This document shows, piece by piece, positions 1 through 64,000 of a stretch of 64,000 bases of DNA (the first letter of the stretch is position 1; each line of letters starts with the position of its first letter). Under the pieces are notes generated by a model. The model was not told the origin of the DNA. It was given only the letters and a program-made list of their open reading frames with translations, and did no database searches. The stretch spans positions 1 through 64,000 of IMG/VR virus record IMGVR_UViG_3300017776_000008; one strand, given 5' to 3'. Origin of the DNA: a virus. Both the position numbers and the translations under genes were made by a program.

Positions 1-1136
1 CAGATACTACAGGTAAAGTGGTATTTAAAGGTAACGCAAATAGAGGTTCAGGACAATTTGTATTAAACTGTGAGAATAACTCGCACGGTATAATTATAAA
101 AGGGCCTCCTCATAGTGCAGGGGCTAGCTATACGTTAGTACTACCAGATACTGATGGAGCTGCAAATCAGGTACTTAAGACAGATGGAAATGGTAATTTA
201 GCTTTTGTTAATCAAAGCTCTGGCAATGCCATAGCGGTTAAAGATGAAGGAACTAGTTTAACTACTGCTGTATCTACAATCGACTTTGCAGGTGCTGGTG
301 TTACTGCAACTGAATCTAGTGGTACGGTTACTGTTACGATACCCGGTGGAGGAAGTAGTACTCAAAATGAAGTATCAACTTTTATTTGGACGGGCGGGTA
401 TCCAGTAATGGGTGCTGGAAGCTCTTCTACCCTAGGTACTAGTTATAGTACTAGTACCAATATGTTGGTGTTTGATATTCCTAGTAGTACAACTAATTTG
501 CGTAGATCGTATACTTCTAAATCGATTTTAAATGTAAGCGCTTCCGGCGCCGAAAGCAGCCAAATAGTGTATATTAGGCTTCAAATTAAAGCTCCAGGAG
601 CTTCTACTTCAAGAATAACGCTAGGTACTGCAAATTTTTATCAAACACTTGGAACTAGCTATGGGGCTCGGACCAAATGGTATATTTCTGGAAATGTTAC
701 AAAGTATTTAAGTGGATCAAAGATATCAAGTTCGAGCATAGGAGGAAAGGTTTCTAAGACTAATAGCAACAGTCCTTCCTCGACTCAACAGTGGAATCTT
801 GAAACCGCCTGGTATGATTCTGCAAATGATAGAACTTATTTTATTACGCCATATAATGGTGCAGCTCAAATGTTTTATAGTGGTAGCGCGGCAGCTACTG
901 TATACTTAGATCCATTTGGATATGCCGCGGTAAATACATGGGTAACTTTTGATGAAAGCAAAGAAGCTTACCGGATGCATACATATAATATGGGAGCGAC
1001 AATGGTTCAATCATTACCATTGGTATATTCGTCGTATGCAATGCAGTGTAGATTACAGTGGAGAAAATGGGCCTCTGCTGGAGCCACCTATCTTGAAGAT
1101 GTAACTGGTGAAATTGTTAGTATGCCTATAGCATAG
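1..1136 (+). CDS. Fibre/whisker-like virion structural protein, 5' truncated by window edge
   Basis: The frame is open from base 3, so the GTG at 18 is probably not the true start and the N-terminus lies outside the window. The visible part, about 378 residues, is rich in Ser, Thr, Gly and Ala. It contains a segment typical of marine T4-like phage fibre or structural proteins (IIIKGPPHSAGASYTLVLP, then QVLKTDGNGNL at about residues 50-60). The C-terminal 200 residues look like a beta-rich receptor-binding or head/tail decoration domain. It sits directly upstream of the neck genes, where T4 relatives place whisker and baseplate-fibre genes. The exact role is unknown; the structural assignment is inference from composition and position. 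Confidence 0.6.
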   Translation, partial: DTTGKVVFKGNANRGSGQFVLNCENNSHGIIIKGPPHSAGASYTLVLPDTDGAANQVLKTDGNGNLAFVNQSSGNAIAVKDEGTSLTTAVSTIDFAGAGVTATESSGTVTVTIPGGGSSTQNEVSTFIWTGGYPVMGAGSSSTLGTSYSTSTNMLVFDIPSSTTNLRRSYTSKSILNVSASGAESSQIVYIRLQIKAPGASTSRITLGTANFYQTLGTSYGARTKWYISGNVTKYLSGSKISSSSIGGKVSKTNSNSPSSTQQWNLETAWYDSANDRTYFITPYNGAAQMFYSGSAAATVYLDPFGYAAVNTWVTFDESKEAYRMHTYNMGATMVQSLPLVYSSYAMQCRLQWRKWASAGATYLEDVTGEIVSMPIA

Positions 1137-1147
1137 AGGATATAAAA

Positions 1148-1387
1148 ATGTTTGTAATAGGAAAAATATTAAGTAACGAAGAAAACGAAATTGTAGATAT
1201 GGTTAAAGTGGTGACTAGTTCACATGATACATTAGAGCAAGCTATTTCGCAAATGACACTATTAATAGAAAATCAAAGCTCTGACGCAAATATAGTAGAA
1301 TTTTTTCATGGTGTCAAGCGTATAACTGGACCAAACGATTCAGATTATGAGATTGATATAATATCTACCGTAGATAAAACAGAATAA
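1148..1387 (+). CDS. Conserved small protein of unknown function, 79 aa
   Basis: A short acidic protein starting at ATG 1148, 11 bases after the fibre-like gene, with AGAGGAT just upstream as ribosome binding site. The sequence has an N-terminal beta-like stretch (MFVIGKILSNEENEI) and no membrane segment or recognised motif. It lies between a structural gene and the late promoter of gp13, so it is probably cotranscribed with the upstream fibre gene. I do not recognise the family; it could be a chaperone or accessory factor for the fibre, but nothing in the sequence shows that. Confidence 0.55.
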   Translation: MFVIGKILSNEENEIVDMVKVVTSSHDTLEQAISQMTLLIENQSSDANIVEFFHGVKRITGPNDSDYEIDIISTVDKTE

Positions 1388-1407
1388 TAATTACAAAAAT
1401 TAAACTG

Positions 1408-1415
1408 TATAAATA
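1408..1415 (+). promoter_or_regulatory. T4-type late promoter box for neck/terminase genes
   Basis: Perfect TATAAATA box 20 bases upstream of the gp13 ATG, in an otherwise gene-free gap. In T4 this is the late -10 element recognised by gp55 with RNA polymerase and the clamp; a gp55 homologue is encoded at 17730. Confidence 0.75.
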
Positions 1416-1434
1416 TAGTAAAGAGGTATTTTAA

Positions 1435-2184
1435 ATGGCAAAACCAAACAGTAGAGCAACTTTAATTGATTACTGCCTTAGAAATCTAGGTGCACCAGTA
1501 ATTGAAATTAATGTTGACGACGATCAGCTAGATGATAGAATAGACGAAGCTCTACAATTCTATCAGCACTATCATGCGGATGCCATTGAAAAAGTATTCT
1601 TAAAACACGAGGTTACACAGGGCGACATCAATAATGGCTATATTCCAATTCCGGATTTAGTAACTGACGTCATTAGAGTTTTGCCTATTAGAGATCAAAG
1701 CGGAAGCAGTAGCTTATTTGATATTAAATATCAAATGCATCTAAACGATATGTTTAGTCTTGGATACATGGGTAATCTATTAGAGTACGCTATGACTAAA
1801 GAATATCTTTCCACCTTGGACCTTATTATTGATTCAGACGAAAAGTTCACTTCATTTGATCGACATAGAGATCGCTTAAGAATTGAAATGGATTGGGAAG
1901 AAGAAGTAAATGTAGGCGACTTCCTAGTTGTAGAAGGATATAGAATTATTGATCCTACTACATTTACTGATGTTTATAACGACTACTACTTAAAAAAATA
2001 CGCTACAGCACTTATCAAAAAGCAATGGGGCGCCAATCTACTAAAATTTGAAGGAATGCAAATGCCTGGCGGGGTTACTTTTAACGGGCGCCAATTGTTT
2101 GATGATGCCTTACAAGAATTAGAAAAATTAGAAGAAGAAGTTAGACTAAACTGGGAGCAACCAGTAGACTTCTATATAGGATAA
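1435..2184 (+). CDS. 13: Neck protein gp13
   Basis: Homologue of T4 gp13, which with gp14 forms the neck that closes the filled head and joins it to the tail. The 249-residue protein carries the family pattern of an acidic N-terminal helix (DDDQLDDRIDEALQFYQHYH, residues 26-45) and a C-terminal region ending in DFYIG. It is shorter than T4 gp13 (309 aa), as I recall is usual in distant T4 relatives. The start is ATG 1435 with AGAGG at about 1422. It follows a TATAAATA box and is followed 3 bases later by gp14, as in T4. Identification rests on sequence pattern plus the invariant gp13-14-15-16-17 order. Confidence 0.85.
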   Translation: MAKPNSRATLIDYCLRNLGAPVIEINVDDDQLDDRIDEALQFYQHYHADAIEKVFLKHEVTQGDINNGYIPIPDLVTDVIRVLPIRDQSGSSSLFDIKYQMHLNDMFSLGYMGNLLEYAMTKEYLSTLDLIIDSDEKFTSFDRHRDRLRIEMDWEEEVNVGDFLVVEGYRIIDPTTFTDVYNDYYLKKYATALIKKQWGANLLKFEGMQMPGGVTFNGRQLFDDALQELEKLEEEVRLNWEQPVDFYIG

Positions 2185-2187
2185 TTA

Positions 2188-3129
2188 ATGCCTAGAAACG
2201 TATACTTTTCTCAAGCCGTTAGGTCGGAACAGCACCTATACGAAGATCTGGTAATTGAATCGCTAAAAATCTTTGGACAAGATGTATACTATGTGCCTCG
2301 CAATCTTGTTAATAGGGATAATATATTAGGCGAAGATGTAGCATCTAACTTTGACGATGCTTATTTATTAGAAGCATATATCGAAAATGTTGATGGCTTT
2401 GAAGGAGCTGGTGATTTATATCAAAAGTTTGGTCTTGAGATAAGAGACGAAGCTTCATTTGTAATATCTCGTAGATCTTGGAATACTATGATTGGCTCAT
2501 ACGAAGCTATTAATAAACCAAGAGAAGGTGATCTACTATTCCTACCGATGACTAACTCATTTTTTGAGATTACATTTGTAGAAGCAGATAAACCATTCTA
2601 TCAATTATCTAACTTACCAGTTTATAAACTAACATGCGCTCTCTTTGAATATAATGATGAGACATTCGATACTGGACTGCATGAGATTGATGGTACTATG
2701 GGTGCCGAAACTTATCAGCTAGGAATGAGAATAACCTCAAGCGGTGGATTCCCAGTAAACGAAGAAAGATTAACGCAAACTTTGGTAGATGCTGTCGGTG
2801 ATACACCAGCTGTACAGATATCTGGTAAGGTGGAAACAATCACGGAAGAATCTGAACCAAATACTGCAGTAATAAGCTTATCTGATATTGGCGTTACTGG
2901 AGCTACTGAATATAGACAATTTGTGGTATCTAATAGCAAAGGCCTAGTTGGCTCGGTGTCTGGTACAACATCGTATATTACAAAAATATTCGATGTTGGT
3001 GATGATGATACTGATAACTTTATGCCGACCGATGGTAATGCTCAAAACGTAGCATTTGAAACATTTACTGACAATTTCTTAGACTTTACGGAAACCAATC
3101 CATTTGGTGATCCCTCGGAGAACTTCTAA
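2188..3129 (+). CDS. 14: Neck protein gp14
   Basis: Homologue of T4 gp14, the partner of gp13 in the head-to-tail connector. The 313-residue product begins with the family-typical segment around QAVRSEQHLYEDLVIESL and contains GQDVYYVPRNLV at about residues 30-41, well conserved among T4-like gp14 proteins. The remainder is a soluble, slightly acidic structural protein without membrane segments. It lies 3 bases after gp13 and its stop overlaps the gp15 start by one base, which suggests translational coupling. Length is somewhat above T4 gp14 (256 aa). Confidence 0.88.
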   Translation: MPRNVYFSQAVRSEQHLYEDLVIESLKIFGQDVYYVPRNLVNRDNILGEDVASNFDDAYLLEAYIENVDGFEGAGDLYQKFGLEIRDEASFVISRRSWNTMIGSYEAINKPREGDLLFLPMTNSFFEITFVEADKPFYQLSNLPVYKLTCALFEYNDETFDTGLHEIDGTMGAETYQLGMRITSSGGFPVNEERLTQTLVDAVGDTPAVQISGKVETITEESEPNTAVISLSDIGVTGATEYRQFVVSNSKGLVGSVSGTTSYITKIFDVGDDDTDNFMPTDGNAQNVAFETFTDNFLDFTETNPFGDPSENF

Positions 3130-3899
3130 TGTTTGGTGGACATTTTTATCATGCAACCATGCGTAAATCAGTGGCCGTTTTCGGTACACTGTTTAATAAC
3201 ATGAATATTGTACGAAAGTCAAATACTGCGGTATTGAGCCAAGTAAAGGTTCCACTATCTTATGGACCTAAGCAAAAATTCTTGTCTAGGCTAGATCAAG
3301 AACATGGTAGGAATCAACCTGTGGCATTAAAGCTTCCTCGAATGGCATTTGAGATTACTAGCCTTTCGGTTGATACTGCACAAAAGACTAGTAAGCTGAA
3401 TAAAATTGTAGAAAATCATGGCAGTGATGTTACTAAAAAGAAAACTATATCGCATTACACTTCCTATGATATTGGAATGTCATTGTACATATTGGCCAAA
3501 AACCAAGACGATGGATTGCAGATAGTAGAACAAATACTTCCTTATTTTCAACCAGACTACACAGTATCAATTAAGCCAGTAGAAGGATTTGATTTTAAGC
3601 AAGATGTTCCGATCATCTTAAATGGAGTCAATATTCAAGATGATTATGAAGGTGATTACCAATCGCGTAGAGTATTAATATACCAATTAGACTTTACGAT
3701 GAAGATGAAGTTTTATGGGCCGACGAATGACAAGTCTATAATTAGATCAGTGGACTTAGACACAGTCGACTTAGATTCATTCTCAGAGAATGCTCCTAAT
3801 ACATCGGCTTTGCAAGAAGTTGACATGGGAGTAGGAAATACAGACACACCAGATGACTTTACAGTTACTAAGACAATAGATGATGAACCTGGCTTTTAA
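3129..3899 (+). CDS. 15: Tail sheath stabilizer and completion protein gp15
   Basis: Homologue of T4 gp15, which caps the finished sheath and tube and offers the surface that binds the neck. The 256-residue protein has the family N-terminus (FGGHFYHATMRKSVAVFGTL) and the central KVPLSYGPKQKFLSR motif at about residues 38-52, both typical of gp15. Its size is close to T4 gp15 (272 aa). ATG 3129 overlaps the gp14 stop by one base. The acidic C-terminal tail (about residues 205-256) is low complexity and probably variable among relatives. Confidence 0.9.
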   Translation: MFGGHFYHATMRKSVAVFGTLFNNMNIVRKSNTAVLSQVKVPLSYGPKQKFLSRLDQEHGRNQPVALKLPRMAFEITSLSVDTAQKTSKLNKIVENHGSDVTKKKTISHYTSYDIGMSLYILAKNQDDGLQIVEQILPYFQPDYTVSIKPVEGFDFKQDVPIILNGVNIQDDYEGDYQSRRVLIYQLDFTMKMKFYGPTNDKSIIRSVDLDTVDLDSFSENAPNTSALQEVDMGVGNTDTPDDFTVTKTIDDEPGF

Positions 3900-3901
3900 A
3901 T

Positions 3902-4309
3902 ATGGACAAATTAGATAAGATGAGAAGCTCACTGGAGAAGAATCTTCCAGTTAAACCAGAAGCTTCTAAAGTGATTGAAGAAAAAGACATAAAAGATGAT
4001 TATGAATTTTCTCGTGAAACTTACAGAGACTTAATAAGAACTGGAACTCACTCTCTCGATTCACTTGCAGAACTTGCGAGAGAATCAGAACACCCCCGCG
4101 CATTTGAAGTTTTATCTAAATCCATAAAAGATATTGCTGATACTACAGAAAAACTAATGGCCCTACAGAAAGCTAAAAAGGATCTTTCCAAAGACGATAA
4201 GCAAGACGAAGCCAAACGTGTGACGAATAATAATGTATTTGTAGGTTCTACTACGGACTTGCAAAGAATGTTGATGGATAAAGATAAAATTATAGATGCA
4301 GAAGATTAA
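3902..4309 (+). CDS. 16: Terminase small subunit gp16
   Basis: Position and size (135 aa) match T4-type gp16, the ring-forming terminase subunit that recognises DNA and stimulates the ATPase of gp17. The sequence is mostly helical and charged, with the pattern YRDLIRTGTHSLDSLAELARESEHPRAFEVL at residues about 42-72 that recurs in marine T4-like small terminases. The C-terminal NNNVFVGSTTDLQRML is also typical. It overlaps the gp17 start by 14 bases, so the two subunits are translationally coupled. Confidence 0.85.
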   Translation: MDKLDKMRSSLEKNLPVKPEASKVIEEKDIKDDYEFSRETYRDLIRTGTHSLDSLAELARESEHPRAFEVLSKSIKDIADTTEKLMALQKAKKDLSKDDKQDEAKRVTNNNVFVGSTTDLQRMLMDKDKIIDAED

Positions 4310-5903
4310 GAATAATGAGTTTGGTTATCTAGGAAATCCCTCGGTAAAGAGAGATGGAGTAGAAACTGAATTTACAAAACCTGAAGTTTTAGAATACGCC
4401 AAATGCATGCAAGATCCTGCATATTTTGCGCGGACATATCTTAAGGTGATATCACTTGATAGTGGATTAGTTCCGTTTGATTTATATCCATACCAAGAAA
4501 ATATGTTTAATCATTTCAATGATAATAGATTCTCTATCGTACTAGCATGTCGCCAATCTGGTAAATCTATTTCATCTGTAGCGTATTTACTCTGGTATGC
4601 TTGTTTCCACCCTGAAAAGACCATTGCAATCTTAGCAAACAAAGGTGCTACAGCAAGAGAAATGCTAGCCCGTGTAACACTCATGTTAGAAAACCTACCA
4701 TTCTTTTTACAACCTGGCTGTAAGGCATTAAATAAAGGGTCAATTGAGTTTAGTAACAATTCAAAGATTATTGCAGCAGCTACGTCAGGTAGTTCTATTC
4801 GTGGTTTATCAATTAACTTACTATTTCTCGATGAGTTTGCATTCATTGAGAATGATGCGCAGTTTTATACATCGACATACCCAGTAGTATCTTCCGGTAA
4901 AAAAACAAAAATTATTATTACCTCCACGGCTAACGGAATTGGTAACGTATACCATAAATTGTGGGAAGGTGCAAGTCAAGGCACAAACGAATTTAAGCCA
5001 TTCAGAGTAGATTGGTGGGACGTTCCAGGACGCGATGATAAATGGAAAGAACAAACCATTGCTAATACTTCTGCCTTACAGTTTGATCAGGAGTTTGGTA
5101 ATACCTTCCATGGTCGCGGCAATACGCTCATTGATGCTAATCATTTATTAGCACAGCAAGCAGTAGATCCAAAATATCATAGGGAAAATATCTCCATCTA
5201 CAAGGAGCCACAGGAAGGCCACGAATATGTTATGCTAGTTGATGTTGCTAAGGGTAGAGGCCAAGACTACTCAACCTTTAATATAATCGACTGTTCTACA
5301 AAGCCGTTTGAACAAGTTGCAACATTTAGAGATAATACATTATCGCCTATGTTATTTCCTGATATTATTTACAAATATGCTAAAACATATAATGAAGCAT
5401 ATGTTCTCGTAGAAAGTAATGATCAGGGTGCTGTAGTTTGTAATGGGCTATATTACGATTTAGAATACGAAAACATTTTTGTAGAATCTTCTATTAAGAG
5501 TAATGCTATCGGCGTTACCATGACGCGAAGAGTAAAGCGTATTGGTTGTTCTACCATTAAAGATTTAATTGAGCAGAAGAAACTGGTTGTATACGACGCA
5601 AACACGATTGTTGAAATGTCAACCTTTGTTTCAAAGGGTAGTTCATATCAAGCAATTGCGCCTAATCACGATGATCTAATGATGAATTTAGTTCTATTTG
5701 GTTGGTTTACTTCCACTGATGTATTTGAAAATTTAACAAATATAGACGTAAAGAATCTGCTATATAAGGAAAGATTGGCAGAGATTCAAGACGATATGTT
5801 GCCTTTTGGCTATATAGATAATGGCCAAAACCGTATAAATAGTGGTGAGAAAGGAGACGACGGCAACATCTGGTTTGAACAGGAGTGGAAGGGCTTCAAA
5901 TGA
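4296..5903 (+). CDS. 17: Terminase large subunit gp17 (ATPase and nuclease)
   Basis: DNA packaging motor and headful nuclease. The N-terminal ATPase domain has Walker A CRQSGKS at residues 85-91, Walker B LLFLDE at 175-180 and coupling motif TSTANG at 209-214. The C-terminal RNase H-like nuclease has Asp316 in LVDVAKG, Asp324 in GQDYS, and VESNDQG near 372-378. The 535-residue length is somewhat below T4 gp17 (610 aa) but all motifs are present. ATG 4296 lies inside the gp16 end. The stop overlaps the start of the next gene by ATGA. No intron or homing-gene insertion is seen, although gp17 is a frequent target. Confidence 0.97.
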   Translation: MQKIKNNEFGYLGNPSVKRDGVETEFTKPEVLEYAKCMQDPAYFARTYLKVISLDSGLVPFDLYPYQENMFNHFNDNRFSIVLACRQSGKSISSVAYLLWYACFHPEKTIAILANKGATAREMLARVTLMLENLPFFLQPGCKALNKGSIEFSNNSKIIAAATSGSSIRGLSINLLFLDEFAFIENDAQFYTSTYPVVSSGKKTKIIITSTANGIGNVYHKLWEGASQGTNEFKPFRVDWWDVPGRDDKWKEQTIANTSALQFDQEFGNTFHGRGNTLIDANHLLAQQAVDPKYHRENISIYKEPQEGHEYVMLVDVAKGRGQDYSTFNIIDCSTKPFEQVATFRDNTLSPMLFPDIIYKYAKTYNEAYVLVESNDQGAVVCNGLYYDLEYENIFVESSIKSNAIGVTMTRRVKRIGCSTIKDLIEQKKLVVYDANTIVEMSTFVSKGSSYQAIAPNHDDLMMNLVLFGWFTSTDVFENLTNIDVKNLLYKERLAEIQDDMLPFGYIDNGQNRINSGEKGDDGNIWFEQEWKGFK

Positions 5904-6958
5904 AAAGACAACTAGTAAGAAAAATAATAGAAAAGCGTCATGCTAAAGAGCAGGAGACGTATGTTTTAAAGGAAGAAACTAAAAAATACAAGTTTGTATA
6001 CCTATGGTATGACGATCCCGAAGATCCTGATGACCCAGAAAAGACTGCTAACGACTTTATTGAAGAAGGTAAAAATCTTGGACTTACTGGATTTAAAGTT
6101 GATGTGCAAGGTGCCTATTCTGATTTAGAAAATGGCGTAAGATATATTTACGATGGAATGTCAGAAAAGGAACGTAAATTTAAAATCGATGATAATACTC
6201 TCGTATTCGTACGAGCTCCGGTTACAAAAAGAAAGTCTTGGTCAGACTTCTTGACACAGCTGGAAAGGGCAGGTGTAGTATGTGTCAACACTCGCTCATG
6301 TATGGAAATTACATCGGACAAATATAGAACAAGCTTGTATCTTGCGGAGGCAGAATTACATCAGCCTAAAACAGTATTGGTCCACCATCAAGAAAAAGCA
6401 ATTGATGCTATGGAAAGATTAGGCGGTAAATATCCAATTATACTTAAGACTCTTACAGGTTCACTCGGCATTGGTGTAATTAAAATAGATTCAGAAAGCT
6501 CTTTGCATTCTACGGTTCAGTTACTCCATAAGCTAGATCCAAATATGGGTATCCTATTGCAAACTATGATTAAAGATTTTACCTTTGATATTAGAGCACA
6601 CGTTATTGGAGGTAAATTCCATGGAGCAATTAAAAGGCCTACAGTAAAGAAAGATTTTAGAACTAACGTATCTTTAGGCTCAAAACCAGCTCCAATAGAA
6701 TTAACGGATTTAGAAATAGAACATGTAGAAAAAGCAGCAAAAGCTGTTGATGGATTATGGGTAGGTGTAGACATATTTCCCTCGAAAGATAGAAATAAAA
6801 TTCCTCCAACATTTATTGAAATTAATTCTACGCCTGGAACAAGGGGCTATAGGAAAGCTACTGGAGAAAACCTACCTAAAGACGTATTGGAAAAATTTAT
6901 GAATAGAGACATATGGCTTAAACCAGCAACTTATAAGTCGATGTTCAAAGACGAATAA
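5900..6958 (+). CDS. RimK-like ATP-grasp ligase
   Basis: Predicted ATP-dependent carboxylate-amine ligase of the ATP-grasp superfamily, resembling RimK (ribosomal protein S6 glutamate ligase). Diagnostic stretches are the P-loop-like KTLTGSLGIGV at about residues 177-187, the DIRAHVIGG strand at about 235-243 and the metal-binding FIEINSTPGTRG near 310-321. The ATG at 5900 is preferred over GTG 5885 because GGAAGGG sits just upstream and it gives an ATGA overlap with gp17. RimK-type enzymes add amino acids to protein C-termini; the target here is unknown. Its place between terminase and sheath suggests a virion protein or a ribosomal protein as substrate. Confidence 0.8.
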   Translation: MKRQLVRKIIEKRHAKEQETYVLKEETKKYKFVYLWYDDPEDPDDPEKTANDFIEEGKNLGLTGFKVDVQGAYSDLENGVRYIYDGMSEKERKFKIDDNTLVFVRAPVTKRKSWSDFLTQLERAGVVCVNTRSCMEITSDKYRTSLYLAEAELHQPKTVLVHHQEKAIDAMERLGGKYPIILKTLTGSLGIGVIKIDSESSLHSTVQLLHKLDPNMGILLQTMIKDFTFDIRAHVIGGKFHGAIKRPTVKKDFRTNVSLGSKPAPIELTDLEIEHVEKAAKAVDGLWVGVDIFPSKDRNKIPPTFIEINSTPGTRGYRKATGENLPKDVLEKFMNRDIWLKPATYKSMFKDE

Positions 6959-6976
6959 AGTTAAGATCAGTTTATT

Positions 6977-6984
6977 TATAAATA
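6977..6984 (+). promoter_or_regulatory. Late promoter box for tail sheath gene
   Basis: TATAAATA 67 bases upstream of the gp18 ATG, in the 92-base gap after the ATP-grasp gene. This leaves a leader of roughly 55 bases before the sheath start. Confidence 0.75.
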
Positions 6985-7050
6985 AACAGGTGAACAATAT
7001 TTCTTATTATGTGACATATTAACTAACTCAAATTTTAAGAGGATAAAGCG

Positions 7051-8742
7051 ATGGCATTTCAAGTATCACCAGGCGTTCAAGTCAAGGAAATTGACGCGAC
7101 GAGCGTAATACCTGCCGTATCCACTTCTATTGGTGGTTTCGCAGGTGCCTTTAATTGGGGCCCAGCTGAAGAAATTAAGCTCGTATCGTCTGAGGACGAG
7201 ATGGCGGCGATTTTTTCTACCCCCGATGATAACACGGCAAAATACTTTTTAACTGCGGCATCATTTTTAAAGTATGGCAACGCATTAAAAGTAGTAAGAG
7301 TAGTACCCGCGGACGCGGAAAACGCATGTGTTGGTTCAACACCAGCACTTGTTAAAAATGACGAAGAGTACGAAAGCGCATCATTATCAAATGCGAATCA
7401 GGGCGAGTGGATTGCAAAATTCCCAGGTGCTCTAGGTAACTCATTAAAAGTAGAAGTTTGTACAGCAGGTGGCGGATTCAGTGGTTGGGCTTACGCTGGC
7501 CAGTTTGATGCTGCTCCAGACACTTCTGACTTTGCTACAAACAACGGTGCGACAAACGCTGATGACGAAATCCATATCGTCGTAGTTGATGAAGACGGTC
7601 ACTTTACTGGCGAGCCAGGCAGTGTACTAGAAACTTTTGCATTCGCATCTCAAGCATCCGATGCTAAGGATTCTTCAGGTACTTCGTTGTACTATAAGAA
7701 TGTAGTAAATAGCAGATCACAGTACATCGCATGGGCATCACACGATGATGAATTAACAGATGCTGGTAATAACGTATCTGGTCCAGGCGCTGATAGTGCA
7801 TTTACAACTGTAGCTTCAGTAAAATCATACTCACTAATTGGTGGTTCAGACGGTGGTACAATTACTCCAGCTGTAGTCGCCCTTGGTTATGATTTATTCG
7901 AAGATGCTGAAACTGTAGACGTAAATCTACTATTTGCATGTCCAGATGACAATGGCTCTACAACAATTGCAGTTGATCTTCTTGACATCGCAGATGCTCG
8001 TAAAGATTGTGTTGCATTTATTTCGCCTCCGGTGGCAGATTCAACTGGTGGTTCACCATTAACAGACGTATTAGCATTTAATACTGCATTGGGTCGTTCA
8101 AGTTCATACGGCTTCTTAGATTCAAGTGCGGTTTATGTGTACGATAAGTATAACGACGTTTATCGTTATATCGGTGCTTCTGGTATCACTGCTGGTCTAT
8201 GTGCTAACACTGATCAAGTAGCTGATGCATGGTTCTCACCAGCTGGTGTTAATCGTGGTCAATTGCGTGGCGTAACCAAACTAGCATTTAACCCAAATAA
8301 AGCTCAAAGGGATTCACTATACAAAGCTGGCGTTAACCCACTTGTTTCGTTCCCCGGCGAAGGCACTATGCTATTCGGCGATAAAACAATGCTTAAGAGA
8401 CCATCAGCGTTCGATAGAATTAACGTACGTCGATTGTTCATTACATTGGAAAAAGCAATTAGTACTGCTGCTAAAGCACAATTGTTTGAATTTAACGACG
8501 AATTTACTCGTGCACAATTTAGAAATATGATCGAGCCATTCATGCGTGATGTTAAAGGTCGTCGAGGCGTAACCGATTTCTTGGTCGTCTGTGATGACAC
8601 TAACAATACTGGTCAAGTAATTGATACTAACAGTTTTGTTGCTGACATCTACATCAAACCTGCTCGTTCTATTAACTTTATTACACTAAACTTCATTGCA
8701 ACAAGAACTGGTGTTGACTTCTCTGAAGTCGCCGGCGGTTAA
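7051..8742 (+). CDS. 18: Tail sheath protein gp18
   Basis: Contractile tail sheath subunit, polymerising around the gp19 tube. The N-terminus (SPGVQVKEIDATSVIPAVSTSIGGFAGAF, residues 5-33) and the C-terminal core with PARSINFITLNFIATRTGVDFSEV near the end are typical of the T4 sheath family. Length 563 aa compares with 659 in T4; the difference lies in the variable protruding domains. The start is ATG 7051 with GAGGA at 7039-7043. Codon choice is richer in GC at third positions than in the replication genes, as often seen for highly expressed virion proteins. Tube gp19 follows 12 bases downstream. Confidence 0.96.
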   Translation: MAFQVSPGVQVKEIDATSVIPAVSTSIGGFAGAFNWGPAEEIKLVSSEDEMAAIFSTPDDNTAKYFLTAASFLKYGNALKVVRVVPADAENACVGSTPALVKNDEEYESASLSNANQGEWIAKFPGALGNSLKVEVCTAGGGFSGWAYAGQFDAAPDTSDFATNNGATNADDEIHIVVVDEDGHFTGEPGSVLETFAFASQASDAKDSSGTSLYYKNVVNSRSQYIAWASHDDELTDAGNNVSGPGADSAFTTVASVKSYSLIGGSDGGTITPAVVALGYDLFEDAETVDVNLLFACPDDNGSTTIAVDLLDIADARKDCVAFISPPVADSTGGSPLTDVLAFNTALGRSSSYGFLDSSAVYVYDKYNDVYRYIGASGITAGLCANTDQVADAWFSPAGVNRGQLRGVTKLAFNPNKAQRDSLYKAGVNPLVSFPGEGTMLFGDKTMLKRPSAFDRINVRRLFITLEKAISTAAKAQLFEFNDEFTRAQFRNMIEPFMRDVKGRRGVTDFLVVCDDTNNTGQVIDTNSFVADIYIKPARSINFITLNFIATRTGVDFSEVAGG

Positions 8743-8754
8743 TAGGAGGAAACA

Positions 8755-9282
8755 ATGGCTATTTTAGGCGTAGACGATTTTAAATCAAAGTTGACTGGCG
8801 GTGGCGCTAGATCCAACATGTTTAAAGTCACATGTAACTTCCCTGGCTATGCTCAGGGTGATGTTGAATTGACTTCTTTCCTATGTAAAGCTGCTCAATT
8901 ACCAGCATCGATTATTAATCCTGTAGAAGTTAACTTCCGTGGTCGTAAACTTCAAATGGCTGGTGACAGAACATTTGAACCATGGACTATTACAGTGATA
9001 AACGACGTTGATTTTGTTGTACGTGATTCCTTCGAACGATGGAGTAACGGTATTAACCAACATGTTGATGGTCGTGGATTAGCTAATCCAACCGAGTACA
9101 TGGCTGACATGATTGTTGAACAACTCAACAAGAATGGCGATCCTGTAAAACGATATGATTTCCGTGGCACATTCCCAACCAATATTTCTGAAATTGAGTT
9201 GAGCTATGACAACGAAAACCAAATCGAAGAGTTTACAGTTGAGCTACAAGTTCAGTACTGGGAGTCGAATACTACTTCGTAG
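8755..9282 (+). CDS. 19: Tail tube protein gp19
   Basis: Inner tail tube subunit through which DNA and internal proteins pass. The 175-residue product, close to T4 gp19 (163 aa), contains GDRTFEPWTITVINDVDF at about residues 71-88 and a C-terminal QYWES motif, both characteristic of the gp19 family. Strong ribosome site AGGAGGA lies just before ATG 8755. It is cotranscribed with gp18 and followed by a late promoter and a GC-rich hairpin before the portal gene. A second tube-like gene occurs at 14543. Confidence 0.95.
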   Translation: MAILGVDDFKSKLTGGGARSNMFKVTCNFPGYAQGDVELTSFLCKAAQLPASIINPVEVNFRGRKLQMAGDRTFEPWTITVINDVDFVVRDSFERWSNGINQHVDGRGLANPTEYMADMIVEQLNKNGDPVKRYDFRGTFPTNISEIELSYDNENQIEEFTVELQVQYWESNTTS

Positions 9283-9288
9283 TAGGCG

Positions 9289-9296
9289 TATAAATA
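9289..9296 (+). promoter_or_regulatory. Late promoter box for portal gene
   Basis: TATAAATA starting 7 bases after the gp19 stop and 54 bases before the gp20 ATG. The expected start point falls right at the hairpin at 9306-9326. Confidence 0.7.
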
Positions 9297-9305
9297 CTAT
9301 TTGAC

Positions 9306-9326
9306 GAGGGGGAATTGTTCCCCCTC
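9306..9326 (+). terminator. Perfect 9-bp GC-rich hairpin between gp19 and gp20
   Basis: GAGGGGGAA at 9306-9314 pairs with TTCCCCCTC at 9318-9326 around a 3-base TTG loop. There is no T-tract after it (TGATAATATT follows), so it may be a weak terminator for gp18-gp19 mRNA, a 3'-end stabiliser, or a 5' structure on gp20 mRNA made from the overlapping late promoter. Confidence 0.6.
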
Positions 9327-9349
9327 TGATAATATTATAGGAAAAAACT

Positions 9350-10837
9350 ATGGCAGAATTTTTTGGATTCGAGATAAAGCGTAAAAGCGGAGAGGAGCCA
9401 ATCAGACCATCATTTGTTCCAAATACAGATGAAGATGGTGCTGGTGTCATTAGGGCCGGTGGCCACTTCGGAGCTTATATCGATCTTGATGGTGACAAAG
9501 CTAAAGATGATGCTGATCTTATTTTAAAATATCGCGATATTGCAACGCAGCCAGAGTGTGATGCAGCAATTGAGGATATTATTAATGATGCTATTGTCGG
9601 TGATCATGATGATGCACCTATAAGAATTGTATTGGACGAAGTTGAAACATCTGATTCAATTAAAGAGGCTGTAACTGAAGAGTTTGAGAATATACTAAGA
9701 TTGTTGAACTTTAACTCGTATGCACACGATATATTTAAGCGTTGGTATGTTGATGGACGCTTACCTTATCATATCATTATCGATAAAGATAAATCGAAGG
9801 CTGGGATTAGAGAACTAAGATACATTGATCCTACTAAATTGCGTAAAGTAAAAGAAGTAGAAGAAGAGAAAGATCCTAAAACTGGAGCAACAGTTGTAAC
9901 TGGTCAAAAGGAGTATTTTTTATTCCAAGATGACAGAATGAATACTAATGGTGAAGCACTTAAAATTCACCCCGACTCAGTTGCATATTGTACATCTGGC
10001 ATGTTAGATCCTTCTCGTAAACGAATTTTAAGTTATTTGCAAAAGGCGCTGAAGCCAGTTAACCAATTGCGAATGATGGAAGACTCATTGGTTATCTACA
10101 GAATTAGTAGAGCACCAGAACGTAGAATCTTTTATATTGACGTTGGTAACTTACCTAAAGGTAAAGCCGAAGAATATTTGAAAAACATTATGGGCCAGTA
10201 TAGAAACAAAATGGTTTATGATGCAAATACTGGTAATGTAAAAGATACTAAAAAGCATATGTCAATGCTAGAGGATTTCTTCCTACCACGAAGAGAAGGT
10301 GGTCGAGGAACAGAAATAACTACGTTGCCAGGCGGTGAAAATCTTGGACAGATAGATGATATTCTATATTTCCAGAAAAAGCTTTATAAGTCGTTGAATG
10401 TTCCAGTACAGCGATTAGAGCAGGAAGCTCAGTTTAGTTTAGGTAGATCTACTGAGATATCTAGAGACGAGGTTAAATTTAAGAAGTTTATTGATCGTTT
10501 GAGAAAACGCTTTAGCGATCTATTCATGCAACTACTTAAAACACAGCTTATCCTTAAAGGTATTATCACTAGAGATGATTGGCATAATTGGAAGTCTTCT
10601 ATTACTTTCGACTTTATTGAAGATAACCATTTTGCAGAATTAAAAGAAGCTGAAATCTGGAGAGAAAGGTTTGAAATGTTATCTACTGTCGACGAATATG
10701 TTGGTAAGTATGTATCATATGAGTGGATCAGAAAGCATGTACTCAAGCAGACTGATGAAGATATTAAAGATCTTAAGCAACAAATTGAAGACGAAGTTAA
10801 AAGTGGAGAAATAGAAGTCGACGACGAGGAATTCTAA
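9350..10837 (+). CDS. 20: Portal vertex protein gp20
   Basis: Dodecameric portal at the DNA-entry vertex and initiator of head assembly. The 495-residue protein shows conserved gp20 blocks: YRDIATQPECDAAIEDIINDAIV at about residues 61-83, DGRLPYHIIIDK at about 137-148, RIFYIDVGNLPKGKAEEYL near 259-277 and the SRDEVKFKKFIDRLRKRFSDLF core-helix region near 369-390. The length fits the family (524 aa in T4). GGAAAAAAC precedes ATG 9350. The gene follows its own late promoter and precedes the prohead core genes, as in T4. Confidence 0.96.
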   Translation: MAEFFGFEIKRKSGEEPIRPSFVPNTDEDGAGVIRAGGHFGAYIDLDGDKAKDDADLILKYRDIATQPECDAAIEDIINDAIVGDHDDAPIRIVLDEVETSDSIKEAVTEEFENILRLLNFNSYAHDIFKRWYVDGRLPYHIIIDKDKSKAGIRELRYIDPTKLRKVKEVEEEKDPKTGATVVTGQKEYFLFQDDRMNTNGEALKIHPDSVAYCTSGMLDPSRKRILSYLQKALKPVNQLRMMEDSLVIYRISRAPERRIFYIDVGNLPKGKAEEYLKNIMGQYRNKMVYDANTGNVKDTKKHMSMLEDFFLPRREGGRGTEITTLPGGENLGQIDDILYFQKKLYKSLNVPVQRLEQEAQFSLGRSTEISRDEVKFKKFIDRLRKRFSDLFMQLLKTQLILKGIITRDDWHNWKSSITFDFIEDNHFAELKEAEIWRERFEMLSTVDEYVGKYVSYEWIRKHVLKQTDEDIKDLKQQIEDEVKSGEIEVDDEEF

Positions 10838-10855
10838 GCTTGACATCTATTTTTT

Positions 10856-10863
10856 TATAAATA
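10856..10863 (+). promoter_or_regulatory. Late promoter box for prohead core/protease genes
   Basis: TATAAATA 19 bases upstream of the gp67-like ATG, in the gap after gp20, preceded by a T-rich stretch (10849-10856). Confidence 0.7.
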
Positions 10864-10881
10864 TATAAACGAGGTATAAAA

Positions 10882-11055
10882 ATGTCTATAGAACAAATGA
10901 TTAGTGATTTGAAAGGTGGCGACAATGTTAGTGCTACCAAAAATTTTAACAGTGCAATGGCTGATAAGCTAACCGCAGCTCTAGATGCAAAGAAGATTGA
11001 AGTAGCTTCTACATTGCAAGATAGAGCTCAACCCGAATCACAAGAGGAAGAATAG
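10882..11055 (+). CDS. 67: Prohead core protein gp67-like, 57 aa
   Basis: A 57-residue gene between portal and gp68/gp21, exactly where T4 encodes the small prohead core protein gp67 (80 aa). The peptide starts MSIEQMISDLKGGDNV and ends in an acidic QPESQEEE tail; core proteins are short, helical and acidic at the C-terminus. ATG 10882 follows GAGGTATAAAA as ribosome site. The stop TAG overlaps the GTG start of the next gene by one base. The role in scaffold-core assembly is inferred from position and composition. Confidence 0.75.
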   Translation: MSIEQMISDLKGGDNVSATKNFNSAMADKLTAALDAKKIEVASTLQDRAQPESQEEE

Positions 11056-11282
11056 TGATTACCTTTACGGATCTACAAGAAAAACTAAAACTGCAACGCG
11101 GAGAAAAGGTTGTAAAGCAATTTAAATCTCCGAAGCGTAAAAAAGAAATAGCTATCACCGATTTTGGTGGAAAGGGCTTTATGCTTTACTACGATGGCAC
11201 AGCAGTAGATGATTCTGTGTATGATTCTGTAAAGGATGCGGAAGCTTCAGCTAAACAATTAATGAAAATGCTGGAGAGATAA
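11055..11282 (+). CDS. 68: Prohead core protein gp68-like, 75 aa
   Basis: Small basic protein between gp67 and the prohead protease, the T4 gp68 position. GTG 11055 overlaps the gp67 stop by one base (TAGTG). Its N-terminus, MITFTDLQEKLK, resembles the capsid-targeting peptides found at 48-57 kb, which fits a core protein incorporated before gp21 processing. The C-terminal part (ITDFGGKGFMLYYDG, about residues 36-50) is probably a small beta domain. The call is mainly positional. Confidence 0.7.
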   Translation: MITFTDLQEKLKLQRGEKVVKQFKSPKRKKEIAITDFGGKGFMLYYDGTAVDDSVYDSVKDAEASAKQLMKMLER

Positions 11283-11283
11283 A

Positions 11284-11940
11284 ATGAAACTAATTGCAGA
11301 ATATATTGATAGCGATTTACAAGTTATCGAAGAAAAAGTTGGTGGCAAAAAGTCACTAGCTATTGAAGGTGTTTTCATGCAAGCCGATTCTAAAAATAGA
11401 AATGGCCGCATATATGATAAGACTATCTTAGAAAATGCCGTTAACAAATATATTAAAGAACAAGTAAAGACTGGTAGAGCGGTAGGTGAATTGAATCACC
11501 CTGATGGACCGACTATCAATCTTGACAAAGTTTCACATAAGATTACTGAACTCCGTTGGGACGGAAGTAATGTTATAGGAAAAGCATCAATCTTACAAAC
11601 TCCAATGGGAAAAATTGTAGAAGGTTTACTAGAAGGGGGTGTTAAGCTTGGTGTATCAAGTCGTGGTATGGGAAGCCTTGTGCAGAAGAATGGAGCTCAA
11701 CACGTTGGCAAAGATTTTATGCTAGCAACTGTTGACATTGTTCAAGATCCTTCTGCTCCTGAAGCCTTTGTAAATGGCATCATGGAAGGAGTAGACTGGG
11801 TATGGAATAATGGAGTTCTAGTCGCACAAGATATTGAATCAATTGAGACTGAAATTAAAGAAGCTAGAAACATGGCAGCCCCTGAGGTTGAAATGCGAGC
11901 ATTCAAGAATTTCCTCTCTAAATTAAACTCTAAAATATAG
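11284..11940 (+). CDS. 21: Prohead core protease gp21
   Basis: Serine protease of the herpesvirus-assemblin fold that cleaves scaffold, capsid and internal proteins after Glu in L/I-x-E sites during head maturation. The catalytic His is in GELNHPDGPT (His72) and the nucleophile in LGVSSRG (Ser125 or Ser126); both match the T4 gp21 pattern. The 218 residues equal the family length (212 aa in T4). It lies between gp68 and the scaffold gp22. Its presence matters for the many downstream proteins with cleavable-looking N-termini at 48-57 kb. Confidence 0.95.
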   Translation: MKLIAEYIDSDLQVIEEKVGGKKSLAIEGVFMQADSKNRNGRIYDKTILENAVNKYIKEQVKTGRAVGELNHPDGPTINLDKVSHKITELRWDGSNVIGKASILQTPMGKIVEGLLEGGVKLGVSSRGMGSLVQKNGAQHVGKDFMLATVDIVQDPSAPEAFVNGIMEGVDWVWNNGVLVAQDIESIETEIKEARNMAAPEVEMRAFKNFLSKLNSKI

Positions 11941-11949
11941 GAGACTGTT

Positions 11950-13074
11950 ATGTCAATCGACAACGAAAAACTGGAAGAGGCAGTCGAAGATGTAGCTACT
12001 GAAGAGCAAATTCAAGAAGAGACTGAAGAGCTCGTTGAAAATGAGAATTTAGACGAGGCAGAAGTTGAGCTAGAAGAAGCTAAAAAAGTTGAGGAAGAAG
12101 ACGAAGACGAAGAAGAAGTCGAGGAAGAAGACGAAGACGAAGAAGAAACCGTTGAGTCTGTCCAGATTCCAAAAACTAAGGCTGGTGTAATCCAGGCTGC
12201 AGTAGAGATGTTGAAGAAAGCCCGTAAAGAAGATGCACAGAAATTATTTGCTAAAATGACTAAGATTGATGAAACTTCGGAAGAAGATTCTATCAAATCA
12301 GTTGATGACGCAATAAAAGGTAAAAAAGCTAAGAAGGCTAAAGTTGAATCAGTAGATTTTGAAGAAGATCTCGACGCTTTGGTTGCAGAAGAAGCTACTC
12401 TTTCTGAAGATTTCCGAGGAAAGGCTGGAGCTATCTTTGAAGCTGTATTGACTTCTAAGCTTGCTCACGAAGTAGAGCGCCTTGAAGCTGAGTACGTGCA
12501 AAATCTGGAAGAAGAAGTTTCAGAAATTCAAACTTCACTTGTTGATAAAGTAGATTCTTACATGAACTATGTAGTTGAAACTTGGATGCAAGACAATGAA
12601 GTTGCAGTTGAAACAGGTCTACGTACCGAAATCGCTGAAGAATTTATGACTTCTCTACAAAAAGTATTTGTAGAACACTACATTGATGTTCCTGAAAGTA
12701 AAGTAGACTTGGTAGATGAACTATCTGAGCAAGTTGCTGAACTCGAAGAGAGCCTCAATAAATCAACAGAAGATAATATTCAATTACATGAGTCTGTACA
12801 GGATTTCCAACGTGCAGCAATTGTAACTGAACACGCTTCTGACTTAGCTACTACTGAAGCTGAAAAGCTTTCTTCTCTAGTCGAAGATATCGATTTTGAT
12901 GACGCTGAAACTTTCGAAATGAAAGTAAAAGTTGTTAAAGAATCATACTTTAAAGGTGAAGCTGCTGACTCAGTCGACGAAGCTGATAGCTTACTTGGTG
13001 CTGGTACTCAATCCGTTGATGTAACCGACACTATGGCTAGATATACTCAAGCAATTAACAAATTAAATAAGTAA
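11950..13074 (+). CDS. 22: Prohead scaffold protein gp22
   Basis: Major core (scaffold) protein, degraded by gp21 during maturation. The 374-residue protein is extremely acidic and helical. Residues about 15-75 are mostly Glu and Asp and include a tandem duplication (bases 12091-12147). Coiled-coil segments follow around residues 155-210 and 245-300. Several L/I-x-E sites suited to gp21 occur. It is longer than T4 gp22 (269 aa), the excess being the acidic N-terminal stretch. Position between gp21 and gp23 is the T4 order. AGGAGAC precedes ATG 11950. Confidence 0.9.
   Translation: MSIDNEKLEEAVEDVATEEQIQEETEELVENENLDEAEVELEEAKKVEEEDEDEEEVEEEDEDEEETVESVQIPKTKAGVIQAAVEMLKKARKEDAQKLFAKMTKIDETSEEDSIKSVDDAIKGKKAKKAKVESVDFEEDLDALVAEEATLSEDFRGKAGAIFEAVLTSKLAHEVERLEAEYVQNLEEEVSEIQTSLVDKVDSYMNYVVETWMQDNEVAVETGLRTEIAEEFMTSLQKVFVEHYIDVPESKVDLVDELSEQVAELEESLNKSTEDNIQLHESVQDFQRAAIVTEHASDLATTEAEKLSSLVEDIDFDDAETFEMKVKVVKESYFKGEAADSVDEADSLLGAGTQSVDVTDTMARYTQAINKLNK
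12091..12147 (+). repeat. 30-bp tandem duplication encoding acidic tract of gp22
   Basis: Bases 12091-12117 and 12121-12147 are identical (27 bases, separated by GTC), a 30-bp in-frame unit that encodes a Glu/Asp-rich decapeptide twice. It is consistent with recent slippage or unequal recombination expanding the scaffold's acidic tail. Confidence 0.9.
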
Positions 13075-13101
13075 ACATATTACCTAAAGGGGAATTTAAA
13101 A

Positions 13102-14445
13102 ATGTTTCAAGCTGATCAAAATCTAATGGAGAAGTGGAGCCCAGTACTAAAAGCTGAAGGCGCTACTCCCATCGAAGACAATTATAAAGCGGGCGTAACT
13201 GCTCGTCTTTTGGAAAACCAAGAACAAGCAATGCGTCAAAGCGCTGCTGCTTACAGAGGCAACTTCATCGCGGAAGACACTACTGATGCTTCTGCCGGCG
13301 TTGGTACTGTAGACAGTGCAATCGATCCTGTACTTATCGGATTGGTACGTCGCGCAATGCCTAACCTTATCGCTTATGATATCGCTGGCGTACAGCCAAT
13401 GACTGGTCCTACTGGCCTTATCTTCGCGATGAAATCACGTTACAATGCTGCTGACGGCGGTGTAATCGCTACTAGTGACACTGAAGCTCTATTCAACGAA
13501 GCTGATACTGAGTTCTCAGGCGTAGGCAATGGGTCTGAACTTAAGGGTAGCGATCCATTCGCTGGCGATACTGCTACTGTAGGCGGTGCTGCTGCTGATG
13601 TAGACGACGATGATGCTGTTGACGACTACACTCCAGGCGCTGGTATGGCTACAAGTGCTGCTGAAGCTCTTAGTGGTACTGGATTTGGCGAAATGGGCTT
13701 TACCATTGAGCGTACTTCAGTAACTGCTAAGTCTCGTGCACTAAAAGCTGAATACACTATGGAATTGGCTCAAGACCTTAAAGCTGTACACGGTCTAGAC
13801 GCTGAGTCTGAGTTGGCTAACATTCTTTCTTCAGAAATCTTGGCTGAAATCAACCGTGAAGTTGTTCGTACTGTTAACCTAAGTGCTAAAGTACGTGTAA
13901 ACGAAGCTGGCTCGGCAGCAGCAACCTTTGACCTTGATTCTTCAGACGGTCGTTGGTTGACTGAAAAAGCTAAGTCACTTCTTATGGAAATCGAAAAGCA
14001 AGCTAACTCAATTGCTATCGCAACTCGTCGTGGTAAAGGTAACTACGTTATCTGTGCTGCTAACGTTGCATCTCTATTGGCTGCTTCTGGTGATCTTAAC
14101 TACTCAGGTGCAGGTTCACTGAATGTAGATCCTACTGGTAATACTTTCGCTGGTACTCTTGGCTCTGGCATCAAAGTATACATCGATCCATACGCAAGTG
14201 TTGACTATGTAACTGTTGGTTACAGAGGTTCAAACCCGTACGACGCTGGTCTATTCTACTGCCCATACGTACCATTACAAATGGTTAAAGCAGTTGGCGA
14301 AGACGACTTCCAGCCACGTATCGGATTTAAGACTCGTTACGGTCTTGTTTCTAACCCGTTCACTAGCATTGCTGCTGGTCAGAACGTTTACTTCCGCAAG
14401 TTCAAAGTAACGAACATTAACGGTGACGTTAACCCAGGAAGCTAG
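13102..14445 (+). CDS. 23: Major capsid protein gp23
   Basis: Hexameric shell protein of the HK97 fold. The 447-residue precursor has the T4-family N-terminus; a gp21 cleavage site is visible as FIAE|D after Glu58 (T4 cuts after Glu65). Conserved blocks include DPVLIGLVRRAMPNLIAYDIAGVQPM near residues 74-99, EYTMELAQDLKAVHGLDAE near 217-235 and the C-terminal NPFTSIAAGQNVYFRKFKV. Codon usage is more uniform than in neighbouring genes, with many GCT, GGC and ACT codons, as expected for the most expressed gene. AAGGGGA precedes ATG 13102; a UUCG terminator follows. Confidence 0.98.
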   Translation: MFQADQNLMEKWSPVLKAEGATPIEDNYKAGVTARLLENQEQAMRQSAAAYRGNFIAEDTTDASAGVGTVDSAIDPVLIGLVRRAMPNLIAYDIAGVQPMTGPTGLIFAMKSRYNAADGGVIATSDTEALFNEADTEFSGVGNGSELKGSDPFAGDTATVGGAAADVDDDDAVDDYTPGAGMATSAAEALSGTGFGEMGFTIERTSVTAKSRALKAEYTMELAQDLKAVHGLDAESELANILSSEILAEINREVVRTVNLSAKVRVNEAGSAAATFDLDSSDGRWLTEKAKSLLMEIEKQANSIAIATRRGKGNYVICAANVASLLAASGDLNYSGAGSLNVDPTGNTFAGTLGSGIKVYIDPYASVDYVTVGYRGSNPYDAGLFYCPYVPLQMVKAVGEDDFQPRIGFKTRYGLVSNPFTSIAAGQNVYFRKFKVTNINGDVNPGS

Positions 14446-14470
14446 TAGTTAATTAATAACTATTAATATT

Positions 14471-14495
14471 AAGGGATCCTTCGGGGTCCCTTTTT
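14471..14495 (+). terminator. Rho-independent terminator with UUCG tetraloop after gp23
   Basis: AAGGGATCC (14471-14479) pairs with GGGTCCCTT (14484-14492), with one G-T wobble, around a TTCG loop closed by C-G. It runs into TTTTT. This is a textbook intrinsic terminator ending the head operon. Confidence 0.93.
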
Positions 14496-14501
14496 ATTGC
14501 G

Positions 14502-14509
14502 TATAAATA
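14502..14509 (+). promoter_or_regulatory. Late promoter box for the tube-like gene
   Basis: TATAAATA 7 bases after the gp23 terminator T-tract and 33 bases before ATG 14543. A second TATAAATA at 14530-14537 lies too close to the ATG for a normal leader, so the first copy is preferred. Confidence 0.7.
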
Positions 14510-14542
14510 AGTATTGAATGGACAAAAAGTATAAATAGTATT

Positions 14543-15004
14543 ATGGGCGAATTAACTACAAATAAGAATTTTCTATCACCTGTTGGATTTCAGTTTGTTA
14601 TCAACAGAGAAAAGTATGGAAACGTAGAGTACTTCTGTACGGCAGTCACTCTGCCTAATATAGACATAACGGAAGTTGCTCTACCCTATCGTGGTTCTAA
14701 CCATGGCGTAGCTGGCGATAGACTAAACTTTTCACCGTTGTCTATAACATTTAATGTTACTGAAGATATGGAAAACTATATCGAAATGTTTAATTGGATG
14801 CACGATTCAATTAAGCAAGCGGATACATCTGAGACTGCAGAACTTCAGATTCTTAATAGCCACAATAATATTGCTAAGACGATAAGATTTAATGGCATTT
14901 TCCCTACGTCATTAGATAGCTTAGAGTTCAATACGCAGAATGATTCGATAGAATATCTTCAGGTATCAGCTACGTTTAAGTATACCAACTTTGAAATACT
15001 ATAA
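14543..15004 (+). CDS. Tail tube-like protein (second gp19-superfamily member)
   Basis: A 153-residue protein with tube-fold features: FLSPVGFQFVINREKYGNVEYFCTAVTLP at about residues 10-38, then PLSITFNVTEDMENYIEMFNWM and a C-terminal YLQVSATFKYTNFEI strand. T4-family tail tube, baseplate gp54 and tail terminator proteins share this architecture. In several marine T4-like phages a protein at this place (after gp23, before uvsY) is labelled tail completion gp3 or a tube protein. It has its own late promoters. I infer a tail-tube initiator or terminator role; the paralogy to gp19 at 8755 is by pattern only. Confidence 0.7.
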   Translation: MGELTTNKNFLSPVGFQFVINREKYGNVEYFCTAVTLPNIDITEVALPYRGSNHGVAGDRLNFSPLSITFNVTEDMENYIEMFNWMHDSIKQADTSETAELQILNSHNNIAKTIRFNGIFPTSLDSLEFNTQNDSIEYLQVSATFKYTNFEIL

Positions 15005-15009
15005 AACAT

Positions 15010-15038
15010 TGTACATTTGAGTTTACCTGTGTTATAAT
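15010..15038 (+). promoter_or_regulatory. Sigma70-like promoter for uvsY-uvsW
   Basis: TGTACA at 15010-15015, 17-base spacer, TATAAT at 15033-15038, 32 bases before the uvsY ATG. Member of the twelve-copy promoter family of this window. Confidence 0.85.
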
Positions 15039-15070
15039 AGGTATACATATAAGTACAACATGAGAATATT

Positions 15071-15517
15071 ATGAACAATTTAGAATCAATTATTGAAATG
15101 TGGAAGAAAGACTCTGTTATAGATGAAATGAATCTTGGTGATGCATCCCGCGAATCTGCTAAACTTCACAGCAAATATCTAGAACTATACTCCATAAACA
15201 AACTAAAACTTAAAAAATTAGACCTTGACTTTAAGGTGCTTTTACGTGATAAGTTTATGCACTATAATGGTAAACTCTCGCAGGAAGAATTATCAAGTAA
15301 AGGCTGGAGTCCTGACCCACTAAATGGTCTTACAGTTCTAAAAGGCGATATGGATAAATGGTACGACTCAGATCCATTGATTCAAGAACATCAAGCTAAA
15401 ATGCAATACACTCAAGAGCTTGTAGATACTCTTAAAGAAATAATGGATAACATTAAGTGGCGACATCAGTCTATTAAGAATGCTATTGATTGGCATAAAT
15501 TTACGAGTGGCGTATGA
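15071..15517 (+). CDS. uvsY: Recombination mediator UvsY
   Basis: Homologue of T4 UvsY, which loads the UvsX recombinase on SSB-coated single-stranded DNA. The 148-residue, fully helical protein matches T4 UvsY (137 aa) in size and layout. It starts LESIIEMWKKDSVID, has KLHSKYLELYS at residues 31-41 and ends with the RHQSIKNAIDWHKF helix. It heads an operon behind a sigma70-like promoter, followed by a mini-gene and uvsW, as in T4. The stop overlaps the next start by ATGA. Confidence 0.92.
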   Translation: MNNLESIIEMWKKDSVIDEMNLGDASRESAKLHSKYLELYSINKLKLKKLDLDFKVLLRDKFMHYNGKLSQEELSSKGWSPDPLNGLTVLKGDMDKWYDSDPLIQEHQAKMQYTQELVDTLKEIMDNIKWRHQSIKNAIDWHKFTSGV

Positions 15518-15690
15518 CCCTTATAGATAATATAGAGAAAAAGAATGGACGATGGCATTCTTTAACTCAGCTAAAAAACTTTATCCAAGAGAACTCAAAG
15601 GAAACGATAAAGCATTTTGATGGCGTTACTTTAGTAACTAATAAATATACCTATAGACTATGTGATGGAATCATAACTTGGACCAACTAG
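15514..15690 (+). CDS. Small protein between uvsY and uvsW, 58 aa
   Basis: ATG 15514 overlaps the uvsY stop (ATGA) and the frame closes at TAG 15688-15690, inside the uvsW start region. The peptide begins MTLIDNIEKKNGRWHSL and ends with a beta-rich section (TNKYTYRLCDGIITWTN). T4 also has small ORFs in this interval (uvsY.-1, uvsY.-2, uvsW.1), but I cannot show homology. The tight coupling on both sides makes it very likely expressed. Confidence 0.7.
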   Translation: MTLIDNIEKKNGRWHSLTQLKNFIQENSKETIKHFDGVTLVTNKYTYRLCDGIITWTN

Positions 15691-17183
15691 TAATCACAAA
15701 GAAGAACGAAGTTTTTCTGCACATTCAAACTGAACCTAGTATAGAAATGGAGTTATCCGAACATTTCTGCTTCTTTGTTCCTGGCTATAAATTTATGCCA
15801 GCATATAAGAATAGAATGTGGGATGGCAAGATAAGACTGTTTGACCAGAGAAAGAAAACTTTATACTGTGGTCTATACAAATATCTTAAAGAATTTGCTG
15901 ATGCTAGACAATATGAGATTGTAGTAGAGAACTCAGCGTTTGGTCGGCCAGACGCTATACAGAAGATTGAAACATCTTATATTACAGATGGATTAACCCT
16001 TACTGCTGGTGGGCAAAAGATTGAGCCACGTGATTACCAATTAGCAGCATTAGAGCATGCGCTTTCAAATAAGAAAACCCTATTGCTTTCACCTACAGCA
16101 TCTGGTAAATCACTGATCATTTATATGGCGATGAGAGCCTTCTTAGATTCTAGTGATTTAAATGTACTACTGATCGTACCTACCACATCGCTGGTAGAAC
16201 AGATGTACTCAGACTTTGCAGATTATTCACAGTATGATGAATGGAGTGCTGAAGAGAATTGCCATAAGATCTACTCTGGTCGAGAGAAGTACAACTTACA
16301 GCAACGAGTTATTATTACCACTTGGCAATCAATCTATAAAGAACGAGCTCCATGGTTCCAAAACTATGGAATGGTAATCGGCGATGAGGCACATAACTTT
16401 AAAGCGAAGTCGCTCACAGCCATCTTAGAAAAATGTGTTAATGCAGAATATAGAATGGGAACTACCGGTACACTTGATGGTACACAGACTCACCAGTTAG
16501 TACTCGAGGGTTTATTTGGACCAGTGCATAAAGTAACCACAACTAAGAAACTTATTGATGAAAAAGCGTTAGCAGATTTACAGATAGACGTACTGCTACT
16601 AAAATATAAAGATGAGATCTGTAGAGAAGTCGTAAAGAAAGATTACCAGGCTGAGATGGATTTCATCGTTAAATATGAACCACGGAATAACTTTATATCA
16701 AACTTAGCTATGGATCTCGAGGGTAATACTCTGGTCTTATTCCAATATGTAGATAAACACGGTAAGCCATTACACAATATGCTAAGAGAACGATTTGATG
16801 CTTTACCAAGAAACGAGAGGAAACTATTTTATGTCTCAGGTGAAACCGATGTGGACACAAGGGAAGAGATTCGAGCGATTACGGAAACCCAAGATAATGC
16901 GATCATTGTTGCTAGTATGGGCACTTTTTCTACTGGTATCAATATTAAGCGTTTACACAATATCATCTTTGCTTCGCCAAGTAAGTCTCAAATTAGGGTT
17001 CTTCAAAGTATCGGACGAGGTTTAAGAAAGTCTGCTGATGGTAGAGCAACTAAAGTATTTGATATAGCCGATGATTTGCATTGGAAGTCTAAGAAGAACT
17101 ACACGCTTAACCATGCAGCTGAACGAATTAAGATATACGCGAAAGAGAAATTCAAATATAAACTTTATGATGTAAAAATCTAA
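15678..17183 (+). CDS. uvsW: UvsW RNA-DNA/DNA helicase
   Basis: Superfamily 2 helicase that unwinds R-loops and branched recombination intermediates and shifts T4 replication from origin to recombination mode. N-terminal domain has the family motif NRMWDGKIRLFD (residues 45-56). Walker A is SPTASGKS at 138-145, the DEAH box GDEAHNF near 235, and motif VI IGRGLRKS near 445. The start is a TTG at 15678 overlapping the preceding gene by 13 bases; no ATG is available near the conserved N-terminus and the alignment with T4 UvsW supports the TTG. Length 501 aa against 503 in T4. Confidence 0.95.
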   Translation: MDQLVITKKNEVFLHIQTEPSIEMELSEHFCFFVPGYKFMPAYKNRMWDGKIRLFDQRKKTLYCGLYKYLKEFADARQYEIVVENSAFGRPDAIQKIETSYITDGLTLTAGGQKIEPRDYQLAALEHALSNKKTLLLSPTASGKSLIIYMAMRAFLDSSDLNVLLIVPTTSLVEQMYSDFADYSQYDEWSAEENCHKIYSGREKYNLQQRVIITTWQSIYKERAPWFQNYGMVIGDEAHNFKAKSLTAILEKCVNAEYRMGTTGTLDGTQTHQLVLEGLFGPVHKVTTTKKLIDEKALADLQIDVLLLKYKDEICREVVKKDYQAEMDFIVKYEPRNNFISNLAMDLEGNTLVLFQYVDKHGKPLHNMLRERFDALPRNERKLFYVSGETDVDTREEIRAITETQDNAIIVASMGTFSTGINIKRLHNIIFASPSKSQIRVLQSIGRGLRKSADGRATKVFDIADDLHWKSKKNYTLNHAAERIKIYAKEKFKYKLYDVKI

Positions 17184-17198
17184 GGCATATATAATATT

Positions 17199-17585
17199 AT
17201 GGATACTGGACAAATAAGACAGTTTAAGTTAATTAATGGGGACGACATTATTGCTATTATGGTAGCGAAGAATGGTGATAACTATATTGTCGAAAGCCCA
17301 TTAATGCTTGTCCATAATGTAACTGGAAACTATCATCTAAGCAAATGGTTCCCACTATCACCACAAAAGAGTTTTAAAATATTCCACAATAGAATACTGC
17401 AACATGTACCAGTTCATGAAGACATAGCTGAAGCATATGTTGAAGAAATAATTAACGATCGGAGCAAGGCTCCTCTCGTACAAACGTACAATGAGTTACT
17501 TGAAGATTTAATTGAAATTAATCGTGAAATTACTGATAATGAAGAACCTGAACTCAAACCTAAGACTAAGCCAACGTACCACTGA
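17199..17585 (+). CDS. Small beta-barrel (LSm-like) protein of unknown function
   Basis: 128 residues starting MDTGQIRQFKLINGDDIIAI; the pattern of a strand, NGDD/G turn, and VESPLMLVHN strand is what one expects of an Sm-like barrel. It shares this arrangement (KLxxGxxI ... VxxxLxL) with the protein at 35621. Such proteins recur in marine T4-like phages without known role. It lies 15 bases after uvsW with only a weak ribosome site and is probably cotranscribed. RNA binding is a guess; no experimental hint is in the sequence. Confidence 0.6.
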   Translation: MDTGQIRQFKLINGDDIIAIMVAKNGDNYIVESPLMLVHNVTGNYHLSKWFPLSPQKSFKIFHNRILQHVPVHEDIAEAYVEEIINDRSKAPLVQTYNELLEDLIEINREITDNEEPELKPKTKPTYH

Positions 17586-17677
17586 TATACCCCTCTCCCC
17601 CGGAAGGACATTAATATTATATCATACTTTCCCCAATTTGTACAGGTATTTCGCAATATTTTTTGCAAAAATAATTG

Positions 17678-17706
17678 TTTACTTTTACGCTTAACTGTGT
17701 TATAAT
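17678..17706 (+). promoter_or_regulatory. Sigma70-like promoter for gp55-47-46
   Basis: TTTACT at 17678-17683, 17-base spacer, TATAAT at 17701-17706, in the 144-base gap before the late sigma gene. The rest of that gap (17586-17677) holds nothing else recognisable. Confidence 0.8.
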
Positions 17707-17729
17707 AGACATAATTATGGAGAAGACCA

Positions 17730-18302
17730 ATGACAACAAAAGCTAAGCAACGACCACATTACGTAGACAACAAGAAGTTTTCTCTAGCTGTTGTCGAATA
17801 CGTAGAAACTGTAAATGAAGCTAGAGACAAGGGAGCTAATATTCCCAAAGTTACTGATTACATCGCAACCTGTTTTATGAAAATATCCGAAGGCCTGTCT
17901 CACAGACCGAACTTCGTTCGGTATACCTATCGCGAAGAGATGGTTATGGATGCTGTTGAGAATTGTCTAAGAGCAATTGGAAACTACAATATTGAAACAG
18001 CTACTCGCACTGGCCGACCTAACGCATTTAGTTACTTTACACAAATATGCTACTTTGCGTTTATTCGTAGAATCACAAAGGAAAAGAAACAGCAAGATAT
18101 CAAGTTCAGATTTATAGAACGCATGGGTATCGAAGACTTTGTTGCTATGGGTATGGATTCTGAAGGTGCAGAACAAACTGCGGCCTATGTCGATACACTT
18201 AGAGAAAGAATCTCTCAAGTTAAGACTAAAGATCAAGCCATTAAAGAATTTGCTAAGGAAGAGAAAGCTCAGGCTGAAAAGCTAGAGCTCTTTATGGTGT
18301 AA
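17730..18302 (+). CDS. 55: Late-transcription sigma factor gp55
   Basis: Homologue of T4 gp55, a minimal sigma that binds the TATAAATA late -10 box and works with the gp45 clamp. The 190-residue protein (185 in T4) carries the sigma region 2-like segment YREEMVMDAVENCLRAIGNYN (about residues 70-90) followed by NAFSYFTQICYFAFIRRITKEKKQ (about 97-120), diagnostic for gp55. ATG 17730 has GGAGAA upstream. It lies behind a sigma70-like promoter, so it is made before late genes. It is followed one base later by gp47. Confidence 0.95.
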   Translation: MTTKAKQRPHYVDNKKFSLAVVEYVETVNEARDKGANIPKVTDYIATCFMKISEGLSHRPNFVRYTYREEMVMDAVENCLRAIGNYNIETATRTGRPNAFSYFTQICYFAFIRRITKEKKQQDIKFRFIERMGIEDFVAMGMDSEGAEQTAAYVDTLRERISQVKTKDQAIKEFAKEEKAQAEKLELFMV

Positions 18303-18303
18303 T

Positions 18304-19365
18304 ATGAAAGTAGCTATTCTAAATGATACCCATTGTGGTGTTAGAAACTCATCAGATATATTCTTAAAATACCAGGAAAGATTCTATACAGAAGTATTTT
18401 TTCCATATTTAAAAGAACATAATATTAAGAATATTCTACACTTAGGAGATTACTATGAGCACAGGAAGTTCGTTAACTTTAAAGCTCTTAATCAAAATCG
18501 CAAACATTTTCTTGAGCCTATGCGGGATGCTGGTATTATTATGGATATCATCCCTGGTAACCATGATGTGTATTTCAAAAATACTAACGAGTTGTGTAGC
18601 CTCAAAGAATTGCTCGGCTATTTTACTTCAAATGTCAACATACATATGGAACCTACAGTAGTCGATTATGATGGCTTCGGCGTTGCAGTAATACCATGGA
18701 TCAATAATGCTAACTACAAAGAGTATGTCGATTTTGCTATGAACTGTGAAGCTTCTATTCTTGGAGCACACTTGGAACTGAAAGGCTTTGATATGATGGC
18801 AGGTGTACCTAATCCACACGGTATGAATGCTGATATATTCAAACGCTTTGAAATGGTTCTATCAGGGCATTTCCATACTAAATCACACCAAGACAACGTT
18901 CATTATCTTGGTAGTCAAATGGAATTTACTTGGGCAGATGTTGACGATCCTAAGTACTTCCACATATTGGATACAGAAACACGAGAGATTACTCCAGTGC
19001 GTAATCCAATTACAATGTTTAAGAAAATCATCTATGACGATAAGACTACAGATTACAGCACGGTCGATGTCTCTCAATACGAGCAGAAGTTTATCAAACT
19101 AATCGTTATAAATAAAAATGATCTATACATGTTCGACCAGTTTGTTGACAGATTGCAAAGTATAGAAACATATGAACTCAAGATTGCAGAGTCATTCGAG
19201 GAGTATCTGGGGGATAGCGTAGAAGACGAGAAAGTCTCCTTAGAAGATACAACCACTCTACTTGATTCATACGTTGAAGCTGTTGAAACAGACTTAGACA
19301 AAGATCACTTGAAAATTGAATTAAGAAAACTATATACTGAAGCACAAAACCTTGAGGTTGTATGA
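18304..19365 (+). CDS. 47: Recombination endonuclease subunit gp47 (Mre11-like)
   Basis: Nuclease subunit of the gp46/gp47 (Rad50/Mre11-like) complex that resects DNA ends and helps degrade host DNA. Metallophosphoesterase motifs are visible in order: NDTHCG (residues 7-12), LGDYYEHR near 48-55, IIPGNHDVYF near 80-89 and LSGHFHTKSH near 180-189. The 353-residue length matches T4 gp47 (339 aa). It overlaps gp46 by 4 bases (ATGA), giving translational coupling of the two subunits. Confidence 0.97.
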   Translation: MKVAILNDTHCGVRNSSDIFLKYQERFYTEVFFPYLKEHNIKNILHLGDYYEHRKFVNFKALNQNRKHFLEPMRDAGIIMDIIPGNHDVYFKNTNELCSLKELLGYFTSNVNIHMEPTVVDYDGFGVAVIPWINNANYKEYVDFAMNCEASILGAHLELKGFDMMAGVPNPHGMNADIFKRFEMVLSGHFHTKSHQDNVHYLGSQMEFTWADVDDPKYFHILDTETREITPVRNPITMFKKIIYDDKTTDYSTVDVSQYEQKFIKLIVINKNDLYMFDQFVDRLQSIETYELKIAESFEEYLGDSVEDEKVSLEDTTTLLDSYVEAVETDLDKDHLKIELRKLYTEAQNLEVV

Positions 19366-21077
19366 TACATTTTAAATCATGTAAGTGGAAGAATTTTCTT
19401 TCCACAGGGACAGATCCAATTGAGATCAAGCTTGACAAATCACCAACAACTCTTATCGTAGGCCAAAACGGAGCTGGTAAATCTACTTTACTAGACGCAC
19501 TATCGTTTGGTTTATTCGGTAAGCCTCATCGCGATATTGGCAAAAATCAACTAATCAATAGTATCAATAAAAAGGGCACTGTAGTTGAAGTAGAGTTTGA
19601 TATTGGTAACTCACAGTTTAAGATTGTACGTGGTATTAAGCCAAGTAAGTTTGAAATATGGCAGAATGGCAATCAGATTAATCAAGCATCTAACGCGAGA
19701 GACTTTCAAAAGTTCTTAGAGACAAACATTCTAAAACTAAACCATAAGAGTTTCCACCAGGTAGTAGTACTAGGAAGTAGTTCATTCATTCCATTTATGC
19801 AATTACCTGCTTGGTCTCGTAGAAGTGTTATTGAAGATCTATTGGATATCAATATTTTTAGTAAAATGAATGCTCTACTTAAAGAGCGCAATGTTAAGAT
19901 ACGAGATGAACTCACAGATATCAATCACAATATTGATATTCTAAACACTCGTATGGAATCACAGCGTAAGTACATTAAGAGTCTAGAATCTCTCAACCAA
20001 GAACAAATCGAGGGTAAAAGAGAATCTATTGCTACTCACAAACAGGCTATTGACGATACATTCAATGAGTCACAAGAGCTAGGTAAGAATTTATCGACAC
20101 TCATTGGCCAGGAAGAAAAGAATCACAAGGCCTTTATGGAACGCATGACAGAAGTTAAGTCTGCAGAAAAAGGATTGAATGATAATATAAAGTCGCTTGT
20201 TAAAGAGGCTAGGTTCTATGAAGATAACGACCATTGCCCTACATGCGACCAAGCAATTGACGATCAGATAAAGACTGAAAAATTATCTGGTATCAAAACG
20301 ACTGCGGCCGACGTCCAGCAAACTCTTCAAACATTATCACGGGAGGTGACAACCACTGAGAAAGAGGGTCAACAGATTTCTAATAATCTGAACCAGCTGA
20401 GACAACGGCAACAGAAGATTAATTCTAATAACGAGAAGATCGCTGTGCTACAGAAAGAGATCGACAAAGTACAAAAAGAAATTAATCACCTAACATCTCA
20501 AACTGGAGACACAGGAAAGGCTAAAGGTGAATTGTCAGAGTACCGACAATCAAAAGAAGCAATTACTGAAAAGAAGCTAGAATATGTAGAGGAACGAACT
20601 TACAATGAAGTTATCGGAGAGATGCTCAAAGATACCGGTATCAAAACCAAAGTCATTAAGCAATACCTTCCGGTAATGAATCGTCTGATCAATCAATATC
20701 TGCAAATTCTAGACTTCTTTGTTGCTTTCCATTTAGATGAAAGCTTTAATGAAACGATTAGATCGCGCCATAGAGATACATTTAACTATGCTTCATTCTC
20801 TGAAGGCGAGAAGCAACGAATAGATCTATCGTTACTATTTACTTGGCGCCAGATTGCTAAGCTAAAGAATAGCGCAGCAACCAATCTGCTAATTCTTGAC
20901 GAAACATTTGATAGTAGTTTGGATAACGATGGTATTGACAACCTAACTAAAATTCTACAAACGCTGGAAGGTGGAACAAATGTCTTTATCATATCTCATA
21001 AAGGCGATATCCTAGAGAATAAATTTAGATCTAAAATTGAGTTCTTTAAGTCAAAGAACTTCTCAAAAATTGCTTAA
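19362..21077 (+). CDS. 46: Recombination endonuclease subunit gp46 (Rad50-like)
   Basis: SMC-family ATPase partner of gp47. Walker A GQNGAGKST is at residues 34-42; a long coiled coil (about 170-430) is interrupted by the zinc-hook CPTC near residue 294. The signature FSEGEKQRIDLSLLF lies near 477-491 and Walker B LLILDETFD near 514-522. The 571 residues match T4 gp46 (560 aa). It ends the operon and a hairpin (21100-21119) follows. Confidence 0.97.
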   Translation: MIHFKSCKWKNFLSTGTDPIEIKLDKSPTTLIVGQNGAGKSTLLDALSFGLFGKPHRDIGKNQLINSINKKGTVVEVEFDIGNSQFKIVRGIKPSKFEIWQNGNQINQASNARDFQKFLETNILKLNHKSFHQVVVLGSSSFIPFMQLPAWSRRSVIEDLLDINIFSKMNALLKERNVKIRDELTDINHNIDILNTRMESQRKYIKSLESLNQEQIEGKRESIATHKQAIDDTFNESQELGKNLSTLIGQEEKNHKAFMERMTEVKSAEKGLNDNIKSLVKEARFYEDNDHCPTCDQAIDDQIKTEKLSGIKTTAADVQQTLQTLSREVTTTEKEGQQISNNLNQLRQRQQKINSNNEKIAVLQKEIDKVQKEINHLTSQTGDTGKAKGELSEYRQSKEAITEKKLEYVEERTYNEVIGEMLKDTGIKTKVIKQYLPVMNRLINQYLQILDFFVAFHLDESFNETIRSRHRDTFNYASFSEGEKQRIDLSLLFTWRQIAKLKNSAATNLLILDETFDSSLDNDGIDNLTKILQTLEGGTNVFIISHKGDILENKFRSKIEFFKSKNFSKIA

Positions 21078-21099
21078 AGCTCATTTAGACACGCTTTTT

Positions 21100-21119
21100 G
21101 GTCGGGATAAGCTCCGACC
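21100..21119 (+). terminator. Hairpin after gp46, possible weak terminator
   Basis: GGTCGG (21100-21105) pairs with CCGACC (21114-21119), plus a G-T closing pair, loop of 6. It is followed by TTATAACTTTT rather than a clean T-tract. It lies between gp46 and the next promoter. Confidence 0.6.
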
Positions 21120-21167
21120 TTATAACTTTTAGTTATACCTATATTCAAAATTGGTATAAGAAACATA

Positions 21168-21196
21168 TGTACCAGCATGCTTCTTTGTGTTATAAT
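21168..21196 (+). promoter_or_regulatory. Sigma70-like promoter for the HExxH-VWA gene
   Basis: TGTACC at 21168-21173, 17-base spacer, TATAAT at 21191-21196, 24 bases before the ATG. One mismatch from the TGTACA consensus of the family. Confidence 0.83.
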
Positions 21197-21219
21197 AGTA
21201 CCATATTAAAGGAGAAGTT

Positions 21220-23409
21220 ATGATTCAATATCAAAATTCAATGTTACCCAAGCTACTGGCCAAAGAGAATATCAGTATTCAGCATGGCAATTATCAGACT
21301 GCTTGGTTCGATATCAAGAATAGAACCCTTGGTCTTCCACTATGGAAGGATATGAGCAAAGACGAATACGATCTTCTTGTTGGCCACGAAGTTGGCCATG
21401 CACTTGAAACTCCTTACGAAGGCTGGCACGATAGCACCGAAAAACTAGAAGGTTGCCCTCGTTCATACATTAACGTAATCGAAGATGCTCGCATTGAGAG
21501 AAAAATCCAGAGTCGTTACCCTGGCTTGGTTGGTTGTTTTTCACGAGGTTACAAGAAGCTATTTGACAAAGGCTTCTTTGGCGATATCTCACAGTATGAT
21601 TGGAGCGAAATCAAACTAATTGATAAGATTAATCTAAAAGCTAAGATTGGTCCATTACTAGATGTTCCATTCACTGATGAGGAAAAAGTATTCTTTGATC
21701 GTGCCATTACTACTGATACTTTCGAAGACGTGGTTGAGCTGGTACGTGATATTTTAGCTTATACCAAAGAGAATGAACCTGAGTTGCTAAATACTCCAGA
21801 GCAAGAAGAAGCTCAGGAAGAAGGCACGCAAGAAGAAACAAACTCAGAAGTAGAAGCTACTGACGAAGAACTAGAAGAGCTATTCGGTGAATCACCTAAG
21901 GTATCAGATAAAGATGCAGAAGATGGCGAAGAGGAAGAAGTTAGTAGCTCTGGCGGTAACGAAGAAGTAACGAGCGAAGACGATACAGAATCTACTGATG
22001 AAGCATCACCTACTCCAGAGTACGATGAAGATACTTCTATTACAGACGAGATGTTCCGAAGTAAAGAAGGCGAACTTGTTGATACTGATGAAAGTGGTAA
22101 ACAACCATTAGTTATTGCAAACTTTGATAAAACTCTTGCAAAACACGCTATAATCGATTTTAACGAGTTGATGGACCAACGTGCAAAAACTGTAAGCGAA
22201 AGCAAGTACTATATGGACATGATGGAAAAATGGAACAATCCAAAGTGGGGATTCAAAAAGTACATTAAAGATACTAAAAAGTCTGTACAGGTTATGGTAC
22301 GAGAGTTTGAGATGCGTAAAGCAGCATATCAGTATTCAAGAGCTACCACAGCTAAGACTGGTGCTATTGACGTAAACAAACTTTGGTCGTACAAAACTAA
22401 CGATGACATTTTCCTAAAGCAAACTAAATTGGCTGACGCTAAAGATCACGGAATGGTTATGTTGATCGATTATTCTGGCTCAATGTCATCTTCTATGAAG
22501 TACGTTATGGACCAGGTAATTCACACAGTTCTATTCTGTAAAGCAGTATCTATTCCATTCGAAGTATATGGATTCACTTCAACCAATGAAAAGTTTGATG
22601 CGATATGGCACAGAGATAATCCACTACACGTGCCAGCCGGCCACATAGATTTAGATGGTGTTTGTGTTACTCAGTTGATTCACTCAGGGCAAAAGAAGGC
22701 AGACTTCGAAGCTGCACTGCAGTGGTTATATGCTAGAACTAAATCACAATACTGGGACGACACTCCAAAGGGCAGAGCAGAAGACTGGGGTTCTACTCCA
22801 TTGATTCAAGCACTTATGGTATGTGACACTGTTTTAAAGAGATTTAAATCACGCTATGCTGTACAGAAACTAAACTTTGTAACATTTACTGATGGTGATG
22901 CTAATAGAATCCAATGCCATGGACACTTTGATGCTAAATCTGAATTGACTCAAACTAACCGTGAGATCAAAATCAATGTTGGTGGCGTATGGGCAGAGTC
23001 ACAAGATAATCGACCAAAGAATATCACAAAGGCTGTTCTTGGCGCTTTAAAGAAAAAGCACAATACCACTAATATCGGATTTTTTATGGCAGACGATAAT
23101 AGCGAATGGAAGTACAGACTAAATGCTGTTTCGTGGGAGCCTGGCGTAACTGAAATGAACTCAGAAAAAGCTAGAAAAATTTACAACAAAGAATATAGAA
23201 AAAACAAATGTGTTAACATTCAAAACATATTTGGTTACGATGAGTACTACATGGTGAAAGGTGGCAAAAACCTAGACACATCAGACGATGAGTTTGAAGT
23301 TGAAAACGATGCTACGGATAAAGCTATCGGTAATGCTTTCAAGAAGTACTCACAAAGCAAGAAAACAAACAAAGTGCTGATGACCAAGTTCGGAAAGGCA
23401 GTAGCATAA
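21220..23409 (+). CDS. HExxH metallopeptidase-like plus VWA domain protein (CobT-like)
   Basis: A 729-residue three-part protein. The N-terminal domain has GHEVGH (HExxH at residues 56-60) and NVIEDARIE at 85-93, whose Glu could be the third zinc ligand, a gluzincin-like layout. A very acidic linker spans about 190-275. The C-terminal VWA domain has the MIDAS motif DYSGSMS (Asp417, Ser419, Ser421) and a later FTDGDAN. It is paired with the MoxR ATPase downstream. T4-like phage versions are often labelled CobT after the cobaltochelatase subunit, but no chelatase catalytic subunit is present; MoxR-VWA pairs usually remodel protein complexes. GGAGAAG precedes ATG 21220. Confidence 0.82.
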   Translation: MIQYQNSMLPKLLAKENISIQHGNYQTAWFDIKNRTLGLPLWKDMSKDEYDLLVGHEVGHALETPYEGWHDSTEKLEGCPRSYINVIEDARIERKIQSRYPGLVGCFSRGYKKLFDKGFFGDISQYDWSEIKLIDKINLKAKIGPLLDVPFTDEEKVFFDRAITTDTFEDVVELVRDILAYTKENEPELLNTPEQEEAQEEGTQEETNSEVEATDEELEELFGESPKVSDKDAEDGEEEEVSSSGGNEEVTSEDDTESTDEASPTPEYDEDTSITDEMFRSKEGELVDTDESGKQPLVIANFDKTLAKHAIIDFNELMDQRAKTVSESKYYMDMMEKWNNPKWGFKKYIKDTKKSVQVMVREFEMRKAAYQYSRATTAKTGAIDVNKLWSYKTNDDIFLKQTKLADAKDHGMVMLIDYSGSMSSSMKYVMDQVIHTVLFCKAVSIPFEVYGFTSTNEKFDAIWHRDNPLHVPAGHIDLDGVCVTQLIHSGQKKADFEAALQWLYARTKSQYWDDTPKGRAEDWGSTPLIQALMVCDTVLKRFKSRYAVQKLNFVTFTDGDANRIQCHGHFDAKSELTQTNREIKINVGGVWAESQDNRPKNITKAVLGALKKKHNTTNIGFFMADDNSEWKYRLNAVSWEPGVTEMNSEKARKIYNKEYRKNKCVNIQNIFGYDEYYMVKGGKNLDTSDDEFEVENDATDKAIGNAFKKYSQSKKTNKVLMTKFGKAVA

Positions 23410-23448
23410 AAAGTTATAAGCATATAACAAAATATTATAAGAAACATG

Positions 23449-23477
23449 TGTACAATATGTGCTTAGCATGTTATAAT
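23449..23477 (+). promoter_or_regulatory. Sigma70-like promoter for the MoxR-family gene
   Basis: TGTACA at 23449-23454, 17-base spacer, TATAAT at 23472-23477, 32 bases before the ATG. It gives the MoxR gene a promoter separate from its VWA partner. Confidence 0.87.
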
Positions 23478-23508
23478 AGTACCATAAATTAATCAGGAAC
23501 CTTTTATT

Positions 23509-24648
23509 ATGAGTCAATTGAATATTTCCACACAAAACATTGTCAAAGAGTTGGCAAAGCTTTATCCTGACACTACCAAGTTCAAGAAGAAAGTAATCGT
23601 TGAGGTTGGTCAATCATTAGGTTATAAGCGATCAGATTGGAGTGCACTGCTGGATTCTGAGAACCGAGTATCAACCGGTACTTACGATCTAAGTGCAATG
23701 ATTATTCCAATGAGAGAGACTTTTTCAAAAGAAGAAGCTAAACTATCAATGCAGTCAATTGTAAACGATGAAAAAACCATCGCACAGGTTGATCCAACAT
23801 TTGTTCCCTGGGGTTCATTCAGTGATATTGGTAAGATTATCAAATCACAAATGTTCTACCCTGTGTACATTTCTGGTCTATCTGGTAATGGTAAAACATT
23901 CATGGTTGAACAAGCTGCTGCAAAAGCAAAGAGGGAGTTCATACGTGTTCAAATCAATCCAGAAACAGATGAAGACGATTTGCTCGGAGGTTTCCGACTC
24001 ATCAATGGAGAGACTGTCTTCTCTAAAGGTCCAGTTCTTAAGGCGATGGAGAACGGTGCAATTCTACTGCTCGACGAAATCGATAGAGCTACAAATAAAA
24101 TTATGTGCTTGCAAGGTATACTTGAAGGCAAGCCTGTCCTCGTTAAGAAAACAGGTGAAACGATTTCTCCAGCACCTGGATTCAATGTTATAGCAACCGC
24201 TAACACAAAAGGTAAAGGCTCAGAGGATGGTCGATTCGTAGCTGCTTCGATCATCGATGATGCTTTCCTTGAGCGATTTACTGTAGCAATTGATCAGCAG
24301 TTCCCATCAGCTAAGACTGAGAAAAAGATTGTTCTTAATCACATGGAGAAGTTTGGTTCATCAGACGACACATTTGCAGAAAAGCTAGTTACATGGGCTG
24401 ATATTATTCGCAAAACATTCTATGATGATGGTGTTGATGAGGTTATTTCAACCCGTCGTTTGTGCCACATTGTACAAACCTACTCAATCTTCAACGATAA
24501 GCTAAAAGCAATTGAGTTGTGTATCGCACGCTTTGATGATGATACTAAAGCTGCATTCCTAGATCTTTACACTAAGGTTGACGATGGAACTCAAGTATCT
24601 TACGAAGACGAGGTTGAAGAGCCAATTCTAACGGAGGCGCCATTCTAA
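23509..24648 (+). CDS. MoxR-family AAA+ ATPase (CobS-like)
   Basis: 379-residue AAA+ protein. Walker A is GLSGNGKT (residues 123-130), Walker B ILLLDEIDRA (185-194), sensor 1 region NVIATANTKGKG near 226-237, and arginine-finger region DDAFLERF near 250-257. The N-terminal 100 residues hold a short helical domain. Marine T4-like phages carry it as CobS, but the real partner is the VWA protein upstream. By analogy with MoxR-VWA systems it probably drives unfolding or assembly of a target complex. Its stop overlaps the following start by one base. Confidence 0.88.
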   Translation: MSQLNISTQNIVKELAKLYPDTTKFKKKVIVEVGQSLGYKRSDWSALLDSENRVSTGTYDLSAMIIPMRETFSKEEAKLSMQSIVNDEKTIAQVDPTFVPWGSFSDIGKIIKSQMFYPVYISGLSGNGKTFMVEQAAAKAKREFIRVQINPETDEDDLLGGFRLINGETVFSKGPVLKAMENGAILLLDEIDRATNKIMCLQGILEGKPVLVKKTGETISPAPGFNVIATANTKGKGSEDGRFVAASIIDDAFLERFTVAIDQQFPSAKTEKKIVLNHMEKFGSSDDTFAEKLVTWADIIRKTFYDDGVDEVISTRRLCHIVQTYSIFNDKLKAIELCIARFDDDTKAAFLDLYTKVDDGTQVSYEDEVEEPILTEAPF

Positions 24649-25283
24649 TGTTAGATAAAATTGTAAAGGTAACCGATTGGATTACAGCGGAAGAAGTTCC
24701 AACTATGTCCAATCCAATGTACAAGAAGTTGTTAAAGCAATACGGCAAATTCTCAGGTCCTGCTGAACCTACTGGTAATAGTCTTCATGGCTGTTATCAA
24801 TGGGCTCATGTAGACGATATTGAAGCTATTGGAAAGAATGTAATCCATGAAAGTATTGGCTATATTGGAACTGCTAAACGAAATATTGTCGATAGAACTA
24901 GAGCAGTCATTGCTCCTAAGGGTGCTCATCCAATTAAGATGATTTTATCTGCAGGCGATATTGACATGGAAGATTTACGTGTTAGATATTGTGTTACAGC
25001 TTCAGATCCAGATAGCGTTGAAGCTAAAACTGGTGCTAAGTTAGAAAAATATCTACACAAGGAAATGGATAAACAGTTTGGGTATAGATTCAAATGGGTA
25101 AATGCTCAATTAAGTAATGACAACAAGCATAACTATGTGCTTAAAAATTGGAGAGATCTAACTTATCTTCAAGCAATTAAGATTCTACCTGAGGTGATTG
25201 AAATTACCAAGCAACTTGGAGCAGAACACATTGCAGCAGAGGTTGATCAAATAGTTAACGGAGACAGTAGTGAAGAAAATTAA
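24648..25283 (+). CDS. GIY-YIG-like protein linked to the MoxR gene
   Basis: 211-residue protein coupled to the MoxR gene (one-base overlap). Residues 48-50 (GCY) and 71-74 (GYIG) followed by Arg83 and Arg85 fit the GIY...YIG...R pattern of GIY-YIG nucleases, although spacing is wider than in the homing enzymes and no downstream catalytic Glu could be assigned with confidence. The C-terminal half is helical. If the fold is right it may be a nuclease, or a catalytically dead nucleic-acid binder, acting with the MoxR-VWA system. Otherwise the function is unknown. Confidence 0.5.
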   Translation: MLDKIVKVTDWITAEEVPTMSNPMYKKLLKQYGKFSGPAEPTGNSLHGCYQWAHVDDIEAIGKNVIHESIGYIGTAKRNIVDRTRAVIAPKGAHPIKMILSAGDIDMEDLRVRYCVTASDPDSVEAKTGAKLEKYLHKEMDKQFGYRFKWVNAQLSNDNKHNYVLKNWRDLTYLQAIKILPEVIEITKQLGAEHIAAEVDQIVNGDSSEEN

Positions 25284-25551
25284 TTATAAGTTTAATGAAG
25301 GTCCTCTCATTGAGGAGTTCAAAAAGTACATAGACTCTACCTACGAGGGACATTACTGCCAAGGAGGATTCCAATCCTCTGAGGTAATTGTAGATCGTGG
25401 CCACGGTCTTGGTTTTTTCCTAGGCAATGTTGATAAGTACAATGCTCGGTATGGAAAGAAAGGTGGACCTAGCGACCACCGCAAAGACTTAATGAAAGTA
25501 TTGCACTATGCTTTACTTGCGTTAAATGAACATGACAGGTTGTGCAAATAA
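25270..25551 (+). CDS. DUF3310-like small protein, 93 aa
   Basis: GTG 25270 lies within the preceding gene (14-base overlap). The C-terminal half, GFFLGNVDKYNARYGKKGG then HRKDLMKVLHYALLAL, matches the pattern of the DUF3310 family widespread in phages (F-GN-xKY-xRY ... DLxKAxxYL). These are sometimes labelled nucleotide kinases without evidence. It ends the MoxR operon just before the clamp promoter. Function unknown. Confidence 0.7.
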   Translation: MKKINYKFNEGPLIEEFKKYIDSTYEGHYCQGGFQSSEVIVDRGHGLGFFLGNVDKYNARYGKKGGPSDHRKDLMKVLHYALLALNEHDRLCK

Positions 25552-25554
25552 CTA

Positions 25555-25583
25555 TGTACAAATTGTCTAAAGTATGGTATAAT
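25555..25583 (+). promoter_or_regulatory. Sigma70-like promoter for the sliding clamp
   Basis: TGTACA at 25555-25560, 17-base spacer, TATAAT at 25578-25583, 30 bases before the gp45 ATG. Confidence 0.88.
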
Positions 25584-25612
25584 ATACCTGTATTACAAAA
25601 TGGAGAAATGCA

Positions 25613-26281
25613 ATGCAATTAAGTGAAGACACTCTATCTATTCTTTCTAACTTTGCTTCGATCAATCCGAACATTGTTTTAAAACCTGGACAAGAGTTAA
25701 AGACCATATCCGAGGCTAAGAATATTCTTGCCACAGCTTCGGTTGTAGAAGATTTTCCACAAGATATCGGCATATATGATTTGAACGAGTTCTTATCAGT
25801 GCTTGGTCTAGTGGAAAACCCTACGTTAGGTTTTGATGACAAAGCTGTAGCAGTCAATGGCACTGGTGCTAATGTAAAATACTACTCAGCTGAACCATCA
25901 ATCCTAACAACCCCTGAACGAGATATCACAATGCCAAACGCCGAGGTTACTGTTGAGCTAACCGCAGAGAAGTTACAAAAGGCTAAAAAGGCAGCTGCTG
26001 TTCTCGGCCACCTTGATCTTGCTTTTGTTGGCGACGCTAACGGAGTATCTATCAAGGTATTTGATCCAAAGGATGCCAGTGCTAATACATTCGAATTATC
26101 CCTTGGTGCGAATCCTTCAGGGCAAACGTTTAGTTTTATCATGAACATTTCTAATTTGAAACTTCTTGATGGCGACTATGACGTTAACATTTCATCAAAG
26201 CTAATCTCTAAGTGGGTTAATAAGTCAGAACCAGTGACCTATTACATCGCTTTAGAGAAAACTTCAACCTTTGGTGTATAA
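25613..26281 (+). CDS. 45: Sliding clamp gp45
   Basis: Trimeric DNA polymerase clamp and mobile co-activator of late transcription. The 222-residue length matches T4 gp45 (228 aa), and the internal pattern fits: SEDTLSILSNFASINPNIVLKPG at the N-terminus, the AVLGHLDLAFVGDANGVSIKVFD strand region near residues 124-146, and a C-terminal beta strand of YYIALEKTSTFG. ATG 25613 follows TGGAGAAATG. It has its own promoter and its stop overlaps a late promoter box. Confidence 0.95.
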   Translation: MQLSEDTLSILSNFASINPNIVLKPGQELKTISEAKNILATASVVEDFPQDIGIYDLNEFLSVLGLVENPTLGFDDKAVAVNGTGANVKYYSAEPSILTTPERDITMPNAEVTVELTAEKLQKAKKAAAVLGHLDLAFVGDANGVSIKVFDPKDASANTFELSLGANPSGQTFSFIMNISNLKLLDGDYDVNISSKLISKWVNKSEPVTYYIALEKTSTFGV

Positions 26282-26284
26282 ATA
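26277..26284 (+). promoter_or_regulatory. Late promoter box overlapping the gp45 stop
   Basis: TATAAATA spans the gp45 stop codon, 39 bases before the ATG of an 85-aa gene. With the terminator at 26590 it makes a single-gene late transcription unit inside the replication block. Confidence 0.7.
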
Positions 26285-26323
26285 CTATTTCAAACAATAA
26301 GCTTATTTTAACGGAGAAAAAGC

Positions 26324-26581
26324 ATGACAGAAGAAGTAACTAACGAACAGGCGACTGATGCAGTGCCAGTTCAACTTGGACTCAATGATATCGCAGCATT
26401 TGCTAATATCATTGACATTTGCTCGAAACGCGGTGCCTTTGAGGGCGGCGAACTAGAGTCAGTTGGAGCTTTGCGTAATCGCGTTGTAGCATTCCTACAA
26501 TCGGTTGCACCAGCAGAAGAAGCTGCAGAAGCCCCAGCAGAAGGTGAAGATCCATCAGTTGACGAAGCTGCTGACGCCTAA
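26324..26581 (+). CDS. Small acidic Ala/Glu-rich late protein, 85 aa
   Basis: Starts ATG 26324 behind GGAGAAAAA and a late promoter, ends just before an intrinsic terminator. The middle (NDIAAFANIIDICSKRGAFEGGELESVGALRNRVVAFL, given here only as residues 21-58) is a helical region that recurs in marine T4-like phages. The C-terminus is a low-complexity acidic Ala/Glu tail. Expression late and alone suggests a virion or late regulatory role. I do not recognise a function. Confidence 0.7.
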   Translation: MTEEVTNEQATDAVPVQLGLNDIAAFANIIDICSKRGAFEGGELESVGALRNRVVAFLQSVAPAEEAAEAPAEGEDPSVDEAADA

Positions 26582-26589
26582 CGAAACAC

Positions 26590-26615
26590 GGGGGTGTAAA
26601 AACCCCCACATTTTT
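26590..26615 (+). terminator. Intrinsic terminator after the 85-aa late gene
   Basis: GGGGGT (26590-26595) pairs with ACCCCC (26602-26607), loop GTAAAA, followed by ACATTTTTATT. It would end the short late transcript from 26284 and reduce readthrough from gp45. Confidence 0.87.
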
Positions 26616-26632
26616 ATTATGAAGGATATATT

Positions 26633-26890
26633 ATGCAAGCAACTGAACTCAAGGCTCTCATCTCAGCCTTACAAAATGGGATAGTAAACGTAACATTCAA
26701 AAAGATTGACACCGAAGAAATTCGTGTTATGGAATCCACCTTAAAATCAAGCATCCTAGAAGAAAATGGTATTACTGCCACTGTCGACAATGTGTCACCT
26801 GAATCAGACCATGTTGCCGTATGGTGTCTAGACAAAGACGCATGGAGATCATTCCGTGTTAATACTGTAATCAACTGGGAGGTTGTGTAG
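26633..26890 (+). CDS. SH3-like DUF2693-type protein, 85 aa
   Basis: Small beta protein with the family pattern VNVTFKKIDTEEIRVMESTL (residues 18-37) and a C-terminal VWCLDKDAWRSFRVNTVINW block (about 63-82). Both are typical of the DUF2693 family found beside clamp-loader genes in T4-like phages. ATG 26633 follows GAAGGATAT. The stop overlaps the gp44 GTG start by one base, so it is coupled to the clamp loader. Function unknown; a nucleic-acid or protein-interaction SH3 barrel is likely. Confidence 0.72.
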   Translation: MQATELKALISALQNGIVNVTFKKIDTEEIRVMESTLKSSILEENGITATVDNVSPESDHVAVWCLDKDAWRSFRVNTVINWEVV

Positions 26891-27825
26891 TGGAAGAATA
26901 TTTGTGGGTTGAGAAGTATCGACCAAAAAGCGTAGATGACGCCATTCTACCTAAGCATCTCAAGAAGACATTTAAAGAGATTCTAAAAACTGGCGAAATA
27001 CCAAATTTACTTTTTACTGGCACAGCAGGTGTTGGTAAAACTACTGTTGCTAAAGCATTGTGTAACGAGTTGCAATTAGATTATCTACTCGTGAATGGAT
27101 CGGAAGAGGGTAACATTGATACTCTTCGCAATAAGATCAAGCACTTCGCATCAACAGTATCTTTGCAGGGTGGCTACAAAGTTGTAATCCTAGACGAGGC
27201 CGACTATCTAAATCCACAGTCGACTCAACCTGCATTACGTGGATTCATTGAAGAGTTTAGTAACAACTGTCGATTTATTATGACATGCAACTTCAAGAAT
27301 CGCATTATTGAACCTCTACATTCTCGATGTTCTGTGGTAGAGTTCAATATCGCTAAGAAGGATATGCCAGATCTATGTGGCTCGTTTATGAAACGTGTAG
27401 GAACAATCCTGGATAGCGAAAACGTAGCATATGATCAGCCTGCTATCGCAGAGTTGATCATGAAGCACATGCCAGATTGGCGACGAGTACTTAATGAATT
27501 GCAACGATACTCCGTCTCTGGTAAGATTGACACAGGCATCCTAGTATCGCTATCCGAAGTTTCCATTGGTAATCTTATGAGTGCGATGAAGGATAAAAAC
27601 TTTAAAAAGATGCGACAATGGGTAACCGATAATATCGACCAAGAACCTGCTGCACTGTTCAGAAAAGTCTATGACAATATGGCAGAATACGTCGAACCAC
27701 AATCAATACCTCAGTTGGTTTTGATCCTTGCGGATTATCAATATAAGAACAGCTTCGTTGCTGATCATGAACTCAATATGGTTGCATGCTGTACTGAAAT
27801 AATGGCAGGAGTACAATTCAAATGA
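26890..27825 (+). CDS. 44: Clamp loader large subunit gp44
   Basis: AAA+ ATPase of the gp44/gp62 clamp loader. It begins with the RFC-type box WVEKYRPKSVDD (residues 6-17). Walker A is GTAGVGKT at 44-51, Walker B VVILDEADYL near 98-107, and the SRC motif HSRCSV near 144-149. The 311 residues match T4 gp44 (319 aa). GTG 26890 overlaps the previous stop by one base. The gp44 stop overlaps a downstream ATG triplet, giving coupling into the mini-gene series that leads to gp62. Confidence 0.97.
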   Translation: MEEYLWVEKYRPKSVDDAILPKHLKKTFKEILKTGEIPNLLFTGTAGVGKTTVAKALCNELQLDYLLVNGSEEGNIDTLRNKIKHFASTVSLQGGYKVVILDEADYLNPQSTQPALRGFIEEFSNNCRFIMTCNFKNRIIEPLHSRCSVVEFNIAKKDMPDLCGSFMKRVGTILDSENVAYDQPAIAELIMKHMPDWRRVLNELQRYSVSGKIDTGILVSLSEVSIGNLMSAMKDKNFKKMRQWVTDNIDQEPAALFRKVYDNMAEYVEPQSIPQLVLILADYQYKNSFVADHELNMVACCTEIMAGVQFK

Positions 27826-27992
27826 TGATGAAAGATTACGAAAAAACTGTAAACGAGATGAATAAGCAACTATACACAGCGTATGGTAAAATCGTAGAGT
27901 TGCAAGAACGCATCGATGAACTAAAACAAACTAATACTAAACTTTGTCAAGAAGTACGTGATTACCAAAAGCGAGAAGAATCAAATGTTTAA
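27822..27992 (+). CDS. Coiled-coil mini-protein, 56 aa
   Basis: Three ATG codons in a row at 27822, 27825 and 27828 follow or overlap the gp44 stop. The 56-residue product is a heptad-rich helix (YGKIVELQERIDELKQTN in the middle) and probably dimerises. It overlaps the next gene by 8 bases. Too short to carry a recognisable family signature; the tight coupling between gp44 and gp62 supports expression. Function unknown. Confidence 0.6.
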   Translation: MMMKDYEKTVNEMNKQLYTAYGKIVELQERIDELKQTNTKLCQEVRDYQKREESNV

Positions 27993-28251
27993 GAAAATAG
28001 TCGATATGTATAGAATGATAATGGATTTGCGATATAACCCATTGAGGTTTATTCCAGACACCGTAATGCAAGGATATCTACTAATGGCCTTGTTTGTTAT
28101 GTGGTCTGCCTTCTTTGGAATAATTGCAATCTATTACTTAGGCTGGCTTGGTTATAGCATTCCAGTATCAATCGGTGTTCACCTAGCGTTGGTTGTACCA
28201 ACTATTATTACTAACGCAGTGTTTGAAATGGCAGAAGAGGATACACACTAA
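27985..28251 (+). CDS. Membrane protein with two predicted TM helices, 88 aa
   Basis: ATG 27985 is chosen over GTG 27958 because GAGAAG lies 5-10 bases upstream and the overlap with the preceding gene is then 8 bases. Two hydrophobic helices are visible, about residues 34-55 (LLMALFVMWSAFFGIIAIYY) and 57-80 (GWLGYSIPVSIGVHLALVVP). The N-terminus is basic, suggesting it stays in the cytoplasm. It sits among mini-genes between clamp loader subunits; a host-membrane role early in infection is possible but unproven. Confidence 0.68.
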   Translation: MFKKIVDMYRMIMDLRYNPLRFIPDTVMQGYLLMALFVMWSAFFGIIAIYYLGWLGYSIPVSIGVHLALVVPTIITNAVFEMAEEDTH

Positions 28252-28406
28252 TGGAAGATTTAACTTGGACATTATGCCCTCACGGCAAAAGCAAAAACGT
28301 TGCACAGTGGGTTGTAGATAACTTCTCTGATAAGACTGCTACTCGTGCTGTCGATGTTTGGGTAAGGGCATCTCAACAAATCTTAGATGCAGAAGAAAAT
28401 GCGTAA
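28251..28406 (+). CDS. Small soluble protein, 51 aa
   Basis: ATG 28251 overlaps the preceding stop by one base (TAATG) and the reading frame ends at TAA 28404-28406. The peptide starts MEDLTWTLCPHGKSKNV and continues as one amphipathic helix rich in Trp and Ala. It overlaps the next gene by 8 bases. No family recognised; support comes from start/stop coupling on both sides. Confidence 0.55.
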   Translation: MEDLTWTLCPHGKSKNVAQWVVDNFSDKTATRAVDVWVRASQQILDAEENA

Positions 28407-28560
28407 CAAGTACTGGCGACTATGGGCTAAATCACTCGGCGAAAAGGTTGGTGCTACCGACAAAGAAGCTGATATGGTAGCAATCATACGAAGTGTAGTA
28501 GTCCTAGTCAACTTTGTTACTTGTTTCTTTATTATTGCAGGAGTGATACATCAGTGGTAA
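28399..28560 (+). CDS. Single-pass membrane mini-protein, 53 aa
   Basis: ATG 28399 overlaps the preceding gene by 8 bases; TAA 28558-28560 overlaps the gp62 start by 7. The N-terminus MRNKYWRLWAKSLGEKVGAT is basic and recurs, as I recall, in marine T4-like phages next to gp62. A hydrophobic helix spans about residues 31-50. The position between clamp-loader genes suggests membrane tethering of some replication or takeover factor, but this is conjecture. Confidence 0.65.
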   Translation: MRNKYWRLWAKSLGEKVGATDKEADMVAIIRSVVVLVNFVTCFFIIAGVIHQW

Positions 28561-28937
28561 AACCTTTTGATTATGTAAATGATATCAACTACGGCAAAAA
28601 GAATATCATGGTAGACGATATTGCTGAAAAGAACTACAATGCTTTTATTGTAAATCGTGCCTTATCGTACTTCAATGATACTGTACTTTATGCGAATGAG
28701 ATGAATATCCACCATTCTCTTGATGCAAAGCTTCAATATGATTTTCTTATAAATATAGTTAGGAAACAGAAACGGTGGTCTAAATGGATCAAACCGAATG
28801 AAGTTACTAACCTGGAACTCATCAAAGAATATTATGGCTATAGCAATGAAAAAGCTAAGTCCGTATTATCATTATTAAACGATGAACAAATACAAGAATT
28901 GAAGAATAGGATTTACAAAGGTGGAAAACGAAAATAA
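28554..28937 (+). CDS. 62: Clamp loader small subunit gp62
   Basis: GTG 28554 with AGGAG at 28539-28543 is preferred to an upstream TTG at 28521. The 127-residue helical protein has the gp62 layout, with KPFDYVNDINYGKKNIM at the start and NRALSYFNDTVLYANEMN in the middle. T4 gp62 is longer (187 aa), but distant relatives have the short form. It forms the gp44/gp62 complex that opens and loads gp45. It lies between gp44 and regA as in T4 and overlaps regA by 17 bases. Confidence 0.88.
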   Translation: MVKPFDYVNDINYGKKNIMVDDIAEKNYNAFIVNRALSYFNDTVLYANEMNIHHSLDAKLQYDFLINIVRKQKRWSKWIKPNEVTNLELIKEYYGYSNEKAKSVLSLLNDEQIQELKNRIYKGGKRK

Positions 28938-29343
28938 CATTGAAGTGAAAAACTGGACTCCCAATGACATGTTGGAAGTCTCACTTAACGAACCTGATGA
29001 TTTTCTCAAGATCAGAGAAACGCTAACCCGTATTGGCGTTGCATCCAGAAAAGATCAGAAGTTATTCCAATCATGCCACATCTTACACAAACAAGGAAGA
29101 TACTTTATTGTTCACTTTAAAGAGCTATTCTTACTTGATGGTAAGCCAAGTAACTTGATTGAGAATGATCTAGAGCGAAGAAACACTATTGCTACTTTAC
29201 TCTCTGACTGGGGATTGGTAACAATCTTAAACGAAGAAGTTGCTCAAGACTGCGCACCTCTCAGACAGATTAAGGTTATTCCATACAAAGAAAAGTCGCA
29301 ATGGGATCTTTGTCCAAAATATAATATTGGAAACTCGGAATAA
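28921..29343 (+). CDS. regA: Translational repressor RegA
   Basis: RNA-binding repressor that silences early mRNAs, including clamp-loader mRNAs in T4. The core FLKIRETLTRIGVASRKD (about residues 28-45) and QSCHILHKQGRYFIVHFKEL (about 51-70) match T4 RegA closely. GTG 28921 has TAGGA 9 bases upstream and gives 140 aa. An internal ATG at 28969 would give a product aligned with the T4 start (122 aa) but has a poor ribosome site. It overlaps the gp62 end by 17 bases. Confidence 0.94.
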   Translation: MENENNIEVKNWTPNDMLEVSLNEPDDFLKIRETLTRIGVASRKDQKLFQSCHILHKQGRYFIVHFKELFLLDGKPSNLIENDLERRNTIATLLSDWGLVTILNEEVAQDCAPLRQIKVIPYKEKSQWDLCPKYNIGNSE

Positions 29344-29355
29344 GAACATAATCAT

Positions 29356-29363
29356 TATAAATA
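29356..29363 (+). promoter_or_regulatory. Late promoter box for the 810-aa structural-like gene
   Basis: TATAAATA 12 bases after the regA stop and 32 bases before ATG 29395; it puts a late transcription unit inside the replication gene block. Confidence 0.72.
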
Positions 29364-29394
29364 CTAATAAATGAAACTATTAGGAAAGTAATGT

Positions 29395-31827
29395 ATGGCT
29401 AATCCTCCTTATAATTATTTCAATCAATATGTTTATAAAAAATACCTGTTCATGTTTGAAATTCATGGCGATGCAAATGCAGAGCACAATGTTAATGAAA
29501 TGGGTAACGAATATTATCGTTGGGGGTTTGGAGACCGCACCGGGTGGGTGACTGAGTATAATTTACCGGATGGCTGGGATCAGTCTGATTCATCACATTG
29601 GTCTAAAGATTACGATTTATATGAAGGCCATTTGGGTCCAAATGATACTATAACATTCATAATGGCCGAAGAAATGCCTAAGATTTTTAGAAGAGGCTAC
29701 TTTTCCGGAAGCAGTTACACACCAGCAGTAGTTCATGTTCATAGCATTCAACCAGGATCCTTTGATCCAGACGGCCACGTATTGGTGCAACAACAATCTA
29801 CAAACTGGCCCTTAACCATAGCTGATACGGCGTACAATCGCGAATCCTTTCTCTCTCACGACCCTAGAATATACACTGACACTGATGGCGATTTTAATCT
29901 AGGTCTTAATGAAGGTGGCACCGGCGCGGCCTTAGATGACCAGGGAAGAGACGCCAAATTTGGCACTACTTCGCGCAACTATATATCCGGCCCCAGCTAT
30001 GCTACCGTTTATACCACTGATGCGATTCCAGTCAAAGGTTTTACCAGTCGTAATTACGATATACCGTACGGCATGTCTCACAAGCAGCCAGGCGCTGGAA
30101 GCGGGGAATCTGAGGCATACTTTTCTTTTAAAGCTTCTGTAAGGGTGGGTGGTACTCTTAGCCTTTACGACGACTTTTCCTTAAGAGATTATGAAGAGCG
30201 CGGTTTTATAACCTCGGGATTTACCGATTTAACTTCATCTGGCTACGGTCCCGGCGGAACTGGCACTGATGGCGCACTATATAAATTTAAAGTAACGCCG
30301 TATCCTAGACTTATATACCATGGGGCTGATATGGTTGATGCTCAATCTTTAGCAATTGTTAGTGATGAATATCGCACTTCATTGGGAACTCCTACGCGCT
30401 CCTTACCTGTAGAGTTTGATACATATATTAATCGTCATGCTGCAAAATCTTTTAGTGGTCAGACACAACCAGAGTTAACTACAAACATATCGCTTAATCA
30501 TCTCCGCGGACAGCCAGTTACTTCAAGGGAAGAAACCGACTTTAGCTATTGGGGAGCTGATAATACTGTGGATGGCGTTGGAACTAATTGGTCTCAACAG
30601 GTATGCGGCACTTATTGGCTAGTAGATCCAACTAATAATACTGGCGTTCCTATAGGAAGTAGTCAGTCTGCTGATAATACTGGGCAAACAAGATATCTTG
30701 CAGCACATAAAAGTAGCAATACCAACAACGCGGCTATTAGGCATGGGCAAGTATATTCTGAAGGGCGCAATAGTAATGTTCGAACATCGACCGGCGGCTC
30801 ACCAGGTTCTGATCCAATCGGATCTAAAATTATAATAAAATTTAATGGCTATGGCGTAGATACGGGTTATTCTGTAGATCGCTCATTAGCTCAAACCTTT
30901 ACCGATGCTAATGGAAATACTTATAAAAAGCTCAGTTTACTTACTAATTCACAGAGAAGCGACCAAACGACTTTATATCAGCTTGCATATTCGGTGCATC
31001 GTCAAACGTTTCAGCCAAATATTTCCGTTGGGCCACCGATATCAAGTACTACTGATTTTGGGCTACAGTATTCAACAGGCCTGTCTAGTTATTGGCCGAA
31101 AGCTGTATTAACTCAGACACAACCAGATACTACTTACTTTAACTTTTTAACGCGTGGTAAAATTTACTTTAGCGTAGCTGATTATTTAAGACCGTATAGT
31201 TCAGTTTCCGCAGGCCAAGGTTTTTCACTTTCTAATTCGCAGTATTTGCAGACTGATGAACAAGCAATCCAGGGGAAAAGAGATGCTTTAAGATCAGTAA
31301 CATATTATGACGACTCTTCTTCATTAACCTCAGATCAAACAGATGAATATGATACTGGTCTCTTTGAATTTAATCTCAATACACTGCCTAAAGTTAACAT
31401 AAGAACTAAACGCGGCCGTAGCTTAAATGTTAAATTTTCTTTTCGAACTGCTGTTAGAGCGGCACGTCATAGTGGTAAAGTTAATGTATATGTTAGATAT
31501 TTTCAGTCCACCGGCACCGCGTTAAGTATAGCTGACTCAGATTTTAACCATTACGGCGATGGTTCGATAACTCTAATACAAAATAGCACATTCAGCACAG
31601 GATCTGGATATCAAAAAGTAGCTGAACTATCTGCTAGTACTACTGGTACCACCTTAGAAGAGAGACTTTTATTTGGAACAATGAGATTTGATATAGCAGC
31701 GGGTCATATGGGTGGACAAATTTGGGTTAAAGTTGAAGACAGCGAATTTGATGGAACCTCAGATTACGATAGTTTGATTCACCAATTTAAAATAACAATT
31801 AATGAATTGGAATTAGAGAGAGATTAA
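29395..31827 (+). CDS. Large late structural-like protein, possible adhesin, 810 aa
   Basis: 810-residue protein, rich in Gly, Ser, Thr and aromatic residues, with no membrane segment or signal peptide. It starts MANPPYNYFNQYVYKKY and has many Tyr/Trp-Gly rich strands, as in beta-structured fibre or adhesin proteins. It follows a late promoter, although it lies between regA and hsp20. Codon choice (more GGC, GCG, CGC) differs from the flanking replication genes. I infer a virion-associated or receptor-binding protein acquired as a cassette. I recognise no family, and enzymatic alternatives cannot be excluded. Confidence 0.65.
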   Translation: MANPPYNYFNQYVYKKYLFMFEIHGDANAEHNVNEMGNEYYRWGFGDRTGWVTEYNLPDGWDQSDSSHWSKDYDLYEGHLGPNDTITFIMAEEMPKIFRRGYFSGSSYTPAVVHVHSIQPGSFDPDGHVLVQQQSTNWPLTIADTAYNRESFLSHDPRIYTDTDGDFNLGLNEGGTGAALDDQGRDAKFGTTSRNYISGPSYATVYTTDAIPVKGFTSRNYDIPYGMSHKQPGAGSGESEAYFSFKASVRVGGTLSLYDDFSLRDYEERGFITSGFTDLTSSGYGPGGTGTDGALYKFKVTPYPRLIYHGADMVDAQSLAIVSDEYRTSLGTPTRSLPVEFDTYINRHAAKSFSGQTQPELTTNISLNHLRGQPVTSREETDFSYWGADNTVDGVGTNWSQQVCGTYWLVDPTNNTGVPIGSSQSADNTGQTRYLAAHKSSNTNNAAIRHGQVYSEGRNSNVRTSTGGSPGSDPIGSKIIIKFNGYGVDTGYSVDRSLAQTFTDANGNTYKKLSLLTNSQRSDQTTLYQLAYSVHRQTFQPNISVGPPISSTTDFGLQYSTGLSSYWPKAVLTQTQPDTTYFNFLTRGKIYFSVADYLRPYSSVSAGQGFSLSNSQYLQTDEQAIQGKRDALRSVTYYDDSSSLTSDQTDEYDTGLFEFNLNTLPKVNIRTKRGRSLNVKFSFRTAVRAARHSGKVNVYVRYFQSTGTALSIADSDFNHYGDGSITLIQNSTFSTGSGYQKVAELSASTTGTTLEERLLFGTMRFDIAAGHMGGQIWVKVEDSEFDGTSDYDSLIHQFKITINELELERD

Positions 31828-31828
31828 A

Positions 31829-32176
31829 TTGATAGATTATAAAATATATTTAGATGATGTTAGAGCTTTACAATCAGAGAATGTTTTTAGGAATGTAGTT
31901 AAAGATGTGACTTGGACAATAGAATTTTTTGACACAGATTATCCAAACGAAGTTTTTATCCAGCATAGAGTTCACACAATCTTAGATACTGATAATATTC
32001 AAAAATCAAATTTTAAGTCGCTAGAGTCGTTAAGAACAGCCGATATTGAAAGAATGATTGTAGATAAGATGGGCGGAGTTGATTTCATTAATTCTATAAT
32101 GGATATGTATACGCATCAATTGCAATATGATAGAATCCGCGTAGAAATGGTTAAAGTCGATATCTCAAAACTTTAG
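31829..32176 (+). CDS. Protein paired with the 810-aa late gene, 115 aa
   Basis: Starts at TTG 31829 one base after the 810-aa gene stop, with AGAGAGA upstream. The product (MIDYKIYLDDVRALQSENVF at the start) is soluble, with Asp-rich and aromatic residues. The frame is well preserved, and the immediate adjacency suggests a chaperone, small subunit or assembly partner of the large protein, in the manner of tail-fibre chaperones. This is inference from context only. It is followed by the late promoter of hsp20. Confidence 0.6.
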   Translation: MIDYKIYLDDVRALQSENVFRNVVKDVTWTIEFFDTDYPNEVFIQHRVHTILDTDNIQKSNFKSLESLRTADIERMIVDKMGGVDFINSIMDMYTHQLQYDRIRVEMVKVDISKL

Positions 32177-32210
32177 TCACAAAATATCTCTAAACAACTA
32201 CTAAAACTTG

Positions 32211-32218
32211 TATAAATA
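32211..32218 (+). promoter_or_regulatory. Late promoter box for hsp20
   Basis: TATAAATA in the gap after the 115-aa gene, 62 bases before the hsp20 ATG. The resulting mRNA leader would hold the two hairpins described at 32222-32280. Confidence 0.75.
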
Positions 32219-32221
32219 ATA

Positions 32222-32280
32222 TCGTGGTGCCGGATGGTCGGGCCACGAGTTTATAACCTTGCTTAACAATAGGAGGAAAC
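32222..32280 (+). promoter_or_regulatory. ROSE-like RNA thermometer candidate in hsp20 leader
   Basis: First hairpin: TCGTGG (32222-32227) pairs with CCACGA (32243-32248), extended inside by a G-T pair and by CCG/CGG around a GATGGT loop. Second hairpin: CCTTGCT (32257-32263) pairs with the Shine-Dalgarno AGGAGG (32271-32276), leaving G61 of the TTGCT element bulged and a 7-base loop. The UUGCU-opposite-AGGA arrangement with an unpaired G is the hallmark of ROSE thermometers of bacterial small heat-shock genes. The ATG follows at 32281. The fold was worked out by eye; energies were not calculated. Confidence 0.72.
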
Positions 32281-32736
32281 ATGGTTAGAAATACTTTAAA
32301 TGTGCCGCGTTCATTATTCGTTGGCTTCGAAGGATTGTTCGATGAGCTAGAGAGAATTCACACTTCTGCTAGAACTGGTAACGATAACTACCCACCCCAC
32401 AATATCGTAAAGATCGATGACGAAAAGTTTCTCATTGAGCTTGCTGTTGCGGGATTTACTGAAGATGACATCAGCTTAGATGTTAAAGATGGTATTCTGA
32501 AAGTAAGGGGTAAGATTGAAGGAGATAAACGCGAATATGCTCACAAGGGTATATCATCCCGCAAATTCGAGAAGAGCTTCCGCCTTTCAGAATTTGTTGT
32601 AATAGATGGGGCTGATCTTGAGAACGGAATACTAGTGGTGTATGCCAGAGTTGAACTTCCCGAAGAACGGCGTCCTCGGAAGATCGAAATAGGGTCTGCT
32701 GGGGCATCAAAGAAGAAACAATTCCTACAGGAATAG
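32281..32736 (+). CDS. hsp20: Small heat-shock protein Hsp20
   Basis: ATP-independent holdase chaperone with an alpha-crystallin domain. The N-terminus (RSLFVGFEGLFDELERI, about residues 10-26) is IbpA-like. The crystallin domain spans about 38-135, with IELAVAGFTEDDISLDVKDG and a late ELPEERRPRKIEI strand; the canonical A-x-x-x-n-G-v-L signature is met by DLENGILVV. Cyanophages and other marine T4-like phages carry Hsp20, probably to help virion assembly. Here it is driven by a late box and preceded by a thermometer-like leader, so its synthesis is probably raised by warmth late in infection. Confidence 0.95.
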   Translation: MVRNTLNVPRSLFVGFEGLFDELERIHTSARTGNDNYPPHNIVKIDDEKFLIELAVAGFTEDDISLDVKDGILKVRGKIEGDKREYAHKGISSRKFEKSFRLSEFVVIDGADLENGILVVYARVELPEERRPRKIEIGSAGASKKKQFLQE

Positions 32737-32791
32737 TCAATCAGCGAAAACTCAGTAGATAAGTAATAAACTTTTTTACTGGAGAAAAGCA

Positions 32792-32932
32792 ATGAAACAT
32801 ATTAGCAAGAAAAAAGCGAAGTATGGTGATTTTGTTGAGGCCCTAGAAGGATTTGTAGTTTTGGTATTATCAGGTGGCTTAGTGCTAGGTGTAGCACCAT
32901 CTATCATATACCTACAGGCTATGAACTTCTAG
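32792..32932 (+). CDS. Single-pass membrane mini-protein, 46 aa
   Basis: ATG 32792 follows GGAGAAAAGC, a good ribosome site; TAG at 32930-32932. The N-terminus is strongly basic (MKHISKKKAKYGDF) and a hydrophobic helix covers about residues 18-42. It lies between hsp20 and the hairpin upstream of the DNA polymerase promoter. Small lysine-led single-pass proteins are common in phage genomes and may act on the host membrane; nothing here shows which. Confidence 0.6.
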   Translation: MKHISKKKAKYGDFVEALEGFVVLVLSGGLVLGVAPSIIYLQAMNF

Positions 32933-32961
32933 TCTTAACAATCACAAGCAACAACTCATGC

Positions 32962-32981
32962 GGGGGTAGGAAACTGCCCCC
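32962..32981 (+). terminator. GC-rich hairpin with GAAA tetraloop before gp43 promoter
   Basis: GGGGGTAG (32962-32969) pairs with CTGCCCCC (32974-32981), with one G-T pair, around a GAAA loop. No T-tract follows (AACCTTG). It sits upstream of the gp43 transcription start and so belongs to the 3' end of the hsp20 transcript. Confidence 0.65.
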
Positions 32982-32998
32982 AACCTTGAAAATAAATG

Positions 32999-33027
32999 TG
33001 TACATTGTGCTCAGACTGTGATATAAT
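32999..33027 (+). promoter_or_regulatory. Sigma70-like promoter for DNA polymerase
   Basis: TGTACA at 32999-33004, 17-base spacer, TATAAT at 33022-33027. A start near 33034 favours initiation at ATG 33045 or 33063 over TTG 33039. Confidence 0.88.
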
Positions 33028-33062
33028 ATACACATTACTTGGTTATGGATACGCAATACAAT

Positions 33063-35561
33063 ATGAAATTTTATACTAGTGTCTCTCGTTATGGCAACAA
33101 CCTACTTTACCGTGGATATGAAAACGGCTTAAAAGTTCAAAAGAAAATCAAATTTCAACCTACTCTTTTTGTAGCAACTCCTAAAGGCGATTGGAAATCA
33201 ATCGATGGCATTCCTTGTGCTCCTGTAATGATGGATTCTATGCGAGATGCTAAGGAATGGATTCAAACAAACAAAGATACTGCAGGTAGACAAATCTTTG
33301 GTAATGACAAATACATACCTGCATTTATCAATGATGAGTTCCCTGGCGATATTGAATTTAATAGTAATCAGATTAATGTAAGTACAATCGATATCGAGGT
33401 TGCATCTGACGAAGGCTTTCCACAGCCGGAAGAAGCTAACTATCCAATTATTTCGATATGCCTAAAGAACAATATTGATAACACATACTACGTCTGGGGC
33501 CTTAATGACTACGATGTAGATGCTTCCGTTATGACTACTCATCGTGTGGTTTATCAAAAGTGCGACTCAGAGTTACAACTAATGCATGCGTTTATCGCAC
33601 ATTGGTCGACTCCATCTCACACACCAGATGTTATTACTGGCTGGAACGTACGCTTCTTTGATATTCCATATATCGTCAATCGTTGTCTTAAGTTATTCAG
33701 CGAAGATGTGGTTAAGCGACTCAGTCCCTGGGGGTTGGTCGATCAACAAAACATTACTCAGATGGGCCGTACGCAACAAGCATATGATCTCAAAGGCATT
33801 GCAACTGCTGATTACCTAGAGCTATTCCAGAAGTATACTTACACCGCTCAAGAATCTTATCGCCTCGATCATATTGCTAATGTAACACTTGGCGAAAAGA
33901 AACTATCCTACGAAGAGCATGGTTCACTCCATACTCTCTATCTCCATGATCATCAAAAGTTTATTGACTATAACATCAAAGATGTCGAGTTAGTAGAACG
34001 CATGGAAGATAAGCTAGGTTTGATTACGCTTATGATGACAATGGCTTACAAAGGTGGTGTTAACTACTCGGATACTTTCGGCGTTACTGGAATCTGGGAG
34101 TCAATCATTTATCGCCATCTGTGGAAAAAGAAGGTTGCTATTCCATTCTATTCTGAAAAGATGAAGTCGTCCTATCCTGGTGGTTACGTTAAAGAACCTC
34201 ATGTTGGATTGCACGACTACGTAGTATCTTTTGATCTAAACTCACTATATCCATCACTCATTATGCAATACAATATGTCTACAGAAACTATTGCAAGTGG
34301 TGAAACAGTCGGCATTGATATTGATAAGATACTTGAAGGTTACACATTTGATAACAAAGGTAAAGCAACTGGTGCCTCTGGTCAATTATTCAACGTCGAT
34401 AAGAAAGGTGTATTCCCTACTCTCGTTGATAGCATGTACAGTGAACGTGTTGTCATTAAGAAACAAATGCTCGACGCAGAAAAAGAATTGCAGAAAGTAG
34501 ACCCTGCAGAAAAGCAACAAGTGTACAATATTGAACGTCGGATTGCAGTAGCTGAAAACCAACAGATGGCTATCAAAATTCTACTCAACTCACTCTATGG
34601 TGCTCTTGGTAATCGTTACTTCAGATTCTTTGATCAGCGTATTGCTGAGGCTATTACATTATCCGGTCAGCTAACTATTCGGTGGGCAGAGGTTGCTATT
34701 AATGGTTACCTCAATAAAATCATGAACACTAACAAAGATTATGTTATTGCAATCGATACCGACTCACTCTATGTTAACCTTGGCGATCTTGTTGAAAAGG
34801 TCAATCCTAAAAATCCAATTGACTTTCTTGATACTGTTGCGCAAGAAAAGCTCGAACCAGTTCTCAAAGATGCTTACGATGAGCTATACAAGCGCATGGG
34901 TGGTATTGAAAACAGAATGGTTATGAAACGAGAAGCTATCGCAGACCGTGGCATCTGGACGGCTAAGAAACGATACATTCTAAATGTACACGATAACGAA
35001 GGTGTGCGATACAAAGAACCTAAACTAAAAATCATGGGCATTGAGGCTATCAAATCTTCAACACCAGCACCATGTCGTGATGCACTTAAGGCGTTATTCA
35101 AAGTTATTATGAAAGGTAACGAAGGCGATACGCAGATGGCAGTACAGCAATTCAAAGAATACTTTTGCTCTCTACCAGCTCACGAAGTTGCATTCCCTCG
35201 TGGTGTATCCAAAGTTAATGAATATGCAGACAGTGCTACAATCTATCGTAAAGGTACTCCAATCCATGTTCGTGCTGCGTTGATGCATAATCGTCAGCTC
35301 AAAGTTCATTCGCTAACCAAACGATACGAACCAATCAAAAACGGCGAGAAGATTAAGTTTGTCTATCTCAAAGTTCCTAATCCAATCAAAGAAAATGTGA
35401 TTGGCTTTAACCAGTATTTACCAAAAGAGTTTGCATTGGATAAATACATTGACTATGAAACTCAATTCGAAAAAACATTCCTCCAGCCAGTTGAACCAAT
35501 ATTCAAAGCAGTTGGTTGGTCGACGGAAGAAGTGCAATCTTTGGAAGATTTTTTTGGCTAA
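33063..35561 (+). CDS. 43: DNA polymerase gp43
   Basis: Family B replicative polymerase with 3'-5' exonuclease. Exo I is STIDIEVAS (Asp110, Glu112 from this start). The polymerase has motif [12 protein letters not shown] near residue 390, motif [19 protein letters not shown] near 503-520 and motif [10 protein letters not shown] near 570. The C-terminus ends LEDFFG, a clamp-binding peptide like that of T4 gp43. ATG 33063 matches the T4 N-terminus (MK-FY); ATG 33045 or TTG 33039 would add 6 or 8 residues. The 832-residue product compares with 898 in T4. No intein or intron. Confidence 0.97.
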
Positions 35562-35565
35562 GGGG

Positions 35566-35594
35566 TTTACATTTAACCAAAAGTATGATATAAT
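35566..35594 (+). promoter_or_regulatory. Sigma70-like promoter downstream of gp43
   Basis: TTTACA at 35566-35571, 17-base spacer, TATAAT at 35589-35594, 26 bases before ATG 35621. The -35 begins only 4 bases after the gp43 stop. Confidence 0.85.
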
Positions 35595-35620
35595 AGACCA
35601 TATTAATAACGGAGAAAACA

Positions 35621-35920
35621 ATGAAAGAAGTAAAACTAATCAGGCTAGTATCAGGCGAAGAAGTTCTTGGTGATATCAAACAAGAACGCGAAGGATATAC
35701 AGTAAGAGAAGCGTACGTGCTTATTCCTGGCGGTGAAGGCAAAATCGCCTTTATGCCATTCCAACCGTATTGCAAAGTTACTGAAAATGGAATTCACGTT
35801 AAGGAAGAACACGTACTCTTTATAACCGAACCTGTTGATGAATTAGCAGCACAGATTAAAAGTCAAAGCTCTGTGATTGATACGTCAGCAGCACCATCAC
35901 AACAAGGCATTATAGTATGA
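35621..35920 (+). CDS. LSm-like small protein, 99 aa
   Basis: Starts KEVKLIRLVSGEEVLGDI, an Sm1-like strand-turn pattern, followed by YTVREAYVLIPGGEGKIAFMPFQPYC (about residues 26-51) and VLFITEPVDELAAQ. Proteins with this layout are frequent in marine T4-like phages. It shares the layout with the protein at 17199, so two paralogous barrels may exist. It has its own promoter and overlaps the next gene by 4 bases. Function unknown; RNA binding is a hypothesis from the fold resemblance. Confidence 0.62.
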   Translation: MKEVKLIRLVSGEEVLGDIKQEREGYTVREAYVLIPGGEGKIAFMPFQPYCKVTENGIHVKEEHVLFITEPVDELAAQIKSQSSVIDTSAAPSQQGIIV

Positions 35921-36318
35921 GCAAAGACTGGGTAAAAGATATTAATGAAATGCATTCCAAATATGGAGTGCATGACTGGGTTAGAAACAATCCTGATAAA
36001 CTCAAAGAGTTTCTTGACTTTCGTCTAAAGTTTCTCTATGAAGAAGCTAATGAAACATCAATTGCTGTCAATGGCCGTGATGCGGAAGAAATCGTCGATG
36101 GCTTAATTGATGTATGTGTTATTGCAATCGGTACACTCGACTCATTCGGTGTCGATGCATATGAAGCATGGGATGCTGTACATAAAGCTAACATGGCTAA
36201 AGTAATCGGTGTAAAAGAAAGCAGGCCCAATCCACTTGGTTTGCCAGATCTAGTAAAGCCTGCAGGTTGGGAAAATCCATCGCATAGTGGCAACCATGGT
36301 CTCTTTAACGATATTTAA
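35917..36318 (+). CDS. MazG/HisE-like nucleotide pyrophosphohydrolase
   Basis: 133-residue helical protein with the metal-binding pattern of all-alpha NTP pyrophosphohydrolases: FLYEEANET (residues about 43-51) and EIVDGLIDVCVIAIG (about 61-75). The C-terminus has the phage variant RPNPLGLPDLVKPAGW (substrate-pocket residues). Phage enzymes of this kind hydrolyse dNTPs or alarmones and shape the nucleotide pool. It overlaps both neighbours, by 4 and about 23 bases. A second member lies at 37445. Confidence 0.78.
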   Translation: MSKDWVKDINEMHSKYGVHDWVRNNPDKLKEFLDFRLKFLYEEANETSIAVNGRDAEEIVDGLIDVCVIAIGTLDSFGVDAYEAWDAVHKANMAKVIGVKESRPNPLGLPDLVKPAGWENPSHSGNHGLFNDI

Positions 36319-37213
36319 TAGCATATACGATAATAAAACAGTCAAGAGAATGGACTACCAGTCTTTTGACGAGTTTGAAAAAGTATTGTACCGTTTAGCA
36401 AGTAGTGAGAAGTATCAAAAGAAAACTGATGCACCCCTTATCTCACCCGCTACATATAAGACCGGAACCACCCGAGCAAACGCTAACGTCACTGCTTGGG
36501 GTGGCTTCGGCATTGTTGATGTCGATGACTTCGAAGGTAAGATCGAAGATATTCATGATAAGTATTCTGACTACAAATATGTTTGCTATTCAACAGCAAG
36601 CTCTACCAAAGAGCAACCAAAGTTTCGTTTGGTATTTCCATTAACAGAGAACGTACCTGCGGATAAGATCAAACATTTTTGGCATGCACTCAATAAAGAA
36701 ATTGGCGATATTGCTGACGCACAAACTAAAGATCTGAGCCGTATGTACTATGTGCCATCTAAATACAAGGACGCATACAATTTTATTTTTACCCACGATG
36801 GTAAGATTATGGATCCAAAAGTATTGATGGAAAAGCATCGTTATGCAGTTAAGTCAGAATCATTCTTCGACCGACTACCAGAAGCTATTAAGAAAGGATT
36901 GCTTGAGCACAAAAAAAACCAGCTCAATAACACAAACTACAGTTGGACTGGCTACGATGATTGTCCATTTGTAAACAAGAAGCAAGTTGAAGAATATAAA
37001 GCAATTAGTAACTCAGGTTGGTATTTACAGATGTATAAGATCATGGTATCAACAGCTGGTAATGCAATGCAACGAGGGTATCCTATTACTGCAAGAGAGA
37101 TTGCTTGGATATGCCAAGACCTTGATAACCAAACTGGTAGCTGGTATGGTAAACGCGATATGGTAAAAGAAGCAGAACGTGCTATTGAGTTTTGCTTTAG
37201 AAATACTTTATAA
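36296..37213 (+). CDS. PrimPol-like (archaeo-eukaryotic primase superfamily) protein
   Basis: 305 residues from ATG 36296 (GTG 36287 would add 3). The N-terminal half has the AEP layout: GIVDVDDFEG (about residues 66-75) as the catalytic D-x-D, then YSTASSTKEQPKFRLVFPL (about 91-109) as the conserved Ser and Arg strand, and TKDLSRMYYVPSKY near 139-152. This matches primase-like domains of plasmid RepB and P4-type proteins. The C-terminal 100 residues are a helical domain. T4 uses the unrelated gp61 primase, not seen in this window. The protein may prime replication or act in repair or damage tolerance. Confidence 0.65.
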   Translation: MVSLTIFNSIYDNKTVKRMDYQSFDEFEKVLYRLASSEKYQKKTDAPLISPATYKTGTTRANANVTAWGGFGIVDVDDFEGKIEDIHDKYSDYKYVCYSTASSTKEQPKFRLVFPLTENVPADKIKHFWHALNKEIGDIADAQTKDLSRMYYVPSKYKDAYNFIFTHDGKIMDPKVLMEKHRYAVKSESFFDRLPEAIKKGLLEHKKNQLNNTNYSWTGYDDCPFVNKKQVEEYKAISNSGWYLQMYKIMVSTAGNAMQRGYPITAREIAWICQDLDNQTGSWYGKRDMVKEAERAIEFCFRNTL

Positions 37214-37216
37214 ATA
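37209..37216 (+). promoter_or_regulatory. Late promoter box overlapping the PrimPol stop
   Basis: TATAAATA across the stop codon, 82 bases before the 28-aa ORF at 37299. The gap also holds a TATAAT at 37271-37276 with a weak -35 (TTGGTT, 37247-37252), so either could serve the mini-gene. Confidence 0.45.
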
Positions 37217-37298
37217 AATTTGGGTGGTCCACATTAGAGATCCGCATTGGTTCATGCGTTAAAAGAATCGTATAATCCCGTAATGAGAGGACAATACG

Positions 37299-37385
37299 AT
37301 GACTGTAGAACTAACTTACAGAGGCGTATCATACACTAAGAAAGTTGCTAAAAAAGCAACAGGTGTAGAAAAAGCTTCTAAATAA
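37299..37385 (+). CDS. YRG-motif mini-protein (DUF4278-like), 28 aa
   Basis: ATG 37299 follows AGAGGACAATACG, a convincing ribosome site; TAA at 37383-37385. The peptide begins MTVELTYRGVSY, which matches the start of DUF4278, a short-protein family best known from cyanobacteria and their phages, and ends in a Lys-rich tail. It fills an otherwise gene-free 230-base gap. Function unknown. Confidence 0.65.
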   Translation: MTVELTYRGVSYTKKVAKKATGVEKASK

Positions 37386-37444
37386 CTAAAATAGGTGTGG
37401 AAAAATTTTAAGGGCCAAGGATGGCTTTCAATATGAGGTAAATT

Positions 37445-37699
37445 ATGAAGCATGAATTGAGAAGTTATCAGCAAGTGCTTTGCGTTACAATGGAAGAATG
37501 TGGTGAACTTACTCAGGCGTGTAGTAAAGCGTTAAGGTTCGGCAATAAGGAAGAAATTGCAAAGGAAGCTGGTGATGTATTAGCGATGATCGATTTGCTG
37601 GTTAAATATGGATTTACAACCTACGACGATTTAGAAAAAAGAAAGCAAGTAAAATTTAATAAACTAAAAAAGTATAGTAATATAATTTGGGAAGAATAA
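37445..37699 (+). CDS. MazG-like pyrophosphohydrolase, 84 aa
   Basis: Short all-alpha NTP pyrophosphohydrolase with VTMEECGELTQACSKALRFG (residues about 15-34; E-x-x-E metal site) and EIAKEAGDVLAMIDLL (about 38-53; second metal site E-x-x-D). These are the two signature helices of the MazG/dUTPase superfamily. Start ATG 37445 has GAGGTAAATT upstream. The stop is followed at 1 base by GroES. It may dephosphorylate non-canonical dNTPs, useful if the phage substitutes its cytosine, or act on (p)ppGpp. Confidence 0.83.
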   Translation: MKHELRSYQQVLCVTMEECGELTQACSKALRFGNKEEIAKEAGDVLAMIDLLVKYGFTTYDDLEKRKQVKFNKLKKYSNIIWEE

Positions 37700-37700
37700 A

Positions 37701-37961
37701 ATGATTGAAATGATTGGAAGTAATGTTCTGGTAACAGAAGCTGGAGAGGAAAAAGTATCATCTGGTGGTATTATTCTCCAAGGGCAAGTAAGTAAAGCAG
37801 CTAAACCAGGTTTGATTTTAGCTGCAGGCCCAGAAGCAACACACTTAAAGTCTGGAGACCGAGTATTTTTAAAATGGTCTGAGGCCATGGCAGTTGATGT
37901 GGATGGAAAGCAAGCAGCAATTATCGATATGAAAAATATCTTGGCGGTGCATAATGTATAA
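37701..37961 (+). CDS. GroES-like co-chaperonin
   Basis: 86-residue GroES fold: it starts MIEMIGSNVLVTEAGEEKVSSGGIILQGQ, where the mobile-loop segment (KVSSGGIIL, about residues 17-25) keeps the GGI-hydrophobic GroEL-binding motif. The C-terminal strand IIDMKNILAVH is typical. T4 uses gp31 (111 aa), a divergent analogue; this one is closer to bacterial GroES. It would cap host GroEL for gp23 folding. It overlaps the nuclease gene by 8 bases. Confidence 0.87.
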   Translation: MIEMIGSNVLVTEAGEEKVSSGGIILQGQVSKAAKPGLILAAGPEATHLKSGDRVFLKWSEAMAVDVDGKQAAIIDMKNILAVHNV

Positions 37962-38370
37962 GTATAATGTCAATGTAGTAAGGGTAGTCGATGGCGATAC
38001 AGTTGATGTAGATATAGACCTAGGGTTTGGTGTATGGCTACATAAAGAAAGGGTTAGACTAATGGGCATCGATACACCCGAGTCTAGAACTCGCGATCTT
38101 GAAGAAAAATTCTATGGCCTGGAAGCTAAAAAATTCTTGAATACACTATTATTGGAATGTCCAGTGACTCTAGTGTCTCACGAAAAGGGCAAGTTTGGTC
38201 GCATTCTTGGTGAATTGTTTATCTATGGAAATACGGATAAATCAGTAAACCAAATGATGGTCGACAATTTCCATGCCGTTCCGTACAATGGTGGAAATAA
38301 AGTTTTGACTGAACAGCAACATCTGGAAAACAGAGAGCATTTAGAAGTAAGCGCAGGCATAAAATTCTAA
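37954..38370 (+). CDS. Staphylococcal-nuclease-like thermonuclease
   Basis: 138-residue SNase domain: VVRVVDGDTVDVDIDLGFG (residues 7-25, with the catalytic Asp and metal site), RVRLMGIDTPESR (about 33-45, catalytic Arg and Glu) and GKFGRILGEL (about 79-88, second catalytic Arg). All active-site residues look intact. No signal peptide, so it acts in the cytoplasm; host DNA or RNA degradation is likely, with hydroxymethylated phage DNA possibly protected. It overlaps the GroES gene by 8 bases and ends just before the modification-operon promoter. Confidence 0.88.
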   Translation: MYKYNVNVVRVVDGDTVDVDIDLGFGVWLHKERVRLMGIDTPESRTRDLEEKFYGLEAKKFLNTLLLECPVTLVSHEKGKFGRILGELFIYGNTDKSVNQMMVDNFHAVPYNGGNKVLTEQQHLENREHLEVSAGIKF

Positions 38371-38378
38371 AAAAACCC

Positions 38379-38407
38379 TGTACATTTGGTCTTAATTGTT
38401 GTATAAT
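38379..38407 (+). promoter_or_regulatory. Sigma70-like promoter of the DNA-modification operon
   Basis: TGTACA at 38379-38384, 17-base spacer, TATAAT at 38402-38407, 26 bases before ATG 38434. Seven coupled genes follow without another promoter until 43505. Confidence 0.88.
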
Positions 38408-38433
38408 ATACCTTTAAATTATGGAGTATTCCT

Positions 38434-38763
38434 ATGAAAGAATCACTAAAAGTCTTGCAAGAATGTGCAGAACTTCAAACTAAAAAATCTAACGATTATC
38501 AGAATCCAAATTCGCGAATAAAGCAAGCCGACTACTATCCACGCGGTGTTGCTTCTATTCTCGACATTATCCAAGCTAAAACTCTACGCCTATACAGCGT
38601 AATCGAAGCTATGGAATCAGACCCTGAGTATAATCCAAACTTTGAATCCATTGAAGACTCTGGTAAAGATCTTATTAACTATGCATCGTTTTTAGTTGCT
38701 TATGCTCGTGGTGGTATTGAAGGCCAAACAGACGATAAAGATTTTCTTAACCGGAGCAAGTAA
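38434..38763 (+). CDS. DUF1599-like (nucleotide-modification-associated) protein
   Basis: 109-residue helical protein with KKSNDYQNPNSRIKQADYYPRG (residues about 17-38) and ILDIIQAKTLRLYSV, the typical layout of the DUF1599/Nmad1 family that clusters with base-modification genes in phages. It opens the operon behind the 38402 promoter and overlaps dCMP hydroxymethylase by one base. Function unknown; association with modified-nucleotide metabolism is from genomic context of the family and matches what is seen here. Confidence 0.7.
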   Translation: MKESLKVLQECAELQTKKSNDYQNPNSRIKQADYYPRGVASILDIIQAKTLRLYSVIEAMESDPEYNPNFESIEDSGKDLINYASFLVAYARGGIEGQTDDKDFLNRSK

Positions 38764-39434
38764 TGACTTTAGAAATTGATCAAATCCGCACCTACTTTCG
38801 CAATGAACTAGAGAATGAAAACTTTACCACTGATCGTAATGGTGGTAAAACTATTGAATTGATTGGTGCATCTTTTTATGCAGACGAACCAGCTATCTTT
38901 GGTACTCCCAACGAAGAGTATATTAAAGCAGAGTTGGGTTGGTACGATAGCCAATCTACTAATATCAATGATATCTACGTAGATCGCGATCCACCGCAGG
39001 CTTGGCAGATGACCGGCAATCGACACGGTGAGATTAATTCTAACTATGGCTATCTAATACATTCAAAAGGTAATGGTAATCAATATCAGAACGTTCTTGA
39101 TGAGCTATGCAAAAACCCAGACTCTCGTCGTGCATCGATGGTATATCAGCGTCCGTCTATATGGGCAGATTACAATGAGAATGGCAAGAATGACTTCATT
39201 TGTACTAACTCTGTGACTTACTATATAAGAGATGGTAAACTAGATTGTGTAGTTCAAATGAGATCTAACGATGTAATCTTTGGTTATCGCAATGACTACG
39301 CATGGCAACGACACGTGCAGTGTCAATTAGCAGATGATCTAAACAGATGTACATATGTCAAACCAGGACAGATTATTTGGCAAGTACAAAACTTACACGT
39401 CTATGACAGACACTTTGACTTGGTAAAACTATGA
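38763..39434 (+). CDS. 42: dCMP hydroxymethylase (T4 gp42 homologue)
   Basis: Thymidylate-synthase-fold enzyme that makes 5-hydroxymethyl-dCMP from dCMP and methylene-tetrahydrofolate. Catalytic Cys147 is in DFICTNSV. The motif MRSNDVIFGYRNDYAWQ (residues 166-182) places Asp178 where thymidylate synthases have Asn; this Asp selects cytosine and is the hallmark of T4 gp42 (Asp179, Cys148). Other conserved stretches are ELGWYDSQ (57-64), GEINSNYGYLI (89-99) and RRASMVYQRPS (122-132). 223 aa against 246 in T4. It overlaps the deaminase by 4 bases. The phage DNA is therefore predicted to contain hydroxymethylcytosine. Confidence 0.95.
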   Translation: MTLEIDQIRTYFRNELENENFTTDRNGGKTIELIGASFYADEPAIFGTPNEEYIKAELGWYDSQSTNINDIYVDRDPPQAWQMTGNRHGEINSNYGYLIHSKGNGNQYQNVLDELCKNPDSRRASMVYQRPSIWADYNENGKNDFICTNSVTYYIRDGKLDCVVQMRSNDVIFGYRNDYAWQRHVQCQLADDLNRCTYVKPGQIIWQVQNLHVYDRHFDLVKL

Positions 39435-39907
39435 GCGAATTTTATGATTGGGGCGTAAGTAAACATTACCGATGGGATAAGCGATATCTAAATCTTGCTG
39501 GTCATATTGCAGCATGGTCAAAAGATCCATCTAAAAAGGTAGGTGCAATTGCTGTAGGTTCAAAGGGGCAAGTATTGGCTCAAGGCTATAATGGTTTTCC
39601 TAGAAAGATCAATGATTCTGCAGTACTATATAATAATAAGGAAAGCAAATACGAACGTGTAGTTCACGCTGAAATGAACTGTATATATAATGCTACCTAC
39701 AACGGAACGTCGCTAGACGGTTCTACAATGTATATCCACGGTTTGCCAGTTTGTTCAGAGTGCGCCAAGGGTATTATCCAGGTAGGCGTTAAGCGAGTAG
39801 TTACAACAGCGATAGACGATACGATGCCTGAGAGATGGATCAAGTCTACAGAATTAACCAAACAATTATTTATGGAGGCCGGAGTCACTTACGACTTTAT
39901 TGCATAA
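39431..39907 (+). CDS. cd: dCMP deaminase
   Basis: Zinc-dependent deaminase turning dCMP to dUMP for thymidylate synthesis. VVHAEMNCIY (His-Ala-Glu, about residues 77-86) and LPVCSECAKGI (PCxxC-type zinc ligands, about 101-111) are both complete. The N-terminus RYLNLAGHIAAWSKDPSKKVGAI is typical of the family. 158 aa, against 193 in T4 Cd. Coupled to gp42 by ATGA; together they split dCMP between hmC and T synthesis. Confidence 0.93.
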   Translation: MSEFYDWGVSKHYRWDKRYLNLAGHIAAWSKDPSKKVGAIAVGSKGQVLAQGYNGFPRKINDSAVLYNNKESKYERVVHAEMNCIYNATYNGTSLDGSTMYIHGLPVCSECAKGIIQVGVKRVVTTAIDDTMPERWIKSTELTKQLFMEAGVTYDFIA

Positions 39908-39909
39908 TT

Positions 39910-40743
39910 ATGGAACATTTAATCATACCAACTTTAGGTAGAATCAATAAGCAAAAGACTTATAATAACCTACCAGAAAAATGGCAAAAACGGGTTAGCT
40001 TCGTAGTTCAACCACACGAAGCTGCACAAATGAAAGCACTTTATGGAAGTAAGGTATTAGTCTTACCAGCAGAAATCAAAGGATTATCTCCAACCAGGCA
40101 ATGGATATGGGATACATTCTATGGTACACGACATATGGTGCTTGATGACGATATGGAATACTTTAAGTACAAAGGTCCAGCACCAGAACATCTTGATACC
40201 AAATGGGAAACACGAGATATGTCTGACGCTGAGTTTGATGATGCATTTGAGACTTTTAATCGTTGGTGTGATGATGAACAAATCTATCACGGTGGCTTTT
40301 CTACATCGTGGGTAGTACCAGATCTTAAGTATTGGCCTGAACAGAATAACGTACGTATTATGACTAACTCATACTTTGATTCTAAGAATTTACCAAGAAA
40401 CATTGTATGGGATAAGTTACCAACCTCACAAGATTTCCATGCTAATCTACAGTTACTTACTCAGGGATTTGCTAATAGAATCACAACGCGTTACAGAGTA
40501 TCAATATCAGAAACCAACGCAAGTGGTGGGTGTTCAGAATATAGAACAATTGAGTTGAGCAATCAAGTTCATACTCAACTAGCTGAAATGTATCCAGACT
40601 ACGTTAAGCTAAAAACAAAGACTCTTGCAAATGGTCCGTGGAAAGGCCAAGAGCGAGTAACATGTCATATCCAATGGGCAAAAGCTTATAAGGATGCAAT
40701 TAAAAAGAAAGAAGAGATATCCTTGGAGGGTTTTTTCGGATGA
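39910..40743 (+). CDS. GT-A-type glycosyltransferase, candidate hmC sugar transferase
   Basis: ATG 39910, two bases after the deaminase stop, is chosen; the frame is open from 39835 but that part overlaps the deaminase. The start MEHLIIPTLGR and the metal-binding MVLDDDMEYF (Asp79-Asp81) match GT-A glycosyltransferases that use nucleotide sugars. 277 residues, no signal or membrane segment, so it acts in the cytoplasm. It ends SLEGFFG, a clamp-binding-like tail resembling that of gp43. In an operon with gp42 and two nucleotide-sugar enzymes it is the best candidate to glycosylate hydroxymethylcytosine in DNA. Confidence 0.75.
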   Translation: MEHLIIPTLGRINKQKTYNNLPEKWQKRVSFVVQPHEAAQMKALYGSKVLVLPAEIKGLSPTRQWIWDTFYGTRHMVLDDDMEYFKYKGPAPEHLDTKWETRDMSDAEFDDAFETFNRWCDDEQIYHGGFSTSWVVPDLKYWPEQNNVRIMTNSYFDSKNLPRNIVWDKLPTSQDFHANLQLLTQGFANRITTRYRVSISETNASGGCSEYRTIELSNQVHTQLAEMYPDYVKLKTKTLANGPWKGQERVTCHIQWAKAYKDAIKKKEEISLEGFFG

Positions 40744-41957
40744 GACACGCAGGAATTGTACCACTAATTGGTGGCGAAATATTAGCTTCAGACGAAGCGT
40801 ATGGTAAGACTCCAGAATACTTAATGACTTATTCTGGATTCATGGACAATGAGCAACACTTAATTAAGCATTATAAGAACAAAGGGCATGACATTCCCTA
40901 TCACGTTCTTGATGAATTGCCTGATGGCGTTACGATGGAGAACGTTGATGTTGTTTCTTCAGTTTGCCCTTGTGCTGGCTTAAGCACTTACCACAATTCA
41001 CATGGTGAAGAAAACCAAAACAATCAATGGATGGAAAAATCCTCTGAGTACGTACTAAAAGTAATTAAGCCAAAGGTACTATGGGGTGAGAACGCACCAG
41101 GCCTAGCAGGTAAGATTGGTGAATTCATGCGAGAAAAACTTTACAACCTTGGCCAAGAGCATGGTTATAATTTCTCTATCTTTCTAACCAAAAGCCTGCT
41201 CCACGGCAACCCACAATACCGTAAGCGTACTTTCTTTTTCTTCTGGAAAAAAGACGAGTTTAACAACAGTGTTCCACTGTTTAACTATATTAAGAAAGAA
41301 CGTCCAACTATTCAAGAGTTAATTCTTAATGCAGATACCTCGTTCCAACATGAGATTTTAAATAAGAAAACTCCAAGCAAAGACGACGCTTATTATCGCT
41401 ATATGCTAGAGGTTGTCAATAACGGAATGACTCATGCTGACTATTCTGCCTCAGTTGCTCACGAACACAAATCAGTAACAGTAGAATCTAGATTACTTAA
41501 GATGGGAATTAAGCATAACACCATTGCAGAGTGGATGGATCAGTTCCCACAGTTTGAGCGAGAAGCAGCAAAGGCTAGACGTAAGCATAAAAAGCTAGAA
41601 TCAGGCGGTGGCATTATGCTTCGTGGTACAATCATTCCAGTAAACTATATTGGCGCATACGTAGTTCATCTTCCTAAAGTTGTGGCACATCCGGTTGAAG
41701 ATAGATATCTTTCTATTGCTGAAGGTAAAGCTATTATGGGTCTACCTTCAGATCTTGAAGTCGTGGATCCAATGAAAAACTATAATCATATTTGCCAGAA
41801 CGTTCCATTCTATACTGCAAAAGATATGGCACTAGAGGTTCAAGCTTGTCTAAATAAACAAAGGGATTTGATTGATACTAAATACTTATTCCAAAACAAT
41901 TTAGCACAAAAATATGACTACGATCGAAACGATAATAGTCTGGAGAACTTTTTATGA
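40740..41957 (+). CDS. Divergent cytosine-C5 methyltransferase-like protein
   Basis: 405 residues with C5-MTase motifs: SSVCPCAGLS (residues 73-82; motif IV with nucleophile Cys78), WGENAPGL (115-122; motif VI ENV), GNPQYRKRTFFF near 158-169 (motif VIII), YLSIAEGKAIMGLPSD near 331-346 (motif IX-like) and ICQNVPFYTAKDMALEV near 357-373 (motif X). The motif I SAM loop at the N-terminus is weak (PLIGGEILASDEAYG). It is overlapped by 4 bases on both sides, within the modification operon. It might methylate DNA, or have been adapted to cytosine-5 chemistry in hypermodification. The substrate is unknown. Confidence 0.75.
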   Translation: MRHAGIVPLIGGEILASDEAYGKTPEYLMTYSGFMDNEQHLIKHYKNKGHDIPYHVLDELPDGVTMENVDVVSSVCPCAGLSTYHNSHGEENQNNQWMEKSSEYVLKVIKPKVLWGENAPGLAGKIGEFMREKLYNLGQEHGYNFSIFLTKSLLHGNPQYRKRTFFFFWKKDEFNNSVPLFNYIKKERPTIQELILNADTSFQHEILNKKTPSKDDAYYRYMLEVVNNGMTHADYSASVAHEHKSVTVESRLLKMGIKHNTIAEWMDQFPQFEREAAKARRKHKKLESGGGIMLRGTIIPVNYIGAYVVHLPKVVAHPVEDRYLSIAEGKAIMGLPSDLEVVDPMKNYNHICQNVPFYTAKDMALEVQACLNKQRDLIDTKYLFQNNLAQKYDYDRNDNSLENFL

Positions 41958-42685
41958 GAATACTATTAACAGGAACGCAGGGGTATAGAAAAGGATTTAT
42001 CGGTAATCGATTCCTAGATCTATACAAAGACAAATACGATATCGTTGAGTTTGAAGGCGATATCAGAGATGCTCAATGCATTGATTTACGCGAATACGAT
42101 ATGGTAATTCATCTCGCTGCTTTAGCAGGTGTCCGTAGATCACATGAAATTCCAGAAGAATACTGGCAAACTAATGTTACAGCATCTAAGTACATTTTTG
42201 ATTCTTGCAGATATTACAAGGTACCTATTGTATATGCTTCATCTTCGTCAGTGTACGAATGGTGGCAATCACCTTACGCTGCTTCTAAGTACGCTATGGA
42301 GGCTTTAGCCCCTGATGGATCTATTGGACTAAGATTCCACACAGTCTATGGACCAAACAGTAGAACTGATATGCTATACGATATGCTATTAAAGAAAGAT
42401 CCAAAGCTTTCGTATATCACAGAGCACACTAGAGATTGGACTCATGTTGACGACGTTTGCTCAGCTATCGCTTTATGCGTAGATAACTATAGCAAGATAG
42501 AAGAAAAAGCTATCGATGTCGGTAATGGTAAACCCGTTACAGTAAAACAAATGGCTGACAAAGTTTGGCCTGGAAATAATTTGCCAGTCAAAGAAGTAAC
42601 TGGCGAGAGAGAACACACATGCGCAGATCCAGAGGTACTATTAAGTTATGGATGGGAACCACAACATCATATATTGGAGAACTAA
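41954..42685 (+). CDS. NAD-dependent nucleotide-sugar epimerase/decarboxylase (SDR)
   Basis: 243-residue extended SDR. The NAD loop is TGTQGYRKGFIG (residues 7-18), the substrate loop HLAALAGVRRS near 54-64 resembles UDP-glucuronate 4-epimerases, the catalytic triad is SSSSVYEWW plus YAASK near 98-114, and RFHTVYGP near 131-138 also matches that group. It is short for the family (about 310-340 aa). Because a UDP-glucose dehydrogenase is next door, the likely substrate is UDP-glucuronate, giving UDP-galacturonate or, by decarboxylation, a UDP-pentose. Confidence 0.85.
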   Translation: MRILLTGTQGYRKGFIGNRFLDLYKDKYDIVEFEGDIRDAQCIDLREYDMVIHLAALAGVRRSHEIPEEYWQTNVTASKYIFDSCRYYKVPIVYASSSSVYEWWQSPYAASKYAMEALAPDGSIGLRFHTVYGPNSRTDMLYDMLLKKDPKLSYITEHTRDWTHVDDVCSAIALCVDNYSKIEEKAIDVGNGKPVTVKQMADKVWPGNNLPVKEVTGEREHTCADPEVLLSYGWEPQHHILEN

Positions 42686-42686
42686 A

Positions 42687-43532
42687 ATGAGAATAGCAGT
42701 TATTGGCCACGGTTTCGTTGGTAAAGCAGTAGATTATGGATTTAGTAATCCAGGAGTAGAAAAACGAATACTCGATCCAAATTATGGAACAACATCAGAA
42801 GACGTAAGAAATCTAGCTAAATGGAAGCCAGATCTTACATTCATCTGTGTTCCTACACCTATGCAAGATGATGGCGATATCAATACCGCTATTCTTGACG
42901 AGGTAATGGAAGATCTATCTGGAGTATCCGGTTTAATTGTAATTAAATCGACTATCACTCCATCTACGATTGATAAGTATTCACAATCAAACGTCGTATA
43001 CAATCCAGAGTTCTTGACAGAACGATCTGCGTGCGAACAGTTTGTAAATCCAGAGTTCCACATCTTCGGCGGTGAAGAAGAGCAGTGTGAACAATTGGAA
43101 AAGTATTACGAAGTGTATAGTTTATGTACGCCATGTCCATCATTCAAAGTAAATAAAGCTGAAGCAAGTTTCGTAAAGTATGCTATTAATTCTTTCCTAG
43201 CAACTAAAGTAACTTTCTTTAACCAGCTATATGATGCATGCAACGCACATGGTAACGTAAACTTTAACCAAGTAATTAAAGCAGTCGGTGCTGACGATCG
43301 TGTTAGTATTTCACATACAAAAGTTCCAGGGTTTGATGGAAAGCAAGGATATGGTGGAGCATGCTTCCCCAAAGACACTCTCGCCTTTTCTAAGTTCAGC
43401 GATAAACTTACCCTATTGGCAAAAGCTATTGAAATTAATAACGCTTACAGATCACAGTACGAACGCGATGAGAGAGAAAAAGAACAAAATATTTCTTTCG
43501 ACCATGTACAAAGCACCGTATCTGTGATATAA
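42687..43532 (+). CDS. UDP-glucose 6-dehydrogenase-like protein, short form
   Basis: ATG 42687 follows TTGGAGAACTAAA, one base after the previous stop; the frame is open further upstream but only within the epimerase gene. Rossmann motif is VIGHGFVGKAV (residues 4-14). ICVPTPMQDDGDIN near 53-66, VYNPEFLTERSA near 105-116 and the active-site GYGGACFPKD near 218-227 (catalytic Cys) are all intact. 281 residues, so the C-terminal domain of bacterial enzymes (about 390-450 aa) is largely missing. It supplies UDP-glucuronate for the sugar branch of the operon. Its 3' end contains the promoter of the bS21 gene. Confidence 0.9.
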   Translation: MRIAVIGHGFVGKAVDYGFSNPGVEKRILDPNYGTTSEDVRNLAKWKPDLTFICVPTPMQDDGDINTAILDEVMEDLSGVSGLIVIKSTITPSTIDKYSQSNVVYNPEFLTERSACEQFVNPEFHIFGGEEEQCEQLEKYYEVYSLCTPCPSFKVNKAEASFVKYAINSFLATKVTFFNQLYDACNAHGNVNFNQVIKAVGADDRVSISHTKVPGFDGKQGYGGACFPKDTLAFSKFSDKLTLLAKAIEINNAYRSQYERDEREKEQNISFDHVQSTVSVI

Positions 43533-43533
43533 T
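43505..43533 (+). promoter_or_regulatory. Sigma70-like promoter inside the 3' end of the UDP-glucose dehydrogenase gene
   Basis: TGTACA at 43505-43510, 17-base spacer, TATAAT at 43528-43533, 27 bases before the bS21 ATG. It drives bS21, UvsX and gp41. Confidence 0.87.
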
Positions 43534-43560
43534 AGACGATATCATTAAACAGGAGAAGAT

Positions 43561-43803
43561 ATGCCAAGCGTAGACTTAAGACCGAAAGGTAAGAAAAAAG
43601 CAATGCCATTTGAAGTGGCTATGAGAAAATTCAAGAAGTCTGTAGAACGAGCTGGTACTTTGCAAAAAGCAAAAGAAAAAGAGTTCTATGAAAAACCAAC
43701 TTCTAGGAAGAAAAGAAAGAAAGCAGAATCCATTATCAGATGGCGTAAGAAAGAAAGACAACTAGCACAAACTGGTTGGGAACAACCAAGGAGTAGATCA
43801 TAA
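43561..43803 (+). CDS. rpsU: Phage-encoded ribosomal protein bS21
   Basis: 80-residue basic protein with the bS21 signature: PFEVAMRKFKKSVERAG (residues 18-34) and KEFYEKPTSRKKRKKAES (46-63) parallel the E. coli S21 helices nearly position by position. AGGAGAAG precedes ATG 43561. S21 sits near the anti-Shine-Dalgarno end of 16S rRNA and helps initiation, so a phage copy could retune ribosomes towards phage mRNA. Phage bS21 genes are known from environmental phages. One-base overlap with uvsX. The N-terminal 15 residues (MPSVDLRPKGKKKAM) and the tail are phage-specific. Confidence 0.93.
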   Translation: MPSVDLRPKGKKKAMPFEVAMRKFKKSVERAGTLQKAKEKEFYEKPTSRKKRKKAESIIRWRKKERQLAQTGWEQPRSRS

Positions 43804-44867
43804 TGTCCGTAATGGATAGATTAAAAAAGAATAGTCGAGTCAAAGATACAGCTGTACTTAAAGACTCAGTATTCTTTACAGAAAAAGATATGGTAAAGAC
43901 TGAAGTACCTATGGTCAATATCGCGCTATCAGGCGATGTCGATGGTGGTTTAACCTCAGGCCTTACAGTTCTTGCTGGTCCGAGTAAACATTTTAAGACT
44001 TCGTTTGCTTTGTTGATGGCAGGTGCATATTTAAAAGAGCACGACGATGCAGTACTAATATTCTATGATTCAGAGTTTGGTTCACCACAATCTTACTTCG
44101 AGTCATTCGGTATTGACACATCTCGTGTATTACACACACCAATTGTTGATGTTGAGCAACTCAAGTTTGATCTTGTAAACCAACTCGAAGAAATTGAACG
44201 TAAAGACAAAGTCATTATCGTAATCGATTCTATTGGTAACCTTGCATCTAAGAAAGAATTGCAAGATGCTAAAGATGAAAAATCAGTAGCAGATATGTCT
44301 CGAGCTAAAGCACTTAAAGGCTTGTTTAGAATGGTAACACCATATCTAACTATGCGCAATATTCCAATGCTTGCTGTCAATCATACATATCAAGAGATTG
44401 GATTATTCCCTAAGGCTATCGTATCTGGTGGTACTGGTATTTACTACAGCGCAGACAACATCTGGATTCTTGGCCGTCAGCAAGTTAAGAAAGGCAAGGA
44501 AGTCAAAGGCTATAACTTTGTGATCAATGTAGAAAAATCACGCTTTGTGAAAGAGAAATCTAAAGTACCTATCACAGTATCGTGGGACGGTGGCATCGAG
44601 CAATACTCTGGCCTACTAGAAGTTGGATTAGCAGGTGGCTATGTTACTAAACCAAGTATGGGTTGGTATGCTAAAGTAGATCAATCAACTGGTGAACAAA
44701 TGGACCAGAAGTATCGTGAGAAAGATACTCTAACTGCTGAGTTCTGGGAACCAATCTTTGCAAATACTAACTTTAAAGAGTTCTTAAAAGCACACTATTC
44801 TATTGGTCATAAGCCTATGTTGGAAATCGACCTCGACGAAGTAATTGAAGAAGAGGCCAGTGCGTGA
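43803..44867 (+). CDS. uvsX: RecA-like recombinase UvsX
   Basis: Strand-exchange protein for recombination-dependent replication, working with UvsY. Walker A is GPSKHFKT (residues 59-66), as in T4 UvsX; Walker B VIIVIDSIGNL near 137-147; L2-like VNHTYQEIGLFPKAIVSGGTG near 196-216. 354 residues (391 in T4). The acidic C-terminus (EIDLDEVIEEEASA) is family-typical. It overlaps bS21 by one base and the next gene by 4. Confidence 0.97.
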   Translation: MSVMDRLKKNSRVKDTAVLKDSVFFTEKDMVKTEVPMVNIALSGDVDGGLTSGLTVLAGPSKHFKTSFALLMAGAYLKEHDDAVLIFYDSEFGSPQSYFESFGIDTSRVLHTPIVDVEQLKFDLVNQLEEIERKDKVIIVIDSIGNLASKKELQDAKDEKSVADMSRAKALKGLFRMVTPYLTMRNIPMLAVNHTYQEIGLFPKAIVSGGTGIYYSADNIWILGRQQVKKGKEVKGYNFVINVEKSRFVKEKSKVPITVSWDGGIEQYSGLLEVGLAGGYVTKPSMGWYAKVDQSTGEQMDQKYREKDTLTAEFWEPIFANTNFKEFLKAHYSIGHKPMLEIDLDEVIEEEASA

Positions 44868-45217
44868 GCGAAATAACCAAAGATGATTACGCATTAGTAG
44901 AAAATGACGGGTCGTTTTATGCAGAGTTCTATGGCGTAAAGTTTACTACTGGTAAATACAAAAACATAGTGGTAGTTTATGGTAAAGTAAAAGTACTTGA
45001 AGATGAAATAAACGACCAAGCTAAGCTATCGTTTACTTACGCTATTCAAGATCCAGCTGATTATGACATTGAAGAACTAGAAAAAGATGAAGATTTTGGC
45101 GAACATATGGGCGACATACTTACTCATTTTATCGCTGAATCACTAGAAAACCAAGAGGCACAAATTGGAACTATCGAATCACCTATCGACATCGATCCTG
45201 AGTCATTTACTCAATAA
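44864..45217 (+). CDS. Acidic protein between uvsX and gp41, 117 aa
   Basis: GTG 44864 overlaps the uvsX stop by 4 bases. The product is acidic, with a beta-rich first half (YALVENDGSFYAEFYGVKF) and an acidic second half (YDIEELEKDEDFGEHMGD). Proteins of this kind occur between uvsX and gp41 in marine T4-like phages. The last 53 bases also encode the start of gp41. It may act with the recombinase or helicase; no family function is known to me. Confidence 0.68.
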   Translation: MSEITKDDYALVENDGSFYAEFYGVKFTTGKYKNIVVVYGKVKVLEDEINDQAKLSFTYAIQDPADYDIEELEKDEDFGEHMGDILTHFIAESLENQEAQIGTIESPIDIDPESFTQ

Positions 45218-46556
45218 TGAAGGTTATTGCCGTAGGGTAATACCATACATTAAAGCTGAGTATTTTGAAGGTACTCATAGAACAGTATTTGATATGATTG
45301 TGAAGTTTGTTCATCAGACGAATAAACTTCCAACGTCTAAAATATTGCAACTAGAGCTAGCTAAAATTAGCGCACCTGAAGAAATACTCAATAGCGCAAG
45401 TCAGCTAATCGAAGAAATACACACTAAGACTGATGTTGATACTGAATATCTAATTAAAGAATCTGAGAAATGGTGCCGTGATCGTGCTGTCTATAATGCG
45501 ATCATGGACTCCATTCAGATTATTAATGGTGATAACAAAGAAAAGTCCGATGGTGCTATTCCAGAAATTCTATCTGATGCTCTCGGAGTATCGTTCGATC
45601 AGGCCATCGGCCACGATTACATCGATAATTCTGCAGAACGCTTTGAGTTTTACAACACAAAAGAAGATAGAATCCCGTTTGACTTGGATTACTTTAATAA
45701 GATAACAAAGGGTGGGTTACCTAATAAAACACTGAATATTGCTTTGGCTGGCACTGGTGTTGGTAAATCTTTGTTTATGTGTCATTGCGCAGCATCCATT
45801 CTACAGCAAGGTAAGAATGTTCTCTACATTACTATGGAAATGGCTGAAGAGCGTATCGCTGAGCGTATTGATGCTAACCTAATGGATCTACCTATTGAAC
45901 AACTCGAACGAGTGCCAGAAAAAGTATTCAAAGACAAGATTGCTGCTATTGCTAAAGCAAGTATTGGTAAGCTAATCGTCAAAGAATATCCAACTGGCTC
46001 AGCACATACTGGTCATTTTAGAGCACTTCTGAACGAACTTAAAATGAAGAAGAACTTTAAACCAGATATGATTTATATTGATTACCTAAACATCTGCGCA
46101 TCAAGTCGTATGAAGGCTATGGGTGGCAGTATAAATAGTTACACCTACATTAAAGCTATCGCGGAAGAATTGCGAGGCCTTGCTGTAGAGTTCAATGTTC
46201 CAATCATGTCAGCTACTCAGACAACACGTTCTGGTTTTGGTAACACTGACGTTGGACTTGAAGATACATCGGAATCTTTTGGTTTACCAGCTACGGCAGA
46301 CTTAATGTTCGCTCTTATATCTACAGAGGAACTTGAAGAACTTGGCCAGATCATGGTAAAACAGCTAAAGAACCGATATAACGATCCTACCAAGTACAAA
46401 AGATTCGTAGTCGGTATTGATCGCTCCCGCATGAAATTATATGATGCAGAAGAGTCTGCCCAACAGGATCTTGTATCGGATCCTGCGGCAGACAAACCAA
46501 TAGCAACGTGGGGTAACAATGAAAATAAAGACACGTTTGCTGAATTCAAAATCTAG
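45165..46556 (+). CDS. 41: Replicative DNA helicase gp41
   Basis: Hexameric DnaB-like helicase of the T4 primosome. Start TTG 45165 lies inside the preceding gene with AAGAGG at the right distance; the N-terminus then aligns with T4 gp41 (SILSHLLNNEGYC against the T4 ILSHL start). Walker A is AGTGVGKS (195-202), Walker B MIYIDYLN near 307-314, and the arginine-finger region near MKLYDAEE. 463 residues against 475 in T4. The acidic C-terminus lies close to the gp59-binding region of T4. Loader gp59 and primase gp61 are not in the window. Confidence 0.94.
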   Translation: MELSNHLSTSILSHLLNNEGYCRRVIPYIKAEYFEGTHRTVFDMIVKFVHQTNKLPTSKILQLELAKISAPEEILNSASQLIEEIHTKTDVDTEYLIKESEKWCRDRAVYNAIMDSIQIINGDNKEKSDGAIPEILSDALGVSFDQAIGHDYIDNSAERFEFYNTKEDRIPFDLDYFNKITKGGLPNKTLNIALAGTGVGKSLFMCHCAASILQQGKNVLYITMEMAEERIAERIDANLMDLPIEQLERVPEKVFKDKIAAIAKASIGKLIVKEYPTGSAHTGHFRALLNELKMKKNFKPDMIYIDYLNICASSRMKAMGGSINSYTYIKAIAEELRGLAVEFNVPIMSATQTTRSGFGNTDVGLEDTSESFGLPATADLMFALISTEELEELGQIMVKQLKNRYNDPTKYKRFVVGIDRSRMKLYDAEESAQQDLVSDPAADKPIATWGNNENKDTFAEFKI

Positions 46557-46565
46557 GAGATTATT

Positions 46566-46736
46566 ATGTTAAAATGGTTTAAAGAACGTACTGGTGAGAG
46601 AACTACCTTAGATGGTATGACACTCATGTTAATTTGTGGTTCAGTTATTTTGTTTGGCGGTGTTGCAAACTTACTAGCCTGGGCCGGGTTTGCATACGGC
46701 ATTTACACTACGGTATCATCTGAAGATCCAAGTTGA
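46566..46736 (+). CDS. Membrane mini-protein, 56 aa
   Basis: ATG 46566 lies 9 bases after gp41 with AGGAGAT as ribosome site; TGA at 46734-46736. The N-terminus MLKWFKERTGERTTLDG is basic and a hydrophobic segment of about 25 residues (17-45) would form one or two membrane passes. Similar small membrane proteins follow gp41 in related phages, as I recall. Function unknown. Confidence 0.65.
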   Translation: MLKWFKERTGERTTLDGMTLMLICGSVILFGGVANLLAWAGFAYGIYTTVSSEDPS

Positions 46737-46746
46737 GACCAAATTT

Positions 46747-46762
46747 AAGAGATTAGTCTCTT
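46747..46762 (+). terminator. Small hairpin in the gap after gp41
   Basis: AAGAGA (46747-46752) pairs with TCTCTT (46757-46762), loop TTAG, without a good T-tract. Low-confidence transcript end before the next promoter. Confidence 0.35.
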
Positions 46763-46769
46763 GTAGCCC

Positions 46770-46798
46770 TGTACAAAATCCTTATATGTTGATATAAT
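46770..46798 (+). promoter_or_regulatory. Sigma70-like promoter for the 46.8-48 kb small genes
   Basis: TGTACA at 46770-46775, 17-base spacer, TATAAT at 46793-46798, 33 bases before ATG 46832. Confidence 0.87.
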
Positions 46799-46831
46799 AG
46801 TACCATAAATTAATCAAAGGATATTTACATT

Positions 46832-47173
46832 ATGAAAGACTTAATTGAAAAAACCCAAGAGCTCATCTCGATCATGGAGAAACAATTACATGATCGTTTT
46901 GAGCACACCAGAGATACCGAAAGGTATACCTTCCAAGAAGGTCGTAACTATATCAAGATTATCAGAGAATCTGATCGTTACGACAGAGTTTCTCAATCCG
47001 TAGCTGGTTTTATCGTTAAGAAAGCTCCTAAAAAGCTTGATAATAAAACTAAGGCTCCATTTCAAATTGGCGATATGTTGATGGCTGCTGGTTTTAACAA
47101 ACCTGCTACTAACTTCGCTAGAGGTAATGTTTTTAATTATGATCCAGCTGATATCCGCTGGACGGGGATTTAA
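46832..47173 (+). CDS. Protein of unknown function, 113 aa
   Basis: First gene of an early operon of small ORFs, with AAAGGATATT before ATG 46832. Charged N-terminal helix (DLIEKTQELISIMEKQLHDRF), then a beta region FQEGRNYIKIIRES and a basic middle (VKKAPKKLDNKTKAPF). The C-terminal half (PFQIGDMLMAAGFNKPATNFARGNVF, about residues 76-101) resembles small phage proteins copied in many genomes. I do not recognise a function; early expression suggests host interaction or nucleic-acid metabolism. Confidence 0.65.
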   Translation: MKDLIEKTQELISIMEKQLHDRFEHTRDTERYTFQEGRNYIKIIRESDRYDRVSQSVAGFIVKKAPKKLDNKTKAPFQIGDMLMAAGFNKPATNFARGNVFNYDPADIRWTGI

Positions 47174-47175
47174 TT

Positions 47176-47364
47176 ATGAGTTTAGATATTCTTGAAAGTG
47201 CGTTAAAAAGTCAATCAACTTACGTTTCATTTGAAGATGGAACGGAGTGGATTGCTCCCATTGAAGCTTTCTCTGTACTAGATAAGTATTTTTGGGAATT
47301 GGTAAACCATAGGCCAGTAAAGGCTATGGATATGGGTCATGATTCTAAATTTTTGGGAGCATAA
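47176..47364 (+). CDS. Small protein of unknown function, 62 aa
   Basis: ATG 47176 follows the previous stop at 2 bases; the ribosome site GGGGATTT overlaps that gene's end. Acidic, soluble, with an internal YVSFEDGTEWIAPIEAFSVL beta-like stretch. It is one of five small genes between gp41 and the late block, all in the same direction with minimal gaps. No family recognised. Confidence 0.6.
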   Translation: MSLDILESALKSQSTYVSFEDGTEWIAPIEAFSVLDKYFWELVNHRPVKAMDMGHDSKFLGA

Positions 47365-47365
47365 T

Positions 47366-47530
47366 ATGAGTAAACTAAAGGACGTTTTATTTGATTCAGT
47401 TGAAACTATGAGCCTTGAGGAGTTTATCCTCGAGTGTTCTAATCTATTCGGCGGTGATGAATACGAAGCCAGATCATTCTGGTATCAAAATAATGTTGGA
47501 AGTGATATAGGTATTGATTATGAGAACTAA
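47366..47530 (+). CDS. Small acidic protein, 54 aa
   Basis: ATG 47366 lies one base after the preceding stop, with GGGAGC upstream; a further-upstream start at 47339 would overlap the previous gene and lacks a ribosome site. Acidic, with ETMSLEEFILECSNLFGGDEYEARSF in the middle. Overlaps the next gene by 11 bases. Function unknown. Confidence 0.58.
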   Translation: MSKLKDVLFDSVETMSLEEFILECSNLFGGDEYEARSFWYQNNVGSDIGIDYEN

Positions 47531-47834
47531 TTCTTTTATTTTTACAGCTGATGTAAAGTCGGCTGCTGATATGCAACAGATTGAAATGTTGAGAAATTCA
47601 ATTAAAGCTGTTAATAAAATGGCTAAGCAAACTGATACAATGAATCAATATCGCTGTGAGCATGGTTATGATGATTGGAAAGATGTTACACCTAAGTATC
47701 GTGTTTCCTTAATGGCACGCGGTCCACGCAGAGCAGCTGCTATTGCTGATGGCCGTAGTCCAAGAGCTTATGATTCATGTCTTCCACTAAGACACGCCGA
47801 AAGAATTGACGTATATGTCCATAATGCTCGATAG
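47520..47834 (+). CDS. Small basic protein, 104 aa
   Basis: ATG 47520 lies inside the preceding gene. The product has a helical first half (VKSAADMQQIEMLRNSIKAVN) and an Arg-rich second half (LMARGPRRAAAIADGRSPRAYDS, then LPLRHAERIDVYVHNAR). The C-terminal block recurs in marine T4-like phages, to my recollection. It may bind nucleic acid given its charge. No function known. Confidence 0.6.
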   Translation: MRTNSFIFTADVKSAADMQQIEMLRNSIKAVNKMAKQTDTMNQYRCEHGYDDWKDVTPKYRVSLMARGPRRAAAIADGRSPRAYDSCLPLRHAERIDVYVHNAR

Positions 47835-47970
47835 TTGGATAGTTAAAGTTACCAAGGGCGATACCACAATCGCCCAATGCCTCTATGATTCTAAGAAAAC
47901 TGCATGGGAATCATATAATCAATTTAAAGAAAAAGGATATACCGTAGAGTTTAGTTTCAAAAAAGTATAA
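47815..47970 (+). CDS. Small protein of unknown function, 51 aa
   Basis: ATG 47815 overlaps the preceding gene by 20 bases; a second in-frame ATG at 47824 would shorten it by 3 residues. The peptide (WIVKVTKGDTTIAQCLYDSKKTAW then a helix and KGYTVEFSFKKV) looks like a small alpha/beta domain. Its stop codon TAA overlaps the late promoter box at 47966. Confidence 0.55.
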   Translation: MSIMLDSWIVKVTKGDTTIAQCLYDSKKTAWESYNQFKEKGYTVEFSFKKV

Positions 47971-47973
47971 ATA
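47966..47973 (+). promoter_or_regulatory. Late promoter box for the internal-protein block
   Basis: TATAAATA 33 bases before ATG 48007. It starts a long run of tightly packed late genes (48007 to about 59313); internal TATAAATA copies at 50514-50521 and 55235-55242 could add transcripts. Confidence 0.75.
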
Positions 47974-48006
47974 GATTAATAATAACTTATTTGTAAGGGA
48001 CTTAGA

Positions 48007-49458
48007 ATGCGCGGCTTTAAAACTTTTTTACCTGAAGATTTAGACGATTTGCAATACAGTGGTAGTGATACCACATTTGCGTTGTCTGTTCTTTCTAAGA
48101 TTGACGATGAGATCGGCTCAATCAATACAGAAATTGAAGTAGATGTACGACCTGGAAAAAACAGTGGAAGAAAACTAGGCGTTAGTCAAAGAGCACTTGA
48201 TAAAGATCGCGAAAAGTTTGCAGGCCTTGCAAGAGATATCATTGACGCACATCCAGATTTAGAACTAATGATGGATAAAGTTCCCGCCGCTCGTAAAGAA
48301 AAAGACTACGCTTTTGGCCATAAAGATTTAGAAAAATATGTATATGTTAACCTTAGACCATTAGGTGGCCGAAGTGCATTAGGTGATGATCCACATGAAT
48401 TAATGACTGCAGCTCTATGTTTATTCCCTAGAGCACACAACATTACCAATTCAGATGAAATGGATGCATTGATTGAGTTAGTAAAAGGTAATCTGCGAAA
48501 GGTTAAAGGCTATAAGCAAGGTCAAGTAGATTCATTAGAGGGTAACTATTCTAATCTATGTCAAGCTGTATCCGCAGCAAATGCTATCATTAAAGCTGGT
48601 TATGGTAGTGCTGATATGCTTTATCTTACAGGCCAGGCATGGGACGACGACGTTACAGAATTTCAAAGAACTAAATATGGAATGAAAGACTTTAACTCTT
48701 CTGATTTTATTATTAAGAAAGGTTCAAATTACTGTGGTATTTCATTGAAGAAAAAGAGAAGATCTACTGAAGGTGATCCAACTCTTATTAATAAAGCATT
48801 CACCACTCTTCTAGCTGATAGAAAGTTTGATAAATTAAGAACACAAATTGATGCTGATGCCGGAGCATTCTATGTTCATGTCATTAAGGTAGCACAAAGG
48901 CTTAAAATTCTGTCACCTGAAATGCAAAAAGAGCTAAAGAAAAGCAGACCGACTTCTAAAAATTGGAAGCAATATATCCAAAGAATACCGAATGATCTAG
49001 TCAATAGAGTACTTAAAGGTAAGAAAACATTATTTAAAACTATGGCTAAAACCATTAATGATAATAGTGATCTAATTGCTAATCAGTTAATCCAATTAAT
49101 TTTTAAATCAGATCTAAAAGAATTAAAGAAAGTTAACTTTGACTTTGCTCTTGTTACTGGTGTTGGTGATTATGGAGCTCGTAAAGGAGTTGTTGTTGAG
49201 GCAGGTGAATATAAAGACATCGAATCTTCTTCATCTCTAATAGACGATCTATTCAGTAAAGGTGATGCTAAAATGGTTTTAACGCCAGGTGCTACACAGG
49301 CATATGATCCTGGTGCAGGTGCTGCAAATCTTAAGTTTACTTTAATGATTGGCACTGTACAAATAGCACATATTGTGTTAAGATATAAGGGTAATTTCAG
49401 GGCAGCTCCAAACTTTACTGCTGAAATGACTTCAGAATTTAAAGCATTATTTACATAA
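48007..49458 (+). CDS. PD-(D/E)XK-nuclease-like protein with capsid-targeting-like N-terminus
   Basis: 483 residues. The start MRGFKTFLPE|D resembles the T4 internal-protein capsid-targeting peptide (MKTYQEFIAE|A), including the L-x-E protease site. In the middle, Glu131, then SSDFIIKKGSNYCGISLKKK (residues 231-250; Asp233, Ser246, Lys248) fits the D...(S)xKxK layout of PD-(D/E)XK nucleases. The remainder is alpha/beta with a lysine-rich stretch (about 300-350). Late expression and the N-terminus suggest packaging in the head; nuclease activity is predicted from motif spacing only. The family is present in marine T4-like phages without known function. Confidence 0.6.
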   Translation: MRGFKTFLPEDLDDLQYSGSDTTFALSVLSKIDDEIGSINTEIEVDVRPGKNSGRKLGVSQRALDKDREKFAGLARDIIDAHPDLELMMDKVPAARKEKDYAFGHKDLEKYVYVNLRPLGGRSALGDDPHELMTAALCLFPRAHNITNSDEMDALIELVKGNLRKVKGYKQGQVDSLEGNYSNLCQAVSAANAIIKAGYGSADMLYLTGQAWDDDVTEFQRTKYGMKDFNSSDFIIKKGSNYCGISLKKKRRSTEGDPTLINKAFTTLLADRKFDKLRTQIDADAGAFYVHVIKVAQRLKILSPEMQKELKKSRPTSKNWKQYIQRIPNDLVNRVLKGKKTLFKTMAKTINDNSDLIANQLIQLIFKSDLKELKKVNFDFALVTGVGDYGARKGVVVEAGEYKDIESSSSLIDDLFSKGDAKMVLTPGATQAYDPGAGAANLKFTLMIGTVQIAHIVLRYKGNFRAAPNFTAEMTSEFKALFT

Positions 49459-49467
49459 GGAATATTA

Positions 49468-50709
49468 ATGAAATCGTTAAAGAATTATTTATCAGAAGCA
49501 GCTAGTAAGAATACACACATGACTCACCTCGAAGATCTGATCATCGATGGTGGCGTTTCTGGTGCACGGCAAGCTATTATGGCATTACGTTCTTTACGTG
49601 ATATGCTAAAAGGTAGCGCTGATTCTTCAGTTGACGTGACTGTTAAGTGGGACGGAGCTCCCGCCGTATTTGCAGGAGAAGATCCAAGTGATGGTTCATT
49701 CTTCGTTGCAAAGAAAGGTATCTTTAATGCTAATCCAAAAATTTATAAATCACATGCTGATATTGATGCTGATACTTCCGGCGATTTATCTAAAAAGTTG
49801 AAAATGGCATACGATTATCTTAAGCCCTTAGGAATTAAAGGTGTTATACAAGGTGACTTCATGTTTGATTCATCTGATCTAAAGAACGAAACAATCGACG
49901 GTCAGAGAATGGTGGTTTTTCACCCTAATACAATTGCTTATGCTGTACCAAAGGGATCAACAATAGAAAGACAAATATCGAAAGCTAAGATTGGTATCGT
50001 ATGGCACACTAGTTATTCTGGTGGAACGTTTGAATCTATGAGAGCTGAGTTTGGTGGTAACATATCAAGTAAGTTAAAGCAATCATCTAATGTATGGATG
50101 CAGGACGCTACACTTGACGATCTATCAGGCACGGCTACTTTAACTGATGCAGAAACTGAAGCTTTAAATGCCAAGCTGTCGGCTGCAGGTTCTCTCTTTA
50201 GAAAAATCTCATCTTCGACCTTAAAGACTATTGAAGACAATAAAGAACTTAATCTTATGATTAATGTCTATAATAACACTAAGGTAAGAGCAGGTGAAAA
50301 AATTACTAATACTCGAGCTCACGCTGACGGTATGATAAAATTTATTCAAGCTAGATACCAAAAGCAGATTGACAAAAGGAGTAGTCAGAAAGGTAAGGAC
50401 ACACAAGCTGCTAAACGAGATGAAATATTAACGTTTTTTGACAAAAAGAACTTGAAAAACTTACAATTAATCTTTGATTTACAGAATTTAGTGGTAGATA
50501 GTAAATTAATCATTATAAATAAACTAAACAAACTAAACAAAATTGGGACGTTTGTTAAGACTAAATCCGGATTTAAAGTAACCAACCCTGAAGGTTTTGT
50601 TGCTATAGATCGAATGGACGGTGGAGCTGTTAAATTAGTTGATAGAATGGAATTTTCTACTAACAACTTTAGCAAAGATATTATAAAAGGTTGGGATAAC
50701 CCCAACTAA
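49468..50709 (+). CDS. Nucleotidyltransferase/ligase-like protein (DUF6267-type) with capsid-targeting-like N-terminus
   Basis: 413 residues. N-terminus MKSLKNYLSE|A fits the capsid-targeting pattern. The body has polynucleotide-ligase-like motifs: VKWDGAPAVF (residues 59-68; Lys60 as possible adenylated Lys in KxDG), FVAKKGIFN near 78-86, VIQGDFMFD near 126-134 (motif III-like), PEGFVAIDR (374-382; motif IV EGxV) and VKLVDRME (388-395; motif V-like). The family (DUF6267, HTHLEDL...KWDGAPA pattern) is common in marine T4-like phages. It may be a virion-packaged ligase or a phage replacement for gp30. Activity has not been shown here. Confidence 0.72.
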   Translation: MKSLKNYLSEAASKNTHMTHLEDLIIDGGVSGARQAIMALRSLRDMLKGSADSSVDVTVKWDGAPAVFAGEDPSDGSFFVAKKGIFNANPKIYKSHADIDADTSGDLSKKLKMAYDYLKPLGIKGVIQGDFMFDSSDLKNETIDGQRMVVFHPNTIAYAVPKGSTIERQISKAKIGIVWHTSYSGGTFESMRAEFGGNISSKLKQSSNVWMQDATLDDLSGTATLTDAETEALNAKLSAAGSLFRKISSSTLKTIEDNKELNLMINVYNNTKVRAGEKITNTRAHADGMIKFIQARYQKQIDKRSSQKGKDTQAAKRDEILTFFDKKNLKNLQLIFDLQNLVVDSKLIIINKLNKLNKIGTFVKTKSGFKVTNPEGFVAIDRMDGGAVKLVDRMEFSTNNFSKDIIKGWDNPN

Positions 50710-50729
50710 ATGGGATACCGAGGATAAGC

Positions 50730-51092
50730 ATGTTAAGTTTTAAAGAGCATACTCAGCTGGAAGCTTTGACTAACCAGCAGCGTATGAAGGCTAAAATAAA
50801 TTTCAAGAAAAACAAAGCTAAAATTATGCTTGGTCGCAAAAAAGCGGCTAAGAAACTCGCATCCCCAGAAAAACTTAAAGCTCGAGCCGTAAAGCAGGCA
50901 CGGAATATTTTACTTAAAAAAATTCTGAAGAAAAGAGATAAAGCTGATTTATCGTTTTCGAGCAAACATAGTATTGAGAAAAAGCTAGCCAAGAAGAAAG
51001 GAGCAATTCAAAAGATTGCTAAGAAGCTTCTTCCTAAAGTAAAGGCAGCTGATCGAGCTAAGAAAAGGGGTGGTGCGGGTAAAAATGATTAA
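50730..51092 (+). CDS. Very basic histone-like protein with capsid-targeting-like N-terminus
   Basis: 120 residues, about one third Lys and Arg. The start MLSFKEHTQLE|A belongs to the repeated N-terminal peptide of this block. The body is helical and basic (IMLGRKKAAKKLASPEKLKAR, about residues 31-51, and KKILKKRDKADLSF). It could neutralise packaged DNA in the head or coat it on entry. A related basic protein is frequent in marine T4-like phages. ATG 50730 has GAGGATAAGC upstream. Overlaps the next gene by 8 bases. Confidence 0.7.
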   Translation: MLSFKEHTQLEALTNQQRMKAKINFKKNKAKIMLGRKKAAKKLASPEKLKARAVKQARNILLKKILKKRDKADLSFSSKHSIEKKLAKKKGAIQKIAKKLLPKVKAADRAKKRGGAGKND

Positions 51093-52401
51093 AAAGTTTA
51101 GTGAATTTGTAACAGAACAAAAGGGCGAGGTTACTATCGTATTTGGTAGATTTAACCCACCTACTTCTGGCCATGAAAAATTATTTGAGACACTAAAGAA
51201 AGTTTCCAAAGGTGGCATGTATAGAATATATGCTTCTAAATCCGAAGACGCTAGAAAGAACCCCCTCCCATTTAGAGATAAAGTAAAATTCCTACGCAAA
51301 ATGTTTCCAAAGCATGCCAGAAATATTATGGCAGATACCGATACGCGTACGGTTATTGACGTAGCTCGTAAACTATACGATCAGGGTTTCACTAAAATGT
51401 CTCTGGTCGCAGGCTCTGACAGAGTAAAAGAATTTGAAATTCTACTTAATAAGTACAATGGCGTAGAAGCGCGCCATGGGTTCTACCAATTTGAAAGTAA
51501 GATTAAAGTAATCTCTGCGGGTGAAAGAGATCCTGATAGTGATGATGTTTCTGGCATGTCGGCCTCTAAGTTAAGAGCAGCTGCTGCCGACAACGATTTG
51601 GAGTTGTTTAGCAAGGGAATGCCAAAATCATACAAAGACAGTAAGGATTTATTTAATGCTGTAAGAAAGGGAATGGGATTAAAAGAATCAAAACTATTCC
51701 GTAAGCATGTTGAATTGCCAAAGGTTTCTGATACAAGAGAAGACTATGTAGAGGGTAACCTATTTGCTGAAGGTGATACTGTACAACTCAAAGAAACTAA
51801 AGAAATTGGCGAAATAACTACTTGTGGTGCTAATTATCTTACAGTTAAGTTTGAAGACAAAACAAAGAAAGTTTGGTTAGATCAAGTCGAATTAGTTGAG
51901 AAGCATTGTGGTAGTCGTAAAAAGAAAGTAAATGAAGATGATCCATGTTGGGATAGTCACAAGCAGGTAGGTATGAAAAAGAAAGGTAAGAAGATGGTGC
52001 CTAACTGCGTACCCAAAGAAGCTAAATCGAAAGACTATGATTCAATGACGGCTAAACAAAAGAAGAAGCACGATAAGCCAAGACCAAATGCACCAGAGAG
52101 TAAACACACTAAAAAGTTTAGACAAATGTACGGTGAAACACTTTCATTCGAAGAATTTAACATCAAAGAAAAAGTAGATGTAAAAGGTGCACTGAAGAAA
52201 AAGGCTGATAAATCTGGCATGCCGTATGCAATTCTTAAGCAAGTATTTGACAGAGGATTCGCAGCTTGGAGCTCATCTCATAGACCAGGAACTAATCCTA
52301 CACAATGGGGATTGGCTCGGGTTAATTCATTTGCAACAAAGTCCAAAGGGACATGGGGCAAGGCCGATGCGGATCTTGCTAAAAAGGTAAGGGGAAGTTA
52401 A
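51085..52401 (+). CDS. NMNAT/cytidylyltransferase-like protein with capsid-targeting-like N-terminus
   Basis: 438 residues. N-terminus MIKKFSEFVTE|Q fits the block's leader. Residues 16-165 form a HIGH-type nucleotidylyltransferase: TIVFGRFNPPTSGH (17-30) and SGMSASKLR (156-164), equivalent to the ISSTxIR motif of NadD/NadR and CoaD. A KOW-like barrel follows (about 225-275). The C-terminal part has DPCWDSHKQVGMKKKGKKMVPNCVP-type and DUF5824-like WSSSHRPGTNPTQWGLARV segments, which recur in phage structural proteins. ATG 51085 is chosen over GTG 51070 because it preserves the leader motif. Probable substrate NMN or CTP/CDP-type; undetermined. Confidence 0.75.
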   Translation: MIKKFSEFVTEQKGEVTIVFGRFNPPTSGHEKLFETLKKVSKGGMYRIYASKSEDARKNPLPFRDKVKFLRKMFPKHARNIMADTDTRTVIDVARKLYDQGFTKMSLVAGSDRVKEFEILLNKYNGVEARHGFYQFESKIKVISAGERDPDSDDVSGMSASKLRAAAADNDLELFSKGMPKSYKDSKDLFNAVRKGMGLKESKLFRKHVELPKVSDTREDYVEGNLFAEGDTVQLKETKEIGEITTCGANYLTVKFEDKTKKVWLDQVELVEKHCGSRKKKVNEDDPCWDSHKQVGMKKKGKKMVPNCVPKEAKSKDYDSMTAKQKKKHDKPRPNAPESKHTKKFRQMYGETLSFEEFNIKEKVDVKGALKKKADKSGMPYAILKQVFDRGFAAWSSSHRPGTNPTQWGLARVNSFATKSKGTWGKADADLAKKVRGS

Positions 52402-53174
52402 TGATAACTTTTAAGGAACACTCAGACGTAGAAGAAAAATATAAAGGTAAGTTTCCACCAGATTTGGTAGCAGCTGCTATTAAAGTTGCTATGAGCATGG
52501 CTGGCAATATGACCGGTGCTAGCAAAAAGATCGAAGCTATGAAGCGCGGCTTATCTAAAGATAAGGTTGTGGCCGATACTTTACGATTGGTTAACGAAGG
52601 TCGTGAAATTTACGTTATGAAAAAAGGTAAATTTACGCGTACAGTTGACGGCAAAGAAGCTGATAAGATGAAGCGTAAAGGTTGGAAACTAATCGGTAAG
52701 AATGAATCAGTAGAGGAAGCTAGAAGAAAAAAGCCTAAACCGTCGGCCCGAGACCGCTTAATTAAATCGCTAAAAAAGCACGGGTACGACGTACATGCAC
52801 GATCTAAGGCTGCTGATGCTGAAGTTAAAAGACTTAAAAAGCTATACAATATGGAATCAATTGAAGAGTCAATAGAACTCGATGAGTTTACTATCCCCGT
52901 TTCACTAGCAACAAAGATTCCATTCCTTAAGGATAAAGTATACCAAAAAGCTCTACGATACTATTTAGATTGGAGAAAGAAAAACCCTAAACAAGGTTCT
53001 ATGGGTATCTCTAAAGCAGCAAGAGAATTTGGCGTAGATATTAAAACATTGCAATTGCAATTGCATAAACTTATAGATCTTGGTAAGCTGCCTAAGCATT
53101 TGGCAACTAATCCAAATATGCTAGGCGGTGGAGTACGTAATCCAACTCGTAAGAGCGGGTTTGGTCAACAATAA
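52401..53174 (+). CDS. HTH-domain late protein with capsid-targeting-like N-terminus, 257 aa
   Basis: N-terminus MITFKEHSDVE|E is a leader-type peptide. The middle is basic (ARRKKPKPSARDRLIKSLKKHG, about residues 107-128). The C-terminal region YLDWRKKNPKQGSMGISKAAREFGVDIKTLQLQL (about 188-221) reads as a helix-turn-helix. The protein could be carried in the head and bind host or phage DNA after injection. It overlaps the previous stop by one base. Family not recognised. Confidence 0.62.
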   Translation: MITFKEHSDVEEKYKGKFPPDLVAAAIKVAMSMAGNMTGASKKIEAMKRGLSKDKVVADTLRLVNEGREIYVMKKGKFTRTVDGKEADKMKRKGWKLIGKNESVEEARRKKPKPSARDRLIKSLKKHGYDVHARSKAADAEVKRLKKLYNMESIEESIELDEFTIPVSLATKIPFLKDKVYQKALRYYLDWRKKNPKQGSMGISKAAREFGVDIKTLQLQLHKLIDLGKLPKHLATNPNMLGGGVRNPTRKSGFGQQ

Positions 53175-53208
53175 ATAAATTAAAACTTAAAACTAAGGAG
53201 TTAATTAA

Positions 53209-53745
53209 GTGAAAACATTAAAAATAATCAGAGCAGAATTATCTGAAAAGGCCTACCGTCCAACCGGTTCTATGTCTCAGCTAGGTAATTTAGTAGCTCA
53301 GGCGTTTAAAAAGCACGTCGAAAAAGCTAAGATGTCACAGGTCGATGAAAAGAAGCTTACCAAAATGTGGGGTGATTGGACCTCTAAAAAAGGTGCAGCT
53401 TTAGTTCTCGATTATATTTCAAAGGCAGAAAAGAAAGCTAAACTTGAAGCTGGTTCAATTGCTGTTGCGGGTATGAAAGGTAAAAAGTTCGGCCAGTTTA
53501 AGAAAGAGGGTAGCTATTCTACCGATAAGCAAGATTATTATCTGCTAAGTAACGATTTCGTAGTTATGATCCAAGGTCCTACTGATGCTAAAGAACTTAA
53601 GCAAATGACTAAAGCTATGAAAGGTTCTTATAAGAGCACAGCAGCCGGTACTCTAGATGGTCTGATGGGCGGTGATGCTAAGTTTGGTCCTGGTCCTACA
53701 ATCGAAATTAGAGATACATTTGGTATTATTATAGACGATAAGTAA
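53209..53745 (+). CDS. Late protein of unknown function with leader-like N-terminus, 178 aa
   Basis: Starts at GTG 53209 behind TAAGGAG. The N-terminus MKTLKIIRAELSE|K has the M-K-T-aliphatic-K start and an L-S-E protease-like site. The body has basic helical segments (AFKKHVEKAKMSQVDEKKL) and a beta-rich C-terminal domain (YYLLSNDFVVMIQGP, then GPTIEIRDTFGIIID). No known domain recognised. It is cotranscribed with the CTS block. Packaging in the head is inferred from the leader. Confidence 0.6.
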   Translation: MKTLKIIRAELSEKAYRPTGSMSQLGNLVAQAFKKHVEKAKMSQVDEKKLTKMWGDWTSKKGAALVLDYISKAEKKAKLEAGSIAVAGMKGKKFGQFKKEGSYSTDKQDYYLLSNDFVVMIQGPTDAKELKQMTKAMKGSYKSTAAGTLDGLMGGDAKFGPGPTIEIRDTFGIIIDDK

Positions 53746-53746
53746 T

Positions 53747-53962
53747 ATGATACCATTTGCGCAGTACATAACTGAAGCGGTTAAGGAAGGCGATACAGTA
53801 CGCATTAAAAAGCAATATGCTGATTCGCCTCAAGAAGCTAAAGAGCTTTATACGGTTAAAGAGTTAAGAGGGCCAAGGGTTCTTATTACCCCTAAGGTTT
53901 GGAAAGGCCGTGGCATTAAGCCAACGGAAGCAGTACAACTAAAAATGATAGAGAAAGCGTAA
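53747..53962 (+). CDS. Small SH3/KOW-like late protein with capsid-targeting-like N-terminus, 71 aa
   Basis: MIPFAQYITE|A matches the leader, with an I-T-E|A site almost identical to the T4 I-A-E|A site. After the leader, AVKEGDTVRIKKQYADSP and LYTVKELRGPRVLITPKVW suggest a single SH3-like barrel. It starts one base after the previous stop. Function unknown; a small internal head protein is the best guess. Confidence 0.62.
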   Translation: MIPFAQYITEAVKEGDTVRIKKQYADSPQEAKELYTVKELRGPRVLITPKVWKGRGIKPTEAVQLKMIEKA

Positions 53963-53963
53963 T

Positions 53964-54194
53964 ATGTTAACATTTAAAGAACATATTGAAGAAGGATCAG
54001 AATCTTGGGAAGCAGGATTTAAACGTCGTGTGGTAAAGACGACCAAGCCTGAACATAAAGAAAAAGGATTTGAGTGGAGAATCAAGGGTAAAGATCGACC
54101 TGAGATATCTATTAAGTTGTATAAAACAAAGCCTGATTTTGCAGAGTTTAAGAAACAAATGAAGCGAGTTGCAGGCCATGAGTTTGGTGGATAA
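53964..54194 (+). CDS. Small internal-protein candidate with capsid-targeting-like N-terminus, 76 aa
   Basis: MLTFKEHIEE|G is one of the clearest matches to the leader, with I-E-E|G. The body is basic and mixed alpha/beta (WEAGFKRRVVKTTKPEHKE, then KGKDRPEISIKLYKTKPDF). One base lies between it and the previous stop, and its own stop overlaps the next start by one base. No family recognised. Confidence 0.62.
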   Translation: MLTFKEHIEEGSESWEAGFKRRVVKTTKPEHKEKGFEWRIKGKDRPEISIKLYKTKPDFAEFKKQMKRVAGHEFGG

Positions 54195-54433
54195 TGAAAA
54201 CGTTTAAAGAGATTCGCGAAGCAAAGGTCAGATGGAAGAAAGCAGGTCCAAATGGCGAAATAGAAGCCACCATTGGTGGGAGTCGATGGAAAATTGAGAA
54301 GGCTCAACATTCTCGTGGAGAATATCACGCAAAGAGTTATAATAAGAAAACTCGTGAATGGGATTGGGCGTTTACACAATCTAGTAAAAAGAGTGTAAAA
54401 GATGCCATCGAAGATAATCCAAATAGAGACTAA
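54194..54433 (+). CDS. Small internal-protein candidate with capsid-targeting-like N-terminus, 79 aa
   Basis: MKTFKEIRE|AK follows the leader pattern with I-R-E|A as the protease site. The rest is a basic beta-rich domain (KVRWKKAGPNGEIEATIGGSRW, then EYHAKSYNKKTREWDWAF). It overlaps the preceding stop by one base. Function unknown; the mature chain after cleavage would have 70 residues. Confidence 0.62.
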   Translation: MKTFKEIREAKVRWKKAGPNGEIEATIGGSRWKIEKAQHSRGEYHAKSYNKKTREWDWAFTQSSKKSVKDAIEDNPNRD

Positions 54434-54435
54434 GA

Positions 54436-54825
54436 ATGAAAACGTTTAAAGAACATTTAGAAGGATTTGCGTTATACGAAGGTTCAATGGTTCCATTGGA
54501 AAGTCCAATGATTGAGCTTGATGAAGCGGAATATAAAGGCCGAGAAGTTGAACTTGGCAGCCCATCACGCAATAGCGCTGATGGTAAAAAATACGTGGTA
54601 TACGTTAAAGACCCGAAAACAGGAAATGTTAAGAAAATAACCTTTGGTGATCAGAAGGGTGGACTATCATCTAAAATTAATGATAGAGATGCTGCAGCAA
54701 ACTTTGCATCACGTCACAACTGTGATACTAAAAGCGATAAAATGAAGCCAGGTTATTGGTCTTGTCGATTACCGAAATACGCAAAGGACTTGGGGCTTAA
54801 AGGTGGTGGATCTTACTTTTGGTAA
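54436..54825 (+). CDS. Late protein with leader-like N-terminus and C-terminal phage head-associated domain, 129 aa
   Basis: Begins MKTFKEHLEG; a second possible protease site is LYE|G at residues 13-16. The C-terminal domain, KKYVVYVKDPKTGNVKKITFG (about residues 51-71) followed by ASRHNCDTK and GYWSCRLPKYA, is a conserved element seen at the ends of many T4-like marine phage head-related proteins (FRARHxC...WSC pattern). The two Cys may bind metal. The gene starts 2 bases after the previous stop and overlaps the next by about 22 bases. Confidence 0.68.
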   Translation: MKTFKEHLEGFALYEGSMVPLESPMIELDEAEYKGREVELGSPSRNSADGKKYVVYVKDPKTGNVKKITFGDQKGGLSSKINDRDAAANFASRHNCDTKSDKMKPGYWSCRLPKYAKDLGLKGGGSYFW

Positions 54826-55081
54826 ACCTTATTGGGAAGACGCTGACGTAAGAACGTTCTTTCCAGAAATAGACGACGCAGAATATGTTTGGCATAGAGA
54901 TGCCGAAGATAGAGAGATTGAAGTTTTAGAGGGAGAAGGATGGCAATTTCAAGTAGACAAATGTCTACCATGGTTGCTTAAAAAGGGAATGGTATTTGAT
55001 ATACCTGAAGGAGAGTACCACAGACTAATCAGAGGAGTAACTCCTCTCAAATGTAGGGTTATAAAACATGGCAACAGCTAA
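54803..55081 (+). CDS. Protein of unknown function, 92 aa
   Basis: GTG 54803 (followed by a second GTG) lies inside the previous gene's end. The product is acidic with many aromatic residues: LTFGKPYWEDADVRTFFPEID (about residues 4-24) and YVWHRDAEDREIEVLEG, ending with IRGVTPLKCRVIKH. The pattern recurs in marine T4-like phages. It has no leader peptide, unlike its neighbours. Function unknown. Overlaps the next gene by 14 bases. Confidence 0.6.
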   Translation: MVDLTFGKPYWEDADVRTFFPEIDDAEYVWHRDAEDREIEVLEGEGWQFQVDKCLPWLLKKGMVFDIPEGEYHRLIRGVTPLKCRVIKHGNS

Positions 55082-55367
55082 AGAACAAAGAGACGAACAA
55101 TCACAACGTCTTGATAGGATTGAACAAAAAATCGATCATATGGCTGATGCTATTATTGCCCTAGCTCGCGCCGAAGAAAAGATCATTACATTAACAGATT
55201 TTGGTAAACAACAAGGTGAGCAAATATTAACTCTTATAAATAGAGTTGATAGATTAGAAAATTTGGTTAGGCAAAATGCCCAGACCGTACAAGTTATTAA
55301 CAAACTATTCTGGATAATTACAGCTGCAGCCGCGGCCGCAATATCAGGAATGCTTTTTATTCAATAG
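55068..55367 (+). CDS. XhlA-like coiled coil plus C-terminal TM protein, holin candidate
   Basis: 99 residues: a heptad-rich helix (RLDRIEQKIDHMADAIIAL, about 14-32, and LINRVDRLENLVRQNAQTV) followed by one C-terminal hydrophobic segment (about 77-98). This layout matches the haemolysin/XhlA-type holin accessory proteins. It is encoded in the run that leads to the spanin-like genes. It might be a lysis protein or a membrane-anchored assembly factor. ATG 55068 lies inside the previous gene. Confidence 0.55.
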   Translation: MATAKEQRDEQSQRLDRIEQKIDHMADAIIALARAEEKIITLTDFGKQQGEQILTLINRVDRLENLVRQNAQTVQVINKLFWIITAAAAAAISGMLFIQ

Positions 55368-55377
55368 GAGAAATAAA

Positions 55378-56187
55378 ATGTATAACGACGATGTAACACG
55401 AAGCATTGCTAAGGCTGCACAAGAAGTATTAGAAGGCTACGGCAAGAAAAAAATGAAAAAAGAAGAAATGGACCCACGCGATCATGTTAAAGAGAGCGAC
55501 GGCGTATTTGAAGTAGTTGATAAAGATGGTAAGACTGTAAAGGCTTATAAGAGTAAAGCAGCTGCTGAAAAGTATGCAGTTAAGAACCATGATAAGCTAA
55601 TGGGTGAAGTTGCTGAACCAGAAGCCAAGGGCGAAAAAGATTTTAAAGCTAAACATAAAATCAAAAAATCTGGTGAAGAAGCAGATGGTGACGTTGTTAA
55701 AGAAAAATACCACGATGACGACGATGACGAGGAAGTCGATGAAATGTCTGATAAGCAAAAGAAATATCAGGCTTTCTTTAAAAAGGCTCTAAAAGAATTC
55801 GGCGTTTCATCACCAGCTGAGCTTAAAGGCGATAAGAAAAAAGAGTTCTTCGATTATGTAGATAAGAATTACGAAGGTGTTGATGAAAGTCTTATCGGTT
55901 CAATCAAAAAGGCTGCAGGTAAAGCTAAAACTGCTGTAAAGAGAGCTGCCATGGGTAAAGCGGGTAGAGCTAAAGCTGACAATGACGCAGCGTTTGATAA
56001 AGCTAGAGATCCTAAAGAGCGTATCAATAAGAAGAAAGAACAAATTAAAGGATACGTTGAAAAACTTAAAGCTGCCGAAAAGAAACACAAAGATGGCGAA
56101 ATCGATGATGATAAGCTTGATGATCTTGAAGATTACTACAACGGCCTTATTAATAAAGCTGAAGATTATATCGATGAGCTTAGCTGA
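55378..56187 (+). CDS. Charged internal head protein candidate, 269 aa
   Basis: Very charged Lys/Glu/Asp-rich protein with a short acidic run DDDDDEEVDE (about residues 115-124) and a folded core QKKYQAFFKKALKEFGVSSPAELKG (about 127-151) continuing to FFDYVDKNYEG. The core recurs in marine T4-like phage virion proteins. C-terminal coiled-coil (IKGYVEKLKAAEKKHKDGEID). No clear leader peptide. AGGAGAAAT precedes ATG 55378. Likely virion-associated by analogy; function unknown. Confidence 0.62.
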   Translation: MYNDDVTRSIAKAAQEVLEGYGKKKMKKEEMDPRDHVKESDGVFEVVDKDGKTVKAYKSKAAAEKYAVKNHDKLMGEVAEPEAKGEKDFKAKHKIKKSGEEADGDVVKEKYHDDDDDEEVDEMSDKQKKYQAFFKKALKEFGVSSPAELKGDKKKEFFDYVDKNYEGVDESLIGSIKKAAGKAKTAVKRAAMGKAGRAKADNDAAFDKARDPKERINKKKEQIKGYVEKLKAAEKKHKDGEIDDDKLDDLEDYYNGLINKAEDYIDELS

Positions 56188-56224
56188 GGCAAATACGCAA
56201 TAAACGTAGCATCATATATAATAC

Positions 56225-56596
56225 ATGATGAAAATATTTGACGAATTGACAAACCGAAACTTTAAACTCTTTGCCATGCAACACTACGATAATCCAGAGT
56301 GTACGGATGTCGAAGAGTTTAAAGAGGATTTAAACAGATTTAGATATCTTAAAAGATTACTAAGTCGATACGAAGCTGACGGCGATCTTCAGGAACGCTT
56401 GATACTCAATCACATAATAGTAATATACAATGTGTTTGGATTAGAAGCAGCAAATAGAATGGTGTGGTTTAAGTTGCAAAAGGAACATTGGACTTATATT
56501 AAACCATTCTTAGTGTTTTTAAATTTTTTACCAGTAGATGAAAAGGTTCATATTCCACTTGATCCATTCATTGTAGATAAACTAAGGAAGCTGTAA
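56225..56596 (+). CDS. Helical protein of unknown function, 123 aa
   Basis: Two in-frame ATGs at 56225 and 56228 with no strong ribosome site. The protein is helical with aromatic clusters: FKLFAMQHYDNPECTDVEEF (about residues 13-32), RFRYLKRLL, and VYNVFGLEAANRMVWFKLQKE near 68-88. Proteins with this sequence pattern are found near structural genes of marine T4-like phages, to my recollection. One-base overlap with the next gene. Function unknown. Confidence 0.65.
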   Translation: MMKIFDELTNRNFKLFAMQHYDNPECTDVEEFKEDLNRFRYLKRLLSRYEADGDLQERLILNHIIVIYNVFGLEAANRMVWFKLQKEHWTYIKPFLVFLNFLPVDEKVHIPLDPFIVDKLRKL

Positions 56597-57183
56597 TGGG
56601 TTTACTTTCAAGAGCAGGTGACGTAATATACGCATTTAAATTTTTGCGTACGCTAACTAAGCCTTGGAACAAGATGGAAGCATATAAGCTTGGTATTATC
56701 GACAAAGATGGTAAAGTGCTTAAAAAATCTAAAGAGCTAGAAACACCAGAAGAAAAATCTGCTTATACCATTTTTCATCGCTTGGTTTTTAATGTTAAGC
56801 GTTTGGTAGGTAAAGTACCTGGTGGTAAGTCTACAATAGGTTCATATGCAGCTGCACTATTTTTGATTAAAGAGCACACTCAATTAAGTGAAGAAGAGCT
56901 CGAAGCTGTTGTAAGCGAATTCCTAGAAGTTGATGAATTGCAAAGTTTAGAGGAAGCTACTTGGTTCCAAGAAAATAATAAACTAAAGCCAGGCGATTAT
57001 AAACTAACTAAAAACGTAGCACATTTGTCTACTGGCGAAGTAATCGCATTCACTAAAGATAAAGTTATAGTAAATGAATTTTTAGAACCAACGGATAGAA
57101 TCTTTAACCAAAATATTTACAAAGTAAAGCATGCTAAAACAGGTTTAGAAATATACATAACAAATGAGGATATCAAACGATGA
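56596..57183 (+). CDS. Conserved phage structural-type protein, 195 aa
   Basis: Has the pattern AFKFLRTLTKPWNKMEAYKLGIID (about residues 13-36) and VPGGKSTIGSYAAALFLIKEH (about 74-94), a recurrent combination in T4-like marine phages. The C-terminal half is a KOW/SH3-like section (KPGDYKLTKNVAHLSTGEVIAF). Its exact role is unknown, but it occurs with head and tail genes. ATG 56596 overlaps the previous stop by one base; its own stop overlaps the next ATG. Confidence 0.65.
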   Translation: MGLLSRAGDVIYAFKFLRTLTKPWNKMEAYKLGIIDKDGKVLKKSKELETPEEKSAYTIFHRLVFNVKRLVGKVPGGKSTIGSYAAALFLIKEHTQLSEEELEAVVSEFLEVDELQSLEEATWFQENNKLKPGDYKLTKNVAHLSTGEVIAFTKDKVIVNEFLEPTDRIFNQNIYKVKHAKTGLEIYITNEDIKR

Positions 57184-57383
57184 AATCGTTTAAGGATATA
57201 TGGCTACAGGCACTCGAAGATACGACAACAATGAGTGTTGATCTTACTCCTAGTAAGCCGTTAAAAAAGAAAAAGGAAAAAGTAGAAAGACGCTATGATG
57301 GCCGAACTAAAGAAGGTAAAAAATTCGTTGAAAGAATTATGGCCAAACGACAAGCGAGAGAATCCAATAAAGTAGAGAAATAA
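57180..57383 (+). CDS. Small basic protein with leader-like N-terminus, 67 aa
   Basis: MKSFKDIWLQALED repeats the M-K-S/T-F-K-D/E start of the internal-protein candidates, although no clear L/I-x-E site follows. The rest is a basic tail (KPLKKKKEKVERRYDGRTK, then KRQARESNKVEK), possibly DNA-binding and disordered. The start ATG overlaps the preceding stop. Last member of the leader-bearing series. Confidence 0.58.
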   Translation: MKSFKDIWLQALEDTTTMSVDLTPSKPLKKKKEKVERRYDGRTKEGKKFVERIMAKRQARESNKVEK

Positions 57384-57387
57384 TATT

Positions 57388-57756
57388 ATGAGTAAAATTT
57401 TGATTGGAGTGATTGTTATTATGGGTTTAGGAGGATGGTTCCTCTATAATAAGAATGTTGAGTTGCAAAGGCTCAATGTAGCTTATGAAGTAAGAGATGC
57501 TGAGCAAAAAGAAGCAATAGCTGCTGTTCAGGAAAATCTACAAAAAACCACGAAAGCACTAACCGGTCTCCAGGTTAAAAACCAACAATACGAAGCAGAA
57601 ATGGCTGAATATCTTGACATATTCAGACGACACAATATTGCCAAATTAGCAAGTGCAAAACCAGGTATGATTGAGCTTCGATTTAATAATGCAACAAAGG
57701 AGGTATTCAATGGTATTGAAGAGGATAGCGCTCGGATTAGTGCTCTTAACGACTAA
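57388..57756 (+). CDS. i-spanin-like protein (Rz-like), 122 aa
   Basis: One N-terminal membrane helix (about residues 3-20, ILIGVIVIMGLGGWFLY) followed by a periplasmic coiled coil (about 25-85), the Rz-type inner-membrane spanin layout. It overlaps the following lipoprotein gene by 47 bases in another frame, as Rz/Rz1 pairs often do. Size and topology fit; sequence identity to known spanins cannot be claimed. It would link to the outer membrane lipoprotein and fuse membranes at lysis. Confidence 0.68.
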   Translation: MSKILIGVIVIMGLGGWFLYNKNVELQRLNVAYEVRDAEQKEAIAAVQENLQKTTKALTGLQVKNQQYEAEMAEYLDIFRRHNIAKLASAKPGMIELRFNNATKEVFNGIEEDSARISALND

Positions 57757-58198
57757 TGCATGTTCGTTATTAGGGCCAAAAGAAGTAGAAGTAATTACCA
57801 AACCTATTGAAATAGATATAGTACAACCTGTTCTTCCCCGTCCACTTGATCTTAAAGAGCCTAAATGGTATGTCGTTTCTGATGCTGTTATTATAGAAAA
57901 CTGCATTAAGAATCCAGAGACTAAGAAAAGAGATTGTAAGCTTGGAAAGGAAGATTTGTACCCTGAAGGATATACATATCTAGATAAATTCATTGATGAT
58001 ATAAAGAAAAAACATGGGGGTGATATCGTATTCGTAGCCATGAGTGTTGAGGATTATAAGCACATGGCGTATAACACACAAGAACTAAAAAGGTATATTA
58101 ACCAATTAGGCGAAGTGATAGTATATTACCGGAACGTAACAATAAACGACGCAGATGCTGCGGCGGTAGAAATACAGGTAAAAGAAAATGAAAATTAA
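57710..58198 (+). CDS. Lipoprotein, o-spanin candidate, 162 aa
   Basis: ATG 57710 is chosen because AAGGAGG lies at 57697-57703; upstream in-frame starts lack one. The N-terminus MVLKRIALGLVLLTTNAC is a lipoprotein signal peptide, with lipobox TNAC and modified Cys18. The mature chain (about 145 residues) is longer than usual Rz1 proteins and ends in an acidic tail. Embedded overlap with the Rz-like gene supports an o-spanin; another envelope role is possible. It overlaps the lipase gene by 11 bases. Confidence 0.65.
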   Translation: MVLKRIALGLVLLTTNACSLLGPKEVEVITKPIEIDIVQPVLPRPLDLKEPKWYVVSDAVIIENCIKNPETKKRDCKLGKEDLYPEGYTYLDKFIDDIKKKHGGDIVFVAMSVEDYKHMAYNTQELKRYINQLGEVIVYYRNVTINDADAAAVEIQVKENEN

Positions 58199-58946
58199 AA
58201 AGAATATGACACGATGGGAAAGAGCTTTGGTTGCTTCTCATCTTTCAGCAATTGCTTATATGAATGCGACTAAAGGTCAAAAAGCGTGTAAAGCATTAGG
58301 ATTCACAAAGGCACGATTGATTGCAAAAGATGGTGCTGAAGTATTAGTAGCATATAGCCCTAGTTCATTATGGTTTGCATTCAGAGGAACTGAACCAACT
58401 AAACTAAACGATGTACTAGCTGATCTTAAATTTATTAAACGACGAGCAGAGATTGGTGGTAGAGTACACGGTGGTTTCCAAAGCGAAGTAGATGAATTAT
58501 GGGATGAGCTAGAAAAAGAAATCAAGAAGAACAATAAGCTAGCTAAACCAAAAGAGTTATATGTCACAGGTCATTCCCTTGGCGGAGGTATGGCAACAAT
58601 TGCAGCGAGTCGTTGTAAAGCTAGAGAAGTTTATACGTTTGGTTCACCTCGAGTTGGTAATGCACGATTTGTTAATAACCTGGATTGCCCTCACTATCGC
58701 TTCGTTAATAATAACGATATCGTTTGTAAAGTACCACCTTGCTTATTCTTCTTTAAGCATGATGGTGAACTCATTTATTTCAACGCCTATGGTAACATTC
58801 GTGATTTAGGCGTATGGCAAAAAGTAAAAGATATGTTCCGTGGCATTTGGGCAGGCTGGAAGCAAGGCAAATTCTTCGATATGTTTACCGATCACGGCAT
58901 AGGTAATTATGTAAATAACCTACAACGCAAAGTAGAAGGAGAATAA
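58188..58946 (+). CDS. Class 3 lipase-like alpha/beta hydrolase
   Basis: 252-residue lipase of the fungal/Lipase_3 type. AFRGTEP (about residues 64-70) forms the oxyanion region, GHSLGG (128-133, Ser130) the nucleophile elbow, and NNNDIV (Asp177) and TDHGIGNY (His236) complete the triad. GSPRVGN near 152-158 is also typical. No signal peptide, so it would act from the cytoplasm on the inner membrane, or be released at lysis. It follows the spanin-like pair, so a role in lysis or envelope damage is likely. Confidence 0.87.
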   Translation: MKIKKNMTRWERALVASHLSAIAYMNATKGQKACKALGFTKARLIAKDGAEVLVAYSPSSLWFAFRGTEPTKLNDVLADLKFIKRRAEIGGRVHGGFQSEVDELWDELEKEIKKNNKLAKPKELYVTGHSLGGGMATIAASRCKAREVYTFGSPRVGNARFVNNLDCPHYRFVNNNDIVCKVPPCLFFFKHDGELIYFNAYGNIRDLGVWQKVKDMFRGIWAGWKQGKFFDMFTDHGIGNYVNNLQRKVEGE

Positions 58947-58947
58947 T

Positions 58948-59313
58948 ATGTCTTGGCTCGTCGCACTCACGTTAAAATCCATTCTTGGTTCAGTCATTGG
59001 TAGTTCGTTCTACCAATGGTTCCAAGATACCAAAGGTGGCATCTGGTTTCAAAAGAAGGTCGATCAATTTATGGAATACTTCGCTGAGAAGTATGATCTT
59101 GAAATGGCCAAAAAGGATGCCAAATTCCGTAAAAAGTTTCCACTACAAGCAGAACGCTTGGATCAATTAGAAGAAGATCTGGGAATTATCTGGGCACTAC
59201 CAACAGTTCGCAAAGAACTATCTAAAGAACTTACTACTGAGTTGCAGAATATAGCACCTAGTGGTGAAATGCCTATTTGGGTAGAAAAAAGAATCAAAGA
59301 TAAATCTAAATAA
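58948..59313 (+). CDS. Protein with hydrophobic N-terminus, 121 aa
   Basis: ATG 58948 follows the lipase stop at 1 base with AAGGAGAAT. The N-terminal stretch MSWLVALTLKSILGSVIGSSF could be a signal peptide or membrane anchor; the rest is a charged helical region (WFQKKVDQFMEYFAEKYDLEM, about residues 33-53). It closes the lysis-like run before the nrdA promoter. It could be a lysis accessory or membrane-bound factor; no family recognised. Confidence 0.6.
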   Translation: MSWLVALTLKSILGSVIGSSFYQWFQDTKGGIWFQKKVDQFMEYFAEKYDLEMAKKDAKFRKKFPLQAERLDQLEEDLGIIWALPTVRKELSKELTTELQNIAPSGEMPIWVEKRIKDKSK

Positions 59314-59317
59314 TTGT

Positions 59318-59346
59318 TGTACATTCACAGTAAGATGTGATATAAT
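59318..59346 (+). promoter_or_regulatory. Sigma70-like promoter for nrdA-nrdB
   Basis: TGTACA at 59318-59323, 17-base spacer, TATAAT at 59341-59346. A start near 59353 favours the ATG at 59377 over that at 59359. Confidence 0.88.
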
Positions 59347-59376
59347 ATACATAATTAAATGATTGGAAATAATACT

Positions 59377-61674
59377 ATGTCTATACAAGTAACGAAGCGT
59401 GATGGCACGTCTCAAGACTTTGACTTGGAAAAAGTACACAAGGTTTTGGAATGGGCTGTCGAAGGGATCGCTGGCGTATCGATGTCAGAGATTGAATTAA
59501 AAGCAAACATACAGCTATATGATAAGATACCTGCTTATGATATTCATGAGCTACTTATTAAATCGGCTGCAGAGCTTATTTCAGAGCACACACCAAATTA
59601 CCAGTTTGTAGCTGCTCGACTTATCTCTTATAAGTTGCGTAAAGAAGTTTATGGTGATTATACGCCATGGACTCTAAAGCGTTTGATTATTGAGAATGTA
59701 AGTCGTGGTGTATACGATGGTTCTATTATGGAACAATATGAGCATACAGAAATTGATGAGCTAGATGCTTATATCAAACATGATCGTGACGATTCATTTA
59801 CCTATGCTGGTATGGAACAATTCCGAGGTAAGTATCTCGTACAAGATCGTAGAACTAAGCAACATTATGAGACTCCTCAGATGCTGTATATGATGGTTGC
59901 TGCTACGCTCTTTATTAACTATCCAAAAGAAACAAGAATAAAGTATGTTAAGGACTACTATGATGCGATATCTCTCTTCTATATTTCGTTACCCACTCCA
60001 ATTATGGCTGGTGTTCGAACTCCAACACGTCAATTCTCTAGTTGTGTTCTTATTGAATCCGGCGATAGTCTCGATTCTATTAACGCAACTTCAACAAGCA
60101 TCGTAAAATACATCTCTAAGAAAGCTGGCATTGGCGTAGGTGCTGGTTCGATTAGAGCAGAAGGTGCTAAGGTTGGTGATGGCTCTGTAGTTCATACAGG
60201 TTTGATTCCATTCCTGAAGTATTTTCAATCAGCAGTTAAGTCTTGTTCTCAAGGCGGTGTTCGTGGTGGCGCAGCAACTGTTTACCTACCAATATGGCAC
60301 TATGAGTTCGAAGATCTAGTTGTATTAAAGAACAACAAAGGTACTGAAGAAACTCGTGTACGGCACATGGATTATACATTCCAGTTAAACAAACTAATGT
60401 ATGAGCGTCTAATCAGCGGGGGTGATATTACCTTCTTTGATCCAAACGATACTCCAGGTCTATACGAAGCATTCTTTTCAGACCAAGATAAATTCCAAGA
60501 GTTATATGAGAAGTACGAACGTGCTCGTTCTATTCGCAAGAAAACACTACCAGCTTTAGAAGTATTCCAATCATTACTAACGGAGCGTAAGGACACAGGT
60601 AGAATTTATGTGATGAATGTAGATCATGCTAACGACCATGGATCATTTGACGCAGAAGTTGCTCCAATTAAAATGAGTAACCTATGTTGTGAAATCGATC
60701 TACCAACCAAGCCATTGAAATCATACGATGATCCTGATGGTGAAATTAGCTTGTGCACATTATCAGCAATTAACTGGGGTCTGATTAATCACCCTCATGA
60801 GTTTGAAAAGTATTGTGATCTAGCTGTAAGATCTCTTGATGAGCTACTAGATTACCAAGACTATCCAATTAAAGCTGCAGAACGTAGTACGATGAATCGT
60901 CGTCCACTTGGTATTGGTGTTATTAACCTTGCATACTTCTTGGCCAAACGAGGAATGAAATACGATGAGTCAGCATTTGAGGAAGTCGACAAATATGCAG
61001 AGGCATGGTCATATTATCTCATTAAAGCTTCTGCAGATATTGCTAAAGAAAAAGGCAAAATTCCTTTAAATAATGAAACAAAATACGGTTCTGGAACGCT
61101 CCCAATTGATACATATAAGAGTGCGATAGATAATTTAATAGAGCATAGCGAACGTCTACCTTGGGATGCATTACGGTCTCAGTTGAAAGATACAGGTATT
61201 CGTAATAGCACTCTCATGGCATTAATGCCAGCAGAAACATCCGCACAAATTAGTAACAGTACAAATGGAATCGAACCACCACGAGCTTTGGTATCTTATA
61301 AGCAAAGCAAAGATGGTGTTCTCGCTCAAGTTGTACCTGGTTACCACCATCTAAAAAATAAGTACGATCTCTTATGGGATCAGAAATCACCAGATGGTTA
61401 TCTCAAGATTTGTGCTATTCTACAGAAATATGTTGATCAGGGAATATCAGTCAATACGTCTTATAACCCTGAACACTTTGATGATAATAAAATACCAATG
61501 TCAGCGATGATCCAAGATTTAGTTACTGCTTATAAGTTCGGTCTAAAGCAGTTGTACTATTTTAACACCTTTGACGGTGCTGGCGAGATGAAGGAAGATC
61601 TACCTTCAGCTGTAGAAGATGCTGCAAATGTAATGTCTGACTACGACGAAGATTGCGATAGTTGCAAAATATAA
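59377..61674 (+). CDS. nrdA: Ribonucleotide reductase class Ia large subunit NrdA
   Basis: 765 residues. The N-terminal ATP-cone starts IQVTKRDGTSQDFDLEKV. Catalytic regions include RQFSSCVLIE near residues 216-225 (active-site Cys), NLCCEID near 438-444 and the RSTMNRRPLGIGV stretch near 507-519. The C-terminal CDSCKI is the redox-shuttle pair. Size fits T4 NrdA (754 aa). ATG 59377 preferred over 59359 because the promoter would leave a six-base leader for the latter. It precedes nrdB and a glutaredoxin, forming a dNTP operon. Confidence 0.97.
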   Translation: MSIQVTKRDGTSQDFDLEKVHKVLEWAVEGIAGVSMSEIELKANIQLYDKIPAYDIHELLIKSAAELISEHTPNYQFVAARLISYKLRKEVYGDYTPWTLKRLIIENVSRGVYDGSIMEQYEHTEIDELDAYIKHDRDDSFTYAGMEQFRGKYLVQDRRTKQHYETPQMLYMMVAATLFINYPKETRIKYVKDYYDAISLFYISLPTPIMAGVRTPTRQFSSCVLIESGDSLDSINATSTSIVKYISKKAGIGVGAGSIRAEGAKVGDGSVVHTGLIPFLKYFQSAVKSCSQGGVRGGAATVYLPIWHYEFEDLVVLKNNKGTEETRVRHMDYTFQLNKLMYERLISGGDITFFDPNDTPGLYEAFFSDQDKFQELYEKYERARSIRKKTLPALEVFQSLLTERKDTGRIYVMNVDHANDHGSFDAEVAPIKMSNLCCEIDLPTKPLKSYDDPDGEISLCTLSAINWGLINHPHEFEKYCDLAVRSLDELLDYQDYPIKAAERSTMNRRPLGIGVINLAYFLAKRGMKYDESAFEEVDKYAEAWSYYLIKASADIAKEKGKIPLNNETKYGSGTLPIDTYKSAIDNLIEHSERLPWDALRSQLKDTGIRNSTLMALMPAETSAQISNSTNGIEPPRALVSYKQSKDGVLAQVVPGYHHLKNKYDLLWDQKSPDGYLKICAILQKYVDQGISVNTSYNPEHFDDNKIPMSAMIQDLVTAYKFGLKQLYYFNTFDGAGEMKEDLPSAVEDAANVMSDYDEDCDSCKI

Positions 61675-61685
61675 AGGAACCATAA

Positions 61686-62762
61686 ATGACAGTATTGAAA
61701 AAGAATAGAAAATCACATTTAGACAAGAAGATGTTTCTTGATGAGGCGGTTGATATTCAAAGATTTGATGAGCTAAAGTATCCAGCAATTGATAAGGTAA
61801 CAGAAAAGCAATTGGGATTCTTTTGGCGACCAGAAGAAGTAGATATTTCTAAGGATAAGAAAGACTTCAATGGATTAACTGAGCATGAAAAGCATATCTT
61901 TACTTCTAACCTCAAAAGACAAATATTGCTCGACTCTGTACAAGGTCGTGCACCTAACCTAGCATTTTTACCTATCTGTTCTTTGCCTGAGGTAGAGAAC
62001 TGGATTGAAACCTGGTCGTTCTTTGAAACTATTCATAGTCGATCGTATACACATATTATCCGTAACATTTATCCAGACCCTTCATTCGTATTTGATGGAA
62101 TGCTAGATGTTAAGGAAATACTAGAGTGCGGTAAGGACATCGCACAATACTATGATACTCTTATTGAAGCAAATGAGAATAAAGATATTAGTAAGATGGA
62201 TCATAAGAGAGCGATATGGATGTGCTTAATGAGTGCTAACGCTCTCGAAGGTATTAGGTTTTATGTATCCTTTGCATGTTCATGGGCATTTGCTGAGCTC
62301 AAGAAGATGGAAGGTAATGCTAAGATTATTAAGTTTATCGCAAGAGATGAGAACACTCACCTTGCTGGTACTACAATGATGATCAAGAAGCTATTACTAG
62401 AAGACAAAGACTTTGTTAAGATTGCAAAGGAAATGGAATCAGACGTAGTAAAACTATTTCAATCAGTAATCGAGCAAGAAAAAGAGTGGGCACATTACCT
62501 CTTTAGAGATGGCTCAATGATTGGCTTAAATGAGGCTATTCTAAAAGAATATATAGAATGGATTGGTTGTAAAAGAATGAGAGCATTAAGTCTTCACTGC
62601 CCTTATACTGTTCCACAAGCTAATCCTCTACCATGGACACAAAAGTGGATTGGTGGAAGCGATGTACAGGTAGCACCACAAGAAACAGAAATCAGCTCTT
62701 ATGTTGTTGGTGGTGTAAAACAAGATGTTGACGATAACGTACTTAAAGGTTTAAGTTTATGA
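61686..62762 (+). CDS. nrdB: Ribonucleotide reductase class Ia small subunit NrdB
   Basis: 358 residues carrying the diiron-tyrosyl cofactor: EHEKHIFTSNLKRQ (about residues 66-79), WSFFETIHSRSYTHII (about 109-124; includes the radical Tyr and a metal-ligand pair) and ARDENTHLAG (about 220-229, E-x-x-H ligand). C-terminus is variable and short of the NrdA-binding peptide of T4. AAAGGAACC precedes ATG 61686. No intron, unlike T4 nrdB. The stop overlaps the glutaredoxin start by 4 bases. Confidence 0.97.
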   Translation: MTVLKKNRKSHLDKKMFLDEAVDIQRFDELKYPAIDKVTEKQLGFFWRPEEVDISKDKKDFNGLTEHEKHIFTSNLKRQILLDSVQGRAPNLAFLPICSLPEVENWIETWSFFETIHSRSYTHIIRNIYPDPSFVFDGMLDVKEILECGKDIAQYYDTLIEANENKDISKMDHKRAIWMCLMSANALEGIRFYVSFACSWAFAELKKMEGNAKIIKFIARDENTHLAGTTMMIKKLLLEDKDFVKIAKEMESDVVKLFQSVIEQEKEWAHYLFRDGSMIGLNEAILKEYIEWIGCKRMRALSLHCPYTVPQANPLPWTQKWIGGSDVQVAPQETEISSYVVGGVKQDVDDNVLKGLSL

Positions 62763-62989
62763 TTAATATTTACGGAAAAGATCAATGCCCACGATGCGAT
62801 ATGGCTAAGAATATTGCAGAACAAGGTGGTATTGAATATGTTTATAAAAAGCTTGGTGTCGATTACACCAAAGATGAATTGTTAGAAAAGTTTCCAGGCG
62901 CAATGTCTGTTCCTCAGATTAGCTCAGATGATACGCCGATTGGTGGATATCCAGAGTTTAGTCGTTGGCTTCAAAATCAAGATAGTTAA
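62759..62989 (+). CDS. Glutaredoxin
   Basis: 76 residues with a CPRC redox site (Cys10, Cys13), conserved SVPQI segment near 57-61 (cis-Pro loop) and GGYPEF near 66-71, typical of Grx/NrdH-type reductants. It is the likely electron donor for NrdAB. T4 has NrdC for this purpose. ATG 62759 overlaps the nrdB stop (ATGA). Cytoplasmic. Confidence 0.92.
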   Translation: MINIYGKDQCPRCDMAKNIAEQGGIEYVYKKLGVDYTKDELLEKFPGAMSVPQISSDDTPIGGYPEFSRWLQNQDS

Positions 62990-62998
62990 GGAGATTAA

Positions 62999-63154
62999 AT
63001 GCAAATACCGGGCCAAGTTTCATTAGAGTGTATTAACTGTTTTTCATCATGCGATATTACATTCGAAGATGATCCTCCAAAATTAGTACACTGTCCGTAT
63101 TGCGGAGCTGAACAAGAAGTCGAAAGGGATTATGAATTAGACTTCAGCGAATAA
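62999..63154 (+). CDS. Zinc-ribbon mini-protein, 51 aa
   Basis: ATG 62999 follows AAGGAGATT; TAA at 63152-63154. Two Cys pairs, CINC (about residues 11-14) and CPYC (about 33-36), form a classic zinc ribbon, with an acidic tail at the end. It lies between glutaredoxin and the GIY-YIG gene. Such ribbons often bind RNA polymerase or DNA; this is not shown here. Confidence 0.72.
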   Translation: MQIPGQVSLECINCFSSCDITFEDDPPKLVHCPYCGAEQEVERDYELDFSE

Positions 63155-63155
63155 A

Positions 63156-63581
63156 ATGGATTGGATTTACGAAGGAAAAGAATATAACTTACCAGAAGAT
63201 TGTGATCACAAACAATTATATGGATTTGTTTATTTGATAACTAACAAAGAGACAAGTCAGAAGTACGTAGGTAAGAAATTCTTCTGGTTTAAGAAGACTA
63301 AACCTAAGACCAAGACAAGAAAACGTCGCCAACGCTTATTAGTTGAGAGTGATTGGAAAAATTATTATGGATCTAATAAGCATTTAAAAGCAGATGTAGA
63401 AAAACATGGTGAGGGTCTCTTTACTCGAGAGATTCTTCATCTATGTAAAACTCGTGGAGAGTGTGCTTACTTAGAAGCTAAGGAACAATTCGATCGAGGT
63501 GTTCTTCTAACCGATGACTATTATAATGGAATCATTCAAATAAAACTTGGTGGTAATGCAATAAAAACCCTGTACAAATAG
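63156..63581 (+). CDS. GIY-YIG endonuclease-like protein, 141 aa
   Basis: GFVYLITNKETSQKYVGKKFF (about residues 23-43) is the GIY...YIG element (GFVY and KYVG variants), followed by a basic stretch KTKPKTKTRKRRQR (about 48-61) and FTREILHLCKTRGECAYLEAKEQ (about 89-111) with a likely catalytic Glu and Arg. Related proteins in T4-like phages are annotated as homing or SegE-like endonucleases. It is at the end of the nrd operon, near common homing-target genes, though nrdA and nrdB have no intron. Starts 1 base after the zinc-ribbon stop. Confidence 0.72.
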   Translation: MDWIYEGKEYNLPEDCDHKQLYGFVYLITNKETSQKYVGKKFFWFKKTKPKTKTRKRRQRLLVESDWKNYYGSNKHLKADVEKHGEGLFTREILHLCKTRGECAYLEAKEQFDRGVLLTDDYYNGIIQIKLGGNAIKTLYK

Positions 63582-63599
63582 CAGAGAGTGTGATATAAT
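63571..63599 (+). promoter_or_regulatory. Sigma70-like promoter with start point next to ATG 63609
   Basis: TGTACA at 63571-63576 (overlapping the preceding gene's end), 17-base spacer, TATAAT at 63594-63599. The expected start (about 63606) would leave almost no leader before ATG 63609. Confidence 0.87.
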
Positions 63600-63608
63600 A
63601 TACACATT

Positions 63609-63980
63609 ATGGGAAAGATAATAGAGTTTCCTTCGGGAAAAGTAATAGAAAAGCCAAGGGATGAGACAGAAATCCTTAACGAATATCTATGCGAAGCTGT
63701 AGACGTTGCGCAGCATCTGATTCTTACAATGAACGATGAGATAGAAAGGCTTATTGAAGAAGATGGCATTGATTGGTTGCAAGGTTTTAATATGAGAGAC
63801 GAAGAGTATCCTGAAGCAAGAGATGCGCATGTGTTAGTTAATATAATGCACACAATGTTTGTCAGATATTTAGGACTTGACCATAGGTTACAAAAGGATG
63901 CTGATAGCTTCTATATTAAGCTAAAAGCATTAGAACTAAAAGATAGAATGGGTGAACCAGAAGAAGATGATATTACTTGA
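63609..63980 (+). CDS. Conserved acidic protein of unknown function, possibly leaderless, 123 aa
   Basis: Starts MGKIIEFPSGKVIE, a typical beginning for a family of small proteins in marine T4-like phages; then EILNEYLCEAVDVAQHLILTM and YPEARDAHVLVNIMHTMF are helical. The -10 box ends 9 bases before the ATG, there is no ribosome site, and no good alternative start exists. It is acidic with a D/E-rich C-terminus. The final bases to 64000 hold only the start of whatever follows. Function unknown. Confidence 0.72.
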   Translation: MGKIIEFPSGKVIEKPRDETEILNEYLCEAVDVAQHLILTMNDEIERLIEEDGIDWLQGFNMRDEEYPEARDAHVLVNIMHTMFVRYLGLDHRLQKDADSFYIKLKALELKDRMGEPEEDDIT

Positions 63981-64000
63981 TTATAGTCAGATAGCGCTAA

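What the first reader, a model, noticed from the sequence alone, without database searches (positions are those of the whole stretch)
38379..43532. Single operon for sugar-decorated cytosine: gp42, deaminase, glycosyltransferase, C5-MTase-like, epimerase, UDP-glucose dehydrogenase
Seven genes with 1-4 base overlaps or gaps follow one promoter. gp42 makes hydroxymethyl-dCMP; UDP-glucose dehydrogenase makes UDP-glucuronate; the short SDR can epimerise or decarboxylate it; the GT-A enzyme can transfer the sugar. T4 adds glucose with alpha/beta transferases, and RB69-type phages add arabinose. Neither T4 glucosyltransferase is visible here, and the nucleotide-sugar genes suggest a pentose (arabinose/xylose) or uronic-acid decoration instead. 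Such decoration would block many restriction and CRISPR nucleases.
Basis: partly seen in the sequence, partly recalled or inferred. Interest (0 to 1): 0.85.

Follow-up and report, generated by a model that had tools for sequence, protein, structure and literature searches.

The report
Phage island for uronic-acid-decorated cytosine
A marine T4-like virus carries one tightly packed set of seven genes that probably replaces cytosine with hydroxymethylcytosine and hangs an acidic sugar (most likely galacturonic acid) on it, and a cytosine-methyltransferase look-alike with a rebuilt cofactor site turns out to be the constant partner of many such sugar-swapping islands in related viruses.

Summary
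The seven-gene run at 38434-43532 is real; the single promoter at 38379 is not above chance. The TS-family gene belongs to the T4 gp42 clade (52% identity; Cys148, Asp179, Asp171, Tyr218 kept), so hydroxymethyl-dCMP is the likely product, not the 5-hydroxy-dCMP of RB69-type phages. The GT is a TAGT (PF20691), the T6 second-sugar family. The sugar genes point away from a pentose: the SDR matches UDP-glucuronate 4-epimerases and has Ser, not the decarboxylase Glu, at the diagnostic position. Best reading: UDP-Glc to UDP-GlcA to UDP-GalA, transferred to hmC in DNA (not shown chemically). A sister architecture (gp42, deaminase, DNA alpha-glucosyltransferase homologue, UDP-GlcA 4-epimerase, UGD, MTase-like) supports this; against it, the same UGD also sits beside KDO-type genes in contigs without gp42. 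New here: the 'C5-MTase' keeps its catalytic residues but has remodelled SAM motifs in 38/38 non-redundant homologues, and lies downstream of gp42 and dCMP deaminase in 34/34 distinct loci with enough flank, while the sugar genes swap (TAGT, AGT, GT8/GT-B, UDP-Gal mutase, inositol-phosphate synthase). Its reaction is unknown. Verdict: reader largely right; sugar narrowed to a uronic acid.

The parts
37209..37216 (+). T4-type late-promoter octamer TATAAATA upstream of the gene run (candidate only)
   Evidence: pattern scan: 18 in the window against 7.7 expected by chance
38434..38763 (+). 109-aa protein of unknown function (phrog_1485/phrog_18404), kept upstream of gp42 in 25 of 34 related loci
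38763..39434 (+). dCMP hydroxymethylase, T4 gp42 clade
   Evidence: PF00303; 52% identity to T4 gp42; 1b49 at 2e-71; Cys148, Asp171, Asp179, Tyr218 kept
39431..39907 (+). dCMP deaminase
   Evidence: PF00383, phrog_174
39910..40743 (+). TAGT-family glycosyltransferase, proposed DNA hmC uronosyltransferase
   Evidence: PF20691 1e-15, phrog_842 1.2e-38; no solved relative by sequence
40740..41957 (+). C5-MTase-fold protein with catalytic residues kept and SAM motifs remodelled; constant partner of gp42
   Evidence: PF00145; alignment of 38 non-redundant homologues; model with C5-MTase fold; 34/34 loci with gp42 and deaminase upstream
41954..42685 (+). short extended SDR, proposed UDP-glucuronate 4-epimerase
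   Evidence: best PDB matches 5u4q, MoeE5, BcUGAepi; Ser128, Thr178, Arg185 and Thr280 equivalents kept
42687..43532 (+). short UDP-glucose 6-dehydrogenase without the C-terminal domain, catalytic GGACFPKD motif kept
   Evidence: PF03721 and PF00984, phrog_9148, 4a7p 2.6e-25

Best explanation
A DNA-hypermodification island of a marine T4-like phage. gp42 makes hydroxymethyl-dCMP, which after phosphorylation replaces dCTP in DNA; the dCMP deaminase diverts leftover dCMP. UGD oxidises host UDP-glucose to UDP-glucuronate and the SDR epimerises it to UDP-galacturonate; the TAGT-family enzyme transfers the uronic acid to hmC in DNA. The C5-MTase-fold protein is a core part of the island that probably flips cytosine or hmC out of DNA and attacks C6 with its cysteine, but not as an ordinary SAM methylase; it most likely performs a further, unidentified step. 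Shown by sequence: family and residue assignments, gene order and co-occurrence. Inferred: DNA as the acceptor, the identity of the sugar, and the MTase-like reaction.
For: gp42 residues and 52% identity to T4; TAGT family; UGD catalytic motifs; SDR best matches are UDP-GlcA 4-epimerases with Ser in place of the decarboxylase Glu and Thr178/Arg185/Thr280 kept (PMC7984243, PMC12338863). Sister architecture gp42-deaminase-AGT (PF11440, 4e-51)-UDP-GlcA 4-epimerase homologue-UGD-MTase-like, contiguous; an epimerase of that family matches 5u4q at 2.5e-68 but UXS only at 6e-16. No T4 alpha- or beta-GT family in the record or in related contigs.
Against: No chemistry. The same short UGD occurs next to uvsX in many contigs without gp42 in the flank, sometimes with KDO-type genes, so it is not specific to DNA modification. 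UGD lacks the C-terminal domain and the SDR is about 80 residues short, so activity is not assured. BcUGAepi Pro85 and Gln211 are Ala and His here. TAGT in T6 is a second-sugar enzyme, and the record is a fragment, so another first-sugar GT could lie elsewhere.
Confidence: 0.55

Rival explanations
1. hmC is glucosylated by the TAGT enzyme with host UDP-glucose, while UGD and SDR serve a separate purpose such as altering a surface polysaccharide or LPS of the host.
For: UGD occurs beside KdsA-like, KdsB-like and cytidylyltransferase genes in T4-like contigs without gp42 in the flank; the T6 TAGT enzyme uses glucose (PMC13390438).
Against: UGD and epimerase are contiguous with gp42, a DNA-GT-family gene and the MTase-like gene in two different architectures.
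Confidence: 0.22
2. A pentose (arabinose or xylose) decoration: the SDR decarboxylates UDP-GlcA, or a host decarboxylase supplies UDP-xylose and the SDR epimerises it to UDP-arabinose.
For: UGD supplies UDP-GlcA, the precursor of pentoses; pentose decorations are known in RB69-type phages and Thanatos (PMC13390438, PMC12838424); Ala at the BcUGAepi Pro85 position is also typical of UDP-xylose 4-epimerases (PMC12338863).
Against: The decarboxylase Glu is Ser in all 12 aligned SDRs; no decarboxylase among PDB matches at E<1e-5; the Thr280 equivalent is Thr, not the Val of UDP-xylose 4-epimerases; the UDP-GlcA 4-epimerase 5u4q itself has Ala at position 85. The base enzyme is not of the RB69 type.
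Confidence: 0.1
3. The MTase-like protein is an ordinary SAM-dependent C5-methyltransferase with a divergent cofactor site, methylating residual cytosines or host DNA.
For: It falls in PF00145 above cut-off and its predicted fold matches C5-MTases. A C5-MTase-fold enzyme with an altered SAM-type donor, carboxy-SAM, is known (8yf3).
Against: Motif I FxGxG reads [VI]PLIG in 38/38, motif X GN[SG] reads CQN in 37/38 (AQN in one), and the motif II acidic residue is mostly missing. gp42 should leave few unmodified cytosines, yet the link to gp42 is absolute in the loci tested.
Confidence: 0.25

Closest known systems
T6/T4 glucosyl-hmC pathway (gp42, alpha-GT, TAGT or beta-GT)
   Same: gp42-type hmC synthesis; TAGT-family GT; slot between DNA polymerase and uvsX
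   Different: No alpha- or beta-GT family found; own UGD and epimerase; MTase-like partner that T4 lacks at this locus
RB69/NP (Mosigvirus) arabinosyl-cytosine pathway
   Same: Phage-encoded TS-family base enzyme plus nucleotide-sugar genes in the same slot
   Different: RB69-type base is 5-hydroxycytosine from a different TS-family enzyme; arabinose through NTP-transferase and kinase-type genes; neither is present here
Shewanella phage Thanatos pentosyl-cytosine
   Same: T4-like phage with a sugar other than glucose on cytosine
   Different: Uses a UDP-xylose pyrophosphorylase (TH1_063) and the bifunctional TH1_060; no UGD or SDR pathway reported (PMC12838424)
Bacillus phage SP-15 phosphoglucuronated dihydroxypentyluracil
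   Same: Phage UDP-glucose dehydrogenase linked to glucuronate in DNA (PMC5977210)
   Different: Modified uracil, phosphodiester-linked; no gp42-type hmC, no 4-epimerase listed
C5-cytosine DNA methyltransferases (HhaI family), including the carboxy-SAM enzyme 8yf3
   Same: Fold; motif IV Pro-Cys, motif VI Glu-Asn, motif VIII Arg-x-Arg
   Different: SAM-site motifs I, II and X and the Gln after the catalytic Cys are replaced throughout the family

Membership tests
dCMP hydroxymethylase (T4 gp42) | Cys148 nucleophile and Asp179 cytosine-specificity residue | tested here: met
   aligned residues identical (roles from PMC6400193)
dCMP hydroxymethylase (T4 gp42) | Folate-side residues Trp82, Ser94, Tyr96, Asp171, Tyr218 | tested here: met
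   all kept in the window protein
dCMP hydroxymethylase (T4 gp42) | Makes 5-hydroxymethyl-dCMP | not testable with these tools
   needs an assay
5-hydroxy-dCMP synthase (RB69 type) | Clusters with the Mosigvirus enzyme | tested here: not met
   28.6% to p000v against 52% to T4; p000v and X20 differ at Trp82, Ser94, Asp171 and Tyr218
TAGT glycosyltransferase (PF20691) | Profile match above cut-off | tested here: met
   58.7 bits against cut-off 27.5; phrog_842 1.2e-38
TAGT glycosyltransferase (PF20691) | Transfers sugar to a modified base in DNA | not testable with these tools
   inferred from family and context
UDP-glucuronate 4-epimerase | Ser at BcUGAepi position 128 (Glu in decarboxylases), Thr178, Arg185 | tested here: met
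   SSSSVY and TVYGPNSRTDM in the window protein; Ser, Thr and Arg invariant in 12 homologues
UDP-glucuronate 4-epimerase | Full-length substrate domain; Pro85 and Gln211 | tested here: inconclusive
   243 aa against about 320; Ala and His at these positions, Thr280 kept; the UDP-GlcA 4-epimerase match 5u4q also has Ala at position 85
UDP-xylose synthase (UXS) | Catalytic Glu in place of Ser128 | tested here: not met
   Ser in all 12 SDRs
UDP-glucose 6-dehydrogenase | NAD-binding and central domains with catalytic Cys (GGxCxPKD), Lys and Asn | tested here: met
   PF03721 and PF00984; GYGGACFPKD, VKYAINSF
UDP-glucose 6-dehydrogenase | C-terminal UDP-binding domain | tested here: not met
   absent here and in the aligned viral relatives; a short phage form of the family
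C5-cytosine DNA methyltransferase | Catalytic Pro-Cys, Glu-Asn, Arg-x-Arg | tested here: met
   38/38 homologues
C5-cytosine DNA methyltransferase | SAM-binding motifs I, II and X | tested here: not met
   motif I [VI]PLIG 38/38; motif X CQN 37/38; motif II acid mostly absent
T4 alpha-/beta-glucosyltransferase | PF11440 or PF09198 in the genome | tested here: not met
   none in the 64.7-kb record or seven related contigs (59-137 kb); controls rang in T4, phage G and AB1I1M-1; the record is a fragment

The most novel reading that the evidence does not exclude
The window is one member of a large family of modular hmC-decoration islands in T4-like phages: gp42 and dCMP deaminase at one side, a C5-MTase-fold protein with a remodelled cofactor site, and between or around them an exchangeable sugar cassette (TAGT plus UDP-GalA synthesis, AGT, AGT plus UDP-GalA synthesis, GT8/GT-B, UDP-galactopyranose mutase, inositol-phosphate synthase with an HMUDK_hel protein). 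The MTase-fold protein would do a new kind of covalent chemistry on hmC or cytosine in DNA, and DNA with galacturonic acid, galactofuranose or an inositol-derived group on hmC would exist in nature.
Probability: 0.35. Interest if true: 0.85.

Novelty: new variant of a known kind. Interest (0 to 1): 0.66.

Why it matters
An acidic sugar would add a negative charge to essentially every cytosine, an unusual DNA polymer likely to matter for restriction, CRISPR and type IV nucleases. The swappable sugar cassette around a constant core gives a list of predicted new DNA nucleosides that LC-MS could test. The conserved MTase-like partner points to an unrecognised step in hmC-DNA metabolism that the T4 model has not revealed.

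Tried and rejected
Promoter at 38379: not above chance. RB69-type arabinosyl-hydroxycytosine: TS-family enzyme of the wrong clade. Foldseek on the SDR model (pLDDT 76.5) does not discriminate: 4,6-dehydratase, UGAepi, GALE and UXS all score closely. S-TIM54 560-aa neighbour as a relative of the 377/390-aa proteins: no. S-TIM54 seemed an exception to the gp42 link (no gp42 match), but its 'ThyA' has Asp at the aligned dCMP-specificity position (RSNDMATGVPLD); phage G gp319 reads RSNDIIFGTPYD and lies near a putative CMP/dCMP deaminase and two alpha-GTs; XG4 reads RSCDAIFGFPND. Bacterial genome scan for the MTase-like protein: only two contigs of one Rhodobacteraceae MAG, possibly phage, not examined. 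Literature searches found no report of a uronic acid on hmC or of this MTase-like family, but most subscription papers and bioRxiv preprints, including Lee et al. 2025, are not held. NCBIfam gave no specific name for the SDR or GT.

Full report
Observation. The seven ORFs exist at the stated place, all on the + strand, with overlaps of 1-4 bases or gaps of 1-2 bases. Profile searches give an unknown 109-aa protein, a thymidylate-synthase-superfamily enzyme, dCMP deaminase, TET-associated glycosyltransferase (TAGT), C5-methylase, extended SDR and UDP-glucose dehydrogenase. The run lies between DNA polymerase (33039-35561) and uvsX (43803-44867), the slot that holds beta-gt in T4 and the arabinose module in RB69 (PMC6024577). 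The window is part of a 64.7-kb virus record, so the rest of the genome is not seen. The 'one promoter' is not supported: 23 sigma-70-like sites against 22.0 +/- 4.8 in shuffles. A late-promoter octamer TATAAATA is at 37209.

Base. The TS-family protein is 52% identical to T4 gp42 and 28.6% to the Mosigvirus p000v enzyme; T4 dCMP hydroxymethylase is the top solved relative at 2e-71. Glu60, Trp82, Ser94, Tyr96, Cys148, Asp171, Asp179 and Tyr218 of T4 are kept, whereas p000v and X20 change Trp82, Ser94, Asp171 and Tyr218; Mosigviruses are reported to make 5-hydroxy-dCMP instead (PMC13390438). I conclude hydroxymethyl-dCMP by homology, not by assay.

Sugar. The UGD keeps its catalytic motifs but lacks the C-terminal domain, as do the aligned viral relatives. 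The SDR matches UDP-glucuronate 4-epimerases best (5u4q, MoeE5, BcUGAepi; 8e-16 to 4e-12) and no decarboxylase at E<1e-5 (that 5u4q, deposited as a dTDP-glucose 4,6-dehydratase, is such an epimerase is my reading of its sequence motif). According to PMC7984243 epimerases hold the substrate carboxylate with Thr126, Ser127, Ser128 and Thr178, and decarboxylases have Glu in place of Ser128; PMC12338863 adds Arg185. The phage protein has Ser at 128 and keeps the 178, 185 and 280 residues, but has Ser at 126 and Ala and His at 85 and 211. So UDP-GalA is the favoured product and a pentose is disfavoured. Structure prediction (pLDDT 76.5) agrees with an extended SDR but cannot choose between activities.

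Transfer. The GT belongs to PF20691 and phrog_842, the family of the T6 enzyme thought to add glucose to glucosyl-hmC (PMC13390438). T4 alpha- and beta-glucosyltransferase families are absent from the record and seven related contigs, two of them 126 and 137 kb; controls rang. That the acceptor is DNA is inferred from family and gene context. The best independent support is a sister architecture in L091, L093 and L096: gp42, deaminase, a homologue of the DNA alpha-glucosyltransferase (PF11440, 4e-51), a full-length UDP-GlcA 4-epimerase homologue, UGD and the MTase-like gene in contiguous order. The phage C48C1 member of that epimerase family matches 5u4q at 2.5e-68 and BcUGAepi at 3e-51, but UXS only at 6e-16.

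Counter-evidence. The short UGD is also common next to uvsX in contigs with no gp42 in the flank, sometimes with KDO-type genes (DAHP/KdsA-like, CTP_transf_3), PMM-like or CTP_transf_like genes. It is therefore a general phage sugar gene, and a surface-polysaccharide role cannot be excluded for the window.

The MTase-like protein. A first scan found 38 relatives, a profile scan at least 592. Among 34 distinct loci with at least 6.5 kb upstream, all 34 have gp42 and dCMP deaminase upstream, 25 also the 109-aa gene; these loci were picked by similarity to the window's group, so the count does not cover the whole family. What lies between varies: TAGT; AGT alone; AGT, epimerase and UGD; GT8 or GT-B enzymes; UDP-galactopyranose mutase (PF03275, 1e-55); inositol-1-phosphate synthase-like plus HMUDK_hel protein. 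The cultured phage XG4 has gp42 (46%), an NTP-transferase, two GT-B-like proteins and the MTase-like gene in a row. In 38 non-redundant sequences the catalytic Pro-Cys, Glu-Asn and Arg-x-Arg of C5-MTases are invariant, while SAM-site residues are replaced: FxGxG becomes [VI]PLIG, and motif X GN becomes CQ in 37 of 38 (five phage C5-MTases aligned as controls keep the SAM-site Phe, Gly, acidic residue and Gly-Asn). The AlphaFold model (pLDDT 77.7, with weak loops at the catalytic region) has the C5-MTase fold; the top PDB match, by a negligible margin, is a C5-carboxymethyltransferase using carboxy-SAM. dN/dS for this gene is 0.06-0.13. My inference is that it is an active enzyme attacking C6 of cytosine or hmC but not a standard SAM methylase. 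From general knowledge, C5-MTases without SAM can add or remove hydroxymethyl groups in vitro, which makes hydroxymethyl chemistry a candidate; a changed SAM-like donor is another.

Novelty. Sugar-decorated cytosine in phages is a known kind. A uronic acid on hmC, the exchangeable cassette and the constant MTase-like partner were not found in the literature held, which is incomplete; phage SP-15 is a precedent for glucuronate on a different base (PMC5977210). I rate it a new variant of a known kind, with an enzyme of unknown chemistry as the most novel part.

Noticed in passing
L026-L038, L163, L171, L182-L202 (e.g. L029:2194-10773): A different gp42 island: inositol-1-phosphate synthase-like, HAD/PNKP-like, HMUDK_hel-domain and a 377-aa unknown protein before the MTase-like gene; suggests an inositol-derived hmC hypermodification.
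   Followed up: partly
L216:6419-9756, L161:5782-10230: gp42 islands with UDP-galactopyranose mutase (PF03275) and a 370-374-aa unknown protein before the MTase-like gene; suggests a galactofuranose decoration.
   Followed up: partly
L110:3801-5111, L086:1744-3033, L087:1049-2311: Short UGD near an asparagine-synthase-like amidotransferase with dCMP deaminase, or near a carbamoyltransferase; possible amidated or carbamoylated uronic sugars.
   Followed up: no
L136:7114-7956 (cyanophage S-TIM54): Gene annotated ThyA has Asp where thymidylate synthases have the dUMP-specific Asn, so it may act on dCMP; it lies about 2 kb from an MTase-like homologue.
   Followed up: partly
L138 and L229 (Bacillus phage G gp301-gp319): MTase-like gp301, two alpha-GTs, a nucleotidyltransferase, a deaminase and a TS-family protein with the dCMP-type Asp lie within about 15 kb, suggesting phage G DNA may carry a sugar on cytosine.
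   Followed up: partly
L176:7778-10200: Two MTase-like genes in tandem (30% and 55% identical to the window's) in a gp42 island with XG4-type GT genes.
   Followed up: no
L067:5757-8004: KdsA-like (PF00793), KdsB-like (PF02348) and cytidylyltransferase-like genes directly upstream of UGD in a T4-like contig without gp42 in the flank.
   Followed up: partly
window, whole: T4-type late-promoter octamer TATAAATA is enriched (18 against 7.7 expected, 17 of 18 on the + strand).
   Followed up: no
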